64,000 nucleotides of DNA from Salegentibacter salinarum (GTDB lineage: Bacteria; Bacteroidota; Bacteroidia; Flavobacteriales; Flavobacteriaceae): the NCBI RefSeq assembly GCF_900168115.1, contig NZ_FUZC01000012.1:1-64000 (forward strand), written 5' to 3'. Each line of letters starts with the position of its first letter. The stretch's first letter is position 1. Positions 1 to 64,000 of the stretch are shown here, in pieces. The notes below the pieces were generated by a model. The model was not told where the DNA came from. It made no database searches and saw only the letters and a list, made by a program, of their open reading frames with translations. The position numbers and the translations under genes were made by a program.

Positions 1-4
1 TATT

Positions 5-1333
5 TCAATTCACACACAACTTTTGAGAATGATCCGTCACCACTCCCCTTTCGTGCGTAAAAGCCAAAAAACTTTCTATACCGTGATATTTTCCCATTCC
101 GCTGTTTCCTACACCGCCAAATGGCAGTTTATGATTGGCTACATGTAAAAGCGTATCATTAATACAGGCACCACCGGAACTTGTTTCTCGTAAGACTTTT
201 TCTGCACCATTATTTTTTCCGAAATAATATAGCGCCAGCGGTTTTTCATTCCTATTGATATAAGATAAGGCGTCATCTATTTCGTTAAATTCCATCACCG
301 GTAAAATGGGCCCGAAAATTTCTTCCTGCATTATTTCATCTTCAGGCTGTACGTTATTCAAAATTGTAGGAGCAATATATTTTTCTTCTAAGTCTACTTT
401 TCCGCCGTAATAAATATCGCCATCTAAATATTTCATTAAACGATTCATAGCGGTTGGATTTACAATTCGACCATAATGATTGCTATTCGCAATATCCTCT
501 CCCAGCATTTCTTCAAAAGCTTTTAAAATTTCAGCTAATAAATCATTTTTCACCTCTTTATGAACCAGTAAATAATCTGGTGCGATACAGGTTTGTCCCG
601 CATTTATAATTTTACCCCAGGCAATTTTTTTTCCGGCGATTTTCAGATTTGCTTTTTTATCTACAATACAGGGACTTTTACCTCCCAGTTCTAAGACAAC
701 TCGACTTAAATGTTCGGCAGCGGCTTTCATTACGATTTTACCAACACCCGGGCTTCCGGTAAAAAACATAACATCAAACGGAAATTTAAACAACTCCTGG
801 TTGGCTTCTTTCCCTCCCTGCACTACCGCGATATATTCAGAAGGAAAATATTCTGAAATCATTTCTTCTATTACTCTGGCAACATTTGGAGTATCTGGCG
901 AGGGTTTTAGAACCGCACAACACCCGGCAGAAATTGCGCCAATTAACGGATTTATAGTAAGCTGAAACGGATAATTCCACGGCGCGATTATCAAACCAAT
1001 GCCAAGCGGCTCAAAATAGATCCTTGAAAGCGAAGGCTTAATTTGTAACGGTGTGCCTACTTTCTTAGGCTTTGCCCAGTTTTTAAGGTTTTTAATATGA
1101 TAATTAAGTTCCTCTATGAGCAAACTGGTTTCAGTAAGAAAGGCTTCTTCTTTAGATTTATGCAGGTCTTGCCATAAAGCTTCATTCACTTTATCTTCAT
1201 ACTGCAGAATAGCTTTTTTCAGCGTTTTTAATTGTTGAAGCCTAAATGCTATACTTTTGGTTTTCTGAGAGGCAAAAAAAGCTTTTTGTCCTTTATATAT
1301 TTCAGAAATTGTACTTGCTGAAGTTTCTATCAT
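5..1333 (-). CDS. Aldehyde dehydrogenase, class 3-like
   Basis: An NAD(P)-dependent aldehyde dehydrogenase of 442 residues that oxidises aldehydes to acids, probably in the cytoplasm. The catalytic cysteine is C249 in NAGQTC and the general-base glutamate is E215 in LELGGKSP. The oxyanion asparagine is N120 in APWNYP, and the C-terminal GGVGNSGMGKYHG motif is present. The short length and lack of a long N-terminal arm fit the ALDH3/YwdH-type class. The gene is complete, with its TGA at the very edge of the window. Its ATG overlaps the stop of the upstream SDR gene by four bases (ATGA), so the two are translationally coupled. The substrate cannot be read from sequence. The divergent carotenoid locus suggests a lipid-derived or isoprenoid aldehyde, but this is inference. 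Confidence 0.93.
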   Translation of the reverse strand: MIETSASTISEIYKGQKAFFASQKTKSIAFRLQQLKTLKKAILQYEDKVNEALWQDLHKSKEEAFLTETSLLIEELNYHIKNLKNWAKPKKVGTPLQIKPSLSRIYFEPLGIGLIIAPWNYPFQLTINPLIGAISAGCCAVLKPSPDTPNVARVIEEMISEYFPSEYIAVVQGGKEANQELFKFPFDVMFFTGSPGVGKIVMKAAAEHLSRVVLELGGKSPCIVDKKANLKIAGKKIAWGKIINAGQTCIAPDYLLVHKEVKNDLLAEILKAFEEMLGEDIANSNHYGRIVNPTAMNRLMKYLDGDIYYGGKVDLEEKYIAPTILNNVQPEDEIMQEEIFGPILPVMEFNEIDDALSYINRNEKPLALYYFGKNNGAEKVLRETSSGGACINDTLLHVANHKLPFGGVGNSGMGKYHGIESFLAFTHERGVVTDHSQKLCVN

Positions 1334-2145
1334 AATTTTATTTTTTTCGGCCTGCCTTTAAATTCGTCCATCGTTTTATAAACTCCAATTACCCTTCCTA
1401 CAAACCAATCGTAAAACCAAATTGGAAAAAGTCCCTGTGAAAATCTTACAAAACGCATACTCCACGGCATGCTTAAATAGCTCTTATTGCTTTCTATAGC
1501 CTTAATTATCTTTTTAGCCACCTTATATTGGTCGAGAATAGGAATATTAGATTTCACCCCGTGAAACATTCCGGTATTTATATAATAAGGAGTAACCGTC
1601 GTAACGCCAACACCGGTTTTAAGCTGATTCATTTCCAGCCGCAAACTATCAGACCAACCGGTGGCGGCCCATTTGCTGCCGGCGTAAACCGCCATTTTTG
1701 GATTAGAAACCAAACCAGCAGAAGAGGTTATATTACAAATATGACCTTTTTTCTTTTTTAACATGCCGGGCAGAAAAGTCAGGGCAAGTTGCATTGGAGC
1801 AATTGCATTGACCTTCATTGTCTTTTCTATTTTTTCTGAAGAATTCTCGTGAAAATAACCCCCATAAACAATTCCGGCGTTATTGATTAAAATATCAATT
1901 CCGCCAATTTCTTCCTCTACCTGCCTGGCCATTTCCTTTACCCAAACGGAATTGGTAATATCTATGGTATATCCATAAACCTCGCCTAATTCCTCAAATT
2001 CATTAAGCGTTTTTTGTAAATTGAGCTTATCAACATCCCAAATAACCAGTTTACCCCCCTGCTTTAATACTTCCCGGCCCATTATTTTTCCTATACCAGA
2101 TGCACCACCGGTTATAAGAACAAGTTTTGAGGAAATCTTCGTCAT
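1330..2145 (-). CDS. Short-chain dehydrogenase/reductase (SDR)
   Basis: A classical SDR oxidoreductase of 271 residues. It has the nucleotide-binding TGGASGIG at residues 12-19, NNAG at 88-91, N113, a catalytic serine at 141/142 and the Y154-x3-K158 pair. The C-terminal tail is basic and hydrophobic (about 225-271), as in SDRs that associate with membranes and act on lipids. It is the first gene of a two-gene minus-strand unit with the aldehyde dehydrogenase. It is transcribed divergently from the MerR/B12 regulator across a 104-bp region full of AGTGTTTAA repeats, so it may be controlled by that regulator. An alcohol-to-aldehyde-to-acid sequence with its partner is plausible but unproven. 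Confidence 0.93.
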   Translation of the reverse strand: MTKISSKLVLITGGASGIGKIMGREVLKQGGKLVIWDVDKLNLQKTLNEFEELGEVYGYTIDITNSVWVKEMARQVEEEIGGIDILINNAGIVYGGYFHENSSEKIEKTMKVNAIAPMQLALTFLPGMLKKKKGHICNITSSAGLVSNPKMAVYAGSKWAATGWSDSLRLEMNQLKTGVGVTTVTPYYINTGMFHGVKSNIPILDQYKVAKKIIKAIESNKSYLSMPWSMRFVRFSQGLFPIWFYDWFVGRVIGVYKTMDEFKGRPKKIKL

Positions 2146-2249
2146 AAATTTTAGTGTTTAACTTTTTAACTAAACCATTAAACATTTTAACACTTCCATA
2201 AAGTGTTTAATGTTCAATTTTAGTTAGATTTGACTATCTTAAACACAAT
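2146..2249. promoter_or_regulatory. Divergent promoter region with AGTGTTTAA dyads (candidate carH operator)
   Basis: This 104-bp spacer separates the SDR gene and the MerR regulator. AGTGTTTAA-type half-sites occur at 2153-2161 (+), 2187-2195 (reverse, one A shorter), 2202-2210 (+) and 2239-2246 (reverse, TTAAACAC). The middle two form an inverted repeat with arms 2181-2195 and 2201-2214 and a 5-bp spacer. A TAGATTTG box (TAnnTTTG consensus) lies at 2225-2232, 17 bp before the regulator's ATG. The dyad sits where the -33 region should be, and the last half-site falls near the expected transcription start. This is the layout of a repressor site serving one or both directions. Confidence 0.65.
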
Positions 2250-3143
2250 ATGGAACTAATTAAGCAAAATTTCAGTATAAAAGACCTTGAAAATTTAAGC
2301 GGAATCAAGGCTCACACCATAAGAATTTGGGAAAAAAGATATAATATTTTAAATCCTGATCGTACTTCTACAAATATAAGGACATACGATAGTTCTAATC
2401 TTCAAAAGATCTTAAACGTCGCTTTCTTAAATGAACACGGTTATAAGATCTCCAGGATTTCCAAGCTGAGTGATGAAGAAATTGCTAAAATGGTACGAAG
2501 TATTTCTGCAAGCACCAGTAAAGAAAACCGCGCTCAAAATTCATTTAAACTTTCTATGATGAATTTTGATGAAGAGCTTTTTAATACTACCTACGAGACA
2601 CTGCGAAAGGATAAAAACTTCAGGCAGATCTTTCACCAGGTTTTCCTTCCGCTACTGGAACAAATTGGGATGCTGTGGCAAACTGATACCATTAAGCCAA
2701 TTCACGAGCATTATATTGTAGATCTCATTAAACAAAAATTATATTTTAATCTTGCCGAAATAAAGAAGGAGATCAAACCTACTTCCGATAAGTTATATGT
2801 ACTCTTTCTTCCCGAAAATGAAATTCACGATATTGGGATAATTTACCTGTATTATGAACTTCTTTATCACGGGAACCAGGCAATTTATCTGGGGCCCAGT
2901 TTACCTTTAACCGATCTTGGCTATCTGTTAGAGCGTCATGATAACCTGAGTTTTGTAAGTTATTTTACCACCGCCCCCGGAGATGTTGAAGATTTTATAA
3001 ATCAATTTAACGAGGAAGTTTGCGAAAAGAAAACTTACGAGCTGTTGCTTTTTGGACATAAAGTAAGAGAAATTCAGCATAAAGAACTTCCCGCCTTCGT
3101 GAAGACCCACACTAACCTAAACCAATTTATAGATAACCTTTAA
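2250..3143 (+). CDS. carH: MerR-family, cobalamin-binding CarH/LitR-like light-responsive regulator
   Basis: A 297-residue transcription regulator. Residues 8-75 are a MerR winged helix (TIRIWEKRY is typical). About 100-175 is a helical B12-binding cap and 180-297 a Rossmann-like cobalamin-binding domain. The residues that define AdoCbl photoreceptors of the CarH type are present: W143-x9-E153-H154 in the cap, and E191-x-H193-x-x-G in the Rossmann domain, where H193 would be the lower cobalt ligand. The histidine that follows the tryptophan in Thermus CarH is Q144 here. In the known family, a dark AdoCbl-bound tetramer represses carotenoid genes and light releases it. The crtIBZY genes follow directly (2-bp gap to crtI), which supports the role. 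That it binds AdoCbl and senses light is inferred. Confidence 0.85.
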   Translation: MELIKQNFSIKDLENLSGIKAHTIRIWEKRYNILNPDRTSTNIRTYDSSNLQKILNVAFLNEHGYKISRISKLSDEEIAKMVRSISASTSKENRAQNSFKLSMMNFDEELFNTTYETLRKDKNFRQIFHQVFLPLLEQIGMLWQTDTIKPIHEHYIVDLIKQKLYFNLAEIKKEIKPTSDKLYVLFLPENEIHDIGIIYLYYELLYHGNQAIYLGPSLPLTDLGYLLERHDNLSFVSYFTTAPGDVEDFINQFNEEVCEKKTYELLLFGHKVREIQHKELPAFVKTHTNLNQFIDNL

Positions 3144-3145
3144 AT

Positions 3146-4606
3146 ATGAAGAAGAAAGTTGCTGTAATTGGTTCCGGATTTGCTTCCCTCGCTGCCGCCT
3201 GCTACCTTGCAAGAGATGGCTATAATGTTGAAATATTTGAAAAAAATGCAAATATTGGCGGGCGCGCACGTCAATTAAAAAAAGACGGATTCTGCTTTGA
3301 CATTGGCCCAACCTGGTACTGGATGCCCGATGTTTTTGAACGCTTTTTCGCCGATTTTGGTAAGCAGCCTTCAGATTATTATGAGCTGAAAAAACTGAGT
3401 CCCGCTTATAAAGTTTTCTTCGGAAAAAATGACAGCATTACCATAGAGGACAGTCTGGAGAAAATTTGCGCAGCTTTCGAAACCGAAGAACCCGGAAGTT
3501 CAAAAAAGCTGAAGCAATTTATTGAAGAAGCCAAAAACAATTACGATATCGCGATCAAAGATTTGGTTTATCGCCCGGGTGTTTCTCCTTTAGAATTAAT
3601 AACGCCAACCACCGCAGGGAAAATAGGCCAGTTTTTTAGTACGATTTCAAAAGAAGTCAGGAAAGAATTTACCAACCAGAAACTAATTCAAATTCTTGAA
3701 TTTCCTGTATTATTTCTTGGTGCTAAAGCCAGTAATACTCCCGCTTTTTACAGTTTTATGAATTATGCCGATTTTGGCCTGGGAACCTGGCATCCTAAAG
3801 GCGGAATGTATAAGGTGATTGAAGCTATGGAAACCCTGGCGAATTCACTGGGCGTTAAAATAACTACCAACGCGCCGGTTTCTGAAATTTTTGTTGAAAA
3901 TAATACCGCAACAGGAATGCAGGTAAACGGCGAAAGAATAGAAGCCGATTATATTCTTAGCGGTGCCGATTATCACCATACCGAAACTTTACTGCCCGAA
4001 TATAAAAGACAATACAAAGAATCTTACTGGCAAAAGAAAACCTTTGCTCCTTCTGCCCTATTGTTTTTTGCAGGTTTCAACAAAAAATTGGAAAACGTAA
4101 CCCACCACACTTTATTTTTTGACACCGATTTTGAAAAACACGCCAAAGCAATTTACGACGATGCCGAGTGGCCAGAAAATCCTTTGTTTTATGCGAGTTT
4201 TCCTTCAGTAACAGATGATGCTGCAGCGCCAGAAGGAAAAGAAGCTGGTATATTTTTAATTCCGCTGGCACCAGATGTAGAAGATACTCCTGAAATCAGA
4301 GAAAATTATTTTCAGAAAATCATAACCCGTTTTGAAAGTCTAACCAACCAAAATGTGACCGATCATCTTCTTTTTAAAGAATCGTTTTGCGTAAAAGATT
4401 TTAAAGAAGATTATAACTCTTATAAGGGTAATGCCTATGGACTGGCAAATACACTCTTGCAAACTGCATTTTTAAGACCTAAATTAAAGAGCAAAAAAGT
4501 GCACAAATTATTTTTTACCGGGCAGCTAAGTGTTCCCGGTCCCGGGGTACCTCCTTCCCTAATATCAGGAAAGCTCGCTGCGGGATTAATTCAAAAAGAA
4601 AATTAA
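3146..4606 (+). CDS. crtI: Phytoene desaturase CrtI
   Basis: FAD-dependent phytoene desaturase of 486 residues that converts colourless phytoene to lycopene at the membrane. The N-terminal dinucleotide fold reads VAVIGSGFAS (G9-x-G11), with an acidic E32 at the end of the second strand and GGRAR at 38-42. The C-terminal carotenoid-desaturase signature GVPPSLISGKLA is at about 466-477. The length matches bacterial CrtI. It starts 2 bp after the regulator's stop and ends 3 bp before crtB, so it belongs to one polycistronic unit. A CrtD-like enzyme is possible from the family alone, but adjacency to crtB and the absence of a second desaturase here favour CrtI. Confidence 0.95.
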   Translation: MKKKVAVIGSGFASLAAACYLARDGYNVEIFEKNANIGGRARQLKKDGFCFDIGPTWYWMPDVFERFFADFGKQPSDYYELKKLSPAYKVFFGKNDSITIEDSLEKICAAFETEEPGSSKKLKQFIEEAKNNYDIAIKDLVYRPGVSPLELITPTTAGKIGQFFSTISKEVRKEFTNQKLIQILEFPVLFLGAKASNTPAFYSFMNYADFGLGTWHPKGGMYKVIEAMETLANSLGVKITTNAPVSEIFVENNTATGMQVNGERIEADYILSGADYHHTETLLPEYKRQYKESYWQKKTFAPSALLFFAGFNKKLENVTHHTLFFDTDFEKHAKAIYDDAEWPENPLFYASFPSVTDDAAAPEGKEAGIFLIPLAPDVEDTPEIRENYFQKIITRFESLTNQNVTDHLLFKESFCVKDFKEDYNSYKGNAYGLANTLLQTAFLRPKLKSKKVHKLFFTGQLSVPGPGVPPSLISGKLAAGLIQKEN

Positions 4607-4609
4607 ATT

Positions 4610-5449
4610 ATGAAAGCCATTTTTGACAATGTTTCACGGGCTTGTAGTAAAACTGTTACTCACCAATATAGCACCTCGTTCTCTACGGCAACCAGGATGC
4701 TCGCGCCCTCTATTCGTCAGGATATTTATAATATCTACGGCTTCGTGCGCTTTGCCGATGAAATTGTAGACACATTTCACGACTATGACAAGGAAAAATT
4801 ATTTAATGATTTTGAGGTAGATCTTTATAAAGCAATTGAAGATAAAATTAGTTTAAATCCTATTTTAAATGCCTTTCAGGAGACCGTTCACAGATATAAA
4901 ATAGATGAATCACTTTATCGTGCTTTTATGAAGAGTATGCGCTTAGATTTGCATAAATCTGACTATCTTAGTGTTGCCGAATACAAAGAATATATCTACG
5001 GAAGTGCAGATGTTGTAGGCCTTATGTGTTTAAAGGTTTTTGTAAAGGGAGACACAAAAAAATATGAATCCCTGAAGCAATCGGCAATGAGTTTAGGTTC
5101 GGCTTTTCAGAAGGTGAATTTTTTAAGAGACCTTAAAGCCGATTTTGAAGATCTTAGCAGAAGTTATTTTCCCGGCACCAATCTTGAACAGTTAGATGAA
5201 GCCAGTAAACAAAAGATTATAGCTGAAATTGAAGAAGATTTTAAACACGGCTTAAGCGGGATTTCACACTTACCGGTAGAGGCTAAATTTGGCGTTTATA
5301 CCGCATATATTTATTATAGAAAATTACTACATAAGCTTAAAAAAGTACCTTCTTTAGAAATTAGGAACAGCAGAGTAAGAGTTCCAGATTATCAAAAAGC
5401 AGGACTTTTGGCCAAATCGTATATTTCTTATAGACTAAAACTTATTTAA
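4610..5449 (+). CDS. crtB: Phytoene synthase CrtB
   Basis: Squalene/phytoene synthase family, 279 residues. It condenses two geranylgeranyl diphosphates to phytoene, the committed step of carotenoid synthesis. The first Asp-rich substrate-Mg motif is DEIVD at 50-54. The second is NFLRD at 170-174 with D178 following (LRDLKADFED). It lies between crtI and crtZ with gaps of 3 bp and 1 bp, which is tight enough for translational coupling. The precursor enzyme CrtE (GGPP synthase) is not in this window and must be encoded elsewhere. Confidence 0.95.
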   Translation: MKAIFDNVSRACSKTVTHQYSTSFSTATRMLAPSIRQDIYNIYGFVRFADEIVDTFHDYDKEKLFNDFEVDLYKAIEDKISLNPILNAFQETVHRYKIDESLYRAFMKSMRLDLHKSDYLSVAEYKEYIYGSADVVGLMCLKVFVKGDTKKYESLKQSAMSLGSAFQKVNFLRDLKADFEDLSRSYFPGTNLEQLDEASKQKIIAEIEEDFKHGLSGISHLPVEAKFGVYTAYIYYRKLLHKLKKVPSLEIRNSRVRVPDYQKAGLLAKSYISYRLKLI

Positions 5450-5450
5450 T

Positions 5451-5900
5451 ATGGATATTTTATTATGGATTCTGGTTTTTCTGGGCACCTTTGCAGGAAT
5501 GGAAGGAATGGCCTGGTTTACCCATAAATATATTATGCATGGCTTACTCTGGAAACTGCACAAAGACCACCACCACAAAAACCACAGCCACTGGTGGGAA
5601 CGCAACGACCTTTTCTTTATTTTTTATGCGCTGGTTAGTATTGGTTTTTTCCTGCTTTGGCGTTACGAAGATGTTTGGATTGGTTTACCCATTGGGTTAG
5701 GAATTTTAGCTTACGGAATCACTTATTTTACGGTTCACGATATTTTTATCCACCAGCGTTTTAAGGTTTTTAGAAACGCTAATAATAGCTATGCGAAAGG
5801 AATTAGAAGGGCACATAAGATGCACCACAAACATCTTGGTAAAGATGATGGCGAATGTTTTGGAATGTTATTCGTACCTTTCAAATACTTTAAAAAATAA
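5451..5900 (+). CDS. crtZ: Beta-carotene hydroxylase CrtZ
   Basis: Membrane di-iron hydroxylase of the fatty-acid hydroxylase/sterol desaturase superfamily, 149 residues. It adds 3-hydroxyl groups to beta-carotene to give cryptoxanthin and then zeaxanthin. The histidine clusters that hold the iron pair are all visible: H25-x4-H30, H37-x2-H40-H41, H96-x4-H101 and H122-x2-H125-H126. Hydrophobic segments at about 3-20, 54-70 and 78-95 anchor it in the inner membrane. It starts 1 bp after the crtB stop. Its presence predicts a yellow zeaxanthin-type pigment, as in many marine flavobacteria. Confidence 0.95.
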   Translation: MDILLWILVFLGTFAGMEGMAWFTHKYIMHGLLWKLHKDHHHKNHSHWWERNDLFFIFYALVSIGFFLLWRYEDVWIGLPIGLGILAYGITYFTVHDIFIHQRFKVFRNANNSYAKGIRRAHKMHHKHLGKDDGECFGMLFVPFKYFKK

Positions 5901-5926
5901 AATGATAATGCTGCGTTAGTAATTCT

Positions 5927-7063
5927 ATGCTAGGTCCCGTATATTTCTATGTTATTATTGGTGGAGGACTTGCAGGCCTTCAATTAGCCCGGCAACTTAG
6001 CCGGGATGTTTTTTTTAAAGGAAAAAAGATTGCCATAATAGATTCTGATTTTTCTCTGCCGGTTAAAACCTGGTGTTTTTGGGAAAAAGGAGCCGGCAAA
6101 TGGGATCATCTACTTACCCAATCCTGGAATAAAGGAAAATTTATAACTTCTGAAGAAAATATAGATTTACAACTCTCTCCTTATTCGTATAAGATGATAA
6201 AAGCAGCAGATTATCATCAAAAATTGCAGGAAGAAATAGAAGAATCTGGCGACATAGAATTTATTACCGATGAAATTCAGAAAATTGATCCGGTGACTAT
6301 GAAGGCCAAAGGTCGAAAAAAATCTTACGGTGCTACCCATTTTTTTGATAGCCGGATAGATCCTTCTTACCTCGAGAGTAAAAAACACACTACTATTTTT
6401 CAACATTTTAAAGGCTGGGAAGTAGAAACCGAAAAACCCATTTTTACCCCCGATTCTTTTACGATGATGGATTACCGGATTAAGTATCCCGAAGCTACTG
6501 CTTTCACTTATATTCTGCCCTTTACCGAGAAAAAAGCTTTAGTTGAATATACTTTTTTCTCTCCCTTTTTAACTGAAGATAAAGTCTATGATGAAATGCT
6601 TCAGAAATATTTTGAAAAAGTTTTAAAAACAAAAGAATTCACGGTTAAAAGCACTGAAACCGGCGTAATCCCAATGACCGATTTCCCATTTAATAAGGCA
6701 AATACAAAGCAAATTACCAAAATTGGCACCGGTGGTGGCTGGGTTAAACCTTCTACCGGTTATTCGTTTAAAAACACAGAAAAACGCATAAACCGAATTA
6801 TTAAAAATATTAAAAGCGGAAAATTACCTGGAGAAAACTTAATCAATGAGAAATTCAGAAAATATGATGCTATTTTCCTGGATGTACTTGCCCAGAATAA
6901 TCAAAAAGGAGAAGAGATTTTTACCAAATTCTACACTAAAAATTCCCCGCAGGATTTTTTTAAATACCTGGATGAAGAAACTTCAGTTTCAGAAGATTTA
7001 AAGATTATGTTTACGCTTTACAGCTTTGATTTTGTAAAATCATTTTTTAGGAAAACCTTTTAA
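5927..7063 (+). CDS. crtY: Lycopene beta-cyclase CrtY
   Basis: Flavoprotein lycopene cyclase of 378 residues that forms the beta-ionone rings of beta-carotene. The N-terminal dinucleotide motif VIIGGGLAG is at residues 9-17, and MDYRIKYPEATAFTYILP in the middle is the conserved region of bacterial CrtY. The first ATG at 5927 leaves only eight residues before the glycine-rich strand, so no earlier start is likely. The gap to crtZ is 26 bp, the largest in the operon. It is the last crt gene and ends convergently 1 bp before the thioredoxin gene. Together crtB, crtI, crtY and crtZ cover GGPP to zeaxanthin. Confidence 0.94.
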   Translation: MLGPVYFYVIIGGGLAGLQLARQLSRDVFFKGKKIAIIDSDFSLPVKTWCFWEKGAGKWDHLLTQSWNKGKFITSEENIDLQLSPYSYKMIKAADYHQKLQEEIEESGDIEFITDEIQKIDPVTMKAKGRKKSYGATHFFDSRIDPSYLESKKHTTIFQHFKGWEVETEKPIFTPDSFTMMDYRIKYPEATAFTYILPFTEKKALVEYTFFSPFLTEDKVYDEMLQKYFEKVLKTKEFTVKSTETGVIPMTDFPFNKANTKQITKIGTGGGWVKPSTGYSFKNTEKRINRIIKNIKSGKLPGENLINEKFRKYDAIFLDVLAQNNQKGEEIFTKFYTKNSPQDFFKYLDEETSVSEDLKIMFTLYSFDFVKSFFRKTF

Positions 7064-7064
7064 G

Positions 7065-7628
7065 TTAATCGGTTAAAAGCTGACTTAATAAGTTTCTAAA
7101 ATTCTGGCTATTCCAGTCGGCAGCGCCTTTTTTATCAACTACAATGGTTCCGTTTTTATCAATTACATAAGTAGAAGGCAACGTATAACCATCCAAAGGT
7201 TTTGGGTCTTCAGAGAGCATCCTGTAACTGGAGAAGTTGTAACCTTTACGCTTCAGGAAGTTGTTGGTAGTTTCGTGATCTTCGCCAGAGATAAAATAGA
7301 ATTCTACATCGTCTTTATAATCGGTATAAAGTTCCTGGAAACTCGGCATTTCAGCAATACAGGGTGGGCACCAGGTAGCCCAGTAATTTACGATTATCAC
7401 TTTTCCCTTAGATTCAGCAAAATCAACTCTTTTTCCATCTTTTGTTTCCAGTGTCCAGTTATAAGTTTCCAGTTCTTTCCTGTCTGCTTCATCTGTAACC
7501 GAAGGGCTAAATGCAAAAATCTTATTGACAACAATTTGAATGGGCTTCCGGGTTTGTGGGATAATCATCACCAGGATAATTACAATAAAAATAATGTTAG
7601 TCCATTGATTCTTGAAAAGCTTCTTCAT
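7065..7628 (-). CDS. TlpA/ResA-like membrane-anchored thioredoxin
   Basis: Thiol-disulfide oxidoreductase of 187 residues. A single N-terminal membrane segment (about 11-23) tethers a periplasmic thioredoxin fold. The redox motif is WCPPC at 86-90 (C87, C90) in the strand NYWATWCPPC, and the cis-proline loop is TLPSTYVID near the end. Proteins of this type reduce periplasmic disulfides, for example in cytochrome c maturation. No ccm gene is nearby to confirm that. It is a single gene with a TACCTTTG promoter box at 7659-7666. Confidence 0.88.
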   Translation of the reverse strand: MKKLFKNQWTNIIFIVIILVMIIPQTRKPIQIVVNKIFAFSPSVTDEADRKELETYNWTLETKDGKRVDFAESKGKVIIVNYWATWCPPCIAEMPSFQELYTDYKDDVEFYFISGEDHETTNNFLKRKGYNFSSYRMLSEDPKPLDGYTLPSTYVIDKNGTIVVDKKGAADWNSQNFRNLLSQLLTD

Positions 7629-7658
7629 TGCCGAATTTTAATACTTAGACGTAAATAA

Positions 7659-7666
7659 CAAAGGTA
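7659..7666 (-). promoter_or_regulatory. TAnnTTTG -7 box for the thioredoxin gene
   Basis: TACCTTTG read on the minus strand matches the Bacteroidota -7 consensus exactly. It ends 30 bp before the ATG at 7628. No clear TTG -33 element was found at the usual spacing. Confidence 0.6.
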
Positions 7667-7693
7667 CTTAACATCTGAATTTAAGCCATAAAA

Positions 7694-7814
7694 AAGAGGC
7701 TGATTAATTACCTTCGCTCCGTCATTCTGAACTTATTTCAGAATCTTAGATTCTTTGAAGTTAGACCCTGAAAAAGTTCAGGGTGACGTTTGCAAAAAAA
7801 ATAATCAGCCTCTT
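7694..7814 (-). terminator. Aconitase terminator stem interrupted by a REP-like repeat
   Basis: Perfect 13-bp arms AAGAGGCTGATTA (7694-7706) and TAATCAGCCTCTT (7802-7814) lie just after the aconitase stop. On the minus strand they are followed by a T-run (7695-7691), as in a rho-independent terminator. Instead of a short loop, they enclose about 95 bp that contain their own inverted repeat (see 7720-7788). Confidence 0.65.
7720..7788. repeat. REP-like intergenic repeat, family A copy 1
   Basis: An imperfect palindrome beginning CGTCATTCTGAACTT and ending AAGTTCAGGGTGACG, with an inner TTCAGAATCTTAGATTCTTTGAA segment. Related degenerate copies occur at 14762-14826, 41874-41950 and 59637-59727, always between genes. 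Confidence 0.7.
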
Positions 7815-7836
7815 AAAATTTATAAGCCAATCTTAA

Positions 7837-10104
7837 TTAAGCGGCGTTTTGCTTCTTAATCAAGTTTAAAGCAGAACCATGCTTATACCATTCAATTTGA
7901 GGTTGGTTATAAGTATGGTTTGTTTTAATAGTATCTTTACTACCATCAGCATGTACAATCTCTACGGTGATTTGCTTGTCTGGAGCAAAATCTTCAAGAT
8001 CTATAAAGTTAAAGGTATCGTCTTCCTGGATAAGGTCGTAATCGGCCTCATTATCAAAAGTCAATCCTAACATACCTTGTTTTTTAAGGTTGGTTTCGTG
8101 AATACGGGCAAAAGATTTTACCAATACCACTTTCACTCCAAGGTGACGAGGCTCCATAGCCGCGTGCTCTCTTGAAGAACCTTCCCCATAGTTATGATCT
8201 CCCACCACTACGGTTGGAACGCCTTCTTTCTTATAGGCACGTTGTACAGCAGGCACACCATCGTACTCACCGTTAAGCTGATTTTTTACAAAGTTTGTCT
8301 TTTTATTATAAGCGTTAATCGCTCCAATAAGACAGTTATTAGAAATATTATCTAAGTGACCTCTGTAACGCAACCACGGTCCTGCCATAGAAATATGGTC
8401 TGTAGTACATTTTCCAAAAGCTTTAATTAGCAATTTAGCCCCCATAAGGTTTTTACCATCCCAGGGCTCAAACGGAGTTAATAACTGTAGTCTTTCACTG
8501 TCTTCAGCTACTTTTACAACTACAGAACTTCCATCTTCATTTGGTGGTACATACCCATCTTCTTCCACAGCAAAACCATCAGAAGGTAATTCGATTCCTG
8601 TTGGTTCGTCTAACATCACTTCTTCCCCATCTTCATTGATAAGCTTATCCCGAGTTGGATCAAAATCCAATCGACCTGAAATTGCAATTGCAGCAACCAT
8701 TTCAGGAGAACCAACAAAGGCGTGGGTATTTGGGTTACCATCAGCTCTTTTTGAGAAGTTTCGGTTAAAAGAATGTACAATAGTGTTTTTCTCATCACCT
8801 TTTCTATCACTTCGATCCCACTGCCCAATACAAGGTCCGCAAGCATTAGTGAAAATTGTAGCATCAAGATCTTCAAAAATCTTTAGCAAACCGTCACGTT
8901 CTGCAGTAAACCTAATTTGTTCAGATCCCGGGTTAATACCAAAATCAGATTTTGCTTTTACTTTCTTATCTACAGCCTGTTTTGCGATAGATGCGGCACG
9001 GGTTAAATCTTCGTAAGAAGAGTTGGTACAGGATCCTATTAATCCCCAGTCTACATTAATTGGCCAGTCGTTTTCTTTTGCTTTAACACCCATTTCAGAA
9101 ATAGGAGTTGCTAAATCTGGAGTAAACGGTCCATTAAGGTGAGGCTTTAATTCAGAAAGATTAATTTCAATTACTTCGTCAAAATATTGTTCAGGATTTG
9201 CATAAACCTCATCATCTCCTGTTAAGTGTTCTTTAATCTCATTGGCTGCGTCTGCAACTTCAGTACGAGCTGTAGCACGCAGGTAACGGTCCATAGACTC
9301 ATCGTATCCAAAAGTTGAAGTGGTTGCACCAACTTCAGCTCCCATATTACAAATAGTTCCTTTACCGGTAGCTGACATAGAGCGGGCTCCTTCGCCAAAA
9401 TATTCTATAATTGCTCCGGTTCCACCTTTTACGGTAAGAATTCCGGCAACTTTTAAAATTACATCTTTTGCAGCGGTCCATCCGGAAAGGCTTCCGGTTA
9501 ATTTAACGCCAATAAGTTTTGGAAATTTAAGCTCCCATGGCATTCCGGCCATAACGTCTACCGCATCAGCACCACCAACACCAATCGCAACCATTCCAAG
9601 TCCGCCGGCATTTACTGTGTGAGAATCGGTACCAATCATCATTCCTCCGGGAAATGCATAGTTTTCTAATACTACCTGGTGAATAATACCTGCACCCGGT
9701 CTCCAAAAACCAATTCCGTATTTATTAGAAACAGATTCAAGGAAATCAAAAACTTCACTACTTGATTTATTGGCAGCTTGTAAATCTATTGCCGCTCCCA
9801 TTTTGGCCTGGATAAGGTGATCACAATGCACTGTAGTTGGAACTGCAACTTGTTTTTTCCCGGCTTGCATAAATTGAAGCAAAGCCATTTGGGCAGTTGC
9901 ATCCTGGCAGGCAATCCTGTCAGGCGCAAATTCTACATAGTCTTTTCCTCTTTGGTAAGCCTCTTTGGCCGAACCATCCCATAAATGCGAATAAAGGATT
10001 TTTTCTGAAAGGGTTAAAGGTTTTCCAACCACCTCGCGTGCAGTATTCACACGTTCGGCCATTTGGCTGTACACCTTCTTGATCATATCAATATCGTATG
10101 CCAT
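7837..10104 (-). CDS. Aconitate hydratase (mitochondrial-type)
   Basis: TCA-cycle aconitase of 755 residues that interconverts citrate and isocitrate with a [4Fe-4S] cluster. The three cluster ligands are C359 in GSCTNSS and C422/C425 in [15 protein letters not shown] (160-163 region) and the C-terminal swivel domain with [15 protein letters not shown] provide the substrate loops. The size and the N-terminal region around [13 protein letters not shown] resemble the mitochondrial/Bacteroidota aconitase rather than AcnB. It is a single gene with a TAAATTTG box upstream and a terminator downstream. Confidence 0.96.
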
Positions 10105-10136
10105 ATTATTATATATTTAGTTCTAAAAAAGTCTAG

Positions 10137-10144
10137 CAAATTTA
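10137..10144 (-). promoter_or_regulatory. TAnnTTTG -7 box for aconitase
   Basis: TAAATTTG on the minus strand, 32 bp before the aconitase ATG. It is an exact consensus match. No TTG was found at -33. Confidence 0.6.
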
Positions 10145-10499
10145 AGGATTTCGAGTGGATTTTGAAAATAAGAAGTGATTATCAAAATTTAATGAAAATA
10201 ATTTTATATTTCACAATTTATGATGACTTAAATTCAACTAAGGATAATATTAGGGTTGAATATTATGAATTCCGTAAATTAAGATAACTGAATTATCAAA
10301 AATTTAATTACGATCCTTGAAGAATCTAAAATTTAAACCCATTCTTGATAAGAAACCACGTTTTAGAGCTTATTAAATTTCTAAACATATTATTTTGAAG
10401 ATGAATTAATTTTTTTCTTCGGAATAAATAACAGGGGCAAAAAAGGGAATGAAGAACATAGAAAGAATCAAAAGGTTTTATCCTTGAGTTTTTGTTCGA

Positions 10500-10622
10500 T
10501 CATATATCTACAAGAATAATTAACCAAAATATAAACAGAATTGCTACCGCTGTCCAGTTTACCAAAGTACTTGTTTTTTCACGTACGTCTAAAATATTGG
10601 AAAAAAAAAATCTCTCCCCCAT
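10500..10622 (-). CDS. Possible small single-pass membrane protein (40 aa)
   Basis: A 40-codon frame that starts 50 bp after the moxR stop, on the same strand. After a phenylalanine-rich start made by a 10-bp T-run, it reads DVREKTSTLVNW followed by a strongly hydrophobic helix (about residues 24-39). Its TGA overlaps a second ATG (ATGA) that opens only 11 codons. In a shifted frame the DNA then encodes another hydrophobic stretch (SMFFIPFFAPVIYSEEKN). It may be a real small protein in the moxR unit or the remains of a decayed gene. I do not recognise the family. Confidence 0.3.
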   Translation of the reverse strand: MGERFFFSNILDVREKTSTLVNWTAVAILFIFWLIILVDI

Positions 10623-10671
10623 AAAAATATAGAAAAGCACACTTAATAAAACCCGGTCTAAGTTTTAACCA

Positions 10672-11625
10672 TTAATAGAGGTCCCTGATAATTTTTTCTT
10701 CTGAAATCCCTTCGGCTTCAGCTTTGTAGTTTTTAATAATTCTGTGGCGTAGTATTCCAATGGCTACCGCCTTTACATCTTCAATATCTGGAGAGAATTT
10801 TCCGTTAACCGCTGCGTGAGATTTAGCGGCAAGAATTAAGTTTTGCGAAGCTCTAGGTCCTGCACCCCAATCGAGGTAATTCTTCACAAATTCTGGTGCT
10901 TCAGCAGAAGCCGGCCTGGTTTTTCCCACCAGCCTAACGGCGTATTCCACCACATTATCAGCAACAGGAATTCTTCTAATTAATTGCTGAATTTCCACGA
11001 TTTCTGCCGCAGAAAATAAAGCATTTATCTTTTGAGTTTTATCTGAAGTTGTGCTTTTCACCACATCTACTTCTTCCTGAAAACTTGGATATTCCAGTAA
11101 AATGGAAAACATAAACCGGTCTAACTGAGCTTCGGGCAAAGGATAGGTCCCTTCCTGCTCAATGGGGTTTTGGGTAGCCAGTACAAAATAAGGATTAGCC
11201 AGTTTATAATTGTGCCCTGCTACAGTAACCGATCTTTCCTGCATAGCTTCTAATAAAGCGGCCTGGGTTTTAGGCGGAGTTCTATTAATTTCGTCGGCAA
11301 GGACGATATTTGAAAAAACCGGGCCTTTTATAAATTTAAAGGTCCTATTTTCGTCCAGGATTTCTGCACCCAAAATATCGCTGGGCATTAGATCTGGAGT
11401 AAATTGTATTCTTTTAAAATCGAGGCCTAAAGCCTGGGAAATGGTATTGACCATTAAGGTTTTGGCCAAACCTGGAACCCCAACCAGCAACGAATGCCCT
11501 CCTGAAAAAACCGAAAGCAGGATCTGGTCTATAACCACATCCTGCCCGACTATTATTTTGGCAATTTCTTTCTTTAGATCCCGGTGTTTAACTACCAGTT
11601 TTTCTACTAGAGCAACGTCTGACAT
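10672..11625 (-). CDS. MoxR-family AAA ATPase
   Basis: AAA+ ATPase of the MoxR group, 317 residues, a cytoplasmic chaperone-like ATPase that usually helps assemble or insert metal into membrane and VWA-domain partners. Walker A is GVPGLAKT at 49-56 and Walker B ends in LADE at 109-112. The sensor region ATQNPIEQEGTYPLPEAQ follows. It starts 9 bp after the stop of the SurA-like gene, so it is probably in that operon. The DUF58 and Bat-type genes that often follow moxR in Bacteroidota are absent here; only a tiny ORF follows. Confidence 0.93.
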   Translation of the reverse strand: MSDVALVEKLVVKHRDLKKEIAKIIVGQDVVIDQILLSVFSGGHSLLVGVPGLAKTLMVNTISQALGLDFKRIQFTPDLMPSDILGAEILDENRTFKFIKGPVFSNIVLADEINRTPPKTQAALLEAMQERSVTVAGHNYKLANPYFVLATQNPIEQEGTYPLPEAQLDRFMFSILLEYPSFQEEVDVVKSTTSDKTQKINALFSAAEIVEIQQLIRRIPVADNVVEYAVRLVGKTRPASAEAPEFVKNYLDWGAGPRASQNLILAAKSHAAVNGKFSPDIEDVKAVAIGILRHRIIKNYKAEAEGISEEKIIRDLY

Positions 11626-11634
11626 TTATAAAAT

Positions 11635-13080
11635 CTAATTTTTTAACCAGTTACTGCTATACTCACAGTCTTTAAACTTTCCGTTTACTTTAATATAAGT
11701 GTCGCCTATTTTCTCTTTCTGCCACTCTTCTATAGCTTCTAACTGTTTGTCGCGTAATGCAAGCTCTTTGATCTTTGTAAAATCTGTAGCGTAATTGGCT
11801 TCGTGCTCAGCAATTCTTTTATTCACTTTTATCAATTTAAAAAACGGACGCCCGGTTCTATCCTGATCACGCATTCTTAAAGAAAGTTCACCTTCCTGTA
11901 GATCTCCAACTTCATCATACAATTTTGGGTCTATCTTAGAAAGTTCAAAACGGGTATCACCGGTTCTTGGGTTAATCAGTTTCCCACCATCTGATCTTGT
12001 TTCTTCTTCATCAGAAAATTCACGGGCAGCTTCAGCAAAATCCAGAACTCCTTCGTCTATTCTTTTTCTAATGCTATCTACTTTCGCTTTAGCTTCTTCA
12101 ACAGAAGCATTGGTAACATCGGGGATAAGTAGAATATGTCTTAAATCTACCTTTTGCCCTCTAATTCTATCTACCTGTATAATATGATAGCCAAATTCCG
12201 TTTCAAAAGGTTCGCTCACTTCCCCGCCCTGAAGGCTAAAGGCTACATCTTTAAATTCCTTTACAAAATTATCTTTTCTTGAAAGAGAAATTCTACCACC
12301 ATCCCTGGCACTTCCTGGATCTTGAGAATACAAAACCGCTTTGGTTGCAAAACTAGCATCATTATCTAAAACATCCGCCCTGAAATCTTTTAAACGATCT
12401 ATTACTTTTTGCTTTTCACTTTCAGGAATTTCAGGCTCTACTACAATTTGAGAAAGCTCTACTTCCTCTCCAAAAACCGGCAATTCATCTTCGGGAAGAC
12501 TTTCGTAATAGGCTCTTACTTCTTCCGGAGTAATTTCTACAGTTTCAACAATTTTTTGCTGCATCCTGTTGGCAAGTTGACGCTCTTTATTAAGCTCGAA
12601 TAATTCACTTCTAAATTCAGCTTCATCTTCTTTATTATAAAATTCCAGGACTTTCTCCATAGAACCTACTTGGCGCACCATTTCAGAAATTTGCTGATCG
12701 ATATAACTATTCACCTCAGCATCCATCACAATAATACTATCCTGAATGGCGTGGTGAGCATAGAGTTTGTTTTCCATAAGAGAACCTGCCAGCTGGCAAT
12801 CGGTCACATCTGCAGTAGACATTCCCTGGCTTTGCATATCCTTGTACATCATATCTACATCGCTGTCCAGAATAATGTAATCACCAATTACGGCAGCAAT
12901 TCCGTCTACTTTGCGGCGCTCTGAGTTATTGGTTTCGGTAACGGTATTTTGCGCGATCTCATCCTCTGGTTGAATTGAGGTACTATCGGTTACAATCACA
13001 TCTTGTGAATACCCGGTAAAGCCCAGTAAAACGGCCAAAAGAAAGCCGATATTTTTAATTATAGATTTCAAATTGTTCAT
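11635..13080 (-). CDS. SurA-like periplasmic peptidyl-prolyl isomerase
   Basis: Periplasmic PpiC/parvulin-type foldase, about 481 residues, that helps outer-membrane proteins fold. It has a signal peptide (LLAVLLGFTGYSQ), a SurA-type helical N-terminal domain (about 50-190) and two parvulin domains. The first contains GGRISLSRKDNF and GYHIIQVDRI; the second starts VDLRHILL and has SDGGKL. I chose the ATG at 13080, which gives MNNLKSII directly before the hydrophobic segment. An ATG four codons earlier (13092) is possible. Both overlap the 3' end of the upstream lipoprotein gene by 26 bp or more, implying coupled translation. Confidence 0.9.
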   Translation of the reverse strand: MNNLKSIIKNIGFLLAVLLGFTGYSQDVIVTDSTSIQPEDEIAQNTVTETNNSERRKVDGIAAVIGDYIILDSDVDMMYKDMQSQGMSTADVTDCQLAGSLMENKLYAHHAIQDSIIVMDAEVNSYIDQQISEMVRQVGSMEKVLEFYNKEDEAEFRSELFELNKERQLANRMQQKIVETVEITPEEVRAYYESLPEDELPVFGEEVELSQIVVEPEIPESEKQKVIDRLKDFRADVLDNDASFATKAVLYSQDPGSARDGGRISLSRKDNFVKEFKDVAFSLQGGEVSEPFETEFGYHIIQVDRIRGQKVDLRHILLIPDVTNASVEEAKAKVDSIRKRIDEGVLDFAEAAREFSDEEETRSDGGKLINPRTGDTRFELSKIDPKLYDEVGDLQEGELSLRMRDQDRTGRPFFKLIKVNKRIAEHEANYATDFTKIKELALRDKQLEAIEEWQKEKIGDTYIKVNGKFKDCEYSSNWLKN

Positions 13081-13921
13081 TTTTAATTGCATCTTTTGTA
13101 ATATCTTTTTCCAGTTCTTTTATTAAATTTCTTTTTCGCTTATTAAGCAAAATCTTTTCTATGGTAGGCTCTGCGTACTCAAATGGAGCGTCCTGACCAT
13201 GTTCTAATACGTCATTTACATAGATCAAATATACACCTAATGAATCTTCTACCTGAAAAAAATTAGATTTGTTTAATAGATTATCCCTATTATTAGATGA
13301 TAACGCAGGGATTTTATCGTAAACCGTCTTTATCTTCACCCAAACCGAATCGTTTAAAGAGTAATTTTTAAACTGAAGCGATAATTTATCAAGTTCTTCT
13401 TTGTCCTCTTCATTAAATCGTGTGAGATAAGATTTTATTTCATCTATATTGGTGTTATTTTCTTCCAGGCTTACATACCTCAATTTCAATAAATCTTCAG
13501 TAAGCTTAAAATTTCCTATGTTTTCTTCAAAATAGATTTTTTTTTCTTCCTTCGTTAAACTACTGTCTAACTGCCGGCCCACTACCGCATCTTTATAGGC
13601 ACTTGTATAAAGTTCATTTTTATAGTTTTCTATAAGATCTCTAAACTCTCTTTGCTGACTTTCAGGAAGGTTTAATTGAGCCCGGTCTATAAGCAATTGC
13701 TGTGTTGCCCAACGTGTAATATAATTAGATACAATAAGACTGCTATCTTCTATAGACGTATTCTCGTTAATTAAAGCGTTTATATCTTCTTCATACAAGT
13801 AAGAATCATTGACCCTTACTATCACCTTACGCTCTTCTTCTTTTTCAAAAAATGTACAACCAGCGAGCAAAACAGCGGCTATTAAAGAAATTATAAAAAA
13901 CGATGATACCTTCAAATTCAT
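13055..13921 (-). CDS. Lipoprotein with SurA/PpiC-like N-terminal fold
   Basis: A lipoprotein of 288 residues. The signal peptide ends in the lipobox LLAGC (C22), so it is exported and lipidated. The body (VIVRVNDSYLYEEDINAL) resembles the SurA/PrsA N-terminal chaperone region, and EDLLKLRYVSLEEN looks like the beginning of a degenerate parvulin-like domain. I do not see a complete isomerase active site. It is the first gene of the unit that continues into the SurA-like isomerase and MoxR. A chaperone function for outer-membrane proteins is inferred from the fold and its neighbours. Confidence 0.8.
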   Translation of the reverse strand: MNLKVSSFFIISLIAAVLLAGCTFFEKEEERKVIVRVNDSYLYEEDINALINENTSIEDSSLIVSNYITRWATQQLLIDRAQLNLPESQQREFRDLIENYKNELYTSAYKDAVVGRQLDSSLTKEEKKIYFEENIGNFKLTEDLLKLRYVSLEENNTNIDEIKSYLTRFNEEDKEELDKLSLQFKNYSLNDSVWVKIKTVYDKIPALSSNNRDNLLNKSNFFQVEDSLGVYLIYVNDVLEHGQDAPFEYAEPTIEKILLNKRKRNLIKELEKDITKDAIKNEQFEIYN

Positions 13922-14128
13922 TAAGTTGAGATAGCAATTTACATACCATTTTCAAAAGACTAACAGCCTGTTATTTGCGCGTAGGCAAAAATAAGAATTC
14001 CTGTAGGTTCTACAAGCTTATGGCTAAACGATTCTAAGCCTCTTAAAATTATAATTTTAAATTGAATTAATGTGTTAATTTGAAGATCAGCCAAAAGTAT
14101 TATCTCGGCACAATACTTTTAAGAGATT

Positions 14129-14162
14129 TTGTATGAATAATTAAAAGCTGCTATTATATTTG
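14129..14162 (+). promoter_or_regulatory. Promoter of the OmpH gene
   Basis: TATATTTG (14155-14162) with a TTG at 14129-14131, giving a 23-bp spacer. Both match the Bacteroidota TTG-N17-23-TAnnTTTG promoter. The ATG follows 17 bp downstream. Confidence 0.7.
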
Positions 14163-14179
14163 CCTAAAACAATATTATT

Positions 14180-14713
14180 ATGACACGCAGCAGTTTATTA
14201 ATTGCTTTTTTATGTTTTAGCGTTTTTGTTAGCGCACAAACAAAAGTAGGAACCATAGATACCGATTACATCCTTTCACAAATGCCCGAAATGGAAGAGG
14301 TAAATGAAGGCTTACAAGCCTACGATCAGCAATTGCAACAGGATTTCCAGGGGAGTGTAAAAAAATATGACACCCTGGTAAAAAGCTACCAGGCAAATAC
14401 CGAAACCCTGGCCGATGAAGCCCGCCAACAGAGTGAATCTGAAATTATTGAACTGGAAAACCAGATTAAGCAATTTAGGCAAAGAGCGCAGGTAATGATG
14501 CAAATGCGCAGAAACGAACTTACCGATCCGCTTTATGAAAAGATTGATGTCGCAATGCGCGCCGTAATCCAGGAAGAAGGTTTTACACAAATTCTTCACG
14601 CAGGTGGAAACAGTCTTGCTTTTTCTGCTGAAGAATATGATATTACGGAAAAAGTAATGAATAAAATGGGAATTGAAATTCCTGCTCCTTCTGAAGTAGA
14701 GGAGGAAGAATAA
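14180..14713 (+). CDS. OmpH/Skp-family periplasmic chaperone
   Basis: Periplasmic Skp-like holdase of 177 residues. The signal peptide is cleaved after VSA (about residue 19). The mature protein starts with TKVGTIDTDYILSQMP, the classical OmpH start, followed by a long charged, glutamine-rich coiled coil (about 40-125) that forms the tentacles of Skp. The tail is acidic (EVEEEE). Outer-membrane protein biogenesis is the expected role and fits the SurA-like genes opposite. It is a single gene, convergent with guaB through a shared terminator. Confidence 0.92.
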   Translation: MTRSSLLIAFLCFSVFVSAQTKVGTIDTDYILSQMPEMEEVNEGLQAYDQQLQQDFQGSVKKYDTLVKSYQANTETLADEARQQSESEIIELENQIKQFRQRAQVMMQMRRNELTDPLYEKIDVAMRAVIQEEGFTQILHAGGNSLAFSAEEYDITEKVMNKMGIEIPAPSEVEEEE

Positions 14714-14761
14714 ACTTTAATATCTATCGAAGTTTAAGTTTGAAAAGTTTTATTTATTCAA

Positions 14762-14826
14762 GCTATCCTGAACCTTCGGGATTCTAACATAATTAAATTA
14801 TCCACGTCTTAAATTCGGGATGACGT
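14762..14826. repeat. REP-like intergenic repeat, family A copy 2 (degenerate)
   Basis: It begins ATCCTGAACCTTCGGGATTCTAACAT and ends AATTCGGGATGACG, a worn version of the CGTCATyCTGAAC palindrome seen at 7720-7788. It lies between the ompH stop and the terminator. Confidence 0.55.
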
Positions 14827-14836
14827 ATTAAAAAAA

Positions 14837-14864
14837 ACCTCACAAATTTCAAAATCTGTGAGGT
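14837..14864. terminator. Bidirectional terminator between ompH and guaB
   Basis: Arms ACCTCACA (14837-14844) and TGTGAGGT (14857-14864), with additional ATTT/AAAT pairing inside. A-rich and T-rich flanks on either side allow termination in both directions. Confidence 0.75.
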
Positions 14865-14889
14865 CTTTTAATTTATAGGGTAAAAAAAT

Positions 14890-16431
<1,542 letters not shown>

Positions 16432-16456
16432 TTATCAGAAAATTACTTCGGAAGGT

Positions 16457-17443
16457 TTAACCGGCAAATTCCAGTACATCAGTAGAGTTAAAACCAATTT
16501 TTATCTTATCGGCCACATTGGTGTCTTTAGTTACTACTGAAATTTGATGCCCGTTATCCAGTTTCAGCAGCAAATGGGTGCCATTTCCCATAAAGGTTTT
16601 CTTTAATACCCGTGCGTGGGTTACATATTCGCATTCCTCGTTAATACTAAGGTTTTCGTTGCGAATGGCGTGGCTACATTTTGGATTTAAGGGACAATCA
16701 AATGCGGTTTGTAATTCTTTATTCAGCTGAATGGTATTTCCGAAGAGCGAAGCCACATAAACCGAATTTGGCTTGATATATAAATTTGAAGCCTGGTCTT
16801 TTTGAATCACTTTTCCATGCTGAAGAATAAGAATTTCATCGGCTACAGAAAGTGCATCCTGGGTATCGTGGGTTACAAAAATTGCAGTTACGCCGGTTTT
16901 CTTAATAACTTCAAACACCTGGCTACGTAGCTGCATTCTAAGCATTGCATCCAGGTTACTAAAAGGTTCATCTAAAATCAGCAAAGAAGGATTTGGGGCC
17001 AAAGCCCGGGCCAATGCCACTCGCTGCTGCTGCCCGCCAGAAAGTTGATGGGGATAGCGTTTTTCGAGTCCACTAAGTCCGACCAGCTCTAGCATTTCCA
17101 ATGCACGTTCTTTTTTATTTTTAAGTTTAGAAATTCCGTAGGTAACATTTTTAAGCAGATTAAAATGCGGAAATAAAGCATATTCCTGGAAAACCAAACC
17201 TATTTTTCGTTTTTCTGGCGGAACAAGTTTTTTTACAGAAGAAAGTTCTTTGTTATTGAGAATAATGCTACCGTGATCGGGGCGTTCCAGGCCGGCGATT
17301 AGCCTGACCAGGGTGGTTTTTCCACTTCCGCTTTCACCCACAATGGCGCAAACATCTCCTTCCTCTAAATTAAAGGAAACCTCATCTAAGGCAAAAGTTT
17401 TGCCTTTATCGAAGCTTTTAGAAATAGAATTTACGCTTAGCAT
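16457..17443 (-). CDS. Ferric iron ABC transporter, ATP-binding protein (FbpC-like)
   Basis: ATPase of an iron(III) importer, 328 residues. Walker A is GESGSGKT (36-43), the signature is LSGGQQQR (134-141), Walker B is LLILDEP (154-160), and the switch histidine is in FVTHD. The long C-terminal regulatory region has a TOBE-like end (HISVVTKDTN). It follows the permease gene by 1 bp, and together with the binding protein forms a complete FbpABC system. A sulfate or polyamine transporter could look similar from the ATPase alone, but the binding protein points to iron. Confidence 0.9.
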   Translation of the reverse strand: MLSVNSISKSFDKGKTFALDEVSFNLEEGDVCAIVGESGSGKTTLVRLIAGLERPDHGSIILNNKELSSVKKLVPPEKRKIGLVFQEYALFPHFNLLKNVTYGISKLKNKKERALEMLELVGLSGLEKRYPHQLSGGQQQRVALARALAPNPSLLILDEPFSNLDAMLRMQLRSQVFEVIKKTGVTAIFVTHDTQDALSVADEILILQHGKVIQKDQASNLYIKPNSVYVASLFGNTIQLNKELQTAFDCPLNPKCSHAIRNENLSINEECEYVTHARVLKKTFMGNGTHLLLKLDNGHQISVVTKDTNVADKIKIGFNSTDVLEFAG

Positions 17444-17444
17444 T

Positions 17445-19109
17445 TTATTCTTTTATCAATAATTTGTTTAAAAATATCACGGGAATGGTAGCCGTGAAGA
17501 TAATAAATAAAGAAGGAATTGCAGCTTCCATTACCATTTCGTCACTCGCATACTCAAAAGCTTTCACGGCGAGAGTGTTAATATGAAATGGTTTTAAAAT
17601 TAAGGTTAATGGTAATTCTTTTAAAACATCTATAAATACAAGGATCACCGCGCTTAAAATTCCGGTTTTTATCAAAGGAAATTCAATTTTAAAAAAGGTT
17701 TTAAAATTCCCTACTCCCAGCATTTTAGAAGAATCAGGAATACTATTACTTACTTTTAAAGCCGTGGATTCTATAGGATTATAAGCTACCGCTAAAAATC
17801 TAACACTATATGCATAAACCAGTGCGACTAGCGTCCCATTAAATAAAAAGCCCGTTTCTACACCAAAAACCGAATCCATGGTGTTGATAAACCACTTATC
17901 AAAAGCCAGGGTTGGAATCATAATCCCAATAGCCACCACCGCCCCGGGAATGGCATAACCTAATATCCCTAACCTTGAGATACTTTTAATTCCGTTTATA
18001 CTACTCCATTTCGCAAAATATATAAGTAAAGTTGCAAAAAGAACAGTTACTAAAGAAGTGACTAAAGCAATTCCAAAACTTTGCAGGGAGAGCATAATAA
18101 AATCGAGATCAAACACTTTTTCAGCGGTTAAAAACGCCCAATAGATCAGTTGTCCCACGGGGATAAAAAAGCCCAAGATGACAGGGATTAAAACCAAGAG
18201 AAACTTTAACCATTGCATGGGTTTGGTTCCTAACTTTCTGTGGGTACGGCCGGAGGCTTTGTTTCCGGTAAACCGGATGTTTTTACGCTGCCATTTTTCG
18301 AATAAAATAAGGGCAAAAACAATAAAAATAAGTAATGCCGAAAGATAGACCGCGGTTTCCGGTTCTTCCAGAGAAAACCAAGCCCTGAAAATTCCGGTGG
18401 TAAAGGTATTCACCCCAAAATATTGAGCAGCGCCATAATCGTTTAAAACTTCCATTAAGACCAGGATGAGTCCGGCGATAATTGCCGGCCTTGCCAGGGG
18501 TAACATCAACCGGAAAAAAGATTTAAATTCTCCTACTCCAAGCATTGTAGAAGCTTCGAGAAGATTTCCTGCCTGATTTAAAAAGAATGCACGGGAACTT
18601 ACATATACATAAGGAAAAAGTGAAATACTAAGTACAAAAGCCAATCCGAATTTATTCATAATATCTATCCGAATAAATTCGAGGTTTAATCCTCTTAAAA
18701 TAAGTTCCAGGCTTCCGCCATAATCGAAAACTCCAGCGTAAGCATAAGCCACGATGTAAGAAGGAATAGTCAATGGAAGAATAAGCAACCATTCCAGCTG
18801 CTTTCTAAATGGGAATTCAAACCGGGCCACCAACCAGGCGGTGCCGACTCCCATAATAAGTACTAATAAGCTACAGAAAAAAATGAGAAAAAAGGAATTT
18901 CCAATATAATCTACCAAAAGGTTATCTACCAGATGCCCCCAGGTCTCCCCGGGTCCTGCCAGTAATTTTACGGCAATGGCGATAACCGGTAGGGCAATAA
19001 AAAGAACGATGGCCAATGTAAATATTGACCATCGATTTGTATCTCTTTTAAGTCGCCGTAACCTTGATTTTATCGAAAATATATCACTACTTCCAGCCTG
19101 CTTCATCAA
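17445..19109 (-). CDS. Ferric iron ABC transporter, permease (FbpB-like)
   Basis: Fused double permease of 554 residues with two MetI-like halves and about twelve membrane segments. Each half carries an EAA-type loop (EASTMLGVGEFKSFFRLMLP in the first and SSKMLGVGNFKTFFKIEFP in the second), the cytoplasmic surface that contacts the ATPase. The two-halves-in-one layout is usual for FbpB. Its start overlaps the end of the binding-protein gene by 23 bp and its stop lies 1 bp before the ATPase gene, so the three are one translationally coupled unit. Confidence 0.92.
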   Translation of the reverse strand: MMKQAGSSDIFSIKSRLRRLKRDTNRWSIFTLAIVLFIALPVIAIAVKLLAGPGETWGHLVDNLLVDYIGNSFFLIFFCSLLVLIMGVGTAWLVARFEFPFRKQLEWLLILPLTIPSYIVAYAYAGVFDYGGSLELILRGLNLEFIRIDIMNKFGLAFVLSISLFPYVYVSSRAFFLNQAGNLLEASTMLGVGEFKSFFRLMLPLARPAIIAGLILVLMEVLNDYGAAQYFGVNTFTTGIFRAWFSLEEPETAVYLSALLIFIVFALILFEKWQRKNIRFTGNKASGRTHRKLGTKPMQWLKFLLVLIPVILGFFIPVGQLIYWAFLTAEKVFDLDFIMLSLQSFGIALVTSLVTVLFATLLIYFAKWSSINGIKSISRLGILGYAIPGAVVAIGIMIPTLAFDKWFINTMDSVFGVETGFLFNGTLVALVYAYSVRFLAVAYNPIESTALKVSNSIPDSSKMLGVGNFKTFFKIEFPLIKTGILSAVILVFIDVLKELPLTLILKPFHINTLAVKAFEYASDEMVMEAAIPSLFIIFTATIPVIFLNKLLIKE

Positions 19110-20130
19110 ATAGCATTACTGCTTTTTTATTATTCTCTCCCAGTGTAGATAGATTAAGTGTGTCTTCTTTAAATTCTCCCCATTCCTGGAGTAAATTTGC
19201 AGGAGCTACATCTTCGTTCACCGGATATTCATAATTGGAATGCGCGAATATTTTCTGAGCTTCTTCAGAAATTAAAAATTCAATAAACTTGATCGCGTTT
19301 TCTTTATTAGGAGCGTGTTTTGCAACGCCGGCACCACTAACATTTATATGGGTACCACGACCATCCTGATTGGGAAAGAAAAGTTCAATATTTTCTCCCG
19401 CCTTTACTTCTTCAGGATCTTCAGAATTTAGCATTTTTCCGATGTAATAAGTGTTCACCACGGCAAGATCACCTTCCCCCGCAACCACGGCTTTTACCTG
19501 GTCACGATCGTTTCCTTTGGGTGCCCGTGCCATATTTTCTACGACTGCTTCTGCCCATTTTTTAGCTTCTTCTTCCCCGTTATGAACCATAATAGAAGCC
19601 ATTAACGATTGGTTATAGATATTTCCCGAAGAACGAATCAATAATTTATCGTTCCATTTATCTGAAGCCAGATCTTCGTAAGTAGATAATTCACTTTCGT
19701 CTACCCTATCCTTTGCATAAGTAATAACCCGGGCTCTTTTTGTAAGTCCGAACCAATGATTATCGGCATCCTTAAGGTGAGAGGGAATTGTTTCTTCAAG
19801 AATATCTGAAGATACGGCTTGCAAAAGATCACTGCTTTTAGCTCTTTCTAATCTCCCGGCATCAACCGTTATTAAAACATCTGCAGGAGACTGTTCCCCT
19901 TCCATTCTCATTTTTTGAATAAGTTCATCGGCGCTAGCGTTAATCACGTTTACGGTAATTCCGGTTTCCTCTTCAAACATTTTAAACAATTCCTGATCAG
20001 ATTCGTAATGCCTGTGGGTATAAACATTTACTTCTTCTGAAGTTTTAATTTCTGCCTCATCTTTCTTATCAGAATCTTTACAAGACATTAGCAAAATAAT
20101 ACTGAAAATGGCAACTATTAATTTTTTCAT
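19087..20130 (-). CDS. Ferric iron-binding lipoprotein (FutA/FbpA-like)
   Basis: Extracytoplasmic Fe(III)-binding protein, 347 residues, anchored as a lipoprotein (lipobox ILLMSC, C17). The iron ligand region YTHRHYESD (37-45) is very close to the FutA motif, and the tyrosine pair Y228-Y229 in VNTYYIGKM matches the FbpA/FutA ligands. The ATG at 20130 is chosen over a GTG three codons upstream because it directly precedes the signal peptide. It is the first gene of the ABC transporter operon, with a TATATTTG box and an iron-box-like dyad immediately upstream. Confidence 0.93.
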   Translation of the reverse strand: MKKLIVAIFSIILLMSCKDSDKKDEAEIKTSEEVNVYTHRHYESDQELFKMFEEETGITVNVINASADELIQKMRMEGEQSPADVLITVDAGRLERAKSSDLLQAVSSDILEETIPSHLKDADNHWFGLTKRARVITYAKDRVDESELSTYEDLASDKWNDKLLIRSSGNIYNQSLMASIMVHNGEEEAKKWAEAVVENMARAPKGNDRDQVKAVVAGEGDLAVVNTYYIGKMLNSEDPEEVKAGENIELFFPNQDGRGTHINVSGAGVAKHAPNKENAIKFIEFLISEEAQKIFAHSNYEYPVNEDVAPANLLQEWGEFKEDTLNLSTLGENNKKAVMLFDEAGWK

Positions 20131-20152
20131 TTTAATCACTTTTAAATTGGAA

Positions 20153-20184
20153 CAAATATAATTATTTAGAATAGGTTTAAATAA
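20153..20184 (-). promoter_or_regulatory. Promoter box and iron-box-like dyad upstream of the ferric ABC operon
   Basis: TATATTTG (20153-20160, minus strand) lies 22 bp before the ATG at 20130. Directly upstream of it is the dyad TTATTTA-N9-TAAATAA (20162-20184), within the -10 to -35 space where a repressor would act. A similar dyad precedes the DUF4856 gene. The assignment to Fur or DtxR/IdeR is inference. Confidence 0.5.
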
Positions 20185-20224
20185 AATGTAGATAATTTTT
20201 TATGCACTGTTTGTTAATCAAATT

Positions 20225-22696
20225 CTATAATTTAAACTGAAGTGTAGTATACCAGGTTAATGGTTGCGCGGGTATGATTCCCGGCCCGGGATATCCGGTA
20301 GCTCTTCTTGTAAAATAGCTGTTATTTAATAGGTTATTTATACCGGTTTCAAGTTTAAATCGCTTGTAGGAATAGGAAAAAGAAAGGTCCATGATGCCGT
20401 AAGCCGGAATTTCACCTTCAATCCCTCTTTGCGAGTCCCGGCGATCTTGTGCTGCATTGGTAGCATCGGTATACTGTTCAGATAGATAAGTATACTGTAA
20501 GCTGCCCAATAGGTTTTTATATCCAAAACTCATCCCCGCCTTTAGGTTTACTGCAGGAATGAATTCTACCTGATTTCCTTCTACATTGGTCTGTGCAGAA
20601 GAAGTATATTCAGAATCGGTAAAAGCAGCATTTAGAAAAATGCTGGACAGATAATCTTGATTCTCCCCAAATAATATATTTTTTAAATTCCATTCTCCAA
20701 AAGCTTCCACTCCATAAATAAAAGCATCTCCAATATTTCCTCTAAATCTAACCAAACGACCGGTCTCCACCATTTCTCCCGAGGCATTTTCCCTTTCTTC
20801 TGCTCTAAGAACCTCTCCTATCCTGTTATTATATCTAAGTCCAAAAATACCGGTATCATAAGAGAAATCTTTGTATCTGCCTCGTAAGCCTAAATCGGCA
20901 GTAAAACCTTCTTCATCGGTAATATTGGGATCAACCTGGAAAACAGGATTCACCACCCGTATATCATTAAAAGTCACCGAACGGTAGTTTTGAGAGAAGT
21001 TACCATATAGCTCAGTTTGCGGAGTGAATTTATAAGCTGCTCCCGCACCCAACAATACAAAACCTCTTTCAAAACCCCTGTTATCTGCGATTGTCTCATT
21101 TTGTAGAACATTCCCAGCCAGATCGGTGAAAATGTTTTTAAAGCTGCCTTCGCTTTGTGTATGTATGTATTCAAATCTAAAACCCGGTGTAATTGAAAAA
21201 CGCTCGGTAAGATGAAAAATGTTTTCCCCGAAAATCGCCAGGTTTTTATTCGGAAACTGGAATTCGGACTGCCGTGGGTAATTTGGATATGATGAGGAGG
21301 CAAAACTAAAATCAGGATTAGCTGCAGCGCTTCCGGGCCCTTGTCTTTGGGTATTATCAGCATCATAATATTTACTTCCTATAAGAAATACCGATTCTTC
21401 TCCCAGAAAATTATAGCGAGTAAGCAAACGAGCTTCGGCGCCCCAGTTATTAAATGCATCAAATAATAGTTCTCTTGGCTCTTCGGGGTCATCTGGTTGT
21501 GAAACCCTGTTTTGACGATATCCCAGTGCCTGCCGGGAGGCATCAAGACCAAAAAGATTAAGACTGAAATCTGTTCTATCAGAAATCTCATGCTGAAACT
21601 TTAACGCAAATAGATTCCAGTTTACATCAAACCAGTTTCGCGAACGATTGCTGTAATTAGGGTTTTCATAAAACTGAGCATCGGTTAAACCGCCGGGCTG
21701 CTGGGCAAGGTAATCCAGCCAGGTATATTCAAAACTCAACTGGGTTTTCTCACTAAATTTCCAAGCCAGATGCGCAAAAGCATTATGAGATTCATATTGG
21801 GAATTTGGTCTAAATCCATTTCCCGATTTATAATTATAATAAGTGTAATAACTAAATTTACCTACAGTTCCACTCGCACTATTAAAACTGGTAAAAAGAT
21901 CGTAAGATCCTACCGACTGCCGATTGATAAATTCGAATTTTTTAACCGGATTTGGCTTTTTAAACCTGAAATTAATAAGGCCGCCAAACTGGGTTCCATA
22001 CTGAAGCGAAGCAGCTCCACGTACCACTTGTATCTCGCTCAAAGCTGCGGGTGGCGGGGTATAATAACTTTCCGGATAGCCAAGAACATCTGCCGAAATA
22101 TCATATCCATTTTGGCGAGTATTAAAATTTTGCGTGCGGTTTGGATCCAGCCCTCTTCCTCCTATATTTAACTGTAAACCGGCATCTCCATTATCATAAA
22201 TATTTAGTCCTACCACATGGTTATAAATTTGCCTGGCATTATTTGCGGCTAAATTCCCGGTTACTTTATCCATTAACACCACTTCACTTTTTTTACCGGC
22301 ATAGATGGCGGTACCTTCTACTTCTTTAAGCCGACGTAAAGCAAATAATTGCTCACGGCGTTGGGTAATAACCACTTCAGAAAGACTTTCAGCTAAGGGC
22401 TCAAGTTCAAATATTACTTCGGTATTTTCGGTAACTTCAATTTCTCTTTCTTCAATTTGAAATTCAAAGCTATAAACCACAAATTCATAAGTTGCCGGCG
22501 GCAGTGCTTCAATAGCAAAATCTCCATTCTCATCGGCAAGCGTAAGATTTCCGGTTGTTTTATTATAAATTTCAGCATAGGGAACGCCGGAATTATCTTC
22601 AGAAGAAATCACCTTCCCTTTTATAGACTGGGCATAAGACCCGGTAAAAGTCAGGAAAATTAAACAAAAGAAACTAAAGGCCCTTGATTTGGTCAT
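20225..22696 (-). CDS. TonB-dependent outer-membrane receptor, probably for iron chelates
   Basis: Outer-membrane TonB-dependent receptor of 823 residues. It has a signal peptide ending GSYAQ (about 23), a carboxypeptidase-regulatory-like beta-sandwich (about 24-100), a TonB-box-like SLSEVVITQRR and a plug (about 115-240, with GLQLNIGGRGLDP and VVRGAASLQYGTQFGG). A 22-strand barrel ends in an aromatic/hydrophobic strand (TWYTTLQFKL). The plug most resembles FecA-type siderophore/citrate receptors. The start overlaps the end of the HTTM gene by 23 bp, and the ferric ABC operon follows, so iron uptake is the likely role. The ligand is unknown. Confidence 0.9.
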   Translation of the reverse strand: MTKSRAFSFFCLIFLTFTGSYAQSIKGKVISSEDNSGVPYAEIYNKTTGNLTLADENGDFAIEALPPATYEFVVYSFEFQIEEREIEVTENTEVIFELEPLAESLSEVVITQRREQLFALRRLKEVEGTAIYAGKKSEVVLMDKVTGNLAANNARQIYNHVVGLNIYDNGDAGLQLNIGGRGLDPNRTQNFNTRQNGYDISADVLGYPESYYTPPPAALSEIQVVRGAASLQYGTQFGGLINFRFKKPNPVKKFEFINRQSVGSYDLFTSFNSASGTVGKFSYYTYYNYKSGNGFRPNSQYESHNAFAHLAWKFSEKTQLSFEYTWLDYLAQQPGGLTDAQFYENPNYSNRSRNWFDVNWNLFALKFQHEISDRTDFSLNLFGLDASRQALGYRQNRVSQPDDPEEPRELLFDAFNNWGAEARLLTRYNFLGEESVFLIGSKYYDADNTQRQGPGSAAANPDFSFASSSYPNYPRQSEFQFPNKNLAIFGENIFHLTERFSITPGFRFEYIHTQSEGSFKNIFTDLAGNVLQNETIADNRGFERGFVLLGAGAAYKFTPQTELYGNFSQNYRSVTFNDIRVVNPVFQVDPNITDEEGFTADLGLRGRYKDFSYDTGIFGLRYNNRIGEVLRAEERENASGEMVETGRLVRFRGNIGDAFIYGVEAFGEWNLKNILFGENQDYLSSIFLNAAFTDSEYTSSAQTNVEGNQVEFIPAVNLKAGMSFGYKNLLGSLQYTYLSEQYTDATNAAQDRRDSQRGIEGEIPAYGIMDLSFSYSYKRFKLETGINNLLNNSYFTRRATGYPGPGIIPAQPLTWYTTLQFKL

Positions 22697-24038
22697 GGAA
22701 TGGTAATGTAAAAGTTTTGTGCTTAAAGGAGTCTTTCTCCTCTAGCAAATTGACGTTAGGATCTATATAAGGCGCACTTTGTCTTCCGTTAAGTGCTACA
22801 TAACTTTCCACGTAAATTTCGATATTTTCGTGACCATCTTTTTTAAAATGATCTGCCAGATAATGCGCGTATTGCAAAATAAAATCTGGTTGTGTGGACA
22901 TTTGTTTTTCCTGAAACGGCGTTAAAAAATCTGAATTATCTACATAAAAACGTTTTCCGGTTTCTCCATCCACTACTTTGAATTGTGCATAACCGGCTTT
23001 TTCCATCAACATTACCCGCCAGGAAAACCTAAAACCTTCTTCGGTCCAGAAAAGTTCACCGGGATAAAGTAAATATCTCCAGGGGAGCAATAGCTGAACG
23101 ATAAAGAAAAGGCTCAAAAAACTTAAAAGAAATTTCCTTTTGTTCGAAAGATAATTTAACGCCCTGCCATTATCAAAACGCGCTTTTACAATTCCGAACA
23201 GGCGGGAAATCTTTTCCAGGATTTTATGATGAATTCCAGGATCAAAAAAGATAATGGCACTTACAATCATAATATACGGGAACATTCCAATAGGAAATAA
23301 AACCCGGGTTAATACGTGAAATATCACAACCATTACAAATGCAAAAAGCCGGGTTGGGCGGTACAACAATAAGAATGGAATTAAAAGATCATATAACATC
23401 CCACTCCAGCTGAATGCGTAATGCACCCATTCCTGTTGCAGCAAATCACCTAAAAAAGGAAGATCGTATTTAGACGGAAGCCATATTTTAAGAGGCATAG
23501 CCTTTAAAAGCCAATCGAAATTTATTTTGGCCAAACCGGCATAGAAATAAACTATCCCAAGCAGTAGTTTAATACTGTCTATACACCAGCGGGGAATTTT
23601 TTGAAAAGCAATACCTGTATTTTTCTTTGCATCTAAAGAGAAATAGGCATTTGCAGGAAGAAAAATGAGCAAAAAACTGAGGATACTAATAAAATAATAA
23701 TGGTTTAAATAGGTGGTTTTATCCATCAGCTCTATATAAGTAAAGCTGATAAAAAAGGTGATAATGGCCAGCCGATACTTATAACCAATCCCAACGAAGA
23801 ATGCTGAAAGTCCACAGATTAAAAAAATGATGTAGGTAAAATTACCCAGGGGTTTTACCCATTCAAAACCGTAATAGGAAAATGAAAATTCAGGGAGGAT
23901 GTATAATTTTTCAATCCATCCATTTAACCAGAATCGAATAATACTGGCCAGCATCATAAAACCGAAAAAAACCCGAAAGACTGCTAAAGGAGCGGCCTGG
24001 GTTTTTTCGTTAAAATATGATGTAATCTTCTGATTCAT
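22674..24038 (-). CDS. HTTM-domain membrane protein, homologue of vitamin K-dependent gamma-carboxylase
   Basis: Inner-membrane protein of 454 residues with about six to seven helices and a periplasmic C-terminal domain (from about 315). Two stretches match vitamin K-dependent gamma-glutamyl carboxylase. ELMDKTTYLNHYYF (103-116) corresponds to the human DKTSWNNHSYL segment that carries the catalytic lysine K218, so K107 is the equivalent. LFPIGMFPYIMIVS (247-260) is the IGMFPYVM region. It is shorter than the human enzyme, as bacterial members are. It lies between imelysin (9-bp gap) and the TonB receptor (overlap). The family is clear; carboxylase activity and the substrate here are inference. 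Confidence 0.85.
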   Translation of the reverse strand: MNQKITSYFNEKTQAAPLAVFRVFFGFMMLASIIRFWLNGWIEKLYILPEFSFSYYGFEWVKPLGNFTYIIFLICGLSAFFVGIGYKYRLAIITFFISFTYIELMDKTTYLNHYYFISILSFLLIFLPANAYFSLDAKKNTGIAFQKIPRWCIDSIKLLLGIVYFYAGLAKINFDWLLKAMPLKIWLPSKYDLPFLGDLLQQEWVHYAFSWSGMLYDLLIPFLLLYRPTRLFAFVMVVIFHVLTRVLFPIGMFPYIMIVSAIIFFDPGIHHKILEKISRLFGIVKARFDNGRALNYLSNKRKFLLSFLSLFFIVQLLLPWRYLLYPGELFWTEEGFRFSWRVMLMEKAGYAQFKVVDGETGKRFYVDNSDFLTPFQEKQMSTQPDFILQYAHYLADHFKKDGHENIEIYVESYVALNGRQSAPYIDPNVNLLEEKDSFKHKTFTLPFHDQIKGL

Positions 24039-24047
24039 CCGGAAATA

Positions 24048-25169
24048 TTAATCGCCGTCAGAATCAACATAATCTACACTTATTGAAAGTGCCTGCATCA
24101 TATCTACTTTCAGCAAAATTACATTTTGCTGTAACTCATCATAAGCCGCTAACATTTCGTTATTATTGTTTTCAACCTGGCTAACAAAACTGTTGTCCAG
24201 CACCTCCGCATGTGCTCTTATTATATCAAACTGGCTGTTTATAAGCTTGCTTAAATCTTCACCGTTTTTAATGCTGTTAAGATAATCCAGGTAATCATCA
24301 TACCCGGGGCCTTCCTGGCTGCCGTTAAAATGACGGCCGTTAAAGAAATTCTGAGTAGTTTGTAAAGACTTTAGATACAGATCTTTTGAAAGTGAAGGTG
24401 AATAATATGCTTCTACCGCACCCGGTACCGGATTTCCTGTGAAAACACCCGCAGGTATTCCTATTTTTCCCGAGCGAACAAATTTTTCGTAATAGAGAAC
24501 GTAATCATTTGTTATACGATCTACTGCGCCTGTACTGGACGAGCCTGTATTTGAAACAAAATCATCGCGAAAAGAGTCCTTCCATCCTGAATGCACTGTA
24601 TTAGTTAACGCATTTATCCTTTTAGAAACATCATTTAGATAATTTTTATAAACCTCTGCATTTTCGTGAGAAGTATAAAATTCTACGATTTCTGTATCGG
24701 TTTCAGCAAGTCCGTTTAGCAGGTAATCAAGTGCAGGAAAGCCCTGTTCATCATAAGCAGAAGGCAATTCCAGATTATAATCATCAGTAGAAATTTTTCC
24801 GTCCACACCGGCTGCATCTAATGGGTAAGTATTTAGATTAGAACGATAATTTATAGCTTCAGCCTCTCCTATTTCAAATAATGAAACCGTTTGAAACCCA
24901 AGGTAACCGTCCTCGTAGGCGCTGCGTAATTCATTTAAAGTTGTTTCGGAAGGATCACTGGTAAAAGCAAACGTTTTCTCTTCCAGAGTTTGAGTGATAC
25001 CTTCAAAATTTTCAAAAGATGGAATAATTATATTATCTGCCCAATTCTGAAGCATTTCTCCACGATCAAAAGAATCGGTATTTGCACCATCATCAGTATC
25101 TTCCGTATCACTACAGGAAATCACTGCTGCAAGTAAGAACAAGGTTGAAAATCTTAGTATCCTGATCAT
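24048..25169 (-). CDS. Imelysin-like (IrpA/M75-fold) lipoprotein
   Basis: Exported lipoprotein of 373 residues (lipobox AAVISC, C19) with the all-helical imelysin fold. It reads EMLQNWADNIIIPSFENF near the start and RITNDYVLYYEKFVRSGKIGIPAG in the second half. The place of the canonical GxHxxE motif is taken by G143-F-P-A-L-D148, so the histidine and glutamate are both missing. Proteins of this family are iron-regulated and often sit beside iron transporters; peptidase activity has never been secure. It is the second gene of the DUF4856-imelysin-HTTM-TonB receptor unit. Its role in iron binding or delivery is inferred. Confidence 0.85.
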   Translation of the reverse strand: MIRILRFSTLFLLAAVISCSDTEDTDDGANTDSFDRGEMLQNWADNIIIPSFENFEGITQTLEEKTFAFTSDPSETTLNELRSAYEDGYLGFQTVSLFEIGEAEAINYRSNLNTYPLDAAGVDGKISTDDYNLELPSAYDEQGFPALDYLLNGLAETDTEIVEFYTSHENAEVYKNYLNDVSKRINALTNTVHSGWKDSFRDDFVSNTGSSSTGAVDRITNDYVLYYEKFVRSGKIGIPAGVFTGNPVPGAVEAYYSPSLSKDLYLKSLQTTQNFFNGRHFNGSQEGPGYDDYLDYLNSIKNGEDLSKLINSQFDIIRAHAEVLDNSFVSQVENNNNEMLAAYDELQQNVILLKVDMMQALSISVDYVDSDGD

Positions 25170-25184
25170 AATTATAATGAATTA

Positions 25185-25218
25185 AACCAGGGTAAAAAAA
25201 ACTACTTTAACCCTGGTT
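25185..25218 (-). terminator. Hairpin between the DUF4856 and imelysin genes
   Basis: Nine-bp perfect arms AACCAGGGT (25185-25193) and ACCCTGGTT (25210-25218) with a 16-nt loop, inside the 65-bp gap of the operon. The T-run lies in the loop rather than after the stem, so it may be a partial terminator or a processing hairpin that separates expression levels. Confidence 0.45.
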
Positions 25219-25234
25219 GTTTTGTTTGCAAAAG

Positions 25235-26443
25235 TTATTCAGATGCCTGCTCCACAGTAAAATCAAATGAAGCAGCAATTTCTTCAGAAATAGTATCAAG
25301 AGTTTCCGGGGTCACATCCCAAAAACCATCTCCAGCCATTAACTGCTCCAGGTAATCTTCTACCTTTTCAGCCGAAATATAAGGAGATCCTGTTGCCGGA
25401 TTATGAGTAAACATAAGGCTATAAATAAAGCCATAGCCTTCAGAAAGAGAATGGAAGGCTACTCCATCCTGACCTTCAGCCAGTTGATTTTTACCGGCTT
25501 GTAGATAATAGATGGCACGCACTGCGATTATGGTTGAAACGTTCTCACGAATAATAGCAACCTGTTGGTCACGAAGATCATAATCCCCGGCAACGATTGC
25601 AGCTCTACCGGTTTTGAAAGCTTCGAAAGTTTCTTCAGCAATACCTTCAAAATCACTATCATTATTTACACTTCCCATATATTTAAAAAGAAGGATGTCA
25701 TCACTTTCATTTAAATCAGTATTAGGATTTTCAGAAGGAATGGAAGAATCTCCATAAAGGTAGCCATAAGCCTCGTCCCACTTATGTTCCATAGTAGTAT
25801 AGCTTTTTCCTTCCTCTACATTTTCTTCGTCGTTATTAACAAGATTATCTCCTTCGTCAAGCACTTCTACAGAAAGATAATTGTTAAGCATTTGGTCGGT
25901 TACAAGCGCACCAATTAATCCTTTAGCAAAAGCCTGATCGGGCTCTAAACCTTTTTCGTCTATATATCGCTCTGAAGATCCGGCTGCAATTTGACCTGCT
26001 TTCCCGGGAGCTGCAAGCTCATTTTCATTAGGAAAAACCTCATTAGCCTGAATACTAATAAATTCTTCAAAATCGTTTTTTATTTCGTTACTGGCTACTG
26101 TATTTGTAGAAAAGTACAATCTTGAGGCAGCTACTTTGCTTTTAATGCTTTTTGAAGTTTCGTTCAGCTCAGGGCTTGTAAAAGGATCGTTTTCATTAGA
26201 AAACATATTAGACATGCTGCTTTGAGTAGCATTCTCGAAATTATGGAATTCGGCAAACAATTCCTTTACCATGCTTAATCTTTGGGTTTGTCCTGTGTAA
26301 CTTACGGTTGATTCCCCATCTCTCTCAAACGAGTATTGAGCAGGAACTTCAATTTGCTCATCTTCAGGTATTGTATCATCATCTGATGTACACGAAGTAA
26401 AGGCAAGGCCACTAAGAACAAGAGTTGTCAAAATCTTTTTCAT
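25235..26443 (-). CDS. DUF4856 lipoprotein
   Basis: Lipoprotein of 402 residues with a signal peptide and lipobox AFTSC (C18), followed by an acidic linker rich in Asp and Glu (19-32), as in proteins sent to the outer membrane or surface. The body matches the Bacteroidota DUF4856 family as I know it (opening YSFERDGESTVSYTGQTQRL; FIYSLMFTHNP later). The function is unknown. DUF4856 genes commonly precede an imelysin gene, as here. The protein is strongly acidic throughout, which would suit metal binding, but no defined site is visible. It heads the operon and has a good promoter with an iron-box-like dyad. Confidence 0.8.
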   Translation of the reverse strand: MKKILTTLVLSGLAFTSCTSDDDTIPEDEQIEVPAQYSFERDGESTVSYTGQTQRLSMVKELFAEFHNFENATQSSMSNMFSNENDPFTSPELNETSKSIKSKVAASRLYFSTNTVASNEIKNDFEEFISIQANEVFPNENELAAPGKAGQIAAGSSERYIDEKGLEPDQAFAKGLIGALVTDQMLNNYLSVEVLDEGDNLVNNDEENVEEGKSYTTMEHKWDEAYGYLYGDSSIPSENPNTDLNESDDILLFKYMGSVNNDSDFEGIAEETFEAFKTGRAAIVAGDYDLRDQQVAIIRENVSTIIAVRAIYYLQAGKNQLAEGQDGVAFHSLSEGYGFIYSLMFTHNPATGSPYISAEKVEDYLEQLMAGDGFWDVTPETLDTISEEIAASFDFTVEQASE

Positions 26444-26450
26444 TGTTACT

Positions 26451-26505
26451 TTATTTAGACTGATTAAATATAGGTAGCAAATATATAATTGTAATTTATT
26501 TGCAA
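26451..26505 (-). promoter_or_regulatory. Promoter and iron-box-like dyad of the DUF4856-imelysin operon
   Basis: TATATTTG (26478-26485) with TTG (26503-26505) and a 17-bp spacer, read on the minus strand. The two elements are embedded in GCAAATA-N13-TATTTGC (26477-26503). A second dyad, TTATTTA-N7-TAAATAT (26451-26471), covers the expected transcription start and resembles the one upstream of the ferric ABC operon. Confidence 0.6.
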
Positions 26506-26539
26506 CAACTATTATTAAGAATAATTTTAAATAAAATAA

Positions 26540-27403
26540 TTAATGATATGCAGAGAAGATTTTAGAAGCTTCATTATAAGCCGATTCAAAGCTGGTCATT
26601 TTAATATTAGAATCTGCTTTTTTTGAATTGAAATAGGAAAGCATTTTTTCGGAAGGCATATTTCCGGTTAACTCATCTTTGGCCATTGGGCAACCACCAA
26701 AACCTTGGATTGCGCCGTCAAATCTTCTGCAACCTGATTTATAAGCAGCATCAATTTTTTCGTGCCATTTTGTGGGTATGGTATGAAGATGGGCTCCAAA
26801 TTCAATTTCAGGATATTCTGGAATTAAATTTGAAAATAAATATTCAATGATTTCAGGAGTAGAACTCCCAATGGTATCAGATAAAGAAAGGATTTTTACT
26901 CCCATTCCAGATAATTTTTCTGTCCACTCCCCTACTATTTCTACATTCCACGGATCTCCATACGGATTTCCAAAACCCATGGATAGATAAGCTACTACGT
27001 CTTTATCAGTTTTTTCGGCAATCTCCAGGATCTCACTTAATATTTCTACCGATTCAGCGATAGTTTTGTGAGTATTACGCATCTGGAAGTTTTCAGAAAT
27101 AGAAAAAGGATAACCCAGATAATTAATTTCCGGGTGTACCGAAGCATCTTGCGCACCACGCGTATTTGCAACAATTGCAAGCAATTTGCTTTTTGTAGTA
27201 CTGAGATCTAATTTGGCTAAAACTTCAGCAGAATCTGCCATTTGCGGAATTGCTTTTGGAGAAACAAAACTTCCAAAATCTATGGTATCAAATCCGCAGC
27301 GCAGTAAAGATTGAATATACTGCACTTTTTTTTCTGTAGGAATAAAGGTTTTAATTCCCTGCATTGCATCTCGCGGACACTCGATAAGCTTGATTTTATC
27401 CAT
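26540..27403 (-). CDS. Hydroxymethylglutaryl-CoA lyase
   Basis: HMG-CoA lyase family, 287 residues, which cleaves HMG-CoA to acetoacetate and acetyl-CoA in leucine breakdown. It is a TIM barrel with IECPRDAMQG at the first strand, the metal-binding HLHTIP, and the catalytic-loop cysteine in GFGGCPMA. The usual EVGPRDGLQ reads ECPRDAMQG, a small change often seen in this phylum. It is a single gene. Its TATCTTTG box ends only 5 bp before the ATG, so the transcript should be leaderless or almost so. Other DRE-TIM enzymes are less likely given the GGCP loop. Confidence 0.9.
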   Translation of the reverse strand: MDKIKLIECPRDAMQGIKTFIPTEKKVQYIQSLLRCGFDTIDFGSFVSPKAIPQMADSAEVLAKLDLSTTKSKLLAIVANTRGAQDASVHPEINYLGYPFSISENFQMRNTHKTIAESVEILSEILEIAEKTDKDVVAYLSMGFGNPYGDPWNVEIVGEWTEKLSGMGVKILSLSDTIGSSTPEIIEYLFSNLIPEYPEIEFGAHLHTIPTKWHEKIDAAYKSGCRRFDGAIQGFGGCPMAKDELTGNMPSEKMLSYFNSKKADSNIKMTSFESAYNEASKIFSAYH

Positions 27404-27408
27404 ACCTT

Positions 27409-27416
27409 CAAAGATA
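27409..27416 (-). promoter_or_regulatory. TAnnTTTG -7 box for HMG-CoA lyase (near-leaderless)
   Basis: TATCTTTG on the minus strand, separated from the ATG at 27403 by five bases. The first in-frame internal ATG lies 13 codons into the conserved ECPRD region, so the start cannot move downstream. Confidence 0.55.
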
Positions 27417-27527
27417 GTATTTTAAGGAATATTTAAAAACCTTTGGAAATTAATTCATTTTATTTAATTGAAAGCTATTAATTACTAATTCCACTAAGCT
27501 TCTTACAAAGAATAATACTGAATTCTT

Positions 27528-28142
27528 TTAAACGAGTATAAAAACTGCAATTCCGATAAATACTACAATTTGAAGCCATTTTAAAACCACCCCCGAATGT
27601 TTATGTTTTTTAAGATAGGTAGAGATTTTTCCTGCCAGTAAGGCTACACTTCCAAAAATCATAATGGTTACAAGCATAAAAATGCCCCCCAGGATATAAA
27701 ATTGTACCACTGTATTCCCGCCGGGTACCCAAAGAAATCCAGGAAAGAATGCGAGAAAAAAGATAGTTACTTTGGGGTTCAATACGTTCATTATAAAACC
27801 TTGCTTAAAAAGGGAAAATAAGGGCTTTGCTTTAATTCCTTTAGCAGAATAGGCAATTTCAGGATCACTTTTGTAAACCTGCCAGGCGAGATATAAAAGG
27901 TAAACGGCACCGAAAAGTTTGATAATAAAAAAGAGGGTTTCAGAACTCTTAATTATTGCCGAAACCCCAAACGCAACCAGGCTGGTGTGAATTATAATCC
28001 CGGTAGCGAGTCCAAGAGCTGTGACAAATCCGTGTTTTTTCCCATTGGCCATTCCCTGTACCATTACATAAATAATATCGGGACCGGGTGAAATGGTGAG
28101 AATCGCCGATGCAGTTAAAAAGGGAATAAGTTGCTCTAACAA
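27528..28142 (-). CDS. LysE/RhtB-family amino-acid exporter
   Basis: Inner-membrane exporter of 204 residues with about six helices. The N-terminal signature is LTISPGPDIIYVM (16-28), followed by GLATGIIIH and the conserved NVLNPKVTIFFLAFFPGF (120-137). Such proteins export amino acids or related metabolites; the substrate is not predictable. It is followed on the same strand by HMG-CoA lyase after a 124-bp gap, and it follows pyrD by 25 bp, so it may be co-transcribed with pyrD. Confidence 0.9.
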   Translation of the reverse strand: MLEQLIPFLTASAILTISPGPDIIYVMVQGMANGKKHGFVTALGLATGIIIHTSLVAFGVSAIIKSSETLFFIIKLFGAVYLLYLAWQVYKSDPEIAYSAKGIKAKPLFSLFKQGFIMNVLNPKVTIFFLAFFPGFLWVPGGNTVVQFYILGGIFMLVTIMIFGSVALLAGKISTYLKKHKHSGVVLKWLQIVVFIGIAVFILV

Positions 28143-28167
28143 TTTTTGCGATTAAATATTCTTATGA

Positions 28168-29196
28168 TTAATTTTTATTCTCAGTTTCAAGTAACTTCAT
28201 ATTAATCTCTTTTATTAAGCCCGGACCTTCATAAATAAAGCCCGTATAAAGCTGGACTAAACTGGCACCTGCTTCCAATTTTTCCAAAGCATCTTCGGCA
28301 GAATGTATTCCACCTACCCCAATAATTGGAAAAGCCTTATTACTTTTTTCAGAAAGAAACCGAATAACTTCGGTAGCACGGTTTTTTAATGGTTTTCCGC
28401 TTAATCCTCCGGTTTCGTTTTTGTTTTCCGATTGTAAACCTTCGCGTGAAATTGTGGTATTAGTTGCAATCACACCGGCAATCTTGGTTTCTTTTACAAT
28501 ATCGATAATATCCAAAAGTTGCGCATCGGTAAGATCGGGTGCAATTTTAAGTAAAATTGGTTTCTGTTTTGGTTTTTCAGCATTTAAACCTTGCAGCGTA
28601 TTCAACAAATTGGTGAGCGGTTCCTTATCCTGTAATTCTCGCAAATTTGGTGTGTTAGGCGAACTCACATTTACCACAAAGTAATTCACATAATCGTATA
28701 AAGCTTCAAAACAAATCTTATAATCGTCTACAGCATTTTCATTTGGGGTGATCTTATTTTTCCCAATATTTCCACCAATAAGCACATTTTTATTTTCCTT
28801 TAGTCTTTCTACCGCTGCTTTTACACCATCGTTATTGAAACCCATTCGGTTAATGATCGCGCCGTCTTCTTTTAATCGGAAAAGCCGTTTTTTTTCGTTT
28901 CCGGGTTGTGGCTTTGGAGTTACCGTTCCTATTTCAATAAAACCGAAACCAAGATCTGAGAGTTCCTGGAATAGCTTCGCATCTTTATCAAATCCAGCGG
29001 CAAGCCCCACTGGGTTTTTAAATTTTAAGCCGAAAACTTCCCGTTCCAGGCGCGGATCTTCAACTTGAAATTTCTTTCGTACGAAACTTTTAAAAGCAGC
29101 AGTTTTGCCCACTTTCTTAAGCGTTTTAAAGGTAAAATGATGCACCCATTCCGGGTCAAATCGAAATAATAAAGGCCTAAGCGAAGATTTATACAT
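28168..29196 (-). CDS. pyrD: Dihydroorotate dehydrogenase (quinone), class 2
   Basis: Membrane-associated FMN enzyme of 342 residues that oxidises dihydroorotate to orotate in pyrimidine synthesis and passes electrons to quinone. An N-terminal amphipathic helix typical of class 2 enzymes ([20 protein letters not shown]) precedes the barrel. [12 protein letters not shown] binds [14 protein letters not shown] carries the class 2 catalytic serine, and GVGGI lies near the C-terminus. I use the ATG at 29196. A TTG six codons earlier lies inside the TATTTTTG promoter box (29212-29219) and is excluded. Confidence 0.95.
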
Positions 29197-29211
29197 GGTA
29201 GTTGGTTTGTG

Positions 29212-29219
29212 CAAAAATA
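29212..29219 (-). promoter_or_regulatory. TAnnTTTG -7 box for pyrD
   Basis: TATTTTTG on the minus strand, 15 bp before the ATG at 29196. It decides the pyrD start. Confidence 0.55.
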
Positions 29220-29259
29220 GCAGAAATCATAAAAAACCGGCAGTAAATCTTAAAAGGTT

Positions 29260-29289
29260 TTGAAGCTGAAATGTGAATGTTTAATTTTG
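29260..29289 (+). promoter_or_regulatory. Promoter of pepT
   Basis: TTG (29260-29262), 19-bp spacer and TAATTTTG (29282-29289), followed by the ATG 17 bp downstream. Both elements match the Bacteroidota consensus. Confidence 0.65.
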
Positions 29290-29306
29290 GATTAAACTAC
29301 TAACCA

Positions 29307-30548
29307 ATGATTAACAAACAGCGCATCATAGATCGTTTTATTAGCTATATCACGATTGATACCCAAAGCGATCCCAATAGCACAACCACCCCGAGTACCG
29401 ATAAACAATGGGTGTTAGCCCGAAAACTGGCCGATGAGTTAAAAGAAATGGGAATGACCGAAGTTAGTATAGACGATCACGCCTATGTGATGGCCACGCT
29501 TCCGGCTAATGTTGCTCATAAGGTTCCGGTGATAGGTTTTATCTCGCATTTTGATACTTCTCCGGACTTTAATGCTACCGATATAAAACCTCAAATTATT
29601 GAAAATTACGACGGTAATGATATTATCCTCAATAAAGAGAAAAACATCATTCTGTCTTCAGAATATTTTGATGATTTAAAGCAATATAAAGGTCAGACCA
29701 TAATTACTACCGATGGCACCAGTCTTTTAAGCGCCGATGATAAAGCCGGGATCACCGAAATTATGACGGCGATGAAATATTTGTTGGATAATCCTGAAAT
29801 CCCTCACGGGAAGATTCGGGTAGGATTTACACCCGATGAAGAAATAGGCCGTGGCGCACATAAATTTGATGTAGAGAAGTTTGGTGCAGAGTGGGCTTAC
29901 ACTATGGATGGCAGCCAAATTGGCGAATTGGAATTTGAGAATTTCAATGCCGCAAAAGCTATTGTTAAAGTTCAGGGCAGAGGTGTGCACCCAGGTTACG
30001 CCAAGGATAAAATGGTAAACAGCCAGTATATTGCCGTAGATTTTATTAATTCCCTACCGCGATTGGAAACCCCCGAGCATACCGAAGGCCGGCAGGGATT
30101 TTTTCATTTAAGTGATATGCAGGGTGATGTAGAAGAAACCATTCTGGAATACATAATTAGAGATCACGATTTAGGACATTTTGAAGCGCGTAAGGAAATG
30201 ATGCAAGACCTGGCTTCAGAAATTTGCTCGCAGTATGAAAGCGACTGTATTTCAGTCGAAATTACCGACCAGTATTTTAATATGAAAGAAAAAATTGAGC
30301 CGGTGATGCATATTATAGAAATTGCTGAAAATGCGATGAAAGAGGTAGATGTAGAACCTATTTTAAAACCAATTCGCGGCGGAACCGATGGAGCACAACT
30401 GAGTTATATGGGACTGCCCTGCCCTAATATTTTTGCCGGTGGGCACAATTTCCACGGAAAATATGAATACGTACCGGTAGAAAGTATGCAAAAAGCCACT
30501 GAAGTAATCGTGAAAATCGTGGAACTGACTTCAGAAAATTATAAGTAA
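29307..30548 (+). CDS. pepT: Peptidase T (tripeptide aminopeptidase)
   Basis: Cytoplasmic M20-family dizinc aminopeptidase of 413 residues that removes the N-terminal residue of tripeptides. The first zinc ligand is H81 with D83 (FISHFDTSPD). The bridging aspartate lies in TDGTSLLSADDKAG (about 135-148), and the catalytic glutamate pair is E178-E179 in TPDEEIGRG. The final histidine is in FAGGHNFHG. The length is exactly that of PepT. It is a single gene, followed by a REP-like repeat. Confidence 0.96.
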   Translation: MINKQRIIDRFISYITIDTQSDPNSTTTPSTDKQWVLARKLADELKEMGMTEVSIDDHAYVMATLPANVAHKVPVIGFISHFDTSPDFNATDIKPQIIENYDGNDIILNKEKNIILSSEYFDDLKQYKGQTIITTDGTSLLSADDKAGITEIMTAMKYLLDNPEIPHGKIRVGFTPDEEIGRGAHKFDVEKFGAEWAYTMDGSQIGELEFENFNAAKAIVKVQGRGVHPGYAKDKMVNSQYIAVDFINSLPRLETPEHTEGRQGFFHLSDMQGDVEETILEYIIRDHDLGHFEARKEMMQDLASEICSQYESDCISVEITDQYFNMKEKIEPVMHIIEIAENAMKEVDVEPILKPIRGGTDGAQLSYMGLPCPNIFAGGHNFHGKYEYVPVESMQKATEVIVKIVELTSENYK

Positions 30549-30650
30549 ACTACCTCGGGGCAAGCTCACGAAGTATTCATTGAGAACCATTGTTTAATTT
30601 TCGAGGCCCAACTGCGAAAATGGCAGGCAAGCCCCGGAACATTTAAATCT
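30547..30650. repeat. REP-like intergenic repeat, family B copy 1
   Basis: It starts at the pepT stop with AAACTACCTCGGGGCAAGCT and continues CACGAAGTATTCATTGAGAACC, then a TCGAGGC and a GGCAAGCCCCGG block. The first part matches, in reverse orientation, the repeat at 36845-36910. It is richer in G+C than its surroundings. Confidence 0.6.
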
Positions 30651-30688
30651 CAATTGTCGAGTAAAGACTTTATCTAAAAGTTCAAAAA

Positions 30689-31282
30689 ATGGCTGTACAA
30701 TCGGTAGACCAATATATTGAAACCCACCCCACCTGGAAACAGGAATTACTTTCTTTAAGAGAAGTATTGCAAAATACTGAATTAGAAGAATGTATAAAAT
30801 GGGGCGCTCCCGTTTACGCCTTAGATAGTAAAAATATAATGGGAATCGCAGCCTTTAAAAATCATTGTGCACTTTGGTTTTTTAATGGGGCTTTATTAAA
30901 AGAAAATACCGCTTTGCTTTACAACGCTCAGCAAGGCAAAACCAAAGCTTTGAGACAAATAAGGTTTGAAAAAGGCAATGAATTAAAACTGGAAATTATT
31001 CAAAAATATGTAGCGGAAGCCATACAGAATCAGCGGGAAGGAAAAGAAATAAAACCTTTAAAAGATAAAAAATTAATATTCCCTTCAGAATTAAAATTTG
31101 AGTTAGAGAAAGATGAAGATTTAAAGAATTCCTTTCAGCAATTAACTAAAGGAAAACAAAGGGAATACGCCGATTATATTACTGAAGCTAAACGGGAAGC
31201 TACGAAACAGTCACGCCTATATAAGATTAAACCAATGATTTTAAACGGGGTTGGGTTAAACGATAAATATAAAAACTGCTAA
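30689..31282 (+). CDS. DUF1801/YdeI-like protein
   Basis: Cytoplasmic protein of 197 residues with two recognisable parts. The DUF1801 (YdhG-like) fold covers about 5-115 (SVDQYIETHPTWKQELLSLR, CIKWGAPVYAL). The C-terminal bacteriocin-protection/YdeI helical region covers about 130-190 and contains LTKGKQREYADYITEAKR. The biochemical function is not known. It is a single gene with no informative neighbours; only repeat-rich sequence follows it. Confidence 0.85.
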   Translation: MAVQSVDQYIETHPTWKQELLSLREVLQNTELEECIKWGAPVYALDSKNIMGIAAFKNHCALWFFNGALLKENTALLYNAQQGKTKALRQIRFEKGNELKLEIIQKYVAEAIQNQREGKEIKPLKDKKLIFPSELKFELEKDEDLKNSFQQLTKGKQREYADYITEAKREATKQSRLYKIKPMILNGVGLNDKYKNC

Positions 31283-31303
31283 ATAAGATTGACGTTATTC
31301 TCT

Positions 31304-31388
31304 CCCGAGGCCTCGGGATGTTTTCAGTGTTAGAACTCCGAACAGTTTTCGGAGCAAGCTCGGAAACAAGCCCGCCTGACCGGGCGGG
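31304..31388. repeat. Cluster of three G+C-rich hairpins (REP-like)
   Basis: Three inverted repeats in a row: CCCGAGGCCTCGGG (31304-31317, perfect palindrome), CTCCGAA/TTCGGAG (31336-31342 and 31448 side of the loop at 31348-31354), and CCCGCC/GGCGGG (31371-31376 and 31383-31388). This composition is out of character for the genome. The CAAGCTCGG and GGCAAGC words recall family B. Confidence 0.6.
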
Positions 31389-31440
31389 AAGGTTCAGGTT
31401 AACGGAAAAAAAATCATCTTTCCGGGCATTCTACAAAATA

Positions 31441-31471
31441 AAAATCCCCGAGCTTTTGCCCCGGGGATTTT
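31441..31471. terminator. Bidirectional terminator between the DUF1801 gene and yajC
   Basis: Perfect 10-bp arms AAAATCCCCG (31441-31450) and CGGGGATTTT (31462-31471) with an 11-nt loop. A and T ends in both directions serve the convergent genes. Confidence 0.8.
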
Positions 31472-31497
31472 AAATTCTATTGATTAAAACAGAAAAA

Positions 31498-31824
31498 TTA
31501 TTTCTTTTCTTTAATGGCTTTGGCCTTACTTTCTTTTTCTGGCTTTGCCGGTTCGTTGAGTTTTTTACTCATTTCCATAGAAATGGAAGAACGATCAAAG
31601 GTTATTTTTCCTGCTCCGGTTTCTATAATTACCGCATTATTTTTTTCGCTAAAATCAATAATTTTGCCGTGCATTCCACTTTTGGTCACCACACGGTCAC
31701 CACGCTTTAATTCTGAAGCAAAATTACGTTCCTGTTTAGCTTTTTTCATTTGCGGACGTATCATAAAAAAATACACCACTACAAACATTAATATTATTGG
31801 GGCAAACTGGGTTAATTGATCCAT
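31498..31824 (-). CDS. yajC: Preprotein translocase accessory subunit YajC
   Basis: Small inner-membrane protein of 108 residues with one N-terminal helix (about 5-23) and the YajC core: YFFMIRPQMKKAKQ, then LKRGDRVVTKSGMHGKI and the beta-rich segment to about 85. The tail is lysine-rich. It works with SecDF in protein export. It is the last gene of nusB-DUF1573-yajC, with only 3 bp from the preceding gene. Confidence 0.95.
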   Translation of the reverse strand: MDQLTQFAPIILMFVVVYFFMIRPQMKKAKQERNFASELKRGDRVVTKSGMHGKIIDFSEKNNAVIIETGAGKITFDRSSISMEMSKKLNEPAKPEKESKAKAIKEKK

Positions 31825-31827
31825 TTA

Positions 31828-32292
31828 CTAGCTAGCATTTTCTTCGGTTTCTACAAAAGCTTTAATTCTAAGACGCTCTGTACCAGCTTCAGTATTAGCA
31901 GTTACTGTAACAGTTTTTGTTACTTGCCCTTTTCCAGAACCGTTGAATTTAACTACCATTTCACCGCTTTCTCCCGGCTGAATTGGTTCTTTGGTCCAGG
32001 TTGGCACTGTACATCCACAAGTACTTTTTGCGTTGGTAATTACCAATGGCGCCTGCCCTTCATTGGTGAAGGTAAACGTATGCTCTACATTTTCACCTTT
32101 AGCAATATTTCCAAAATCATGTTCTGATTCTGCAAATTCCATTTTAGGATAAACTGTTGCCTGTGCATCACGCTCTGCAGCGCTTTCTACGTTTTCGGCC
32201 TTAACTTTTTCTGAGGCGTTATCGTTGTTTTCTTTACAAGAAGTAAACAGCAGCGCCCCTACTGCAGCTAACATTAAGATTCCATTTTTCAT
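31828..32292 (-). CDS. DUF1573 lipoprotein
   Basis: Lipoprotein of 154 residues (lipobox LLFTSC, C19) with an immunoglobulin-like DUF1573 domain (about 50-150). The domain shows SEHDFGNIAKGENVEHTF, the conserved TCGCTVP and GESGEMVVKF. It is common in Bacteroidota and of unknown function. The position between nusB and yajC is a conserved arrangement in this phylum, which may reflect shared transcription rather than a shared pathway. Confidence 0.9.
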   Translation of the reverse strand: MKNGILMLAAVGALLFTSCKENNDNASEKVKAENVESAAERDAQATVYPKMEFAESEHDFGNIAKGENVEHTFTFTNEGQAPLVITNAKSTCGCTVPTWTKEPIQPGESGEMVVKFNGSGKGQVTKTVTVTANTEAGTERLRIKAFVETEENAS

Positions 32293-32340
32293 AATAGTGA
32301 ACTTTATAATTTAATTTTTAAAAATAAGAAATTTTATTGA

Positions 32341-33285
32341 CTACATAAGGCCCCGCCCTACTTTATTTAACTTATTATCTTCTTTATATTCTTTAGAAAG
32401 TTTATCAAGAACCCCATTGATAAATATGCTGCTTTTAGGCGTGCTATACTCCTTGGCCAGCTCCAAATATTCATTGATAGTAACTTTTACCGGGATTGAC
32501 GGGAATTTTAAAAATTCACAAATCGCCATTTTAATAAGAATCATATCAATTTCAGCAATTCTATCTTTATCCCAGTTGGGGGTTTTCCCTAGCATTTCGT
32601 TCGCTAAAGTGTCATCATTCAAATAAGTTTTTCTGAATAATTCTTTTGCAAATTCTTTATCCTCTTCATTTTTATAAAGCTTTCCAATCTTTAAATTTTC
32701 AGCAGAATTAGGCTTTAATTTCTGAAGGAATTTCAGCACGGCTGTGTTTACCAGTGGAAGATCGTCTACCCAGGTAAGTTTAGCGTCTTCAAGATAATCG
32801 TAAAGTTTTTCGTTGGGTGCAATTACTTCTTTAAAAATAGCGATAATAAACTCTTTATCTTCTTTAAAGCTGGAATCGCGGGTTTCCATGTAATTTTCGT
32901 AACGATCGCTTTTCTTTATTTCCTGCCAGATAATTTGCACATAATCATCATCCCTTTTCCAGTGCGTTATTTTTCTCGATTCCAATGCATCCTGCAGGCT
33001 TTCATTATGCTCAAGAATTTCAAAAACGGCGTTGGAAACAAATTTTTTATTTGGATCTTTATCCTCGGTGGTGGCAAGATGTTTTTGTTGAGATTTTTCT
33101 AAAAAGTTTTCGGCCTGGCCTTTTAATTCGGCTATTAAGCTTAATTGTACCAGAAAAAGATCGTACATCTCTTCCATACTTTTAAGCAGGAATCTCTCTT
33201 CGGTTCCCAGATTATCGTTTTGGCTTTGGTTAAAGGCGTATAGCGATTGCATTACTTTAACCCGAATATGTCTTCTTGTCAACAT
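32341..33285 (-). CDS. nusB: Transcription antitermination factor NusB
   Basis: NusB of 314 residues, an RNA-binding factor that works with NusE/S10 in rRNA antitermination. The N-terminus MLTRRHIRVKVMQSLYAF is the standard NusB start. The C-terminal third carries IAEIDMILIKMAICEFL and VTINEYLELAKEYSTPKSSIFINGVLD, the family signature. It is about twice the length of the E. coli protein because of a helical middle region (about 60-200), which is usual in Bacteroidota. It is the first gene of the nusB-DUF1573-yajC unit. Confidence 0.93.
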   Translation of the reverse strand: MLTRRHIRVKVMQSLYAFNQSQNDNLGTEERFLLKSMEEMYDLFLVQLSLIAELKGQAENFLEKSQQKHLATTEDKDPNKKFVSNAVFEILEHNESLQDALESRKITHWKRDDDYVQIIWQEIKKSDRYENYMETRDSSFKEDKEFIIAIFKEVIAPNEKLYDYLEDAKLTWVDDLPLVNTAVLKFLQKLKPNSAENLKIGKLYKNEEDKEFAKELFRKTYLNDDTLANEMLGKTPNWDKDRIAEIDMILIKMAICEFLKFPSIPVKVTINEYLELAKEYSTPKSSIFINGVLDKLSKEYKEDNKLNKVGRGLM

Positions 33286-33314
33286 AAGTGTAAAAGAACT
33301 TTTTAGAATTAGAA

Positions 33315-33340
33315 AAGGCGAAAGAATATTCTTTCGCCTT
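33315..33340 (-). terminator. 26-bp perfect palindrome after the Leu dehydrogenase gene
   Basis: AAGGCGAAAGAAT/ATTCTTTCGCCTT, fully self-complementary with no spacer, followed on the minus strand by TTTTC. It probably terminates the dehydrogenase transcript. It also sits directly after a TATTTTTG box (33342-33349), so transcripts of nusB would start within or just before it. Confidence 0.6.
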
Positions 33341-33341
33341 G

Positions 33342-33349
33342 CAAAAATA
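33342..33349 (-). promoter_or_regulatory. TAnnTTTG -7 box for nusB
   Basis: TATTTTTG on the minus strand, between the Leu dehydrogenase stop and the palindrome. It lies 56 bp before the nusB ATG. Confidence 0.45.
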
Positions 33350-33367
33350 CCAAACTTTTGAAATTGA

Positions 33368-34471
33368 TTACTTCAAATTTTGTTTTTTTCTGTCTTCAAT
33401 TCTTTGCTGTGCAATTTTAAGCGCTGCGAAGTGCGACGTCATATCTTCCTTATCTGCTTTAGAAAGAATTTCTAAGGTAGTATTGTAGATATTTTCGGTC
33501 TTACGCATAATTTCCTTTTTATCGTAATTCTCTAATTCGGCGTAAACATTTATAATTCCGCCGGCATTAATTAGAAAATCTGGAGCGTAAACAATTCCTC
33601 TTTCTCTTAAAATTGTGCCGTGAGTAACTTCATCTGCCAACTGATTATTCGCTGCACCGGCAATAACTTTTGCCTTAATGCGGTTCACCGTATCATCGTT
33701 AATGGTAGCTCCAAGTGCACAAGGTGCATAGATATCTACGTCAGCTGCATAAACATCAGCTTCGTCATAAATTATGGCGCCATATTTATTTCTTACTGCT
33801 TCAAGACGTTCTTCGTTAATATCACTGATAAAAACTTTAGCACCGTCCTGAGTTAAATGTTCTACAAGAGTTTCGCCAACGTGACCAATTCCCTGAACCA
33901 ATACCGACTTTCCTTCAAGATCGTCGCTTCCAAATTTATGTTTTGCAGCGGCTTTTATCCCCATAAAAACGCCGTAAGCGGTAATTGGAGACGGGTTACC
34001 TGCTCCACCTTTATCTTCAGAAATTCCGGTTACATATTTAGTAACTTCTCGAACGGTATCCATATCTGCAGTTTCCATTCCTACGTCTTCTGCAGTGATA
34101 TATTTTCCGCTAAGGGAATCTACAAAACGTCCAAAACTTCTCATAAGTTCAGGAGTTTTCTGGGTTTTAGCATCACCAATAATAACGGCTTTACCGCCAC
34201 CAAGGTTTAGTCCGGTAATCGCACTTTTAAAGGTCATACCTCTGGAAAGGCGTAAAACATCATTTAATGCTTCCCATTCACTGCTGTAATTCCACATTCT
34301 GGTACCACCTAGTGCAGGTCCTAAAACCGTGTTATGAATACCAATAATTGCCTTTAAACCTGTATCTTTGTCGTTGCAAAAAACTACTTGCTCGTGGTTG
34401 TCAAAAGAGAGCTGACCGAATACCGGTGCAGACTTTTTAAGTTCATTTGCATTTAGAACATCAACTTGCAT
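33368..34471 (-). CDS. Leucine dehydrogenase-type Glu/Leu/Phe/Val dehydrogenase
   Basis: NAD-dependent amino-acid dehydrogenase of 367 residues. The substrate-binding K82 and catalytic K94 lie in GMTFKSAITGLNLGGGKAV, and the Rossmann motif GIGHVGE is at about 190. PNTP-type Phe motifs are absent, and the length and GTRMWNY fit leucine/valine dehydrogenase. It catalyses reversible oxidative deamination of branched-chain amino acids, the first step of their use, which would link to the HMG-CoA lyase in leucine breakdown. It is a single gene. Confidence 0.9.
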   Translation of the reverse strand: MQVDVLNANELKKSAPVFGQLSFDNHEQVVFCNDKDTGLKAIIGIHNTVLGPALGGTRMWNYSSEWEALNDVLRLSRGMTFKSAITGLNLGGGKAVIIGDAKTQKTPELMRSFGRFVDSLSGKYITAEDVGMETADMDTVREVTKYVTGISEDKGGAGNPSPITAYGVFMGIKAAAKHKFGSDDLEGKSVLVQGIGHVGETLVEHLTQDGAKVFISDINEERLEAVRNKYGAIIYDEADVYAADVDIYAPCALGATINDDTVNRIKAKVIAGAANNQLADEVTHGTILRERGIVYAPDFLINAGGIINVYAELENYDKKEIMRKTENIYNTTLEILSKADKEDMTSHFAALKIAQQRIEDRKKQNLK

Positions 34472-34523
34472 AACTTGTTACATTTTATAAATTAGTGTTT
34501 TCATATTTCTGAAAATCACAGTG

Positions 34524-34531
34524 CAAAAATA
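34524..34531 (-). promoter_or_regulatory. TAnnTTTG -7 box for the Leu dehydrogenase gene
   Basis: TATTTTTG on the minus strand, 52 bp before the ATG. No TTG was found at normal spacing. Confidence 0.45.
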
Positions 34532-34607
34532 AAGAATATTTCAACAAAGAGGTTTTTAAAACGTGTTAAAATAACATATCCTCAAATTTTAGCTTTTTTA
34601 CTCTTAA

Positions 34608-36365
34608 ATGAAGAACCTTAAGCATCTCAATAAATATTTCCTAAAGTATAAATGGAAATTACTAATTGGCCTCGTAATTACCATCGTTGCCCGTATTTTC
34701 GCATTGTATTATATTCCGTTAATCGGTGATTCTACTGATGCGATAGAGCAATATATTAACGGTGAAATTAGTACCATTGACGTTCTTAGAACCGAACTTG
34801 CTATAAACATTGCGCTAATTATAGGAGCAACATTGGTAGCTGCATTTCTTACCTTTTTAATGCGACAAACCTTTATTGTGGTTTCGCGTTATATTGAATT
34901 TGATCTTAAAAACGAGATCTACAAACACTACCAGGAACTTTCGCTTAATTTTTATAAAAAGAACCGTACCGGCGATTTAATGAATAGAATTAGCGAAGAT
35001 GTTAGTAAAGTAAGAATGTACCTTGGGCCGGCAATAATGTACACAGTAACCACTTTTACTTCTACCGTTGTTGTGCTGATTTTTATGGTTCAGGCAGCAC
35101 CCGAACTTACTTTGTATACTGTGGCGCCACTTCCGGTTTTAGCATTTTCTATTTATAAAATTAGTGTGGCCATTCATAAACGCAGTACCGTGGTGCAACA
35201 ATATCTTTCCAGGCTTAACACTTTTACACAGGAAAGTTTTAGTGGAATTGCCGTGATAAAATCCTACGGAATGGAAACCCAGATTAATCATAATTTCGTA
35301 GATCTTGCTAACGGAAGTCGGGATAAAAATATTGACCTGGTAAAAGTGCAGGCATTTTTCTTTCCGCTTATGGTCTTGCTGATAGGCATTAGTAACGTGC
35401 TGGTAATCTATGTTGGTGGTAATCAATATATAAATGGTGAAATTGAAAATATTGGGGTTATTGTTGAATTTCTTCTTTATGTAAATATGCTTACCTGGCC
35501 TATCGCTTCTATTGGTTGGGTGACTTCTTTAGTGCAACAAGCTGATGCTTCCCAGGAACGTATCAATGAGTTTTTAGACGAAAAACCTGAAATCACCAAT
35601 AGAAAAGAAGCGCCTGATGAAATTCACGGAAGCATCGCTTTTAATAATGTGAGCTTCACATACGATGACACCAATATTACCGCGCTTAAAAATATTTCTT
35701 TTGAAGTAGGCAGCGGAGAAACCCTCGCAATAATTGGAAAAACCGGTGCAGGAAAATCTACTATCCTGGAACTCATCGGAAGATTATATGATGTTGATCA
35801 GGGATCGATTAGCATAGACGGAAAAAATATTGAAAATTTAAATCTGGATAGTTTGAGAAATAGCATTGGGTATGTGCCTCAAGATGCATTTTTGTTCAGC
35901 GATTCTATTAAAAACAATATTAAGTTCGGAAAAACGGATGCAACTGATGAAGAGATTTTTGAAGCTGCAAAAAATGCTTCCGTTCATAATAATATCGTTG
36001 GATTCAGCAAAGGTTATGAGACTGTTTTAGGAGAACGCGGTATTACGCTTTCCGGCGGACAAAAGCAACGTGTTTCTATTGCCCGCGCCATAATTCACGA
36101 TCCTAAGATTTTGTTGTTTGACGATTGTCTTTCAGCCGTAGATACTGAAACTGAAGAAGCTATACTGAATAACCTTTTTAAAATTTCAAAAGAAAAAACT
36201 ACAATAATCGTTAGTCACAGGATTTCTTCAGCAAAAAATGCCGATAAGATTATTATCCTGGAAGACGGTGCTATTGTACAACAAGGCACTCATTCCCAAT
36301 TACTAAACCAACAAGGCTATTACAAAGAATTGTACGCAAAACAGCTAAATGAAAAAGAAATGTGA
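34608..36365 (+). CDS. ABC exporter, fused membrane and ATPase domains
   Basis: Half-size ABC exporter of 585 residues. Six membrane helices in the first 320 residues are followed by the ATPase: Walker A GKTGAGKS (about 377-384), signature LSGGQKQR (about 481-488), Walker B ILLFDDCLSAVD and the switch histidine in IIVSHR. It would act as a homodimer or with a partner in exporting lipids, drugs or peptides. The substrate is unknown, and similarity to MdlB/MsbA-like multidrug exporters is all that can be said. It lies 75 bp upstream of the PUR-protein gene, and co-transcription is possible. Confidence 0.92.
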   Translation: MKNLKHLNKYFLKYKWKLLIGLVITIVARIFALYYIPLIGDSTDAIEQYINGEISTIDVLRTELAINIALIIGATLVAAFLTFLMRQTFIVVSRYIEFDLKNEIYKHYQELSLNFYKKNRTGDLMNRISEDVSKVRMYLGPAIMYTVTTFTSTVVVLIFMVQAAPELTLYTVAPLPVLAFSIYKISVAIHKRSTVVQQYLSRLNTFTQESFSGIAVIKSYGMETQINHNFVDLANGSRDKNIDLVKVQAFFFPLMVLLIGISNVLVIYVGGNQYINGEIENIGVIVEFLLYVNMLTWPIASIGWVTSLVQQADASQERINEFLDEKPEITNRKEAPDEIHGSIAFNNVSFTYDDTNITALKNISFEVGSGETLAIIGKTGAGKSTILELIGRLYDVDQGSISIDGKNIENLNLDSLRNSIGYVPQDAFLFSDSIKNNIKFGKTDATDEEIFEAAKNASVHNNIVGFSKGYETVLGERGITLSGGQKQRVSIARAIIHDPKILLFDDCLSAVDTETEEAILNNLFKISKEKTTIIVSHRISSAKNADKIIILEDGAIVQQGTHSQLLNQQGYYKELYAKQLNEKEM

Positions 36366-36440
36366 AAATTTTTTGCTAGATGTTAAAAATTTTTAGATTT
36401 TTGAGCAGTACTAAAACCAAACTATTAAAGAATCTATTTT

Positions 36441-36821
36441 ATGAGCGACAAGGGAATGATGGAGAAAGAAGAAATATTCTCTAAAGTGCTAAGGGCCGGA
36501 AGAAGAACTTACTTCTTTGATGTAAGAGCCACGCGTGCGGACGATTATTACCTAACTATTACCGAGAGTAAAAAGTTTACCAACGATGATGGTTCTTTTT
36601 TCTACAAAAAACACAAAATTTACCTTTACAAAGAAGATTTTGCCGGTTTTAATGAAATTCTACAGGAGATGACCGATTTTATTCTAAATGAAAAAGGAGA
36701 AGAGGTAATTAGCGAACGTCACCAAAAAGATTTCAAAAAGGAATATGAAACTTCTGAAAACGGTGAGGCGCAAGGCGTTTCTCCCGAGAAGTTTACCGAT
36801 GTAAGTTTTGACGACATCTAA
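36441..36821 (+). CDS. PUR-family (DUF3276) nucleic-acid-binding protein
   Basis: A protein of 126 residues with a single PUR-alpha-like repeat (about 8-90): EEIFSKVLRAGRRTYFFDVR and YLTITESKKF, alternating strands and a helix. The C-terminal tail is acidic and probably flexible. Bacterial PUR proteins bind single-stranded DNA or RNA, and dimers form the Whirly-like fold; the biological role in Bacteroidota is not defined. It is followed by a REP-like repeat and a strong terminator. Confidence 0.87.
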   Translation: MSDKGMMEKEEIFSKVLRAGRRTYFFDVRATRADDYYLTITESKKFTNDDGSFFYKKHKIYLYKEDFAGFNEILQEMTDFILNEKGEEVISERHQKDFKKEYETSENGEAQGVSPEKFTDVSFDDI

Positions 36822-36844
36822 AATTTTACTCGATTATTAATTGT

Positions 36845-36910
36845 GCAGAGGTTTACCTCACAATGAATGTATTTCCTGAATTGCCTCGTAAACTTGTTTC
36901 GAGGTAGTTT
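36845..36910. repeat. REP-like intergenic repeat, family B copy 2 (reverse orientation)
   Basis: Read on the minus strand, it begins AACTACCTCGAAACAAGTTT and continues ACGAGGCAATTC, later ATTCATTGTGAGG. This parallels the copy after pepT at 30547 (AACTACCTCGGGGCAAGCTC, ATTCATTGAGAACC). Confidence 0.55.
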
Positions 36911-36926
36911 ATTTAACAACAATATA

Positions 36927-36955
36927 AAACCGTCCCGATATTTTCAGGACGGTTT
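36927..36955 (+). terminator. Terminator after the PUR-protein gene
   Basis: Perfect 9-bp arms AAACCGTCC (36927-36935) and GGACGGTTT (36947-36955), an 11-nt loop and a downstream T-run. Confidence 0.85.
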
Positions 36956-36985
36956 TTTTATATTTATAACCAAATAAAAATCAAC

Positions 36986-39502
36986 ATGCAAAAACTTCTA
37001 CCCTTTTTAATTTTCTTCATTTTCGTTAACTCATTTGCTCAGCAAGAAGACCTAAGTCTTGATTATTATTTACCACAAGATGTTAGCTATAATGAGGAAA
37101 TTCCTAAACCACAAGACATAATCGGTTACATTCCAGGAGAATGGCACGTAACCCACGATTTACTTTTAAACTATATGCGGGAATTAGCGCGGGTTTCTCC
37201 AAGAATTAGCATTGAGAACCGTGGAGAAACTTACGAAGGTCGTCCCCTTATTTTGCTTACTATTACTTCTGAAGAAAACCAGAATAACCTGGAAGAAATC
37301 AGGCAAAACCATCTTGCTTTAACACAGGAAAATGCTTCTTCGCTTGATACCGAAGAAATGCCTATTGTAGTAAATCAGGGTTTTTCTATACACGGAAACG
37401 AGGCCAGCGGATCTAACGCCGCACTTTTAGCCGCTTATTATCTTGCAGCGGCTGAAGGTGAAGAAATTCAGGAATTATTAGATAATACAATTATTCTTTT
37501 TGACCCTGCTTTTAACCCAGATGGATTGCAACGTTTTTCCTCCTGGGCCAATATTCACAAAAGTGAAAATATAAATCCTGATCCGCAGGATAGAGAATAC
37601 GACGAAGTTTGGCCTGGCGGAAGAACCAACCATTACTGGTTTGATATGAATCGTGACTGGCTCCCGGTACAGTTACCAGAATCTCAGGCACGCCTGGAAA
37701 CTTTTCATAAATGGTCTCCAAATATCTTAACCGATCACCACGAAATGGGTTCTAATTCCAGCTTTTTCTTTCAGCCGGGAATTCCTTCCAGAACCCACCC
37801 ACTTACACCGGATATTAACCAGGATTTAACCCGGGAGATTGGAACTTATCACGCGGCAGCTTTTGACGAGTTAGGCTCTTTTTATTATACTGAAGAAAAC
37901 TACGACGATTTTTACTACGGAAAAGGTTCTACTTTCCCCGATATTAATGGAAGTATAGGAATTCTTTTTGAACAAGGAAGTTCCCGTGGCCACGCCCAGG
38001 AAACCGATAATGGTGTACTGACCTTTCCATTTACCATAAGAAACCAATTTACAGCGGCGCTTTCTACATTGGAAGCGGCAAAAAATATGCGCGAGAAAAT
38101 CCTCAATTATCAACGCGATTTTTATAAAAATGCCCGCAATTCTGCTGAAAATGGTGCTTATGTCTTTGGTAGCGAAAAAGATGCTTCTTCAGCGTATGAA
38201 TTGGCAAAAATCCTGAAAAAACATAAAATAGACATTCATCAAATAGAAGAAGATTTTAAAACTGATGGAATTAATTTTAAAAAGAATTCTGCTTATGTAG
38301 TTCCTAAGAATCAACGTCAGCATAGACTGGTAAAAGCCATGTTTGAGCGTAGAACGGAATTTGAAGATAGTTTATTCTACGATATTTCGGCCTGGACGCT
38401 TCCATTAGCTTTCAACCTTGATTTTGCCGAAGATGTAAAGATGAACAAGGCTGGACAAAAAATAGAGAACCTGGAAAAACCGGAAATTGAAACGGTAGAA
38501 AAAAGCAACTATGCTTATGTAATGCAGTGGCACGATTTCTATTCGCCAAAAGCTTTAAATATGATTTTAGAAAAAGGTTTGCGTGCAAAAGTTGGAATGC
38601 AGCCTTTTTCTTTGGAGAACAAAGAGTATGACTACGGGACAATTTTAATTCCGGTGCAAAATCAGGAATTAGATAAAGAGGAAATGCACGAATTTCTCCA
38701 GGAAGTAGCTCAAAAATCTAATGTACAAATAGATGGCATAGGCACGGGATTAACCCAGGGAGTAAACCTTGGAAGTAATCAGTTTAGAGCATTGGAACCT
38801 GCAAAAGTGGCTTTAATTGTAGGCGAAGGGATCACTCCCTACGATGCCGGTGAGATCTGGCACCTGTTTGACCAACGCTACGATATGAAAATCACTAAAC
38901 TGGACACCCGGAATTTTTCCAGAACAGATCTAAGCGGATACACCGATATTATTCTACCAAATTCCTGGGGGAGCGCTTTAGATGATGGAGATATAGAAAA
39001 ACTAAAAGAATGGGTTCGCGATGGAGGAACTTTAATTGGTTATCGCAATGCCGCCCGCTTTTTTGAGCGCGAAGATTTTATGGACCTGGAGATCAAAAAA
39101 GATAGTTTAGTAGCCGAAGATATTAGTTTTGAAGAACAAAGAGATTTTAGAGGCGCTCAGGGAATTGGCGGTGCTATTTTTGAAGCGAATATAGACCGGT
39201 CTCATCCTGTAAACTTTGGTTACACGAATGATAAACTCCCTTTATTTAGAAATACTACAATTTTTGTTGAAGCCGATAAACAAAGTTATAATAACCCAAT
39301 TCAGTATACCGAAGAACCATTGTTAAGCGGCTATATAAGCGCAGCGAGATTAGATTCGATTGCCGGTACTGTTCCCTTTAAACATACAGGAATGGGGCGA
39401 GGAAATGTGATTTTATTTACCGATAATACAAATTTCAGGGCTTTCTGGTTCGGAACTAATAAATTATTGATGAATGCCATTTTCTTTGGTGAGGAAATGT
39501 AA
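36986..39502 (+). CDS. M14-family zinc carboxypeptidase, exported
   Basis: Secreted metallopeptidase of 838 residues. The signal peptide ends NSFAQ (about 19). Zinc ligands are H136 and E139 (SIHGNEAS) with the second histidine at 251/252 (DHHEMG), and the catalytic glutamate is E329 in FEQGSSRG. Substrate-binding features NPDG (177-180) and MNRDW (221-225) are present. The C-terminal part (about 610-838) looks like a class I glutamine-amidotransferase-like beta/alpha domain (VALIVGEGITPYDAGE), a combination common in Bacteroidota M14 proteins. It probably digests extracellular or periplasmic peptides. It is a single gene. Confidence 0.9.
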   Translation: MQKLLPFLIFFIFVNSFAQQEDLSLDYYLPQDVSYNEEIPKPQDIIGYIPGEWHVTHDLLLNYMRELARVSPRISIENRGETYEGRPLILLTITSEENQNNLEEIRQNHLALTQENASSLDTEEMPIVVNQGFSIHGNEASGSNAALLAAYYLAAAEGEEIQELLDNTIILFDPAFNPDGLQRFSSWANIHKSENINPDPQDREYDEVWPGGRTNHYWFDMNRDWLPVQLPESQARLETFHKWSPNILTDHHEMGSNSSFFFQPGIPSRTHPLTPDINQDLTREIGTYHAAAFDELGSFYYTEENYDDFYYGKGSTFPDINGSIGILFEQGSSRGHAQETDNGVLTFPFTIRNQFTAALSTLEAAKNMREKILNYQRDFYKNARNSAENGAYVFGSEKDASSAYELAKILKKHKIDIHQIEEDFKTDGINFKKNSAYVVPKNQRQHRLVKAMFERRTEFEDSLFYDISAWTLPLAFNLDFAEDVKMNKAGQKIENLEKPEIETVEKSNYAYVMQWHDFYSPKALNMILEKGLRAKVGMQPFSLENKEYDYGTILIPVQNQELDKEEMHEFLQEVAQKSNVQIDGIGTGLTQGVNLGSNQFRALEPAKVALIVGEGITPYDAGEIWHLFDQRYDMKITKLDTRNFSRTDLSGYTDIILPNSWGSALDDGDIEKLKEWVRDGGTLIGYRNAARFFEREDFMDLEIKKDSLVAEDISFEEQRDFRGAQGIGGAIFEANIDRSHPVNFGYTNDKLPLFRNTTIFVEADKQSYNNPIQYTEEPLLSGYISAARLDSIAGTVPFKHTGMGRGNVILFTDNTNFRAFWFGTNKLLMNAIFFGEEM

Positions 39503-39512
39503 ATTTCTGGCA

Positions 39513-39546
39513 GATGCACGCAACCTTTTCTGGCTGTGTGCATCTA
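39513..39546 (+). terminator. Terminator after the M14 peptidase gene
   Basis: Arms AGATGCAC (39513-39520) and GTGCATCT (39539-39546), followed by ATTTTAT. An in-frame ATG within this stem is not used as the start of the next gene. Confidence 0.65.
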
Positions 39547-39570
39547 TTTTATATAACAAATAACCAAAGG

Positions 39571-39981
39571 ATGAAAAATTTACTTTTTATAGCATTATTC
39601 GCCACATTGGCCGGCGGCTGTTCTTCAACTCCAAACAGCCCGGACCTTAATTTAGATAAAGGGGAAATTACCGGAAAATGGCAGTTAACCGAAACCCTGA
39701 GCGATCCCGGTGATGGAAGCGGTACCTGGCAACCTGTTGAAAACGGGAGAACGCTTGAATTTACTTCTAATGGTTTGGTTAAATCTTCAACCAGCTTCTG
39801 CCATGAAGAAGATATCAATGAAACCTCTTACGATAACGTTGAGAACATGATAAGTACAGATTGCGGTGAAAATACTTTTGAGCTAAAATATGAAGTGAAA
39901 GACGGCGATTTATATGTGTATCCTCATAATCCGCGATGTGCTGAAGCTTGTGGGAGTAAATATGAAAAAATAGAAGACTAA
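39571..39981 (+). CDS. Lipocalin-like lipoprotein
   Basis: Small lipoprotein of 136 residues. The lipobox is LAGGC (C17), directly after a short hydrophobic stretch. The mature part begins a small beta-barrel (GEITGKWQLTETLSDPGDGS) typical of the lipocalin-like proteins frequent in Bacteroidota. Four cysteines in the second half (SFCHEE, STDCGE, PRCAEACG) could form two disulfides in the periplasm. The ATG at 39571 is chosen because an earlier in-frame ATG (39514) lies inside the upstream terminator. The function is unknown. Confidence 0.8.
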   Translation: MKNLLFIALFATLAGGCSSTPNSPDLNLDKGEITGKWQLTETLSDPGDGSGTWQPVENGRTLEFTSNGLVKSSTSFCHEEDINETSYDNVENMISTDCGENTFELKYEVKDGDLYVYPHNPRCAEACGSKYEKIED

Positions 39982-39983
39982 TT

Positions 39984-40319
39984 TCACCCAACCCTTAAAC
40001 CGTTTTCTACTTTAAAGCCTGGGTTTAGCAGCACGATATCATTCTCTTTATCTACAGCTCCTAAAACCAAACATTCACTCATAATATTCGCGATCTGTTT
40101 CTTCGGAAAATTGACCACCGCAACAATTTGCCGGTGAAGTAAATCTTCCTTGTTGTAGCGTTTAGTGATTTGAGCCGAAGTTTTTCTTTGGCCAATTTCA
40201 GACCCAAAATCGATTAGCATCTTGTAGGCAGGATTTTTCGCTTCAGGAAAATCTGAAACTTCAGTAATAGTTCCTATTCGCATTTCTACTTTTTCAAAAT
40301 CATTCCAGGAAATCTCCAT
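39984..40319 (-). CDS. csaA: CsaA-like tRNA-binding/export-chaperone protein
   Basis: Single OB-fold tRNA-binding domain protein of 111 residues. It opens SWNDFEKVEMRIGTITEV, the typical CsaA start, with KTSAQITKRY and the C-terminal GFKVENGLRVG. CsaA forms dimers and has been linked to protein export and tRNA binding in bacteria and archaea. It is convergent with the lipoprotein gene, with 2 bp between the stops. Confidence 0.9.
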   Translation of the reverse strand: MEISWNDFEKVEMRIGTITEVSDFPEAKNPAYKMLIDFGSEIGQRKTSAQITKRYNKEDLLHRQIVAVVNFPKKQIANIMSECLVLGAVDKENDIVLLNPGFKVENGLRVG

Positions 40320-40484
40320 AATCTAATTTTTAATCCAAATTAGAAAAAAAGCGGCTATTTCGAAGTGAATTCGTAAATTACTTCGGGTGCGCCAGTGAGT
40401 AATAAATATGGAAGAATATTTTAATTCCGAAGTCAGCACCTAACATTTTAGATTTCAAATATCGAGTAAATTTATAAGAAAAAA

Positions 40485-41054
40485 ATGGCCAGAACCGCTT
40501 CAAATATGATAGAGTTGGGTACACCGGCGCCAGATTTTAATCTGGTAGATGTAATTACAAACAATAGGTATTCCCTAAAAGACGTAAGAGGTAATAAGGG
40601 CACTTTAATTATGTTTATAAGTAACCATTGCCCATTTGTGAAACATATAAATGAAGAAATAGTGAGACTGGCCGGAGATTACCGGGTGTTGGGATTTGGG
40701 TTTGCTGCTATTATGAGTAACGATGTAGAAAATTACCCCGCAGACCATCCCGATAATATGAACGAAGTCGCAAGGAGGCATCAATACTCTTTTCCTTATC
40801 TTTTCGATGAATCCCAGGAAGTTGCCAGAGCTTATAAAGCTGCCTGCACTCCCGATTTCTATCTTTTTGACAATGAATTAAAATTAATTTATCGAGGGCA
40901 GTTGGACGACTCCAGGCCCGGAAATGGAATTCCGGTAAACGGTCGGCATTTACGTGATGCAATGGATGCCATACTTTCAAATAAGAAAGTTTCCGAAAAC
41001 CAAAAACCAAGTATTGGATGTAGTATTAAATGGAAGTACAGACCTGAATCTTAA
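40485..41054 (+). CDS. Thioredoxin-fold (AhpC/TSA-like) protein
   Basis: A protein of 189 residues of the peroxiredoxin-related thioredoxin family. The active site is HCPFVKH with C49, a variant with a single cysteine at that site. Two more cysteines occur in AACTPDFYLFD and near the C-terminus (SIGCSIKWK). It has no signal peptide, so it is cytoplasmic. A redox or peroxide role is likely by fold, but its partner is unknown. It lies 143 bp upstream of the 1-Cys peroxiredoxin, on the same strand. Confidence 0.85.
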   Translation: MARTASNMIELGTPAPDFNLVDVITNNRYSLKDVRGNKGTLIMFISNHCPFVKHINEEIVRLAGDYRVLGFGFAAIMSNDVENYPADHPDNMNEVARRHQYSFPYLFDESQEVARAYKAACTPDFYLFDNELKLIYRGQLDDSRPGNGIPVNGRHLRDAMDAILSNKKVSENQKPSIGCSIKWKYRPES

Positions 41055-41197
41055 AACGCTATAAATTAAATATTTAAGCAATCTTTAAACACTATCAGTT
41101 AATTTTATCACAAAGGAAGCAAATCCTATTGGTTTAGTAGGTTATACTAAAAATTATTCTTTAATTTTATAATTCGAATCACTAAAAATATTGCATT

Positions 41198-41839
41198 ATG
41201 AGCGAATTAAAATTAGGAGACAAAGCACCAAATTTTGATGCTGAAACTTCAGAAGGAAAAATCAATTTTTACGATTATTTAGGAGATAGCTGGGGAATTT
41301 TATTTTCGCACCCTGCCGATTATACCCCGGTTTGTACTACAGAATTAGGTACCGTGGCAAAATATAAAGATGAGTTTGAAAAGCGCAATACCAAGGTTAT
41401 GGCGCTAAGTGTAGACGGAGTTGAATCTCACAAAGGCTGGATAGACGATATTAATGAAACCCAGAATACTACGGTTAATTTCCCAATTATTGCCGACGAA
41501 GATAAGAAGGTCTCTAACTTATATGGAATGATACATCCAAAAGCCGATAACACACTTACAGTGCGTTCTGTTTATGTAATTGGACCAGACAAAACCATTA
41601 AATTAATGATTACCTACCCAGCTAGCACCGGTAGAAATTTTGATGAATTACTAAGGGTAATAGATTCGCTACAACTTACCGCCTACCAGAAAGTAGCCAC
41701 ACCGGCCAACTGGAAGCACGGGGAAGATGTAGTGATAAGTCCTTCGGTTTCTAACGAAGATGCCAAAGAGATGTTCCCTAAAGGGTTTAAAGAGGTAAAA
41801 CCATACCTAAGAATGACCCCGCAACCTGATTCTAAGTAA
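41198..41839 (+). CDS. 1-Cys peroxiredoxin (Prx6 type)
   Basis: Peroxiredoxin of 213 residues that reduces hydrogen peroxide and organic peroxides. The peroxidatic cysteine is C46 in PVCTTELG, in the active-site stretch FSHPADYTPVCTTEL. It is the only cysteine of the protein, so there is no resolving cysteine. The C-terminal arm (NWKHGEDVVI and following) is the extended dimer region of Prx6 enzymes. It is a single gene or follows the thioredoxin-like gene, forming a small oxidative-stress pair. Confidence 0.94.
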   Translation: MSELKLGDKAPNFDAETSEGKINFYDYLGDSWGILFSHPADYTPVCTTELGTVAKYKDEFEKRNTKVMALSVDGVESHKGWIDDINETQNTTVNFPIIADEDKKVSNLYGMIHPKADNTLTVRSVYVIGPDKTIKLMITYPASTGRNFDELLRVIDSLQLTAYQKVATPANWKHGEDVVISPSVSNEDAKEMFPKGFKEVKPYLRMTPQPDSK

Positions 41840-41873
41840 GATTATGAAAAAAGAGTTTAAAATGTTTTCCAAT

Positions 41874-41950
41874 CCCTCATCCTGAATTCATATCAGGATG
41901 AGGATCGTTAGATATTAGAAGCTGAAATATCCCGAAGCTTCGGGACAGCC
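41874..41950. repeat. REP-like intergenic repeat, family A copy 3 (degenerate)
   Basis: It contains CTCATCCTGAATTCATATCAGGATGAGG, itself an inverted repeat, then GATATTAGAAGCTGAAA and CCCGAAGCTTCGGGA, another perfect palindrome. The opening is related to the CGTCATyCTGAAC repeat. Confidence 0.55.
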
Positions 41951-41985
41951 AGACGAAAAGCAAGACTTTTTAAACTTCCTCTGTT

Positions 41986-42034
41986 AAATATAAAGACCAC
42001 ACAGGTTTCAGAAACCTGTGTGGTCTTTATATTT
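41986..42034. terminator. Bidirectional terminator: 24-bp perfect inverted repeat with one-base centre
   Basis: Arms 41986-42009 and 42011-42034 are perfectly complementary around a single A. They contain AAAGACCACACAGGTTTC and its reverse complement. It sits between convergent genes and has T-rich ends in both directions. Confidence 0.85.
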
Positions 42035-42055
42035 TAAGGATCTGTGATTGGGCTT

Positions 42056-42988
42056 TTATTTTACCGCAACCAATTCCACATCAAAAACCAAAGCTGCATT
42101 TGGTGGAATTACACCACCGGCGCCTTGTTCTCCGTAAGCTAAATGCGACGGAATCACAAAACGGGCCTGGTCTCCCACATTTAGTAAAAGAATACCTTCA
42201 TCCCATCCGCTAATTACGTGCCCTACTCCAACCGGAAATTCCAGTGGCTGATTTCTTTTATAAGAAGAATCAAAAACGCTACCATCAGTAAGCATTCCTT
42301 TGTAATGAACAGAAACGGTTTGTCCTTTTTCAGGTTTAGCACCTTCACCTTTCTTTTCAATTTTATATCTAAGTCCGCTTTCCGTAGTTTTAAAACCCTG
42401 GGATAATTCTCCCAGCAATTCCTCTTCCCTTTTTTTAGCCGCTGTCTCTCTTTCAGCTTTAGCTCCATCAAACTGCCTAAAAGCTTCTACTGCATTAAAA
42501 TTCTGTGCACTTTCACCAGACCTTATAATCTCCAGTTTTTCAATTTTATCACCTTGCTTAATGCTATCAACCACATCCTGCCCTTCAATCACACTGCCAA
42601 AAACGGTGTGTTTTCCGTCTAACCAGGGAGTTTCGGTATGGGTAATAAAAAACTGGCTTCCGTTGGTTCCGGGACCGGCGTTTGCCATAGAAAGTTTTCC
42701 CGGGGCATCGTGTTTTAAATCGGGATGAATTTCATCCTCAAATTTATAACCGGGACCACCAACTCCTGTTCCTTGTGGATCACCACCCTGAACCATAAAA
42801 TTAGGAATCACACGGTGAAATTTAAGATCGTTGTAATAAGGTTTTCCCTGCGGAAAGGCTTCATTTTCCAGTTTACCTTCAGCAAGACCTACAAAGTTAC
42901 CCACTGTTCCGGGTGCTTTTTCGAATTCAAGCTGCACTAAAATCTGGCCTTTAGTGGTATAAAATTTTGCATATAATCCGTCGTTCAT
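42056..42988 (-). CDS. Dual-domain peptidyl-prolyl isomerase: cyclophilin-FKBP fusion
   Basis: A protein of 310 residues carrying two unrelated prolyl isomerases. Residues 5-165 are a cyclophilin ([42 protein letters not shown]). About 175-200 is a charged helical linker, and 205-310 is an FKBP domain ([44 protein letters not shown]). There is no signal peptide, so it is cytoplasmic. This cyclophilin-first order is the CFBP type of dual immunophilin reported for flavobacteria. It is a single gene with a TATCTTTG box. Confidence 0.94.
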
Positions 42989-43008
42989 TTTCTTATATTT
43001 TTAAGGTG

Positions 43009-43016
43009 CAAAGATA
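43009..43016 (-). promoter_or_regulatory. TAnnTTTG -7 box for the fused PPIase gene
   Basis: TATCTTTG on the minus strand, 20 bp before the ATG at 42988. Confidence 0.6.
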
Positions 43017-43035
43017 TCTATTTTTACAGAATGGA

Positions 43036-44664
43036 TTAATATACTTTTTCACCATTTACGTATGTTTCTAAAACTTTAATTTCAGGAATTTCTGAAGCAT
43101 CTACTTCCATAATATCTTTATCAAGAATTATAAAATCGGCAAATTTCCCTGCTTCGATACTTCCTTTTTCATCCTCTTCAAAATTAGCGTAAGCCGCCCA
43201 AATGGTCATTCCTTTTAAAGTTTCTTCGCGGGATAAAGCCTGATCCATCATAAAACCATCTTCAGGAAAATTATCGGTGTCCTGTCTTGCAACAGCCGCG
43301 TAGAAAGTTAAAAAAGGACTCACTTCTTCTACCGGGAAATCGGTTCCAAGGGCAACAATCCCAGCTTGGTCCAGTAATTTTTTAAATGCATAAGCTCCCT
43401 GCATTCTTTCTTCACCTAAACGATCTTCTGCCCAGTACATATCGCTGGTAGCATGTGTAGGCTGAATTGAAGGAATAATATTTTTACTGAAATATTTAAA
43501 ATCTGAAGTATCAATTACCTGGGCATGTTCTACTCTCCAGCGGCGATCTCCCCCATCTTTTAAAAGTTCATCGTAAGTTTTTAAAACAAGATAATTAGCA
43601 GAATCTCCAATTGCGTGGGTATTTAACTGAAACTTTGAAGCAGCCAGGCGTTCGGCAGTTTCTTTAAAATCTTCAACCGGGGAAAGCAATGCGCCATAAT
43701 GCCCGGCACGATCGCTGTATTCCTCTTTCAAAGCCGCTCCCCTGGACCCAAGGGCGCCATCTCCATAAAATTTAACTGACCGTACATTTAATCTTTCGGT
43801 TTTAATCGGGTCTTTATCCAGATAATAATCAAGGTTTTCTTCGGTATTACTAATCATCGCATATAACCTTATTTTTAGACTTTTCTCTTTATGAAGTCTG
43901 TCCATAAGCTCTATGGTTGCTCTATCAATTCCGGCATCTACTACTGTGGTAAGCCCGTATTCAAAAGAAATTTTCTGGGCATCTAGCAGGGCGTTTACCT
44001 GCTCCTGAGTAGAAGGTTCAGGTTGAGCATTGGTAATTAGACTCATAGGATTATCTACAATAATACCGGTAAGCTTCCCGTCTTTTTGTTCTATATCCCC
44101 ACCGTCAAAAGGAGTTTCAGTAGTAATTCCCGCTTTATCTAACGCTGCCTGATTGGCTAAAAGTGCGTGACCGTCTATACGCGTAACGGCAATTGGAGTA
44201 TCGGGAAATAATTCATCTAAGGTATCTTTGGTGGGAAATTCTTTATTTTCCCAATCATTTTGGTCCCATCCTCTACCGGTTACAAATTCTACGTCACGTC
44301 TATTCTGAAAATCAACAATTCGCTGCACAACCTCATCAAAACTTTTAGTGCCGGTAAGGTCTACCCGTTGTTGCTGTAACCCCAAGCGGTAAAAGTGAGC
44401 GTGCCCGTCTATAAAACCGGGAAATACACTTTTGCCACCTGCGTCAAGCTTTTCAGCTATATCATATTTTTCCTCAAGCGCTTCAGCTGAGCCTATTTCC
44501 AGAAATTTACCGTCTTTAGCTACAAAAGCTTCAGCAGAACTAAAGTTATCGTCCACAGTATAAATTTCAGCATTAAAAACTAGAAGGTCGGCTTTCTCTT
44601 TATCTATAGAATTACAGGAAATAAGCATCAGGCTGAATAGCCCAAGAAGTAATATTTTTTTCAT
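43036..44664 (-). CDS. Amidohydrolase (YtcJ-like), lipoprotein
   Basis: Metal-dependent amidohydrolase of 542 residues. It is exported and lipidated (lipobox LMLISC, C17). The metal-binding start of the barrel is GFIDGHAHF (H88, H90). The later histidines are in NTHAIGD and VEHAQVID, and the terminal aspartate is in LGTDFPVE. The ATG at 44664 is preferred to a TTG three codons earlier. The family is broad (YtcJ/NfdA-like) and the substrate unknown. Being periplasmic or surface-anchored, it may act on environmental amides. Confidence 0.9.
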   Translation of the reverse strand: MKKILLLGLFSLMLISCNSIDKEKADLLVFNAEIYTVDDNFSSAEAFVAKDGKFLEIGSAEALEEKYDIAEKLDAGGKSVFPGFIDGHAHFYRLGLQQQRVDLTGTKSFDEVVQRIVDFQNRRDVEFVTGRGWDQNDWENKEFPTKDTLDELFPDTPIAVTRIDGHALLANQAALDKAGITTETPFDGGDIEQKDGKLTGIIVDNPMSLITNAQPEPSTQEQVNALLDAQKISFEYGLTTVVDAGIDRATIELMDRLHKEKSLKIRLYAMISNTEENLDYYLDKDPIKTERLNVRSVKFYGDGALGSRGAALKEEYSDRAGHYGALLSPVEDFKETAERLAASKFQLNTHAIGDSANYLVLKTYDELLKDGGDRRWRVEHAQVIDTSDFKYFSKNIIPSIQPTHATSDMYWAEDRLGEERMQGAYAFKKLLDQAGIVALGTDFPVEEVSPFLTFYAAVARQDTDNFPEDGFMMDQALSREETLKGMTIWAAYANFEEDEKGSIEAGKFADFIILDKDIMEVDASEIPEIKVLETYVNGEKVY

Positions 44665-44690
44665 TGTTCTCAATTTTCGTATAAAAATAA

Positions 44691-44717
44691 AAAATGCGCC
44701 CGTTAAAGGCGCATTTT
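44691..44717 (-). terminator. Terminator after the PiT-like permease gene
   Basis: Perfect 10-bp arms AAAATGCGCC (44691-44700) and GGCGCATTTT (44708-44717), with a 7-nt loop and a T-run on the minus strand. Confidence 0.85.
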
Positions 44718-44739
44718 ATGAGTTTTATTTAATTAATGC

Positions 44740-45867
44740 TTAAAAAATAGCATTGATAATTTGATCGCGAATACTTTTATTTGCTGCTGCAGCAAGTGCA
44801 ACAGAAACGAATAAACCAATCATCGCGTAAGAGAAATCTTTAAAGATCATCTTACCGGCTTTCTTACGGTGTTTTTTACCTTTTTTAGTTCTTGCCAAAC
44901 TGATCGCGATTTCTCTACCACCAATAATTCCGAGGAAAACCCAGGTTGTACTCATTGGTACGGTACTTATAAATAGTTTGTAAATAAGCAGGATTACATA
45001 GGTTAAATCTACTAAGGTTGCCGCACGAATATCAGAAATCCTTGATTTTTCACTTACAACTTCCTGAATTTTATCTCCTCTTAAGTAGAATAATAGTCCA
45101 AGACCACCAAAGATAGTAAGGGCAAATACTATAAACTGAAAAGTATCCAGACTCCTTGGAAGGAATACCGCTATATTAGCACCATCCTGCATAACCCAAA
45201 CTCCCCACAGGGTACCACTTACAATCCATTGAACTATCGTCCAACTGTGATTGAATTTCCTGCTTTTAAAATATTTTTTTATAAAATTATAGGAAAGATA
45301 CCATACCAAAAATGATAGTATGAAAGCCATAATATAACCCGTCCAACTTTTCCAAACTACTGAGGTAATCCCTGAAGTATCGGCACTAAACACACTTAAA
45401 ATAAGGAATGTTGTAGAAACAGGCATTTTAAGCCTGGTGAGGATTAATAGTACCAAAGGCGCTATAATTTGAAAGAAACTGAAAGATTCAGGATGCGGAT
45501 AAGGTGAGGTCCCATCGGGTTTCAGCAAACGCTGAAAGGTCACATCTCCATCAAAATAAAACCAACTGAAACTTACTACTCCCAAAAAGATGGTACCTAC
45601 GTAGAGCCATAGAATCCACCAACGTTTGGCTTTATTACTTTCAATAAAAGTTCCTAAAGACTGGATACTATCATTAGCTACCGTTGCATAGGCAGCAAAG
45701 AAAAAACCGAGCCACATCGCAGCAGTTTTGTTACCGGTAAAAATTCCGGCCATGATAATACCAACAATAACAATTGCAAGGAATGCCTTCTCCTGAACCA
45801 TAAAGTCCAGAATATTCAAATAGGGACGGGACCGGTCACTCCTTTTAAACTTTTTGCCTTTTGCCAT
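44740..45867 (-). CDS. Divergent PiT-type (inorganic phosphate transporter-like) membrane protein
   Basis: Integral membrane protein of 375 residues with about nine to ten helices and a basic, lysine-rich N-terminus. It shows the two-fold repeat of PiT permeases in weakened form. ANDSIQSLG (64-72) and DGANIAVFLP (228-237) stand for the duplicated GANDVANA motif, and PVSTTF (149-154) and VPMSTTW (303-309) for the duplicated PVSTTH motif. The second half keeps a lysine-rich loop (KKGKKHRKKAGK). It may carry phosphate or another anion, but the key residues differ enough that the substrate is open. It is a single gene with its own terminator. Confidence 0.7.
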   Translation of the reverse strand: MAKGKKFKRSDRSRPYLNILDFMVQEKAFLAIVIVGIIMAGIFTGNKTAAMWLGFFFAAYATVANDSIQSLGTFIESNKAKRWWILWLYVGTIFLGVVSFSWFYFDGDVTFQRLLKPDGTSPYPHPESFSFFQIIAPLVLLILTRLKMPVSTTFLILSVFSADTSGITSVVWKSWTGYIMAFILSFLVWYLSYNFIKKYFKSRKFNHSWTIVQWIVSGTLWGVWVMQDGANIAVFLPRSLDTFQFIVFALTIFGGLGLLFYLRGDKIQEVVSEKSRISDIRAATLVDLTYVILLIYKLFISTVPMSTTWVFLGIIGGREIAISLARTKKGKKHRKKAGKMIFKDFSYAMIGLFVSVALAAAANKSIRDQIINAIF

Positions 45868-46080
45868 TTAAGTAGCTATTTTTATAATTTTGATATTCAG
45901 ATTTGGTCTTTGCTAAAAACCTCCTTAAAAATTTGGGTACAATATTAGTTAGTTCTATTGTTAATTTTGAATTTCCAATGTTGTGTTATTGTTAAGGAAT
46001 TTCATCTCACAAGCTCCTATAAACACTTGAAATAAAGCTCTCTACTCTCTATTATTTGGCCGAAGATATTATTAATAACA

Positions 46081-46111
46081 AAAAAAAGCATCAATAAATG
46101 ATGCTTTTTTT
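46081..46111 (-). terminator. Terminator after the outer-membrane barrel gene
   Basis: Perfect 13-bp arms AAAAAAAGCATCA (46081-46093) and TGATGCTTTTTTT (46099-46111) with a 5-nt loop. Confidence 0.85.
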
Positions 46112-46133
46112 AATTTTAAGACGGCTTTTTTTA

Positions 46134-47858
46134 TTAAAAATCGAATTTATAAGTTGCTCCCGCAAGTACTTGTAATCCCTGTACCTGGAAGTTTGTCCAA
46201 CGTTGGTAATCGTTATTTAAAAGGTTACTTCCTTTGGCAAAAATTGAAAGCCTGTCGTTAAACCTATAACCTAAATGAGCGTTTACATCGAAGTAACTAT
46301 CAAGGCTAATAGTATTCATAGATGGGTCTCCCGCTGAAGCTATCCTTTCCTGGTCAAAACGCTCGCCAACATAAAACAGGTTGGCACCGGTATACCAGTT
46401 TTCATTAATTTGATAATCGGCATTTAAAGAGGCTTTAAAATCGGGAAGGTTCCAGGCTTTAACCTGATCGTCTGTGCTGTAATTAAAATATTCAGCATTA
46501 ATTCCCAATCTAAAATTTCGGTTTACATCTACATTTAATTCCCCTGCTACCGAAAGGGTTTTTACATCATCATAAACCACTTCAAAAGAATTTCCGTAGG
46601 CATAATTTTCTGTAGTGATATCATTGGCCTGCGCATTTCGCCTAAACAATGCTTTGTTGAATTGCGACTCATAACCGGTTTTAAAATTGTAAGAAATACT
46701 ATTACTTAATTTTCCTTTGGCACCAACGTAAGCATTATACTCATTATCGGTTGGTTTTATCTCTAAACCGGGAAAAACATAAGGGTTTTCCTGTATAAAA
46801 CTATAATAGGTGTTTTGTTGTAAGCCACCTTCCAGCCCGGCGTAAGGTGTAAAATAATCGCCACCTAATCTATAGCTGGCCGTTACTTTTGGGTAAATGT
46901 AGAAGTTGCCATCACTGTCTTCAACATCCTGGCTATAGAAAAAAGCAACACCAAGATTTAAAGTAAGATCATCTCTTAAAATTAATAAACTGGGGTTTAT
47001 ACCAAAGTTCATAAAAGTATAATCATAAGTATCTGTTGCCAGAAATTGTTCTCCCATTTGGCCGTTAACAATATCAGTGTAAATATTTGTTGTGATTAAC
47101 TCATCGGCAATATTTACTTCAAAAGTACCACGGGCATCAAAATGATTTTCTGCAGATGAATAGGAATCTCCCGTATGCCTAAAAGTACCCCGGGCATTAT
47201 CAAAAAAGGAATCGTAAAGCTCAACTTCGGCCCCTGCATAGGCTGAAAAATAATTTTGCGAAGGATCTATTGCATTTAATTCTGCATTGCTAAAATTAGC
47301 TCCTTGCGGTAACCCATACCAGTTAAAAAGCTGGTGCTGTGCTCCTACTTCGGTTTTCCAGCCTAAATTTCTTGTTTTCGAGTTATAACTTAAGTTAAGC
47401 TCGGTATCATAAAATTTATCATCCAGCGCAATTCCGTCTATTCCACCCTGGGACGAATTATGATCTAAATAAACCCCGAAATTATCAGTACGGTTCACTT
47501 CCAGGTTACTGTAAAATTCGGCTAAAAGGTTGCCGTAATTTCCAAAACCAAGGCTTGCGTAATTATCGTAAACCTTTACCGGGCGTTCTCTCTCTACAGT
47601 GGTAGCACGCCCTTTTGCAGGTGTAAATGTGGAAGCCACGGGAACTGAAAAGATGCTGTATTGCACCGGTCTTTTTTCAGTCCGTACAGAATCTGCCTCT
47701 GTGGGGGTTTGCTTTATTTTAGTTGCATCTTTAACTGTTGGGGTATATGGTTTTACTACGGTTACAGTTTCGCTGTCTATAGGATCCTGAGCAAAAAGAA
47801 CCCCACTAATTAAAAACAGACTTAAAAACAGGTTTCTTTTTATTGAAAACATTTGCAT
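46134..47858 (-). CDS. TonB-receptor-like outer-membrane beta-barrel without a recognisable plug
   Basis: Outer-membrane protein of 574 residues. The signal peptide ends LFAQ (about 24). The mature start SETVTVVKPYTPT looks like a TonB box. Only about 70 residues separate this from the first barrel strand (NYASLGFGNYGNLLAEFYSN), too few for a full plug. The rest is a series of amphipathic strands ending in ATYKFDF, an aromatic C-terminus as needed for barrel insertion. The barrel is similar to those of TonB-dependent receptors. It starts 34 bp after the TPR gene, so the two form a pair. The function is unknown. Confidence 0.82.
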   Translation of the reverse strand: MQMFSIKRNLFLSLFLISGVLFAQDPIDSETVTVVKPYTPTVKDATKIKQTPTEADSVRTEKRPVQYSIFSVPVASTFTPAKGRATTVERERPVKVYDNYASLGFGNYGNLLAEFYSNLEVNRTDNFGVYLDHNSSQGGIDGIALDDKFYDTELNLSYNSKTRNLGWKTEVGAQHQLFNWYGLPQGANFSNAELNAIDPSQNYFSAYAGAEVELYDSFFDNARGTFRHTGDSYSSAENHFDARGTFEVNIADELITTNIYTDIVNGQMGEQFLATDTYDYTFMNFGINPSLLILRDDLTLNLGVAFFYSQDVEDSDGNFYIYPKVTASYRLGGDYFTPYAGLEGGLQQNTYYSFIQENPYVFPGLEIKPTDNEYNAYVGAKGKLSNSISYNFKTGYESQFNKALFRRNAQANDITTENYAYGNSFEVVYDDVKTLSVAGELNVDVNRNFRLGINAEYFNYSTDDQVKAWNLPDFKASLNADYQINENWYTGANLFYVGERFDQERIASAGDPSMNTISLDSYFDVNAHLGYRFNDRLSIFAKGSNLLNNDYQRWTNFQVQGLQVLAGATYKFDF

Positions 47859-47892
47859 ATAGAAATTCTTAAATGTTAGATTGAAAGTTGAA

Positions 47893-50800
47893 TTAGTTAT
47901 TTGCTTCTACCGAAGAATTGGTTTTTGCCTCTTCTGTCTTTATTCGGGACAATTCCTGTTTAGCTTCCTGAACAATTTCAGGGTAGTTAGAGAAATTCTT
48001 AATTACATTCTCCAGAATATACGTCGCCTGGTAGGCATCGTCCAGTTCGTAGAAATTATCGGCCATTAAAAGCAGGCCTTTAGCACCCCAGCGTTTATAG
48101 CTAGAAAAGTCTTTCGCCAGGATTTGAACCGCTGCGTTAGAAGCTTCGTAGTTTCCGCTTTCATTTTTAAAGTAAGCGTCGTAATATAAAGCTTCAGCAG
48201 CTAATTCTCCTTTTGCAGTTTTTTGAACTTCTGAATAAGCACTTTTTGCTTTACTCATATTTCCTGAAGAAAAAGCAGCACGTGCTACAATTACCCGTGC
48301 ATCGTTTCTTGCTTCTGAATCTGACTCTGAATTAGCCAATACCTTATCTGCATAATTAGCAGCTTTTTCTGGCTGGTCTAATTCAAGATATGATTTCATA
48401 AGGTTAGATTGTGCAAAAATCACATTCTGCTCAGAGCTGGCTTCTTTCTCTAATCTTTCTAAATAACTCACCGCTTCACGATAATTTTCATTTTCCAGCA
48501 AGATTTCAGACAATCTTGAAAGCGCATCTTCGGTGAATTCATTTTTAGGTTTCTCGGCTACAGACCGGTAATTAGCCGCTGCTTTCTCCTTGTTTCCATT
48601 TCTAAAATACATTTGTCCTAAATAGAAGTTCGCGTTTATAGAGTGAATTCCGTTAGGGAAACGCTGCAGGTAGTTTTCAAATCCGCTAATTGCCCTATCA
48701 TATTCATTATTGAAATATTGATTTTCTGCGGACTCGTAAGTAGTATTATCTAAATCGGCATCAGTCACTTCAACAAAATCTATGTTTTGTACCCAATCAG
48801 CATATTCATCAGTTCGGCCAAGATCTACATAAACCATTCTCGCCGTTGAAACCGCCTGCATAGCCTCAGGTGTATCAGGATAGTCATTAACTACTTTTTT
48901 TAACCTTTCTAAGGCACGGTTTCCGTTATCAGCATTATAATGAATAAGCGCCTGTCTAAGCATTGCTTTAGGCACAAATGCACTTTGTGGCACTTCTCTA
49001 ATCAACCTGTCGTAAGCTGATAATGCTTCGGAAGTATTATTGGCAGAGACAAAAGTGTTCCCCAACTCATACATTGCATCGTCTCTAAAAGAAGAACGTG
49101 AATATTGATTTATAAAACTTCGGAGTTCAGAAATCTTGGTATCTCTTCTGTCAATAAATCCGTAGCTCATCGCCTTTTGAAACGCCGCATAATCATTATC
49201 GCCGCTTAGCGAAAGTGCTTTATCATATGCTTCAATGGCTGGCCAGTATTGGCTGCTCACAAAATATGTGTCACCCAAACGCAATAAAGCATCATTTCTA
49301 CGGGCAACATCGTTAGATCCATTTTCTGAATAACGCTTAAAGAATTCAATTGCTCTCGAATATTCGTTCTTTTTGAAATATGCATAACCAAGATTATAAT
49401 CCAGGTTTTCCAGTTCATCGGTGCCTTGTGCAGCATTCATTCCGGAAAATTCCCGATAACCGATTATCGCATCGTCTATCCGGTTGATATTATATTCACT
49501 TTCAGCCTTCCAGAAAGTGGCTTTCGCTGTTATTTTTTGATCTCTTGGTTCTGAAAGTGCTTTTTCGAAATTGTTGATCGCTTTTTCATAATTACCTTCT
49601 TCATATAACTGAAGTCCGTAATAGTAAGCTACTTTTTGATATGCCTGCTTATCGCTAAAGTTTCGGTTATTTTCCAGCAAACGCATTGCCTCTTCAAAAT
49701 TACCTGAAGTAAGGAAAGAATCTATAAGCAAACTTTCCATCGCTTCCCGGTTTTCAGATTCCGGGTATTTTTCAATAAAATTGATCAAAACCTGCGACGG
49801 ACTTTCATAACTATTTCCAATCTCGTAACTCAATTTTGCATAATTCATATACGCATCTTCCTGAATTTGGGGATTAAAATCCATTTCGCTGGCATTCTTA
49901 AAAGCGTTTAAAGCCTGTTGCTTTTGATCTGACTCCAGGTAAGATTGTGCTAAATGATAATAAGCGTTCTGGGCTATTTCATTTTTTCCGTCTATAATCT
50001 TATTGAATTCAGAGATTGCATTTTCATAGTCTCCCTGCTTGTAATAAGCGTAACCTAACTGGTAATAATCGGTATTATTCCATCTTCCACGCTCCCCATC
50101 ATATTCTTTTAAGTAAGGTAAAGCCTCTTCATACTGCTCTAAGTTGAAATAGCTTTCACCAATAATCTTGTTTAATTGAGAACGTTCTAAACGGTTAGAA
50201 CTTTGTAATTGTTCTTTCGCGAGCTTAATAGCTTCTTCAAAATTCCCCAGTTTAAAATTCATATCGGCCTGGAAATAAGAAAGGTCTTCACTGTACCTAT
50301 CGTTACTACTTACCTCTTCAAAATTCTGGTTGGCTTCTTCATAATCATCACCTTCGTAGGCCATATAACCTATGTAATATTTTGCCTGGGAACCAAATTC
50401 CTGCGAATCGCGCACCCTTTCTAAATAAGTGCGGGCCTGGTCATACTGTTTTGCCCTAAAATAAGCATACCCATTATTAAAGTAATAGCGCTCTTTTTCT
50501 GCCCGGCTCATACTTTTTTCATCAACTTTATCGTACCATTTACGGGCCAGGGAATATTTCCCCGTTTGGAAATAATAATCGGCTACATCAAGATAAGCCG
50601 AATTCGTCTTTGTGCTGGTGGGATAACGGCTTACAAAGCGCTCCATTAACCTATCGGCGCCGGGTTGGTTTAACCTTACCGCCGCGTTGGCAATATAATA
50701 AGCACAATCTCCTTCAATTTTCTCGTCTTCGGTTTGCTCTTTCACTTCATCAAACAAATTTTGGGCAGCCAAAAATTGTTGATTATTGTAAAGTTCAAGT

Positions 50801-50910
50801 GCTTTGTTAAATTCAGCGAGATCGTGAGTATAGTTGGCCGATCGCTGTGAAATTCCTTTAAAAGAGAAGAGAATTAAAACAACAAACAGTAAAATTTTGT
50901 TAGGTGTCAT
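47893..50910 (-). CDS. Large tetratricopeptide-repeat protein, exported
   Basis: A protein of 1005 residues with a signal peptide (ILLFVVLILFSFKGISQ) and almost continuous TPR helices from about 30 to 985. Clear units include YYQLGYAYYKQGDYENAISEF and AYFKKNEYSRAIEFFKRY. The beginning (LAEFNKALELYNNQQFLAAQ) resembles YbgF/CpoB and BamD-like scaffold proteins of the periplasm. TPRs mediate protein contacts; no enzymatic domain is visible. It is followed by a barrel protein in the same unit, so it may be the periplasmic scaffold for that barrel. The tail (KTEEAKTNSSVEANN) is unstructured. Confidence 0.87.
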   Translation of the reverse strand: MTPNKILLFVVLILFSFKGISQRSANYTHDLAEFNKALELYNNQQFLAAQNLFDEVKEQTEDEKIEGDCAYYIANAAVRLNQPGADRLMERFVSRYPTSTKTNSAYLDVADYYFQTGKYSLARKWYDKVDEKSMSRAEKERYYFNNGYAYFRAKQYDQARTYLERVRDSQEFGSQAKYYIGYMAYEGDDYEEANQNFEEVSSNDRYSEDLSYFQADMNFKLGNFEEAIKLAKEQLQSSNRLERSQLNKIIGESYFNLEQYEEALPYLKEYDGERGRWNNTDYYQLGYAYYKQGDYENAISEFNKIIDGKNEIAQNAYYHLAQSYLESDQKQQALNAFKNASEMDFNPQIQEDAYMNYAKLSYEIGNSYESPSQVLINFIEKYPESENREAMESLLIDSFLTSGNFEEAMRLLENNRNFSDKQAYQKVAYYYGLQLYEEGNYEKAINNFEKALSEPRDQKITAKATFWKAESEYNINRIDDAIIGYREFSGMNAAQGTDELENLDYNLGYAYFKKNEYSRAIEFFKRYSENGSNDVARRNDALLRLGDTYFVSSQYWPAIEAYDKALSLSGDNDYAAFQKAMSYGFIDRRDTKISELRSFINQYSRSSFRDDAMYELGNTFVSANNTSEALSAYDRLIREVPQSAFVPKAMLRQALIHYNADNGNRALERLKKVVNDYPDTPEAMQAVSTARMVYVDLGRTDEYADWVQNIDFVEVTDADLDNTTYESAENQYFNNEYDRAISGFENYLQRFPNGIHSINANFYLGQMYFRNGNKEKAAANYRSVAEKPKNEFTEDALSRLSEILLENENYREAVSYLERLEKEASSEQNVIFAQSNLMKSYLELDQPEKAANYADKVLANSESDSEARNDARVIVARAAFSSGNMSKAKSAYSEVQKTAKGELAAEALYYDAYFKNESGNYEASNAAVQILAKDFSSYKRWGAKGLLLMADNFYELDDAYQATYILENVIKNFSNYPEIVQEAKQELSRIKTEEAKTNSSVEANN

Positions 50911-50934
50911 TTATAGATTTTTAAGTTGATGATT

Positions 50935-50942
50935 CAAAGATA
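50935..50942 (-). promoter_or_regulatory. TAnnTTTG -7 box for the TPR-barrel operon
   Basis: TATCTTTG on the minus strand, 24 bp before the ATG at 50910. Confidence 0.55.
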
Positions 50943-51071
50943 ATTTAAACCTTGCTTTATTAACGCGGATATAAAGTGATAATTATGTTAATGTAAAAAA
51001 AAGTAAACCCGCGCCTTTTGAAAAATGTATATTTACGGATATTTTTACACTAAAGAAAATCCTGAAACTTT

Positions 51072-51755
51072 ATGTCTAATACCGTCCTGGAATTAAATAA
51101 CGCTGCTATTTACCAGCGTGAAAGCCTTATTTTATCTGAAGTAGATGTACACGTAAATAAAGGTGATTTTGTTTATCTTATTGGTAAAACCGGAACCGGA
51201 AAAAGTAGTTTTATGAAAACCCTATACGGCGATTTGCCACTTACAGAAGGCGAAGGAACTATTGTAGATTTTAATTTACGAACGCTGAAGGAAAAAGACA
51301 TTCCTTATCTAAGACGAAAACTTGGTGTTGTTTTTCAGGATTTTAAATTGCTAACCGATAGAAATATAAAAGACAATCTACTTTTTGTTTTAAAAGCAAC
51401 CGGTTGGAAAGATCAAAAAGCAATGGATCTTAAAATTGACGAAGTTTTAGATAAAGTAGGAATGAAATCTAAAGGGTTTAAATTTCCTTATCAGCTCTCC
51501 GGCGGGGAACAGCAACGTGTAGCTATTGCACGCGCTCTTTTAAACGATCCCGAACTTATTCTGGCCGATGAACCTACCGGAAACCTGGATCCACAAACTT
51601 CAGTAGAAGTTATGGAAGTACTTCAGGAAATTAGCAAAAACGGAAATACCATTCTTATGGCTACGCACGATTATGCCTTATTGCTTAAATATCCTTCAAA
51701 AACTTTGAAGTGTGACGGCCAACGTGTTTTTGAAGTTGTTCAAAAATCGGTTTAA
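51072..51755 (+). CDS. ftsE: Cell-division ATPase FtsE
   Basis: ABC-type ATPase of 227 residues that pairs with FtsX to activate cell-wall hydrolases at the septum. Walker A is GKTGTGKSS (38-46), the signature is LSGGEQQR, Walker B ends [12 protein letters not shown], and the switch histidine is in MATHD. The LxxGK and LADEPTGNL region is FtsE/LolD-like. Absence of ftsX beside it is normal in Bacteroidota, where ftsX lies elsewhere. LolD is an alternative, but the short N-terminal strand and [15 protein letters not shown] fit FtsE better. Its stop overlaps the convergent small gene by four bases. Confidence 0.85.
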
Positions 51756-52021
51756 GGCTGAACCTCATCAGCTTTAACCCTGTGCGATTTTTTATTAATA
51801 ACAAGGTAGTATAAATTTACTGCTACAATGATTCCGTTAGTTATACCTACCGGCCAGGAATCTATCAAAATTCCGTAGATAACAAACAAAATGCATCCCA
51901 GGCTGTTTACAATTCTAAGCTTTATGATATTTTTCATAAAAAAAGAAATCGCTACAAAAAAGGAGGCTAGATAACCGATCCATTCAGTAAGACTAATTCC
52001 TAAAAATTCATTCATATCCAA
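51752..52021 (-). CDS. Small three-helix membrane protein (SemiSWEET/YgjV-like)
   Basis: A protein of 89 residues with three helices: WIGYLASFFVAISFFM (about 14-29), IVNSLGCILFVIYGIL (37-52) and GITNGIIVAVNLYYLV (59-74). The layout resembles half-transporters of the SemiSWEET/PQ-loop type, and in particular YgjV-like proteins. The proline-glutamine pair of true PQ loops is not seen, so sugar transport is only a possibility. It is convergent with ftsE, with a 4-bp overlap, and lies downstream of typA's terminator. Confidence 0.65.
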   Translation of the reverse strand: MDMNEFLGISLTEWIGYLASFFVAISFFMKNIIKLRIVNSLGCILFVIYGILIDSWPVGITNGIIVAVNLYYLVINKKSHRVKADEVQP

Positions 52022-52036
52022 AGTTTTTAAAATAGA

Positions 52037-52061
52037 GAAAGCCCATCTATGACGGGCTTTC
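52037..52061 (-). terminator. Terminator after typA
   Basis: Arms GAAAGCCC (52037-52044) and GGGCTTTC (52054-52061), 9-nt loop. On the minus strand it is followed by TCTATTTTAAAA. Confidence 0.7.
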
Positions 52062-52103
52062 TATTATAATTCTGAATAAACATTTAGCTAAAGCTAGCTG
52101 TTA

Positions 52104-53903
52104 TTAAACTATTTTATTTCTTTTTCTCTCGTTTTCTGTTAGGTAAATTTTTCTTAACCTTATGATCCTTGGAGTAACCTCAACATATTCATCTTTCTGA
52201 ATATATTCTAAAGCTTCTTCCAAAGAAAACTTAAGAGCAGGTACAATCTTCGCTTTATCATCTGCACCAGAAGAACGCACGTTAGAAAGTTTTTTGGTTT
52301 TGGTAATATTCACCGCCATATCATCCTGACGCGAATTCTCACCAATAACCTGGCCTTCATAAATTTCTTCTCCCGGGTCTACAAAAAACTTCCCTCTATC
52401 CTGAAGTTTATCTATAGAATAAGGAATTGCTTTTCCGCGTTCCATAGAAATCAAAGAACCGTTCTGTCTTTGTGGAATTCCACCTTTTAACGGCTGATAC
52501 TCTTTAAAACGGTGTGCCATAATAGCCTCACCTGCTGTAGCGGTAAGCAACTGGTTACGCAAACCTATAATTCCCCTTGAAGGAATCATAAACTGAATAA
52601 TCATTCGCTCGCCACGAGTTTCCATACTTAGCATTTCTCCCTTTCGCATCGTCACCATTTCTACAGCTTTTCCTGAAACTTCTTCAGGTAAATCTATAGT
52701 TAGTTCTTCTACCGGCTCACATTTTTCACCATCAATTTCCTTGATAATCACCTGTGGTTGCCCAATTTGAAGTTCATAACCTTCTCTTCTCATTGTTTCA
52801 ATAAGAACAGAAAGGTGCATAACCCCACGGCCATACACTAAAAATTTATCAGCACTATCGGTTTCCTTTACCCTAAGAGCAAGGTTTTTCTCTAATTCTT
52901 TAGTAAGTCTTTCTTTAATATGCCTTGAAGTCACAAACTTTCCATCTTTTCCGAAGAAAGGAGAATCATTAATTGTGAAAAGCATACTCATTGTAGGCTC
53001 ATCTATGGCAATGGTTTTAAGACCTTCAGGATTTTCGATATCGGCAACGGTATCACCAATTTCAAAACCTTCAAGACCAACAATAGCACAAATATCACCC
53101 GGCTGAACTTCTTCTACTTTCTTACGGCCTAAACCTTCAAAAATAAAAAGTTCTTTAATTCTCGTCTTTTTAATACTTCCGTCACGTTTCACTAAAGAAA
53201 CCTGCATTCCTTCTTTCAAATGTCCACGTTGTACCCTTCCAATAGCGATTCTTCCAGTAAAAGAAGAGAAATCTAAAGAAGTAATAAGCATTTGAGGAGA
53301 ACCTTCCTGTACTTTAGGTGATGGAATGTGTTCCAAAACCATATCAAGAAGAGGTTCAATATTTTCTGTTTTTACGTCTGGATCGTCGCTCATCCAATTG
53401 TTTAAGGCAGAACCATAAACTGTTGGGAAATCAAGCTGCCATTCTTCGGCACCCAATTCAAACATAAGATCAAAAACCTTTTCGTGTACCTCATCTGGAG
53501 TACAGTTAGGTTTATCTACCTTATTTACTACAACACATGGTTTTAAACCAAGGTCTATAGCTTTTTGCAATACAAAACGGGTTTGCGGCATTGGGCCTTC
53601 AAAGGCATCTACCAATAATAGAACCCCATCAGCCATATTTAATACTCGCTCTACCTCTCCACCAAAATCGGCGTGGCCAGGAGTATCAATAATATTGATT
53701 TTGGTGTCTTTATAGACTACCGATACGTTTTTTGAAGTAATGGTAATACCACGTTCCCGTTCCTGGTCGTTATTATCCAGGATAAGATCTCCGGTGTTTT
53801 GGTTATCCCTGAACAAACGGCAGTGATACATAATCTTGTCTACCAGGGTAGTTTTACCGTGGTCTACGTGCGCGATAATCGCGATGTTTTTAATAGCTGT
53901 CAT
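52104..53903 (-). CDS. typA: Translational GTPase TypA/BipA
   Basis: Ribosome-associated GTPase of 599 residues involved in 50S assembly and stress adaptation. The G1 motif is AHVDHGKTT (11-19), the switch region is [25 protein letters not shown] is G3, and NKVDKP is G4. The EF-G-like domains III and V and the TypA-specific C-terminal domain ([22 protein letters not shown]) follow. The length is typical. It is a single gene with a good promoter. Confidence 0.97.
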
Positions 53904-53928
53904 ATAAGCGCCTCATTTTTAAGGCTGC

Positions 53929-53957
53929 AAATGTACGGCTAATTTTAAAGATACAAG
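53929..53957 (-). promoter_or_regulatory. Promoter of typA
   Basis: On the minus strand: TTG (53955-53957), 18-bp spacer, TACATTTG (53929-53936), then 25 bp to the ATG. Confidence 0.7.
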
Positions 53958-54046
53958 TATCTGAGGCTACTAATTCAAAATAAAAATGAAAGAAGTAAAA
54001 TATCTGATATTCAAAAGATTAATTTTGAAAATGAAATTTAATAAAA

Positions 54047-54244
54047 TCAGGAAGTAGATTTTAGCCTTTTATAAACGAAAAATCCAAAGTAAATAGCCGC
54101 AATTGTTCCAAAACCAATACCTAATAAAGGTTCTTCGGGTCTTTGGTAGATAAAGAAAATAGTAGCAGCCGTCATTATTAGCGCGTTGATAAGTAAACGC
54201 TTAGGCGTATAATAATTACTGAATTGTTCTTTTAATCCTTCCAT
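54047..54244 (-). CDS. Small two-helix membrane protein, unknown
   Basis: A protein of 65 residues with two membrane helices (about 17-34 and 40-58), a short loop with PEEPLLGIG between them and a basic C-terminus. It has an exact TAGCTTTG promoter box 14 bp before the ATG, which supports it as a real gene despite its size. I do not recognise a family with known function. Confidence 0.6.
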   Translation of the reverse strand: MEGLKEQFSNYYTPKRLLINALIMTAATIFFIYQRPEEPLLGIGFGTIAAIYFGFFVYKRLKSTS

Positions 54245-54258
54245 AGCTAAAATTTGTG

Positions 54259-54266
54259 CAAAGCTA
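54259..54266 (-). promoter_or_regulatory. TAnnTTTG -7 box for the small membrane protein
   Basis: TAGCTTTG on the minus strand, 14 bp before the ATG at 54244. It overlaps the very end of nothing coding and lies between this gene and the DinB-like stop at 54285. Confidence 0.5.
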
Positions 54267-54284
54267 TGAATTTAAATTTGATCT

Positions 54285-54770
54285 TTAGTTTTCATCGGCG
54301 GATGGGCCATAAGTAGCCGGCACCGGAATATCCAGTAATCTAAAATAAACACCTAACTGCGCCCGGTGATGTGGCAATTGATTAAGCACCATCATTCTCA
54401 GCACATTATATTTAGGCATATCCATCAAAGTCTTTCCATCCTGGATCATTTTCCAGTTGTTTTGATATTCCTCATCCGGTTTTCTTAAGGCTGCTTCAGC
54501 TTCAGAGGTATTATTCTGCAATATTTTAAGAATTTCTTCAATACTATCAAAATCGGGAGATTTGTACCCGGCCATATCCATTTCGTCCATTTCCATAGTA
54601 GCAGTGATCCAGCTGGGGATTTCAGCGAGATGATTCGCTAATTGTCTTATACTCATTGATTTTTTATGCGGCCGCCAATCCATTTTATCGGCAGGAATAC
54701 GCTTCAAAAACTTTTCGGTGAGCACTACTTCGTGCTGTAGTTCAGAAATCAGGAGGTTTTGCAGTTCCAT
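54285..54770 (-). CDS. DinB-family protein
   Basis: A protein of 161 residues with the DinB/YfiT four-helix bundle. Metal-site histidines are likely in ELQHEVVL, ANHLAEIP and NQLPHHRAQLGVYFR, where a final HxxxH-like arrangement is typical. Members are metal-dependent, often thiol transferases or of unknown function. The ATG at 54770 (MELQNLLISEL) is preferred to a GTG six codons upstream. No informative neighbour. Confidence 0.88.
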   Translation of the reverse strand: MELQNLLISELQHEVVLTEKFLKRIPADKMDWRPHKKSMSIRQLANHLAEIPSWITATMEMDEMDMAGYKSPDFDSIEEILKILQNNTSEAEAALRKPDEEYQNNWKMIQDGKTLMDMPKYNVLRMMVLNQLPHHRAQLGVYFRLLDIPVPATYGPSADEN

Positions 54771-54865
54771 ATTTAAAAAAATTACCACAGGAATTTACAA
54801 CAAAAAGTCCTTGGGTATATTTTATAATAGGAAAAATAAACTCGGGAAAACACTTATTTTTTGAA

Positions 54866-54896
54866 TTGTAACCCCCGCTTAATTCTGTTATCTTTG
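54866..54896 (+). promoter_or_regulatory. Promoter of kdsA
   Basis: TTG (54866-54868), 20-bp spacer, TATCTTTG (54889-54896), 19 bp to the ATG. Confidence 0.7.
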
Positions 54897-54915
54897 CTTT
54901 CCTAATTCCCATTTT

Positions 54916-55734
54916 ATGAAACTTGAAAAGATTCCCCAATTAAAACATATCAATTCTAATAACTTCTTTTTACTGGCCGGGCCTTGTGCAATTGAAGGTG
55001 AAGAAATGGCACTGAGAATAGCTGAAAAAGTAGTGGAAATCACCAACAAACTGGAAATCCCATATGTTTTTAAAGGATCTTTTAAGAAGGCAAATCGTAG
55101 CCGAATTGATAGTTTCACAGGAATAGGCGATGAAAAGGCTTTAAAAATTCTGCGTAAAGTTTCAGAAACTTTTGAGATTCCCACTATAACGGATATCCAC
55201 GAAGTTAGCGATGCAAAAATGGCGGCTGAATATGTGGATATTCTGCAAATTCCGGCATTTTTGGTTAGACAAACCGATTTGGTAGTTGCCGCTGCGGAAA
55301 CCGGAAAAGTAGTGAATCTTAAAAAGGGACAATTTATGAGTCCCGAAAGTATGAAACACGCCGTAACCAAGGTAACCGACTGCAATAACGAACAGGTGAT
55401 GGTTACCGATAGAGGGACGATGTTCGGCTACCAGGATATGATTGTTGATTTTAGGGGAATTCCTACAATGCGCGAATTTGCACCTACCGTTTTAGATGTA
55501 ACGCACTCGCTTCAGCAACCCAATCAAAGCAGCGGTGTTACCGGTGGAAGACCGGAAATGATAGAAACCATTGCCCGTGCCGGGATAGTGAATAAAGTAG
55601 ATGGTTTGTTTATAGAAACCCATTTTGATCCTGCAAATGCAAAAAGCGATGGCGCTAATATGTTAGACCTTAACTACCTGGAAAAACTATTAAGCAATTT
55701 GGTAGCGATTAGGCAAACAGTGAACAAATTATAA
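54916..55734 (+). CDS. kdsA: 3-deoxy-8-phosphooctulonate synthase
   Basis: KDO-8-phosphate synthase of 272 residues that joins phosphoenolpyruvate and arabinose-5-phosphate for the lipopolysaccharide inner core. LAGPCAIEGEEMA binds PEP, FKGSFKKANRSR is the family motif, and TDRGTMFGYQDMIVDFRG and DVTHSLQQPN line the active site. IETHFDPANAKSDG is near the end. The conserved N-terminal cysteine is seen in GPCAIE. It is a single gene with a strong promoter. Confidence 0.96.
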   Translation: MKLEKIPQLKHINSNNFFLLAGPCAIEGEEMALRIAEKVVEITNKLEIPYVFKGSFKKANRSRIDSFTGIGDEKALKILRKVSETFEIPTITDIHEVSDAKMAAEYVDILQIPAFLVRQTDLVVAAAETGKVVNLKKGQFMSPESMKHAVTKVTDCNNEQVMVTDRGTMFGYQDMIVDFRGIPTMREFAPTVLDVTHSLQQPNQSSGVTGGRPEMIETIARAGIVNKVDGLFIETHFDPANAKSDGANMLDLNYLEKLLSNLVAIRQTVNKL

Positions 55735-55921
55735 AAAAACTTTATTTACAAAAGCTCCAATTTATCCGCGGCGTGTGGTAATAATACCTAATGCTAAATG
55801 AAAAGCGAAATTTAATTGAGTACTATTCTTCAAAATACCTAAACAAAAGTTAATCCCCAAATGCAGTAAGGGTTTTCATTTTAATTTATTTTAATTTGAA
55901 ATTCAACCAATCAAAACCTTA

Positions 55922-57076
55922 ATGCACAACCAACCCATTTCCCGAGGTGTATTTTCCTGGAAATCCAGTTGGGCTATTTTCTGTATATTTATAATAGCTC
56001 CCTTAACTGCCCAGGAGGAACCAGAAGTATCTGTTGGTGGAGCGCTTCGTTATAATTATAACCTCTCTTCCTGGAAAGACGGACAAAAAAAACGTGGTGG
56101 TGATTTTGGTTACGATATTTTTAGAGTAAACTTCAACGCAAAATACAAGGGCGTCTACTTAAATGCTGAATACAGGTTATACGCTGATGCTTTTGGCGGA
56201 GGCGTGATGAAACAAGGCTGGATGGGATATAAATTTAACGATATAGACGAAATTCAAATTGGCCTCACCCAGGTTCCTTTTGGTATTCAGCAGTATAATT
56301 CCCACAACTGGTTTTTCAACCTGACTTATTATATGGGACTGGAAGACGATCACGATATGGGCGTAAAATATATTCACGCAGGGGAGAAATTTGAATATCA
56401 CTTCGCTTTCTTTAAAAATTCTGAAGAATTACGCTTTGGAAGCGATACCGAATCTTCTACCAGCCGGTATTCTTATGATGTAGTTGGCAGAAACAAGGAA
56501 GTGAATCAATTTAACGGGAAATTCGTTTATAAATTTGGGGATAAAGCCGCCAATAGATTAGGAGTTTCGGCACAATACGGTGGGCTCTATAATTTAGACA
56601 CCCAAAAAACCGGAAATCACTACGGTTTAGCCGCACATTATGAAATCACACAAAATCGATGGAATTTAAAAGCCCAGGCATTAACGGCTTCCCATAATCC
56701 AATTAATGCTGAAGGAGAAAGCAGAGAAGCTCTGAGTTTTGGTGCTTATGGCGCCCCTTATGAAGTTGCTGCTGATTTCAATTTATATTCCCTGGCAATT
56801 TCCAGAAATATCCCGGTAAACCTGGGGCCCGTTTCTAATTTGGAATTCTATAACGATTTTGGTTATATGCAAAAACAGAAGAGCAGTTTTACTGATTCTT
56901 ATATGAACGTTACAGGGGTTTTGGTCACGGCCGGGCAGGTATATACTTATATAGATTACGCTGCCGGTTATAACCACTCCTGGTTAGGAGGTAATTTTGT
57001 AGACGATTTTGCAGCCGGTAATCCCGATGCAAAATGGGAAGCGAGATTCAATATCAACATAGGCTACTATTTTTAA
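55922..57076 (+). CDS. Outer-membrane porin-like protein
   Basis: A protein of 384 residues with a signal peptide (WAIFCIFIIAPLTAQ, cleavage about residue 31) and a single long beta-barrel of amphipathic strands ending in an aromatic residue (INIGYYF). It resembles phosphate-selective and general porins of Bacteroidota. There is no plug or TonB box. It lies 23 bp upstream of the BCCT transporter gene, and the three genes porin-BCCT-Usp run in one direction. It probably lets the osmolyte substrate of the BCCT carrier cross the outer membrane; this is inference from position. Confidence 0.82.
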   Translation: MHNQPISRGVFSWKSSWAIFCIFIIAPLTAQEEPEVSVGGALRYNYNLSSWKDGQKKRGGDFGYDIFRVNFNAKYKGVYLNAEYRLYADAFGGGVMKQGWMGYKFNDIDEIQIGLTQVPFGIQQYNSHNWFFNLTYYMGLEDDHDMGVKYIHAGEKFEYHFAFFKNSEELRFGSDTESSTSRYSYDVVGRNKEVNQFNGKFVYKFGDKAANRLGVSAQYGGLYNLDTQKTGNHYGLAAHYEITQNRWNLKAQALTASHNPINAEGESREALSFGAYGAPYEVAADFNLYSLAISRNIPVNLGPVSNLEFYNDFGYMQKQKSSFTDSYMNVTGVLVTAGQVYTYIDYAAGYNHSWLGGNFVDDFAAGNPDAKWEARFNINIGYYF

Positions 57077-57099
57077 TTTAATTTCTGAAAACCACTTAT

Positions 57100-58725
57100 A
57101 TGGCAAAGAAAGTTACCAGAAGCGATGAGAAAAAGTCAATTTTTGGATTAGAGGTAAACGGTCCCGTTTTCTTTATTTCGTCTTTTATCATTATTATCAG
57201 TATCGCCCTTACCCTCATTTTTGAGAAACAGGCAGAAACTATTTTTGCAGATATTCAAACCGCGGTTGCCAATAATGCCGACTGGTTTTTTATCATGTGT
57301 GTGAATATCTTCCTGGTATTCCTGGTCTATCTTGCCCTGGGGCAGTTTGGAAATATGCGTATAGGAGGACACAATGCAAAGCCGGAGTTTAAAAGGCTCT
57401 CCTGGTTCGCAATGCTTTTTAGTGCTGGAATGGGAATTGGACTATTATTCTTCAGTGTAGGCGAACCTGTGATGCACTTTACAGCTCCTCCAACCGGGGA
57501 ACCCGGAACTGCAGCGGCAGCCCAGGAAGCTATGAATTTTACATTTTTACACTGGGGTTTTCACGCATGGGGCGTTTATGCATTGGTGGGACTGGCGCTT
57601 GCTTATTTTACTTACACGCGCGGATTACCACTAACTATAAGATCTATTTTTTATCCTTTTCTCGGCGATAAAATCTACGGAAAAATTGGTGATGCTATAG
57701 ATATTTTTGCGGTTTTAGCTACTTTATTCGGGCTAGCTACGTCGCTGGGATTTGGAGTTCAACAGATTGCTTCGGGTTTAGATCACGTTTTTAATGTACC
57801 CAGCGGTATCACCACCCAGGTTTTATTAATTGCGGGAATTACGCTTATTGCTACAATTTCAGTAGTTCTTGGGGTAGATAAAGGAGTTAAGTTCCTTAGT
57901 GAATGGAATATGAGGGTTGCTTTACTTCTGCTTGGCCTCGCTGTAATTCTTGGCCCTACCGTGTTCATTTTTAGATCCTTTGTTGAAAATACGGGAAGTT
58001 ATTTATTCAATTTTATTGAAATTTCTACCTGGAGTGAAACTTTTACCAATAGCTCCTGGCAAAACGACTGGACAGTATTTTACTGGGGCTGGTGGATTGG
58101 CTGGTCGCCATTTGTAGGAATGTTTATCGCCCGTATTTCTAAAGGAAGAACTATCAGGGAATTTGTTTTAGGTGTTTTATTAGTACCTTCCTTAGTTACT
58201 TTCTTCTGGCTTTCGGCCTTTGGTAGCGTCTCAATCCAGGAAGCGTTGGGTGGTGATATGAGTATAGTGGACGCTGTGAATGATGATATTGCCACTGCCC
58301 TTTTTGTTTTCTTTGAAGACTATCCGCTTTCAATGGTAATAAATGTTGTAGCAGTAATTCTAATTGCCGGATTCTTTGTTACCTCATCAGATTCTGGGTC
58401 TTTGGTAATTGATAGTTTAACTTCGGGAGGAAAAATTGACGCACCTAAAGGTCAGCGAATTTTCTGGGCGGTAACCGAAGGAACTGTAGCGGCGGTATTA
58501 TTAATTGGCGGCGGCCTTCAGGCACTCCAGACCGCAACCATTGTTACGGGATTGCCCTTTGCGGTCATTTTACTAATTATGTGCTACTCGCTCTACAAAG
58601 GTTTAAAAGAAGACCTGGTAGAAATGCAGGATAAAAAAGAACAACAAGAGATGGAAAATTATGAGGATATCGTGAATGATATTGTTAAGAAAAGAAACCT
58701 CGGCAAAAATAATAACCAAAATTAA
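57100..58725 (+). CDS. BCCT-family transporter (betaine/choline/carnitine type)
   Basis: Secondary transporter of 541 residues with twelve helices for trimethylammonium compounds. It has the aromatic signature WTVFYWGWWIGWSPFVGMF (about 324-342) and the GMGIGLLFFSVGEP segment (about 107-120) that holds glycines of the substrate path. Members use sodium or proton gradients for glycine betaine, choline, carnitine or DMSP. The charged N- and C-terminal extensions could sense osmotic stress as in BetP, though the C-terminal tail (about 505-541) is short. It is the second gene of a porin-BCCT-Usp unit. Confidence 0.94.
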   Translation: MAKKVTRSDEKKSIFGLEVNGPVFFISSFIIIISIALTLIFEKQAETIFADIQTAVANNADWFFIMCVNIFLVFLVYLALGQFGNMRIGGHNAKPEFKRLSWFAMLFSAGMGIGLLFFSVGEPVMHFTAPPTGEPGTAAAAQEAMNFTFLHWGFHAWGVYALVGLALAYFTYTRGLPLTIRSIFYPFLGDKIYGKIGDAIDIFAVLATLFGLATSLGFGVQQIASGLDHVFNVPSGITTQVLLIAGITLIATISVVLGVDKGVKFLSEWNMRVALLLLGLAVILGPTVFIFRSFVENTGSYLFNFIEISTWSETFTNSSWQNDWTVFYWGWWIGWSPFVGMFIARISKGRTIREFVLGVLLVPSLVTFFWLSAFGSVSIQEALGGDMSIVDAVNDDIATALFVFFEDYPLSMVINVVAVILIAGFFVTSSDSGSLVIDSLTSGGKIDAPKGQRIFWAVTEGTVAAVLLIGGGLQALQTATIVTGLPFAVILLIMCYSLYKGLKEDLVEMQDKKEQQEMENYEDIVNDIVKKRNLGKNNNQN

Positions 58726-58737
58726 AAAACAGGCATT

Positions 58738-59595
58738 ATGGAAAAATTCACCAACATTCTGGTTGCCTTAGACCTTTCAGACATTGATAATTCAGTAATA
58801 AAATATGCTTCTTTCTTATCAGAGACGCTAAAGATTCATAAGGTATATTTTGTACATAATATTAAGAAATACGAGATTTCTTCGCTTTTTGATGAACAAA
58901 TGAAAGATGTAAATCTGGATGAAATTATTGGCGACGAACTCAATGAAAAAGTAGAAACCCATTTTAATAGCAAAGCCGAATGGGAAGTTCTTATTTCTGA
59001 AGATCCTTATACCGAATCCTTAATAAACTATATTGCCAACAAATATTACATAGACCTTGTAGTTGTTGGAAATAAGAATAGAAAAAAAGGTACCGGGATT
59101 GTGAGCAACAAATTGCTACGCCTTTTAAAATGTGATATTTTGTCTATTCCACGTGATTTTCATCCCGAAATAAAAACAATTTGGGCAGGAACCGATTTTT
59201 CCCGCGAATCAAGGAAAATATTTAATATCGCACAGATGCTTCAGGAAGCTACTTCGGCTCCTGTAACTGCGGCCCACGTTTACTCGGTGCCAGTGCAGTT
59301 TTCTCCCTATGTTACCATAGAAGCGATGGCCCCGAAAATTGAAAAACACGTTAGGGAAAAAGGAGATAAATTCCTTAGTAAATTAGATTACCAGGGCGAA
59401 GTGACTCCTTTAATTATTCCCGGCCGGGACGCCAGTGTAGCCAGCAATTTACTGGAGTGCGCAAAGAAAAATAAAGTTGATATTTTAATTGTGGCCGATA
59501 AAGGGGCCAATAATATTTCAAGTCTTTTAGTTGGAAGTGTAACCGAAGAATTATTTGGAAAAAATCCTGAGGTACCTTTGTGGATTTCTAAATAG
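58738..59595 (+). CDS. Tandem universal stress protein
   Basis: A cytoplasmic protein of 285 residues with two Usp domains (about 1-140 and 145-285). Each opens with a strand and an aspartate (ILVALDLSDIDNS; IWAGTDFSRESRK). The nucleotide loop is seen as VVGNKNRKKGTG in the first half and as VADKGANNISSLLVGSVTE in the second, where the ATP-binding glycines are only partly kept. It lies 12 bp after the BCCT gene, and Usp proteins next to transporters can regulate them. The function is inferred. Confidence 0.9.
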   Translation: MEKFTNILVALDLSDIDNSVIKYASFLSETLKIHKVYFVHNIKKYEISSLFDEQMKDVNLDEIIGDELNEKVETHFNSKAEWEVLISEDPYTESLINYIANKYYIDLVVVGNKNRKKGTGIVSNKLLRLLKCDILSIPRDFHPEIKTIWAGTDFSRESRKIFNIAQMLQEATSAPVTAAHVYSVPVQFSPYVTIEAMAPKIEKHVREKGDKFLSKLDYQGEVTPLIIPGRDASVASNLLECAKKNKVDILIVADKGANNISSLLVGSVTEELFGKNPEVPLWISK

Positions 59596-59636
59596 TAAAG
59601 AAATCAACCAAACCCGAAGGCATACTAAAGTTGTGG

Positions 59637-59727
59637 TCTACTCATCCTGAACTTGTGGTCACGTCATCTTGAACTCGTTTGAGGATCTAACATTTTGAAA
59701 ATTAGATTTTATTAAAGGTTGACGTTT
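59637..59727. repeat. REP-like intergenic repeat, family A copy 4
   Basis: It contains CTCATCCTGAACTTGTGGTCACGTCATCTTGAACTCGTTTGAGGATCTAACATTTTGA and a terminal TTGACG. Its opening is duplicated (ATCCTGAACT, then ATCTTGAACT), suggesting two partial insertions or a tandem event. Confidence 0.6.
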
Positions 59728-59751
59728 TTAATCCAATTTCTAAGATTTCTC

Positions 59752-60588
59752 CTATTTAAAATCCACTTCCACCCAAACCGGAAGATGGTCTGATGGATAT
59801 TTTAAATCTTTTGAATCGCTTAAAACGGCATATTTTTTAACTTCAATATTATCTGAGGTGAAAATATAATCAATTCTTCGGGTTACCGGTTCCTCAAAAT
59901 TATAGCCATTGTAAGTACCGTCGGGACCAAAATCGAGTTTACTGACCGCTTTAGAATCATTCAGTTGTTGCATTAAAAACTGAATTCCGCTTGTATCGGG
60001 TTCTAAATTCAGATCGCCCATTAAAATCACCGGTAGATTTTCTTTATTTACTGCTGAAATTTTTTCCCAGATAAGTTTCGCACTGTTCTCCCTGGCTTTT
60101 TCTCCTACGTGGTCAAAATGCGTATTAAAAACCCAGAATATTTTTCCTGATTTTTTCTCTTTGAATTTCGAATAGGTACAAACCCGCTCCATTGCCGCAT
60201 CCCATCCAACCGAAATTTCATTTGGTGTTTCTGAAAGCCAGAAAGTATCATTTTCCAGAACTTCAAATTCTTCTGAATCATAAAAAATCGCACTGAATTC
60301 TCCTGCTTCTTTCCCGTCATCCCGCCCTACTCCAACGTATTTATAATTTTTCATTTCAGACCCAAAATGCTTTAATTGATTTACTAAAGCTTCCTGAACT
60401 CCAAAAATACCCGGCTCATAAAATTTAATTTGTTTGGTTATATGATCTTTACGCTTAGACCAGGAATTCTCACCATCATTTTCATTAGCGTATTTAATAT
60501 TGTAACTCATTAGTTCTACTTCCTGGCTGGAAAGTGTAGTCCCGGTAAATATAAAAAGTAGGCAGGCAAAGAAAATTCGGATTATCAT
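59752..60588 (-). CDS. Exported endonuclease/exonuclease/phosphatase-family hydrolase
   Basis: A metal-dependent phosphoesterase of 278 residues. It has a signal peptide (IFFACLLFIFTGTTLSSQ) and the full set of family motifs: SYNIKYAN, GVQEAL, NTHFDHVG, LMGDLNLEP, RIDYIFTS and PSDHLPVWVE. The frame continues upstream to 60750, but those residues are a lysine- and isoleucine-rich translation of AT-rich DNA and run over the promoter of the divergent gene, so the ATG at 60588 is used. It could cleave nucleic acids, sphingomyelin or inositol phosphates; the substrate is not readable. Confidence 0.88.
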   Translation of the reverse strand: MIIRIFFACLLFIFTGTTLSSQEVELMSYNIKYANENDGENSWSKRKDHITKQIKFYEPGIFGVQEALVNQLKHFGSEMKNYKYVGVGRDDGKEAGEFSAIFYDSEEFEVLENDTFWLSETPNEISVGWDAAMERVCTYSKFKEKKSGKIFWVFNTHFDHVGEKARENSAKLIWEKISAVNKENLPVILMGDLNLEPDTSGIQFLMQQLNDSKAVSKLDFGPDGTYNGYNFEEPVTRRIDYIFTSDNIEVKKYAVLSDSKDLKYPSDHLPVWVEVDFK

Positions 60589-60683
60589 AATTCTGATTTT
60601 GGATAAAGTTCGGAAAAAAATTAAAAAAACAAGACGATTTAATATTTTGATAATTTTTAGATAATAATTAAAGTTTTTTATTT

Positions 60684-60702
60684 TACTTTGTTTTTCAAAG
60701 TA
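60684..60702. promoter_or_regulatory. Winged-helix operator dyad 1: TACTTTG-N5-CAAAGTA
   Basis: Perfect 7-bp arms with TTTTT between them, ending 7 bp before the ATG at 60710. The left arm overlaps a TTACTTTG promoter-like box. A second copy with the same arms lies at 61667-61685. Confidence 0.7.
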
Positions 60703-60709
60703 CTTTATA

Positions 60710-61339
60710 ATGGAAAACGAAAAGTATCTCAAAGATATAAGCGACATCAAACATTTGATGAGCCGCTCCTCGCGTTTTATTTCCCTAAGCGGGCTCGCCG
60801 GGGTCTTTGCGGGATGTTATGCTATTCTGGGAACCGTAGTCGCAGAAATTTTACTGGCGGAGCATAATTCTGCTATAGCTTCCCTGCGTTTGAGTTCAAT
60901 AAACGCGGAAATATTGATGCGGTTATTTTTGGTTGCTATTGCAGTTCTTGTTCTTGCTATTGTAACCGCAGTATTTCTAACCACCAGAAAAGCTAAAAAA
61001 ACAGGCGAAAAAACCTGGGATAGCACCAGTAAACGATTGCTCATCAATTTCTTTGCACCTCTCACTGCAGGTGGCATATTTTGCCTCGTGCTATTACAGT
61101 ATGGCCTTATCGGACTTATAGCACCTTGTATGCTTATTTTTTACGGTCTTGCCCTTATTCACGCCAGTAAATATACCTTTGGCGATCTAAGAAGTTTAGG
61201 ATATTCAAATTTGATCCTGGGCCTTATTGCTACCCAGTTCTTAAGTTATGGATTATATTTCTGGGCAATTGGTTTCGGACTTTTTCATATTGTCTATGGA
61301 ATCTGGATGTACAATAAGTATGACAGAAGAAACGCTTAA
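60710..61339 (+). CDS. Multi-pass membrane protein paired with a winged-helix regulator
   Basis: A protein of 209 residues. A soluble N-terminal helix (LKDISDIKHLMSRSSRFISL) is followed by about six membrane helices in the rest (28-48, 70-90, 113-130, 132-150, 160-178, 183-200). It has no recognised enzymatic motif. Its stop overlaps the ATG of the winged-helix gene by one base (TAATG), so both are made together, and the pair sits behind a palindromic operator. A sensor or anti-regulator role for the membrane protein is inferred only from this coupling. Confidence 0.75.
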   Translation: MENEKYLKDISDIKHLMSRSSRFISLSGLAGVFAGCYAILGTVVAEILLAEHNSAIASLRLSSINAEILMRLFLVAIAVLVLAIVTAVFLTTRKAKKTGEKTWDSTSKRLLINFFAPLTAGGIFCLVLLQYGLIGLIAPCMLIFYGLALIHASKYTFGDLRSLGYSNLILGLIATQFLSYGLYFWAIGFGLFHIVYGIWMYNKYDRRNA

Positions 61340-61647
61340 TGAAGAATATTATAATTAATATAAATAAAGCTTTTGACCACCGGGTACGCCTGGGAATAAT
61401 GAGTGTTTTAATGGTTAATGAGTATGCCGATTTCACCAGTTTAAAAGAACTTTTGGGAGTTACCGATGGTAATATTGCGAGCCACATTAAAGCTCTTGAG
61501 AAAAAAGGTTATGTAACAGTTGAAAAATCTTTTATAGACCGGAAACCCAATACCCGCTACAGTGCAACCAAAACCGGCCGGAAAGATTTTCAGAAACATA
61601 TAGACGCCATTGAAAGCTTATTGAATCAAAAGAATCAAAAACTGTAA
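61339..61647 (+). CDS. Winged-helix DNA-binding regulator (MarR/PadR-like)
   Basis: A transcription factor of 102 residues built almost entirely of one winged helix: DHRVRLGIMSVLMVNEYADFT (helix 1), SLKELLGVTDGNIASHIKALEKKGYV (helix-turn-helix) and IDRKPNTRYSATKTGRKDF (wing and closing helix). It matches the small HTH_27-type family that acts as a dimer on short palindromes. Coupled by a one-base overlap to the preceding membrane protein gene. Autoregulation through the TACTTTG-N5-CAAAGTA dyads is the natural inference. Confidence 0.88.
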   Translation: MKNIIININKAFDHRVRLGIMSVLMVNEYADFTSLKELLGVTDGNIASHIKALEKKGYVTVEKSFIDRKPNTRYSATKTGRKDFQKHIDAIESLLNQKNQKL

Positions 61648-61666
61648 TCTTATTTTTTTATCATTT

Positions 61667-61685
61667 TACTTTGATATTCAAAGTA
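61667..61685. promoter_or_regulatory. Winged-helix operator dyad 2: TACTTTG-N5-CAAAGTA
   Basis: Same arms as 60684-60702, here with ATATT between them, so that the core TACTTTGATATTCAAAGTA is an 8-bp-arm palindrome. It lies 35 bp before the small membrane protein gene at 61721. The preceding ATTTTACTTTG context is also shared with dyad 1. Confidence 0.7.
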
Positions 61686-61720
61686 CTTAAAAAAACTATT
61701 AAGCATTTAAATTCATCATT

Positions 61721-62005
61721 ATGAAAACTAACAGACTTTTAATTATTGTACTTATCGTGGGTGCACTTTTATTAATTCCCTTCATCGCGATGCAGTTTAC
61801 CAACGAAGTGGTTTGGACTGCTTCAGATTTTATTATTATGGGAATCTTACTCCTGGTTACCGGGTTGGGAATTGATCTAGTTCTAAGAAAATTTTCAAGC
61901 ACTAGAAACCGACTTATAATCGGCGGAATCATTCTTGCAGTATTTTTTGTAATCTGGGCAGAACTGGCCGTAGGAATTTTTGGAAGTCCGTTTGCCGGAA
62001 GTTAA
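61721..62005 (+). CDS. Small three-helix membrane protein
   Basis: A protein of 94 residues with three membrane helices (about 6-26, 36-55, 65-88) and conserved-looking basic residues between the second and third (LRKFSSTRNR). The function is unknown. It is the first gene after operator dyad 2 and is followed on the same strand by three more genes with gaps of 23-53 bp, so it probably opens an operon controlled by the winged-helix protein. Confidence 0.7.
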   Translation: MKTNRLLIIVLIVGALLLIPFIAMQFTNEVVWTASDFIIMGILLLVTGLGIDLVLRKFSSTRNRLIIGGIILAVFFVIWAELAVGIFGSPFAGS

Positions 62006-62058
62006 TATACAAGGTATTAAATCATTAGAAACTTATTTAACTTCTAAAATTAAACTTT

Positions 62059-62328
62059 ATGATGGCCAGGTTATTTTTATCAAATTTTGTGAGCTGCGTA
62101 TTAACCGCTATTTTTCTGTTACTGGGTGTAATGAATTTTATCCTGGTACATCCGGTGCCGGGGATATTTTATATTCTGTTTGCCTGTATTTTTACGCCCC
62201 CTTTTAATACCCTGCTCAACCATAAAACAGGATGGGTTATTCCCCTCTGGATTAAAATTATTCTCGGTTTGGTTATTCTTTGGGGCACATTAGCGGTTGG
62301 AGACCTCGCAGAAATATATGGTTTGTAG
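62059..62328 (+). CDS. Small membrane protein
   Basis: A protein of 89 residues with about three helices (10-28, 31-48, 65-82); the middle segment reads PGIFYILFACIFTPPFN. Acidic residues follow the last helix (VGDLAEIYGL). No family is recognised. It lies 53 bp after the previous small gene and 23 bp before the MpaB-like gene. Confidence 0.65.
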   Translation: MMARLFLSNFVSCVLTAIFLLLGVMNFILVHPVPGIFYILFACIFTPPFNTLLNHKTGWVIPLWIKIILGLVILWGTLAVGDLAEIYGL

Positions 62329-62351
62329 ACTGAAAAATTAATAAGACAACA

Positions 62352-63116
62352 ATGAAATATTTTGTAGATGAAAATTCGATAGTAAGGGAGATCTGGGGAA
62401 AGGGAGATACTATTCTTTTTATTTTCGCCGGGGCCTCGGCTGAGTTTGCCCTTAATAAAGCCGTAGACTGGCTCTATTTTACTGGAAGATTACCCAAAGA
62501 TCCGTTAGGAAGGCTTTTTTCCACGGTTTCTTATGCCCGTGAAATAGTTTTTGCTGAAAAACACGCTGCGCTAAAGGCAATAGATCGTATCAATTCCATA
62601 CACGCTTCAGTTGAAGCTGAACGCGAAAAGAGTATTCCGGATTGGGCTTACCGCGATGTACTTTTTATGCTTATAGATTATTCCATCAGGTCTTTTGAAA
62701 TCCTGGAACGCAAACTGAAGCTTTCTGAAAAGACAGAAGTTTTTTACGTTTTCTGGCGGGTTGGAAAACGAATGAATTTAAAAGGTCTACCTGAGAATTT
62801 TGAAGAATTTGAAGCAATGCGGCAAAGTCATTTGGAAGAAGATTTAATATATGGAGCATATACTAAAAATCTTTACAAGCAATATCGCAAACATCTTGGA
62901 CTTGTTCGTTACCGACTTTTACTGGAAACGCAAAGCCTTATCACTCCTCTTCGTGTTCGCCGGTATTTAAACCTGAGAAATTTTTCATTTTTAAAACCGG
63001 TACTCCCCGCCTATAAAATTAGTAGAAGTATAAAATTAGACGGACTTCTAAAATCGTTAATTCTGCCATCGGAATATAAAGCAGAGATCAAATCGCTGGA
63101 TATGAAAAGTGCCTAA
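62352..63116 (+). CDS. MpaB-like oxygenase (DUF2236 family)
   Basis: A protein of 254 residues, mostly helical, cytoplasmic. The opening IVREIWGKGDTILFIFAGASAE and AREIVFAEKHAALKAI match the MpaB/DUF2236 family, which includes the haem-containing rubber oxygenase Lcp and mycophenolic-acid MpaB. Candidate haem or metal ligands are the histidines at about 74 and 85, but I cannot assign them from this sequence alone. It lies in the run of genes behind operator dyad 2. The substrate is unknown; lipid or isoprenoid cleavage would be a guess. Confidence 0.75.
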   Translation: MKYFVDENSIVREIWGKGDTILFIFAGASAEFALNKAVDWLYFTGRLPKDPLGRLFSTVSYAREIVFAEKHAALKAIDRINSIHASVEAEREKSIPDWAYRDVLFMLIDYSIRSFEILERKLKLSEKTEVFYVFWRVGKRMNLKGLPENFEEFEAMRQSHLEEDLIYGAYTKNLYKQYRKHLGLVRYRLLLETQSLITPLRVRRYLNLRNFSFLKPVLPAYKISRSIKLDGLLKSLILPSEYKAEIKSLDMKSA

Positions 63117-63151
63117 AGATATATCTAAAACACCCGAAATAATCTGCGAAA

Positions 63152-63550
63152 ATGAAAGCATTAAAAAGAGATTCCAGGAAAAATTATCTCGCCGGGTTTT
63201 TATTCCTTTTAATTATTGAAATCCTTATCGCGTTTTATGTAAAAGATGATTTTATAAGGCCTTATCTCGGTGACTTTTTGGTGGTAATCCTACTCTATTG
63301 TTTTGCAATGGGAATTAGCAGGATTTCCATTATAAAAGGCTTGTTTAGTGTACTAATATTTTCATTTGCAGTTGAATTTTTTCAGCTTATAAATATTGTA
63401 AAAGTACTTCAATACCAACCCCCAGAAATTGTCATAATTATGCTGGGCAGTAGCTTTTCCGTTTGGGATCTTGTTGCCTACCTCCTTGGCATTTTATGCT
63501 GTTCTCTGGTAGAATATCTTAGAAACAGAATCTATTCCCTCTCTACATAA
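63152..63550 (+). CDS. DUF2809 membrane protein
   Basis: A small membrane protein of 132 residues with four helices (about 10-28, 38-55, 60-78, 100-124), matching the DUF2809 family (FAVEFFQLINIVKVLQYQPP). The function is unknown. It is the last gene of the block beginning at 61721. Its 3' end overlaps the end of the convergent oxidoreductase gene by 19 bp. Confidence 0.8.
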   Translation: MKALKRDSRKNYLAGFLFLLIIEILIAFYVKDDFIRPYLGDFLVVILLYCFAMGISRISIIKGLFSVLIFSFAVEFFQLINIVKVLQYQPPEIVIIMLGSSFSVWDLVAYLLGILCCSLVEYLRNRIYSLST

Positions 63551-64000
63551 TCCTGTAAATAACCGAATTTCGGTGTTAATTTTCCATTTTGGGTCATCCG
63601 GGCGCGATCTAATACCCCATCTTTATCATCATTGAAAAAAGCCGGGATTACGTGTTTCAGAAACATTTCGCCAAAACCTTCGCTGGCATCTTTTGGTAAT
63701 TCACAAGGCAAATTATCTACGGCCATTACCAAAATACTATCTTTTTCTCTAAAATCTACTTCGGTTTCAGTTTCAGGATTATATCCGTAAAAAGGTTCAG
63801 CAATGGTTGAAGGTCTTATGGTGCTGGCAATTGGGCCCTTGATATCACAAGAAATATCGGCTATATATTTTATTCGAAAATCTTTAGATTTTGCATCTTC
63901 AGCAGTAAAAAATACCGGTGCCCTGTCGCCATAAAAGTGTCCTGAAATAAAGAAATCACTACTCCTGGCAAAACGCAAAAAGTTAGCTTCATACTTTTCG
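63532..64000 (-). CDS. Lysine-ketoglutarate-reductase-like (alanine-dehydrogenase fold) oxidoreductase, 3' part
   Basis: The last about 156 residues of a protein whose start lies beyond the window. It contains RPSTIAEPFYGYNPETETEVDF and SILVMAVDNLPCELPKDASEGFGEMFL, which are typical of the lysine-ketoglutarate reductase half of saccharopine-forming enzymes and of related alanine dehydrogenase/transhydrogenase-fold oxidoreductases. The frame stays open to the edge (EKYEANFLRFARSS), so an apparent internal start at 63978 is not real. A role in lysine breakdown is likely but the N-terminal part is needed. Confidence 0.8.
   Translation of the reverse strand, partial: EKYEANFLRFARSSDFFISGHFYGDRAPVFFTAEDAKSKDFRIKYIADISCDIKGPIASTIRPSTIAEPFYGYNPETETEVDFREKDSILVMAVDNLPCELPKDASEGFGEMFLKHVIPAFFNDDKDGVLDRARMTQNGKLTPKFGYLQDYVERE

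Follow-up and report, generated by a model that had tools for sequence, protein, structure and literature searches.

A compact, probably active relative of the vitamin K-dependent carboxylase GGCX in an iron-linked operon of Salegentibacter salinarum

The locus analysed here raises the question of whether an iron-linked bacterial operon encodes a working relative of the vitamin K-dependent carboxylase GGCX and, if so, which partner it would modify. The chemistry of GGCX is established in animals, in which vitamin K carboxylation activates blood-clotting proteins. Within the window, the whole 64-kb stretch of DNA from the marine bacterium S. salinarum that was analysed, the gene occupies 22674..24038 on the minus strand as an ATG-started open reading frame of 454 aa; frame 1 of the plus strand contains many stops over the same interval. 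Profile searches placed an HTTM domain (PF05090, 270.3 bits, cut-off 27.7) at aa 10-267 and a VKGC lumenal domain (PF22777, 212 bits, cut-off 27.7) at aa 301-449, which is the domain order of the GGCX family. Alignment with GGCX gave 425 paired columns, 28% of them identical (E = 2.1e-41), and structure prediction returned the GGCX fold, C-terminal domain included, rather than the different C-terminal fold that had been named beforehand as evidence against the assignment. The two segments picked out by the first-pass annotation, DKTTYLNHYYF and IGMFPYIM, were present and aligned without gaps to DKTSWNNHSYL and IGMFSYVM of GGCX. Its placement of the protein in the GGCX family was borne out by sequence, domains and predicted fold; the family is already known and named in Pfam, and the S. 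salinarum protein is a variant of it.

Comparison of the predicted structure with GGCX showed that the alignment stops at GGCX residues 507-510. The rest of the propeptide-binding domain (beyond about residue 507) and the arch had no counterpart in the bacterial carboxylase, and S510 and R513 of the H2 network (in PBD-2 of GGCX) had no equivalent. As judged from sequence and model, the core belongs to the GGCX family despite the missing C-terminal part, and animal-type propeptide targeting is not expected.

Residue roles were taken from the available part of a cryo-EM study of GGCX (PMC12589487), according to which K218 is the established catalytic base, N159 and H160 bind the glutamate side chain (H160 touching the quinone too), K154 is hydrogen-bonded to D442/Q446 at the domain interface, the vitamin K ring pocket includes F286, F294, F299, W223 and M401, and N158 and R436 hold the substrate backbone. 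In the alignment, K218 corresponded to K171 (codon at 23526..23528, minus strand, in the segment YAGLAKINFDW) and N159-H160 to N112-H113 (23700..23705, minus strand, in DKTTYLNHYYF); the catalytic base and the glutamate pocket are complete. The ring pocket was retained as F240 (for F286), W176 (for W223), F248 and F253, with the exception of M401, which is V; F248-F253, the FPIGMF of the IGMFPYIM segment (23280..23297, minus strand), matched F294-F299. Y395 was paired with F336. The lysine that had been proposed as catalytic, K107 (23718..23720, minus strand), was misassigned: because the alignment pairs K107 with K154 and K171 with K218, K107 is the structural residue, and its partners D442 and Q446 are also retained as D385 and Q389. 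DKTTYLNHYYF is nevertheless a key segment, in that it contains the glutamate-binding N112 and H113 equivalents. Other GGCX residues were replaced (N158 by L, K217 by A, H404 by M and R436 by Q), and the C99-C450 disulfide was absent, C99 being F and C450 being Y.

Conservation was assessed in 144 distinct operon-linked homologues, a set that leans to near relatives (80 underlying loci came from one identity-ranked scan). In GGCX numbering, the equivalents of N159, H160, K218, W223, G259, F286 and F299 were identical in 144/144, that of F294 was the same in 140/144, that of Y395 was Y in 105 and F in 39, and M401 was V in every one (144/144). The K154 equivalent was lysine in 128/144; the absence of K107 from most orthologues, listed by the first-pass annotation as grounds for abandoning its reading, was not observed. 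In the first alignment, the 49 rows grouped as clade A retained K218 in 49, H160 in 48 and K154 in 38; L111 and L112, which belong to clade A by the tree and were tallied apart from these rows, keep K218, H160 and N159 and lack K154. K218 was also found in 12/12 mixed rows, in 16/16 clade-B rows and in L139, L140 and L142. All 16 clade-B rows had H160 and N159 as well, and in all 16 Y395 was changed to H.

The single H160 loss in clade A was that of L079, which is encoded outside the operon and has lost N159, G259 and F286 too. Its terminal branch (0.88) was longer than any other in its 9-row group of the tree, and its surroundings held no DUF4856, imelysin or usual receptor gene; it adjoins a different beta-barrel protein. 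L087, L090 and L111 are also without other operon genes nearby, yet retain N159, H160, G259 and F286, and departure from the operon was therefore not always accompanied by decay. L119-L122 formed a clade of their own in the tree; in these proteins H160 was changed to Y and N159 to S with K218 retained, and the scanned neighbour of both L119 and L122 was a TPR protein. The S. salinarum genome holds a second paralogue, 36% identical to the operon carboxylase, flanked by genes that we take to be ribF and serS.

On the same strand, the carboxylase gene is accompanied by genes for a DUF4856 lipoprotein (402 aa, 25235..26443, weakly FEA1-related), an imelysin (Peptidase_M75) lipoprotein (373 aa, 24048..25169), which is IPPA-like (GxHxxE motif without the His) and has a D-G-D C-terminus, and a TonB-dependent receptor (823 aa, 20225..22696), whose gene shares its first 23 bases with the carboxylase gene. 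A neighbouring ABC transporter (solute-binding protein, permease and ATPase; 16457..20139, minus strand), perhaps for ferric iron, presumably forms a separate transcription unit. The order DUF4856 lipoprotein, imelysin lipoprotein, carboxylase, receptor was kept in 18/20 near-relative loci and recurred at many loci in other families of the class. All four genes were found at 145/168 loci with an imelysin of the operon kind (140/163 distinct imelysins); most of these loci had been chosen for holding the carboxylase, and the unbiased co-occurrence figure is therefore that of the 296-genome class sample. There, PF22777 was detected in 81/296 genomes, DUF4856 in 72/296 and both in 55; PF22777 of any clade was present in 55/72 genomes with DUF4856 compared with 26/224 without it (Fisher p = 7e-25, uncorrected for relatedness).

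The carboxylase is facultative. PF22777 was missing at E <= 0.001 from the whole genome in 17/72 DUF4856 genomes, of which 12 keep DUF4856, imelysin and receptor together. Mapping the presence of the operon carboxylase onto the unrooted imelysin tree gave 6 state changes, at least 5 of them forced by well-supported branches; most of these changes may be read as losses, since the rows without carboxylase are mostly nested among rows with it. The absence of a haem-copper oxidase was rejected as the reason for a missing carboxylase, COX1 being present in 71/72 DUF4856 genomes. The single DUF4856 genome without COX1, G089, also has no carboxylase.

A motif scan with the Riemerella Fur consensus, taken from the available part of PMC5609570, identified a 19-mer with 2 mismatches at 26514..26532 (minus strand), lying 70 bases ahead of the start codon of DUF4856; no other site in the 64-kb window matched as well. 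The second best, with 3 mismatches, lies at 20164..20182 (minus strand), just 5' of the solute-binding-protein gene. By chance, 0.19 matches with 3 or fewer mismatches would be expected in the window. In the 250 bases 5' of DUF4856, a site with 3 or fewer mismatches was found in 117/141 distinct stretches from carboxylase operons (repeated stretches merged; L265 and L287, which have no adjoining carboxylase, left out), in 9/14 stretches from operons without carboxylase and in 7/2,820 first-order shuffled controls. Together with gene content and kept order, the Fur-like box supports the earlier description of an iron operon. In the part of the Riemerella study available (PMC5609570), four genes, matched here by name and annotated as TonB receptor, vitamin K-dependent gamma-carboxylase, imelysin and hypothetical protein, were 2.11-3.07 fold up under iron restriction, and deleting fur in the presence of iron raised the same four by just 1.36-1.93 fold. 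For the carboxylase-named gene the values reported there were 1.39 fold on fur deletion and a 2.77 fold iron response without fur. Since the iron response of these genes persists in the absence of fur, regulation in Riemerella may involve more than Fur.

In agreement with the suggestion that menaquinone would serve as cofactor, a profile search found menA, the one pathway gene examined, in the S. salinarum genome (260.5 bits, cut-off 102.15). The VKOR family (PF07884) had 0 matches in this genome, which is 99.98% complete, and matches in 3/14 control genomes. There being no VKOR gene, an epoxide would have no known recycling route; if the carboxylase forms one, the cell must recycle it otherwise or resynthesise the quinone.

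The first-pass annotation had suggested carboxylation of DUF4856, imelysin or the receptor, and these neighbouring proteins were examined for traces of modification. Glutamates lost and gained in nearest-relative pairs without carboxylase numbered 134 and 153 for imelysin (14 pairs), 109 and 144 for DUF4856 (14 pairs) and 115 and 120 for the receptor (10 pairs). Fixed Gla sites should drift after loss of the carboxylase, and the lack of a net loss therefore counts against Gla on these neighbours. No alignment column of imelysin, DUF4856 or receptor had Glu in at least 90% of carboxylase-plus sequences and in none of the minus sequences. The comparison argues weakly against Gla on any of the three at the sequence level: the plus and minus representatives are unequal in number (134/14, 130/14 and 113/10) with a plus set leaning to near relatives, and the pairs, 35-80% identical, re-use partners, so that the negative is a weak one. 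Among the open-licence literature matches listed, none reported functional work on a carboxylase from Bacteroidota or mass spectrometry for Gla on such operon proteins.

All 43 aligned operon imelysins end in D-G-D, and a D-x-D-G-D-stop pattern occurs once in the S. salinarum genome, in the operon imelysin. As a substrate tag for the carboxylase this C-terminus was rejected; imelysins of carboxylase-free operons end alike (last D in 14/14). The carboxylase-linked imelysin L267, outside the 43, ends in PSDSD. At L081, the carboxylase gene follows a run of imelysin, di-haem oxidoreductase and imelysin, the adjacent imelysin ending in DGD, and no DUF4856 or TonB-receptor match was found across the 16-kb stretch. 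Because of this one arrangement, imelysin was ranked first as partner and DUF4856 as less likely. Given that the carboxylase modifies glutamate at all, imelysin as its substrate is a tentative choice, somewhat short of an even chance.

These observations suggest a mechanism in which the carboxylase would span the inner membrane and expose its active site to the periplasm, a topology extrapolated from GGCX, and in S. salinarum would be expressed from a Fur-type operon when iron is limiting. Menaquinol would be deprotonated by K171; reaction with O2 would then give menaquinone epoxide and a strong base, which would deprotonate a glutamate that N112 and H113 keep in place. Addition of CO2 would convert this glutamate to Gla. 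An exported partner, most likely the imelysin lipoprotein and less so DUF4856, would be modified before reaching the outer membrane and would gain a metal-binding site. The observed basis of this proposal is homology, predicted fold, residue conservation, the operon and the box, from which its chemistry, topology, substrate and regulation are deduced. On sequence and model, the product of 22674..24038 is genuinely related to GGCX, compact and probably catalytically active, and its gene belongs to an iron-linked operon; we lean towards the view that it carboxylates glutamate.

The same active site might instead serve a menaquinol epoxidase or oxidase, in which K171 and the quinone pocket are active, O2 is used, epoxide is formed and glutamate is left untouched. 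Such an enzyme would fit the K218 equivalent being the most widely kept residue, including in rows with Y or S in place of H160, the lack of net Glu change in the neighbours where the carboxylase gene is absent, and the precedent of the Leptospira homologue, reported to be an epoxidase without carboxylase activity. A glutamate pocket (N159/H160) invariant in 144/144 operon members speaks against it, although H160 contacts the quinone as well, and we consider non-carboxylating epoxidation quite unlikely. A true carboxylase might also act on something outside the operon, whether a further protein or peptide that is exported, an aspartate, or some small compound, for example a siderophore imported by the receptor. 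The missing Gla-site signature in imelysin, DUF4856 and receptor points in this direction, as does the loss of the backbone-holding N158 and R436 and of the C-terminal lumenal part of GGCX; tight four-gene linkage and order across many families argue for a local partner, and a non-operon substrate appears unlikely.

A role without redox chemistry, in which a membrane protein acting as chaperone, quinone carrier or anchor helps to export both lipoproteins, would suit a gene that is facultative in its operon and an HTTM superfamily broad enough to have matches in 3/14 control genomes. The catalytic residues, however, are invariant in the operon members and have decayed in L079, a single case in which the gene has left the operon, which makes such a helper very improbable. 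The preferred reading, a periplasm-facing compact gamma-glutamyl carboxylase that is expressed from an iron-limited Fur-type operon and modifies an exported partner, is itself weakened because N158, R436, K217, H404, the C99-C450 disulfide and the C-terminal substrate-binding part are not kept, and because there is no VKOR, operons without carboxylase exist, the neighbours show no net Glu change and the fur effect in the available Riemerella data is small. As a whole, we regard this proposal as evenly poised. Its fullest form, a Bacteroidota Gla system under iron limitation in which a menaquinol-driven carboxylase builds an iron- or calcium-binding site on a surface imelysin (or DUF4856) that feeds the TonB receptor, is speculative and rather doubtful.

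The carboxylases described here form a large conserved group whose catalytic residues are all present and whose substrate domain is truncated; their operon recurs and carries an iron signal. Cultured Flavobacteriaceae, among which strains of Salegentibacter, Christiangramia and Zobellia carry the gene, are places to search for Gla, the small enzyme would be useful for mechanism work, and genomes with and without the gene form a natural set. Were Gla found, vitamin K chemistry would be tied to bacterial metal capture; if the proposal is true, animal vitamin K carboxylation has a bacterial counterpart in metal uptake.

Among known systems, GGCX (PDB 9wfc, 9l6q, 9bux and others) has a C-terminal region beyond about residue 507, whereas the bacterial carboxylase is without the arch, the H2 region (S510, R513) and the C99-C450 disulfide. 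It differs further by the substitution of A for K217, L for N158, M for H404 and V for M401, and by a gene that lies in an iron operon of a genome without VKOR. HTTM proteins such as that of Bacillus subtilis, presumably SdpB, have the HTTM domain in common with it (B. subtilis was matched by the HTTM profile); the VKGC lumenal domain PF22777, found in 0/14 control genomes, is present in the S. salinarum carboxylase. The Leptospira homologue, likewise a bacterial member of the GGCX family, reportedly has epoxidase and no carboxylase activity and lacks the K218 base. That base is kept in S. salinarum. The existence of a Leptospira carboxylase homologue is recorded in the available part of PMC4555120. 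Pseudomonas PA4370-PA4373, as described in the available part of PMC3143127, is likewise iron-linked and includes an IPPA-type imelysin-like protein; the S. salinarum imelysin has no adjoining di-haem peroxidase and is accompanied instead by the carboxylase, DUF4856 and the TonB receptor.

The imelysin of the operon ended in Y-V-D-S-D-G-D (24048-24065, minus strand), and D-G-D formed the final three residues in all 43 of the 43 aligned operon imelysins; the imelysin of locus L267, which is not among these 43, was one exception to this ending. The same end was also present on imelysins from operons without a carboxylase, and it is perhaps a metal site. Three carboxylases of family f52 were not linked to imelysin (loci L087, L090 and L111, from genomes G133, G095 and G163, respectively), and G163 carried a D-G-D imelysin at a separate locus, L264.

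The predicted fold of the DUF4856 protein (25235-26443) was confident (pLDDT 92.8); comparison of this fold with the PDB gave no clear match. Its match to FEA1-related lipoproteins was weak (26 bits, below the cut-off of 250). The neighbouring ABC transporter (16457-20139), which has a Fur-like box at 20164-20182, perhaps has ferric iron as its substrate.

At locus L082 (7259-8642, genome G054), a carboxylase copy adjoining DUF4856, imelysin and receptor genes was interrupted by one TAG and two TAA stops inside one matched piece; either this gene is currently being lost or the stops are sequencing errors.

The window genome carried a second GGCX-like gene on contig 17 (L123, 6628-7947), which overlapped ribF by 11 bases and had relatives that were common in the family. 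The gene order, with neighbours named by eye, is presumably pth, ribF, carboxylase, serS, and the surroundings look like a housekeeping cluster.

Finally, a clade of GGCX-like proteins (L119, 6908-8311; L120; L121; L122), with a TPR protein adjoining the gene in L119 and in L122, retained K218 of GGCX and had an altered Glu pocket, in which H160 was replaced by Y and N159 by S; this clade is possibly an epoxidase-only branch.
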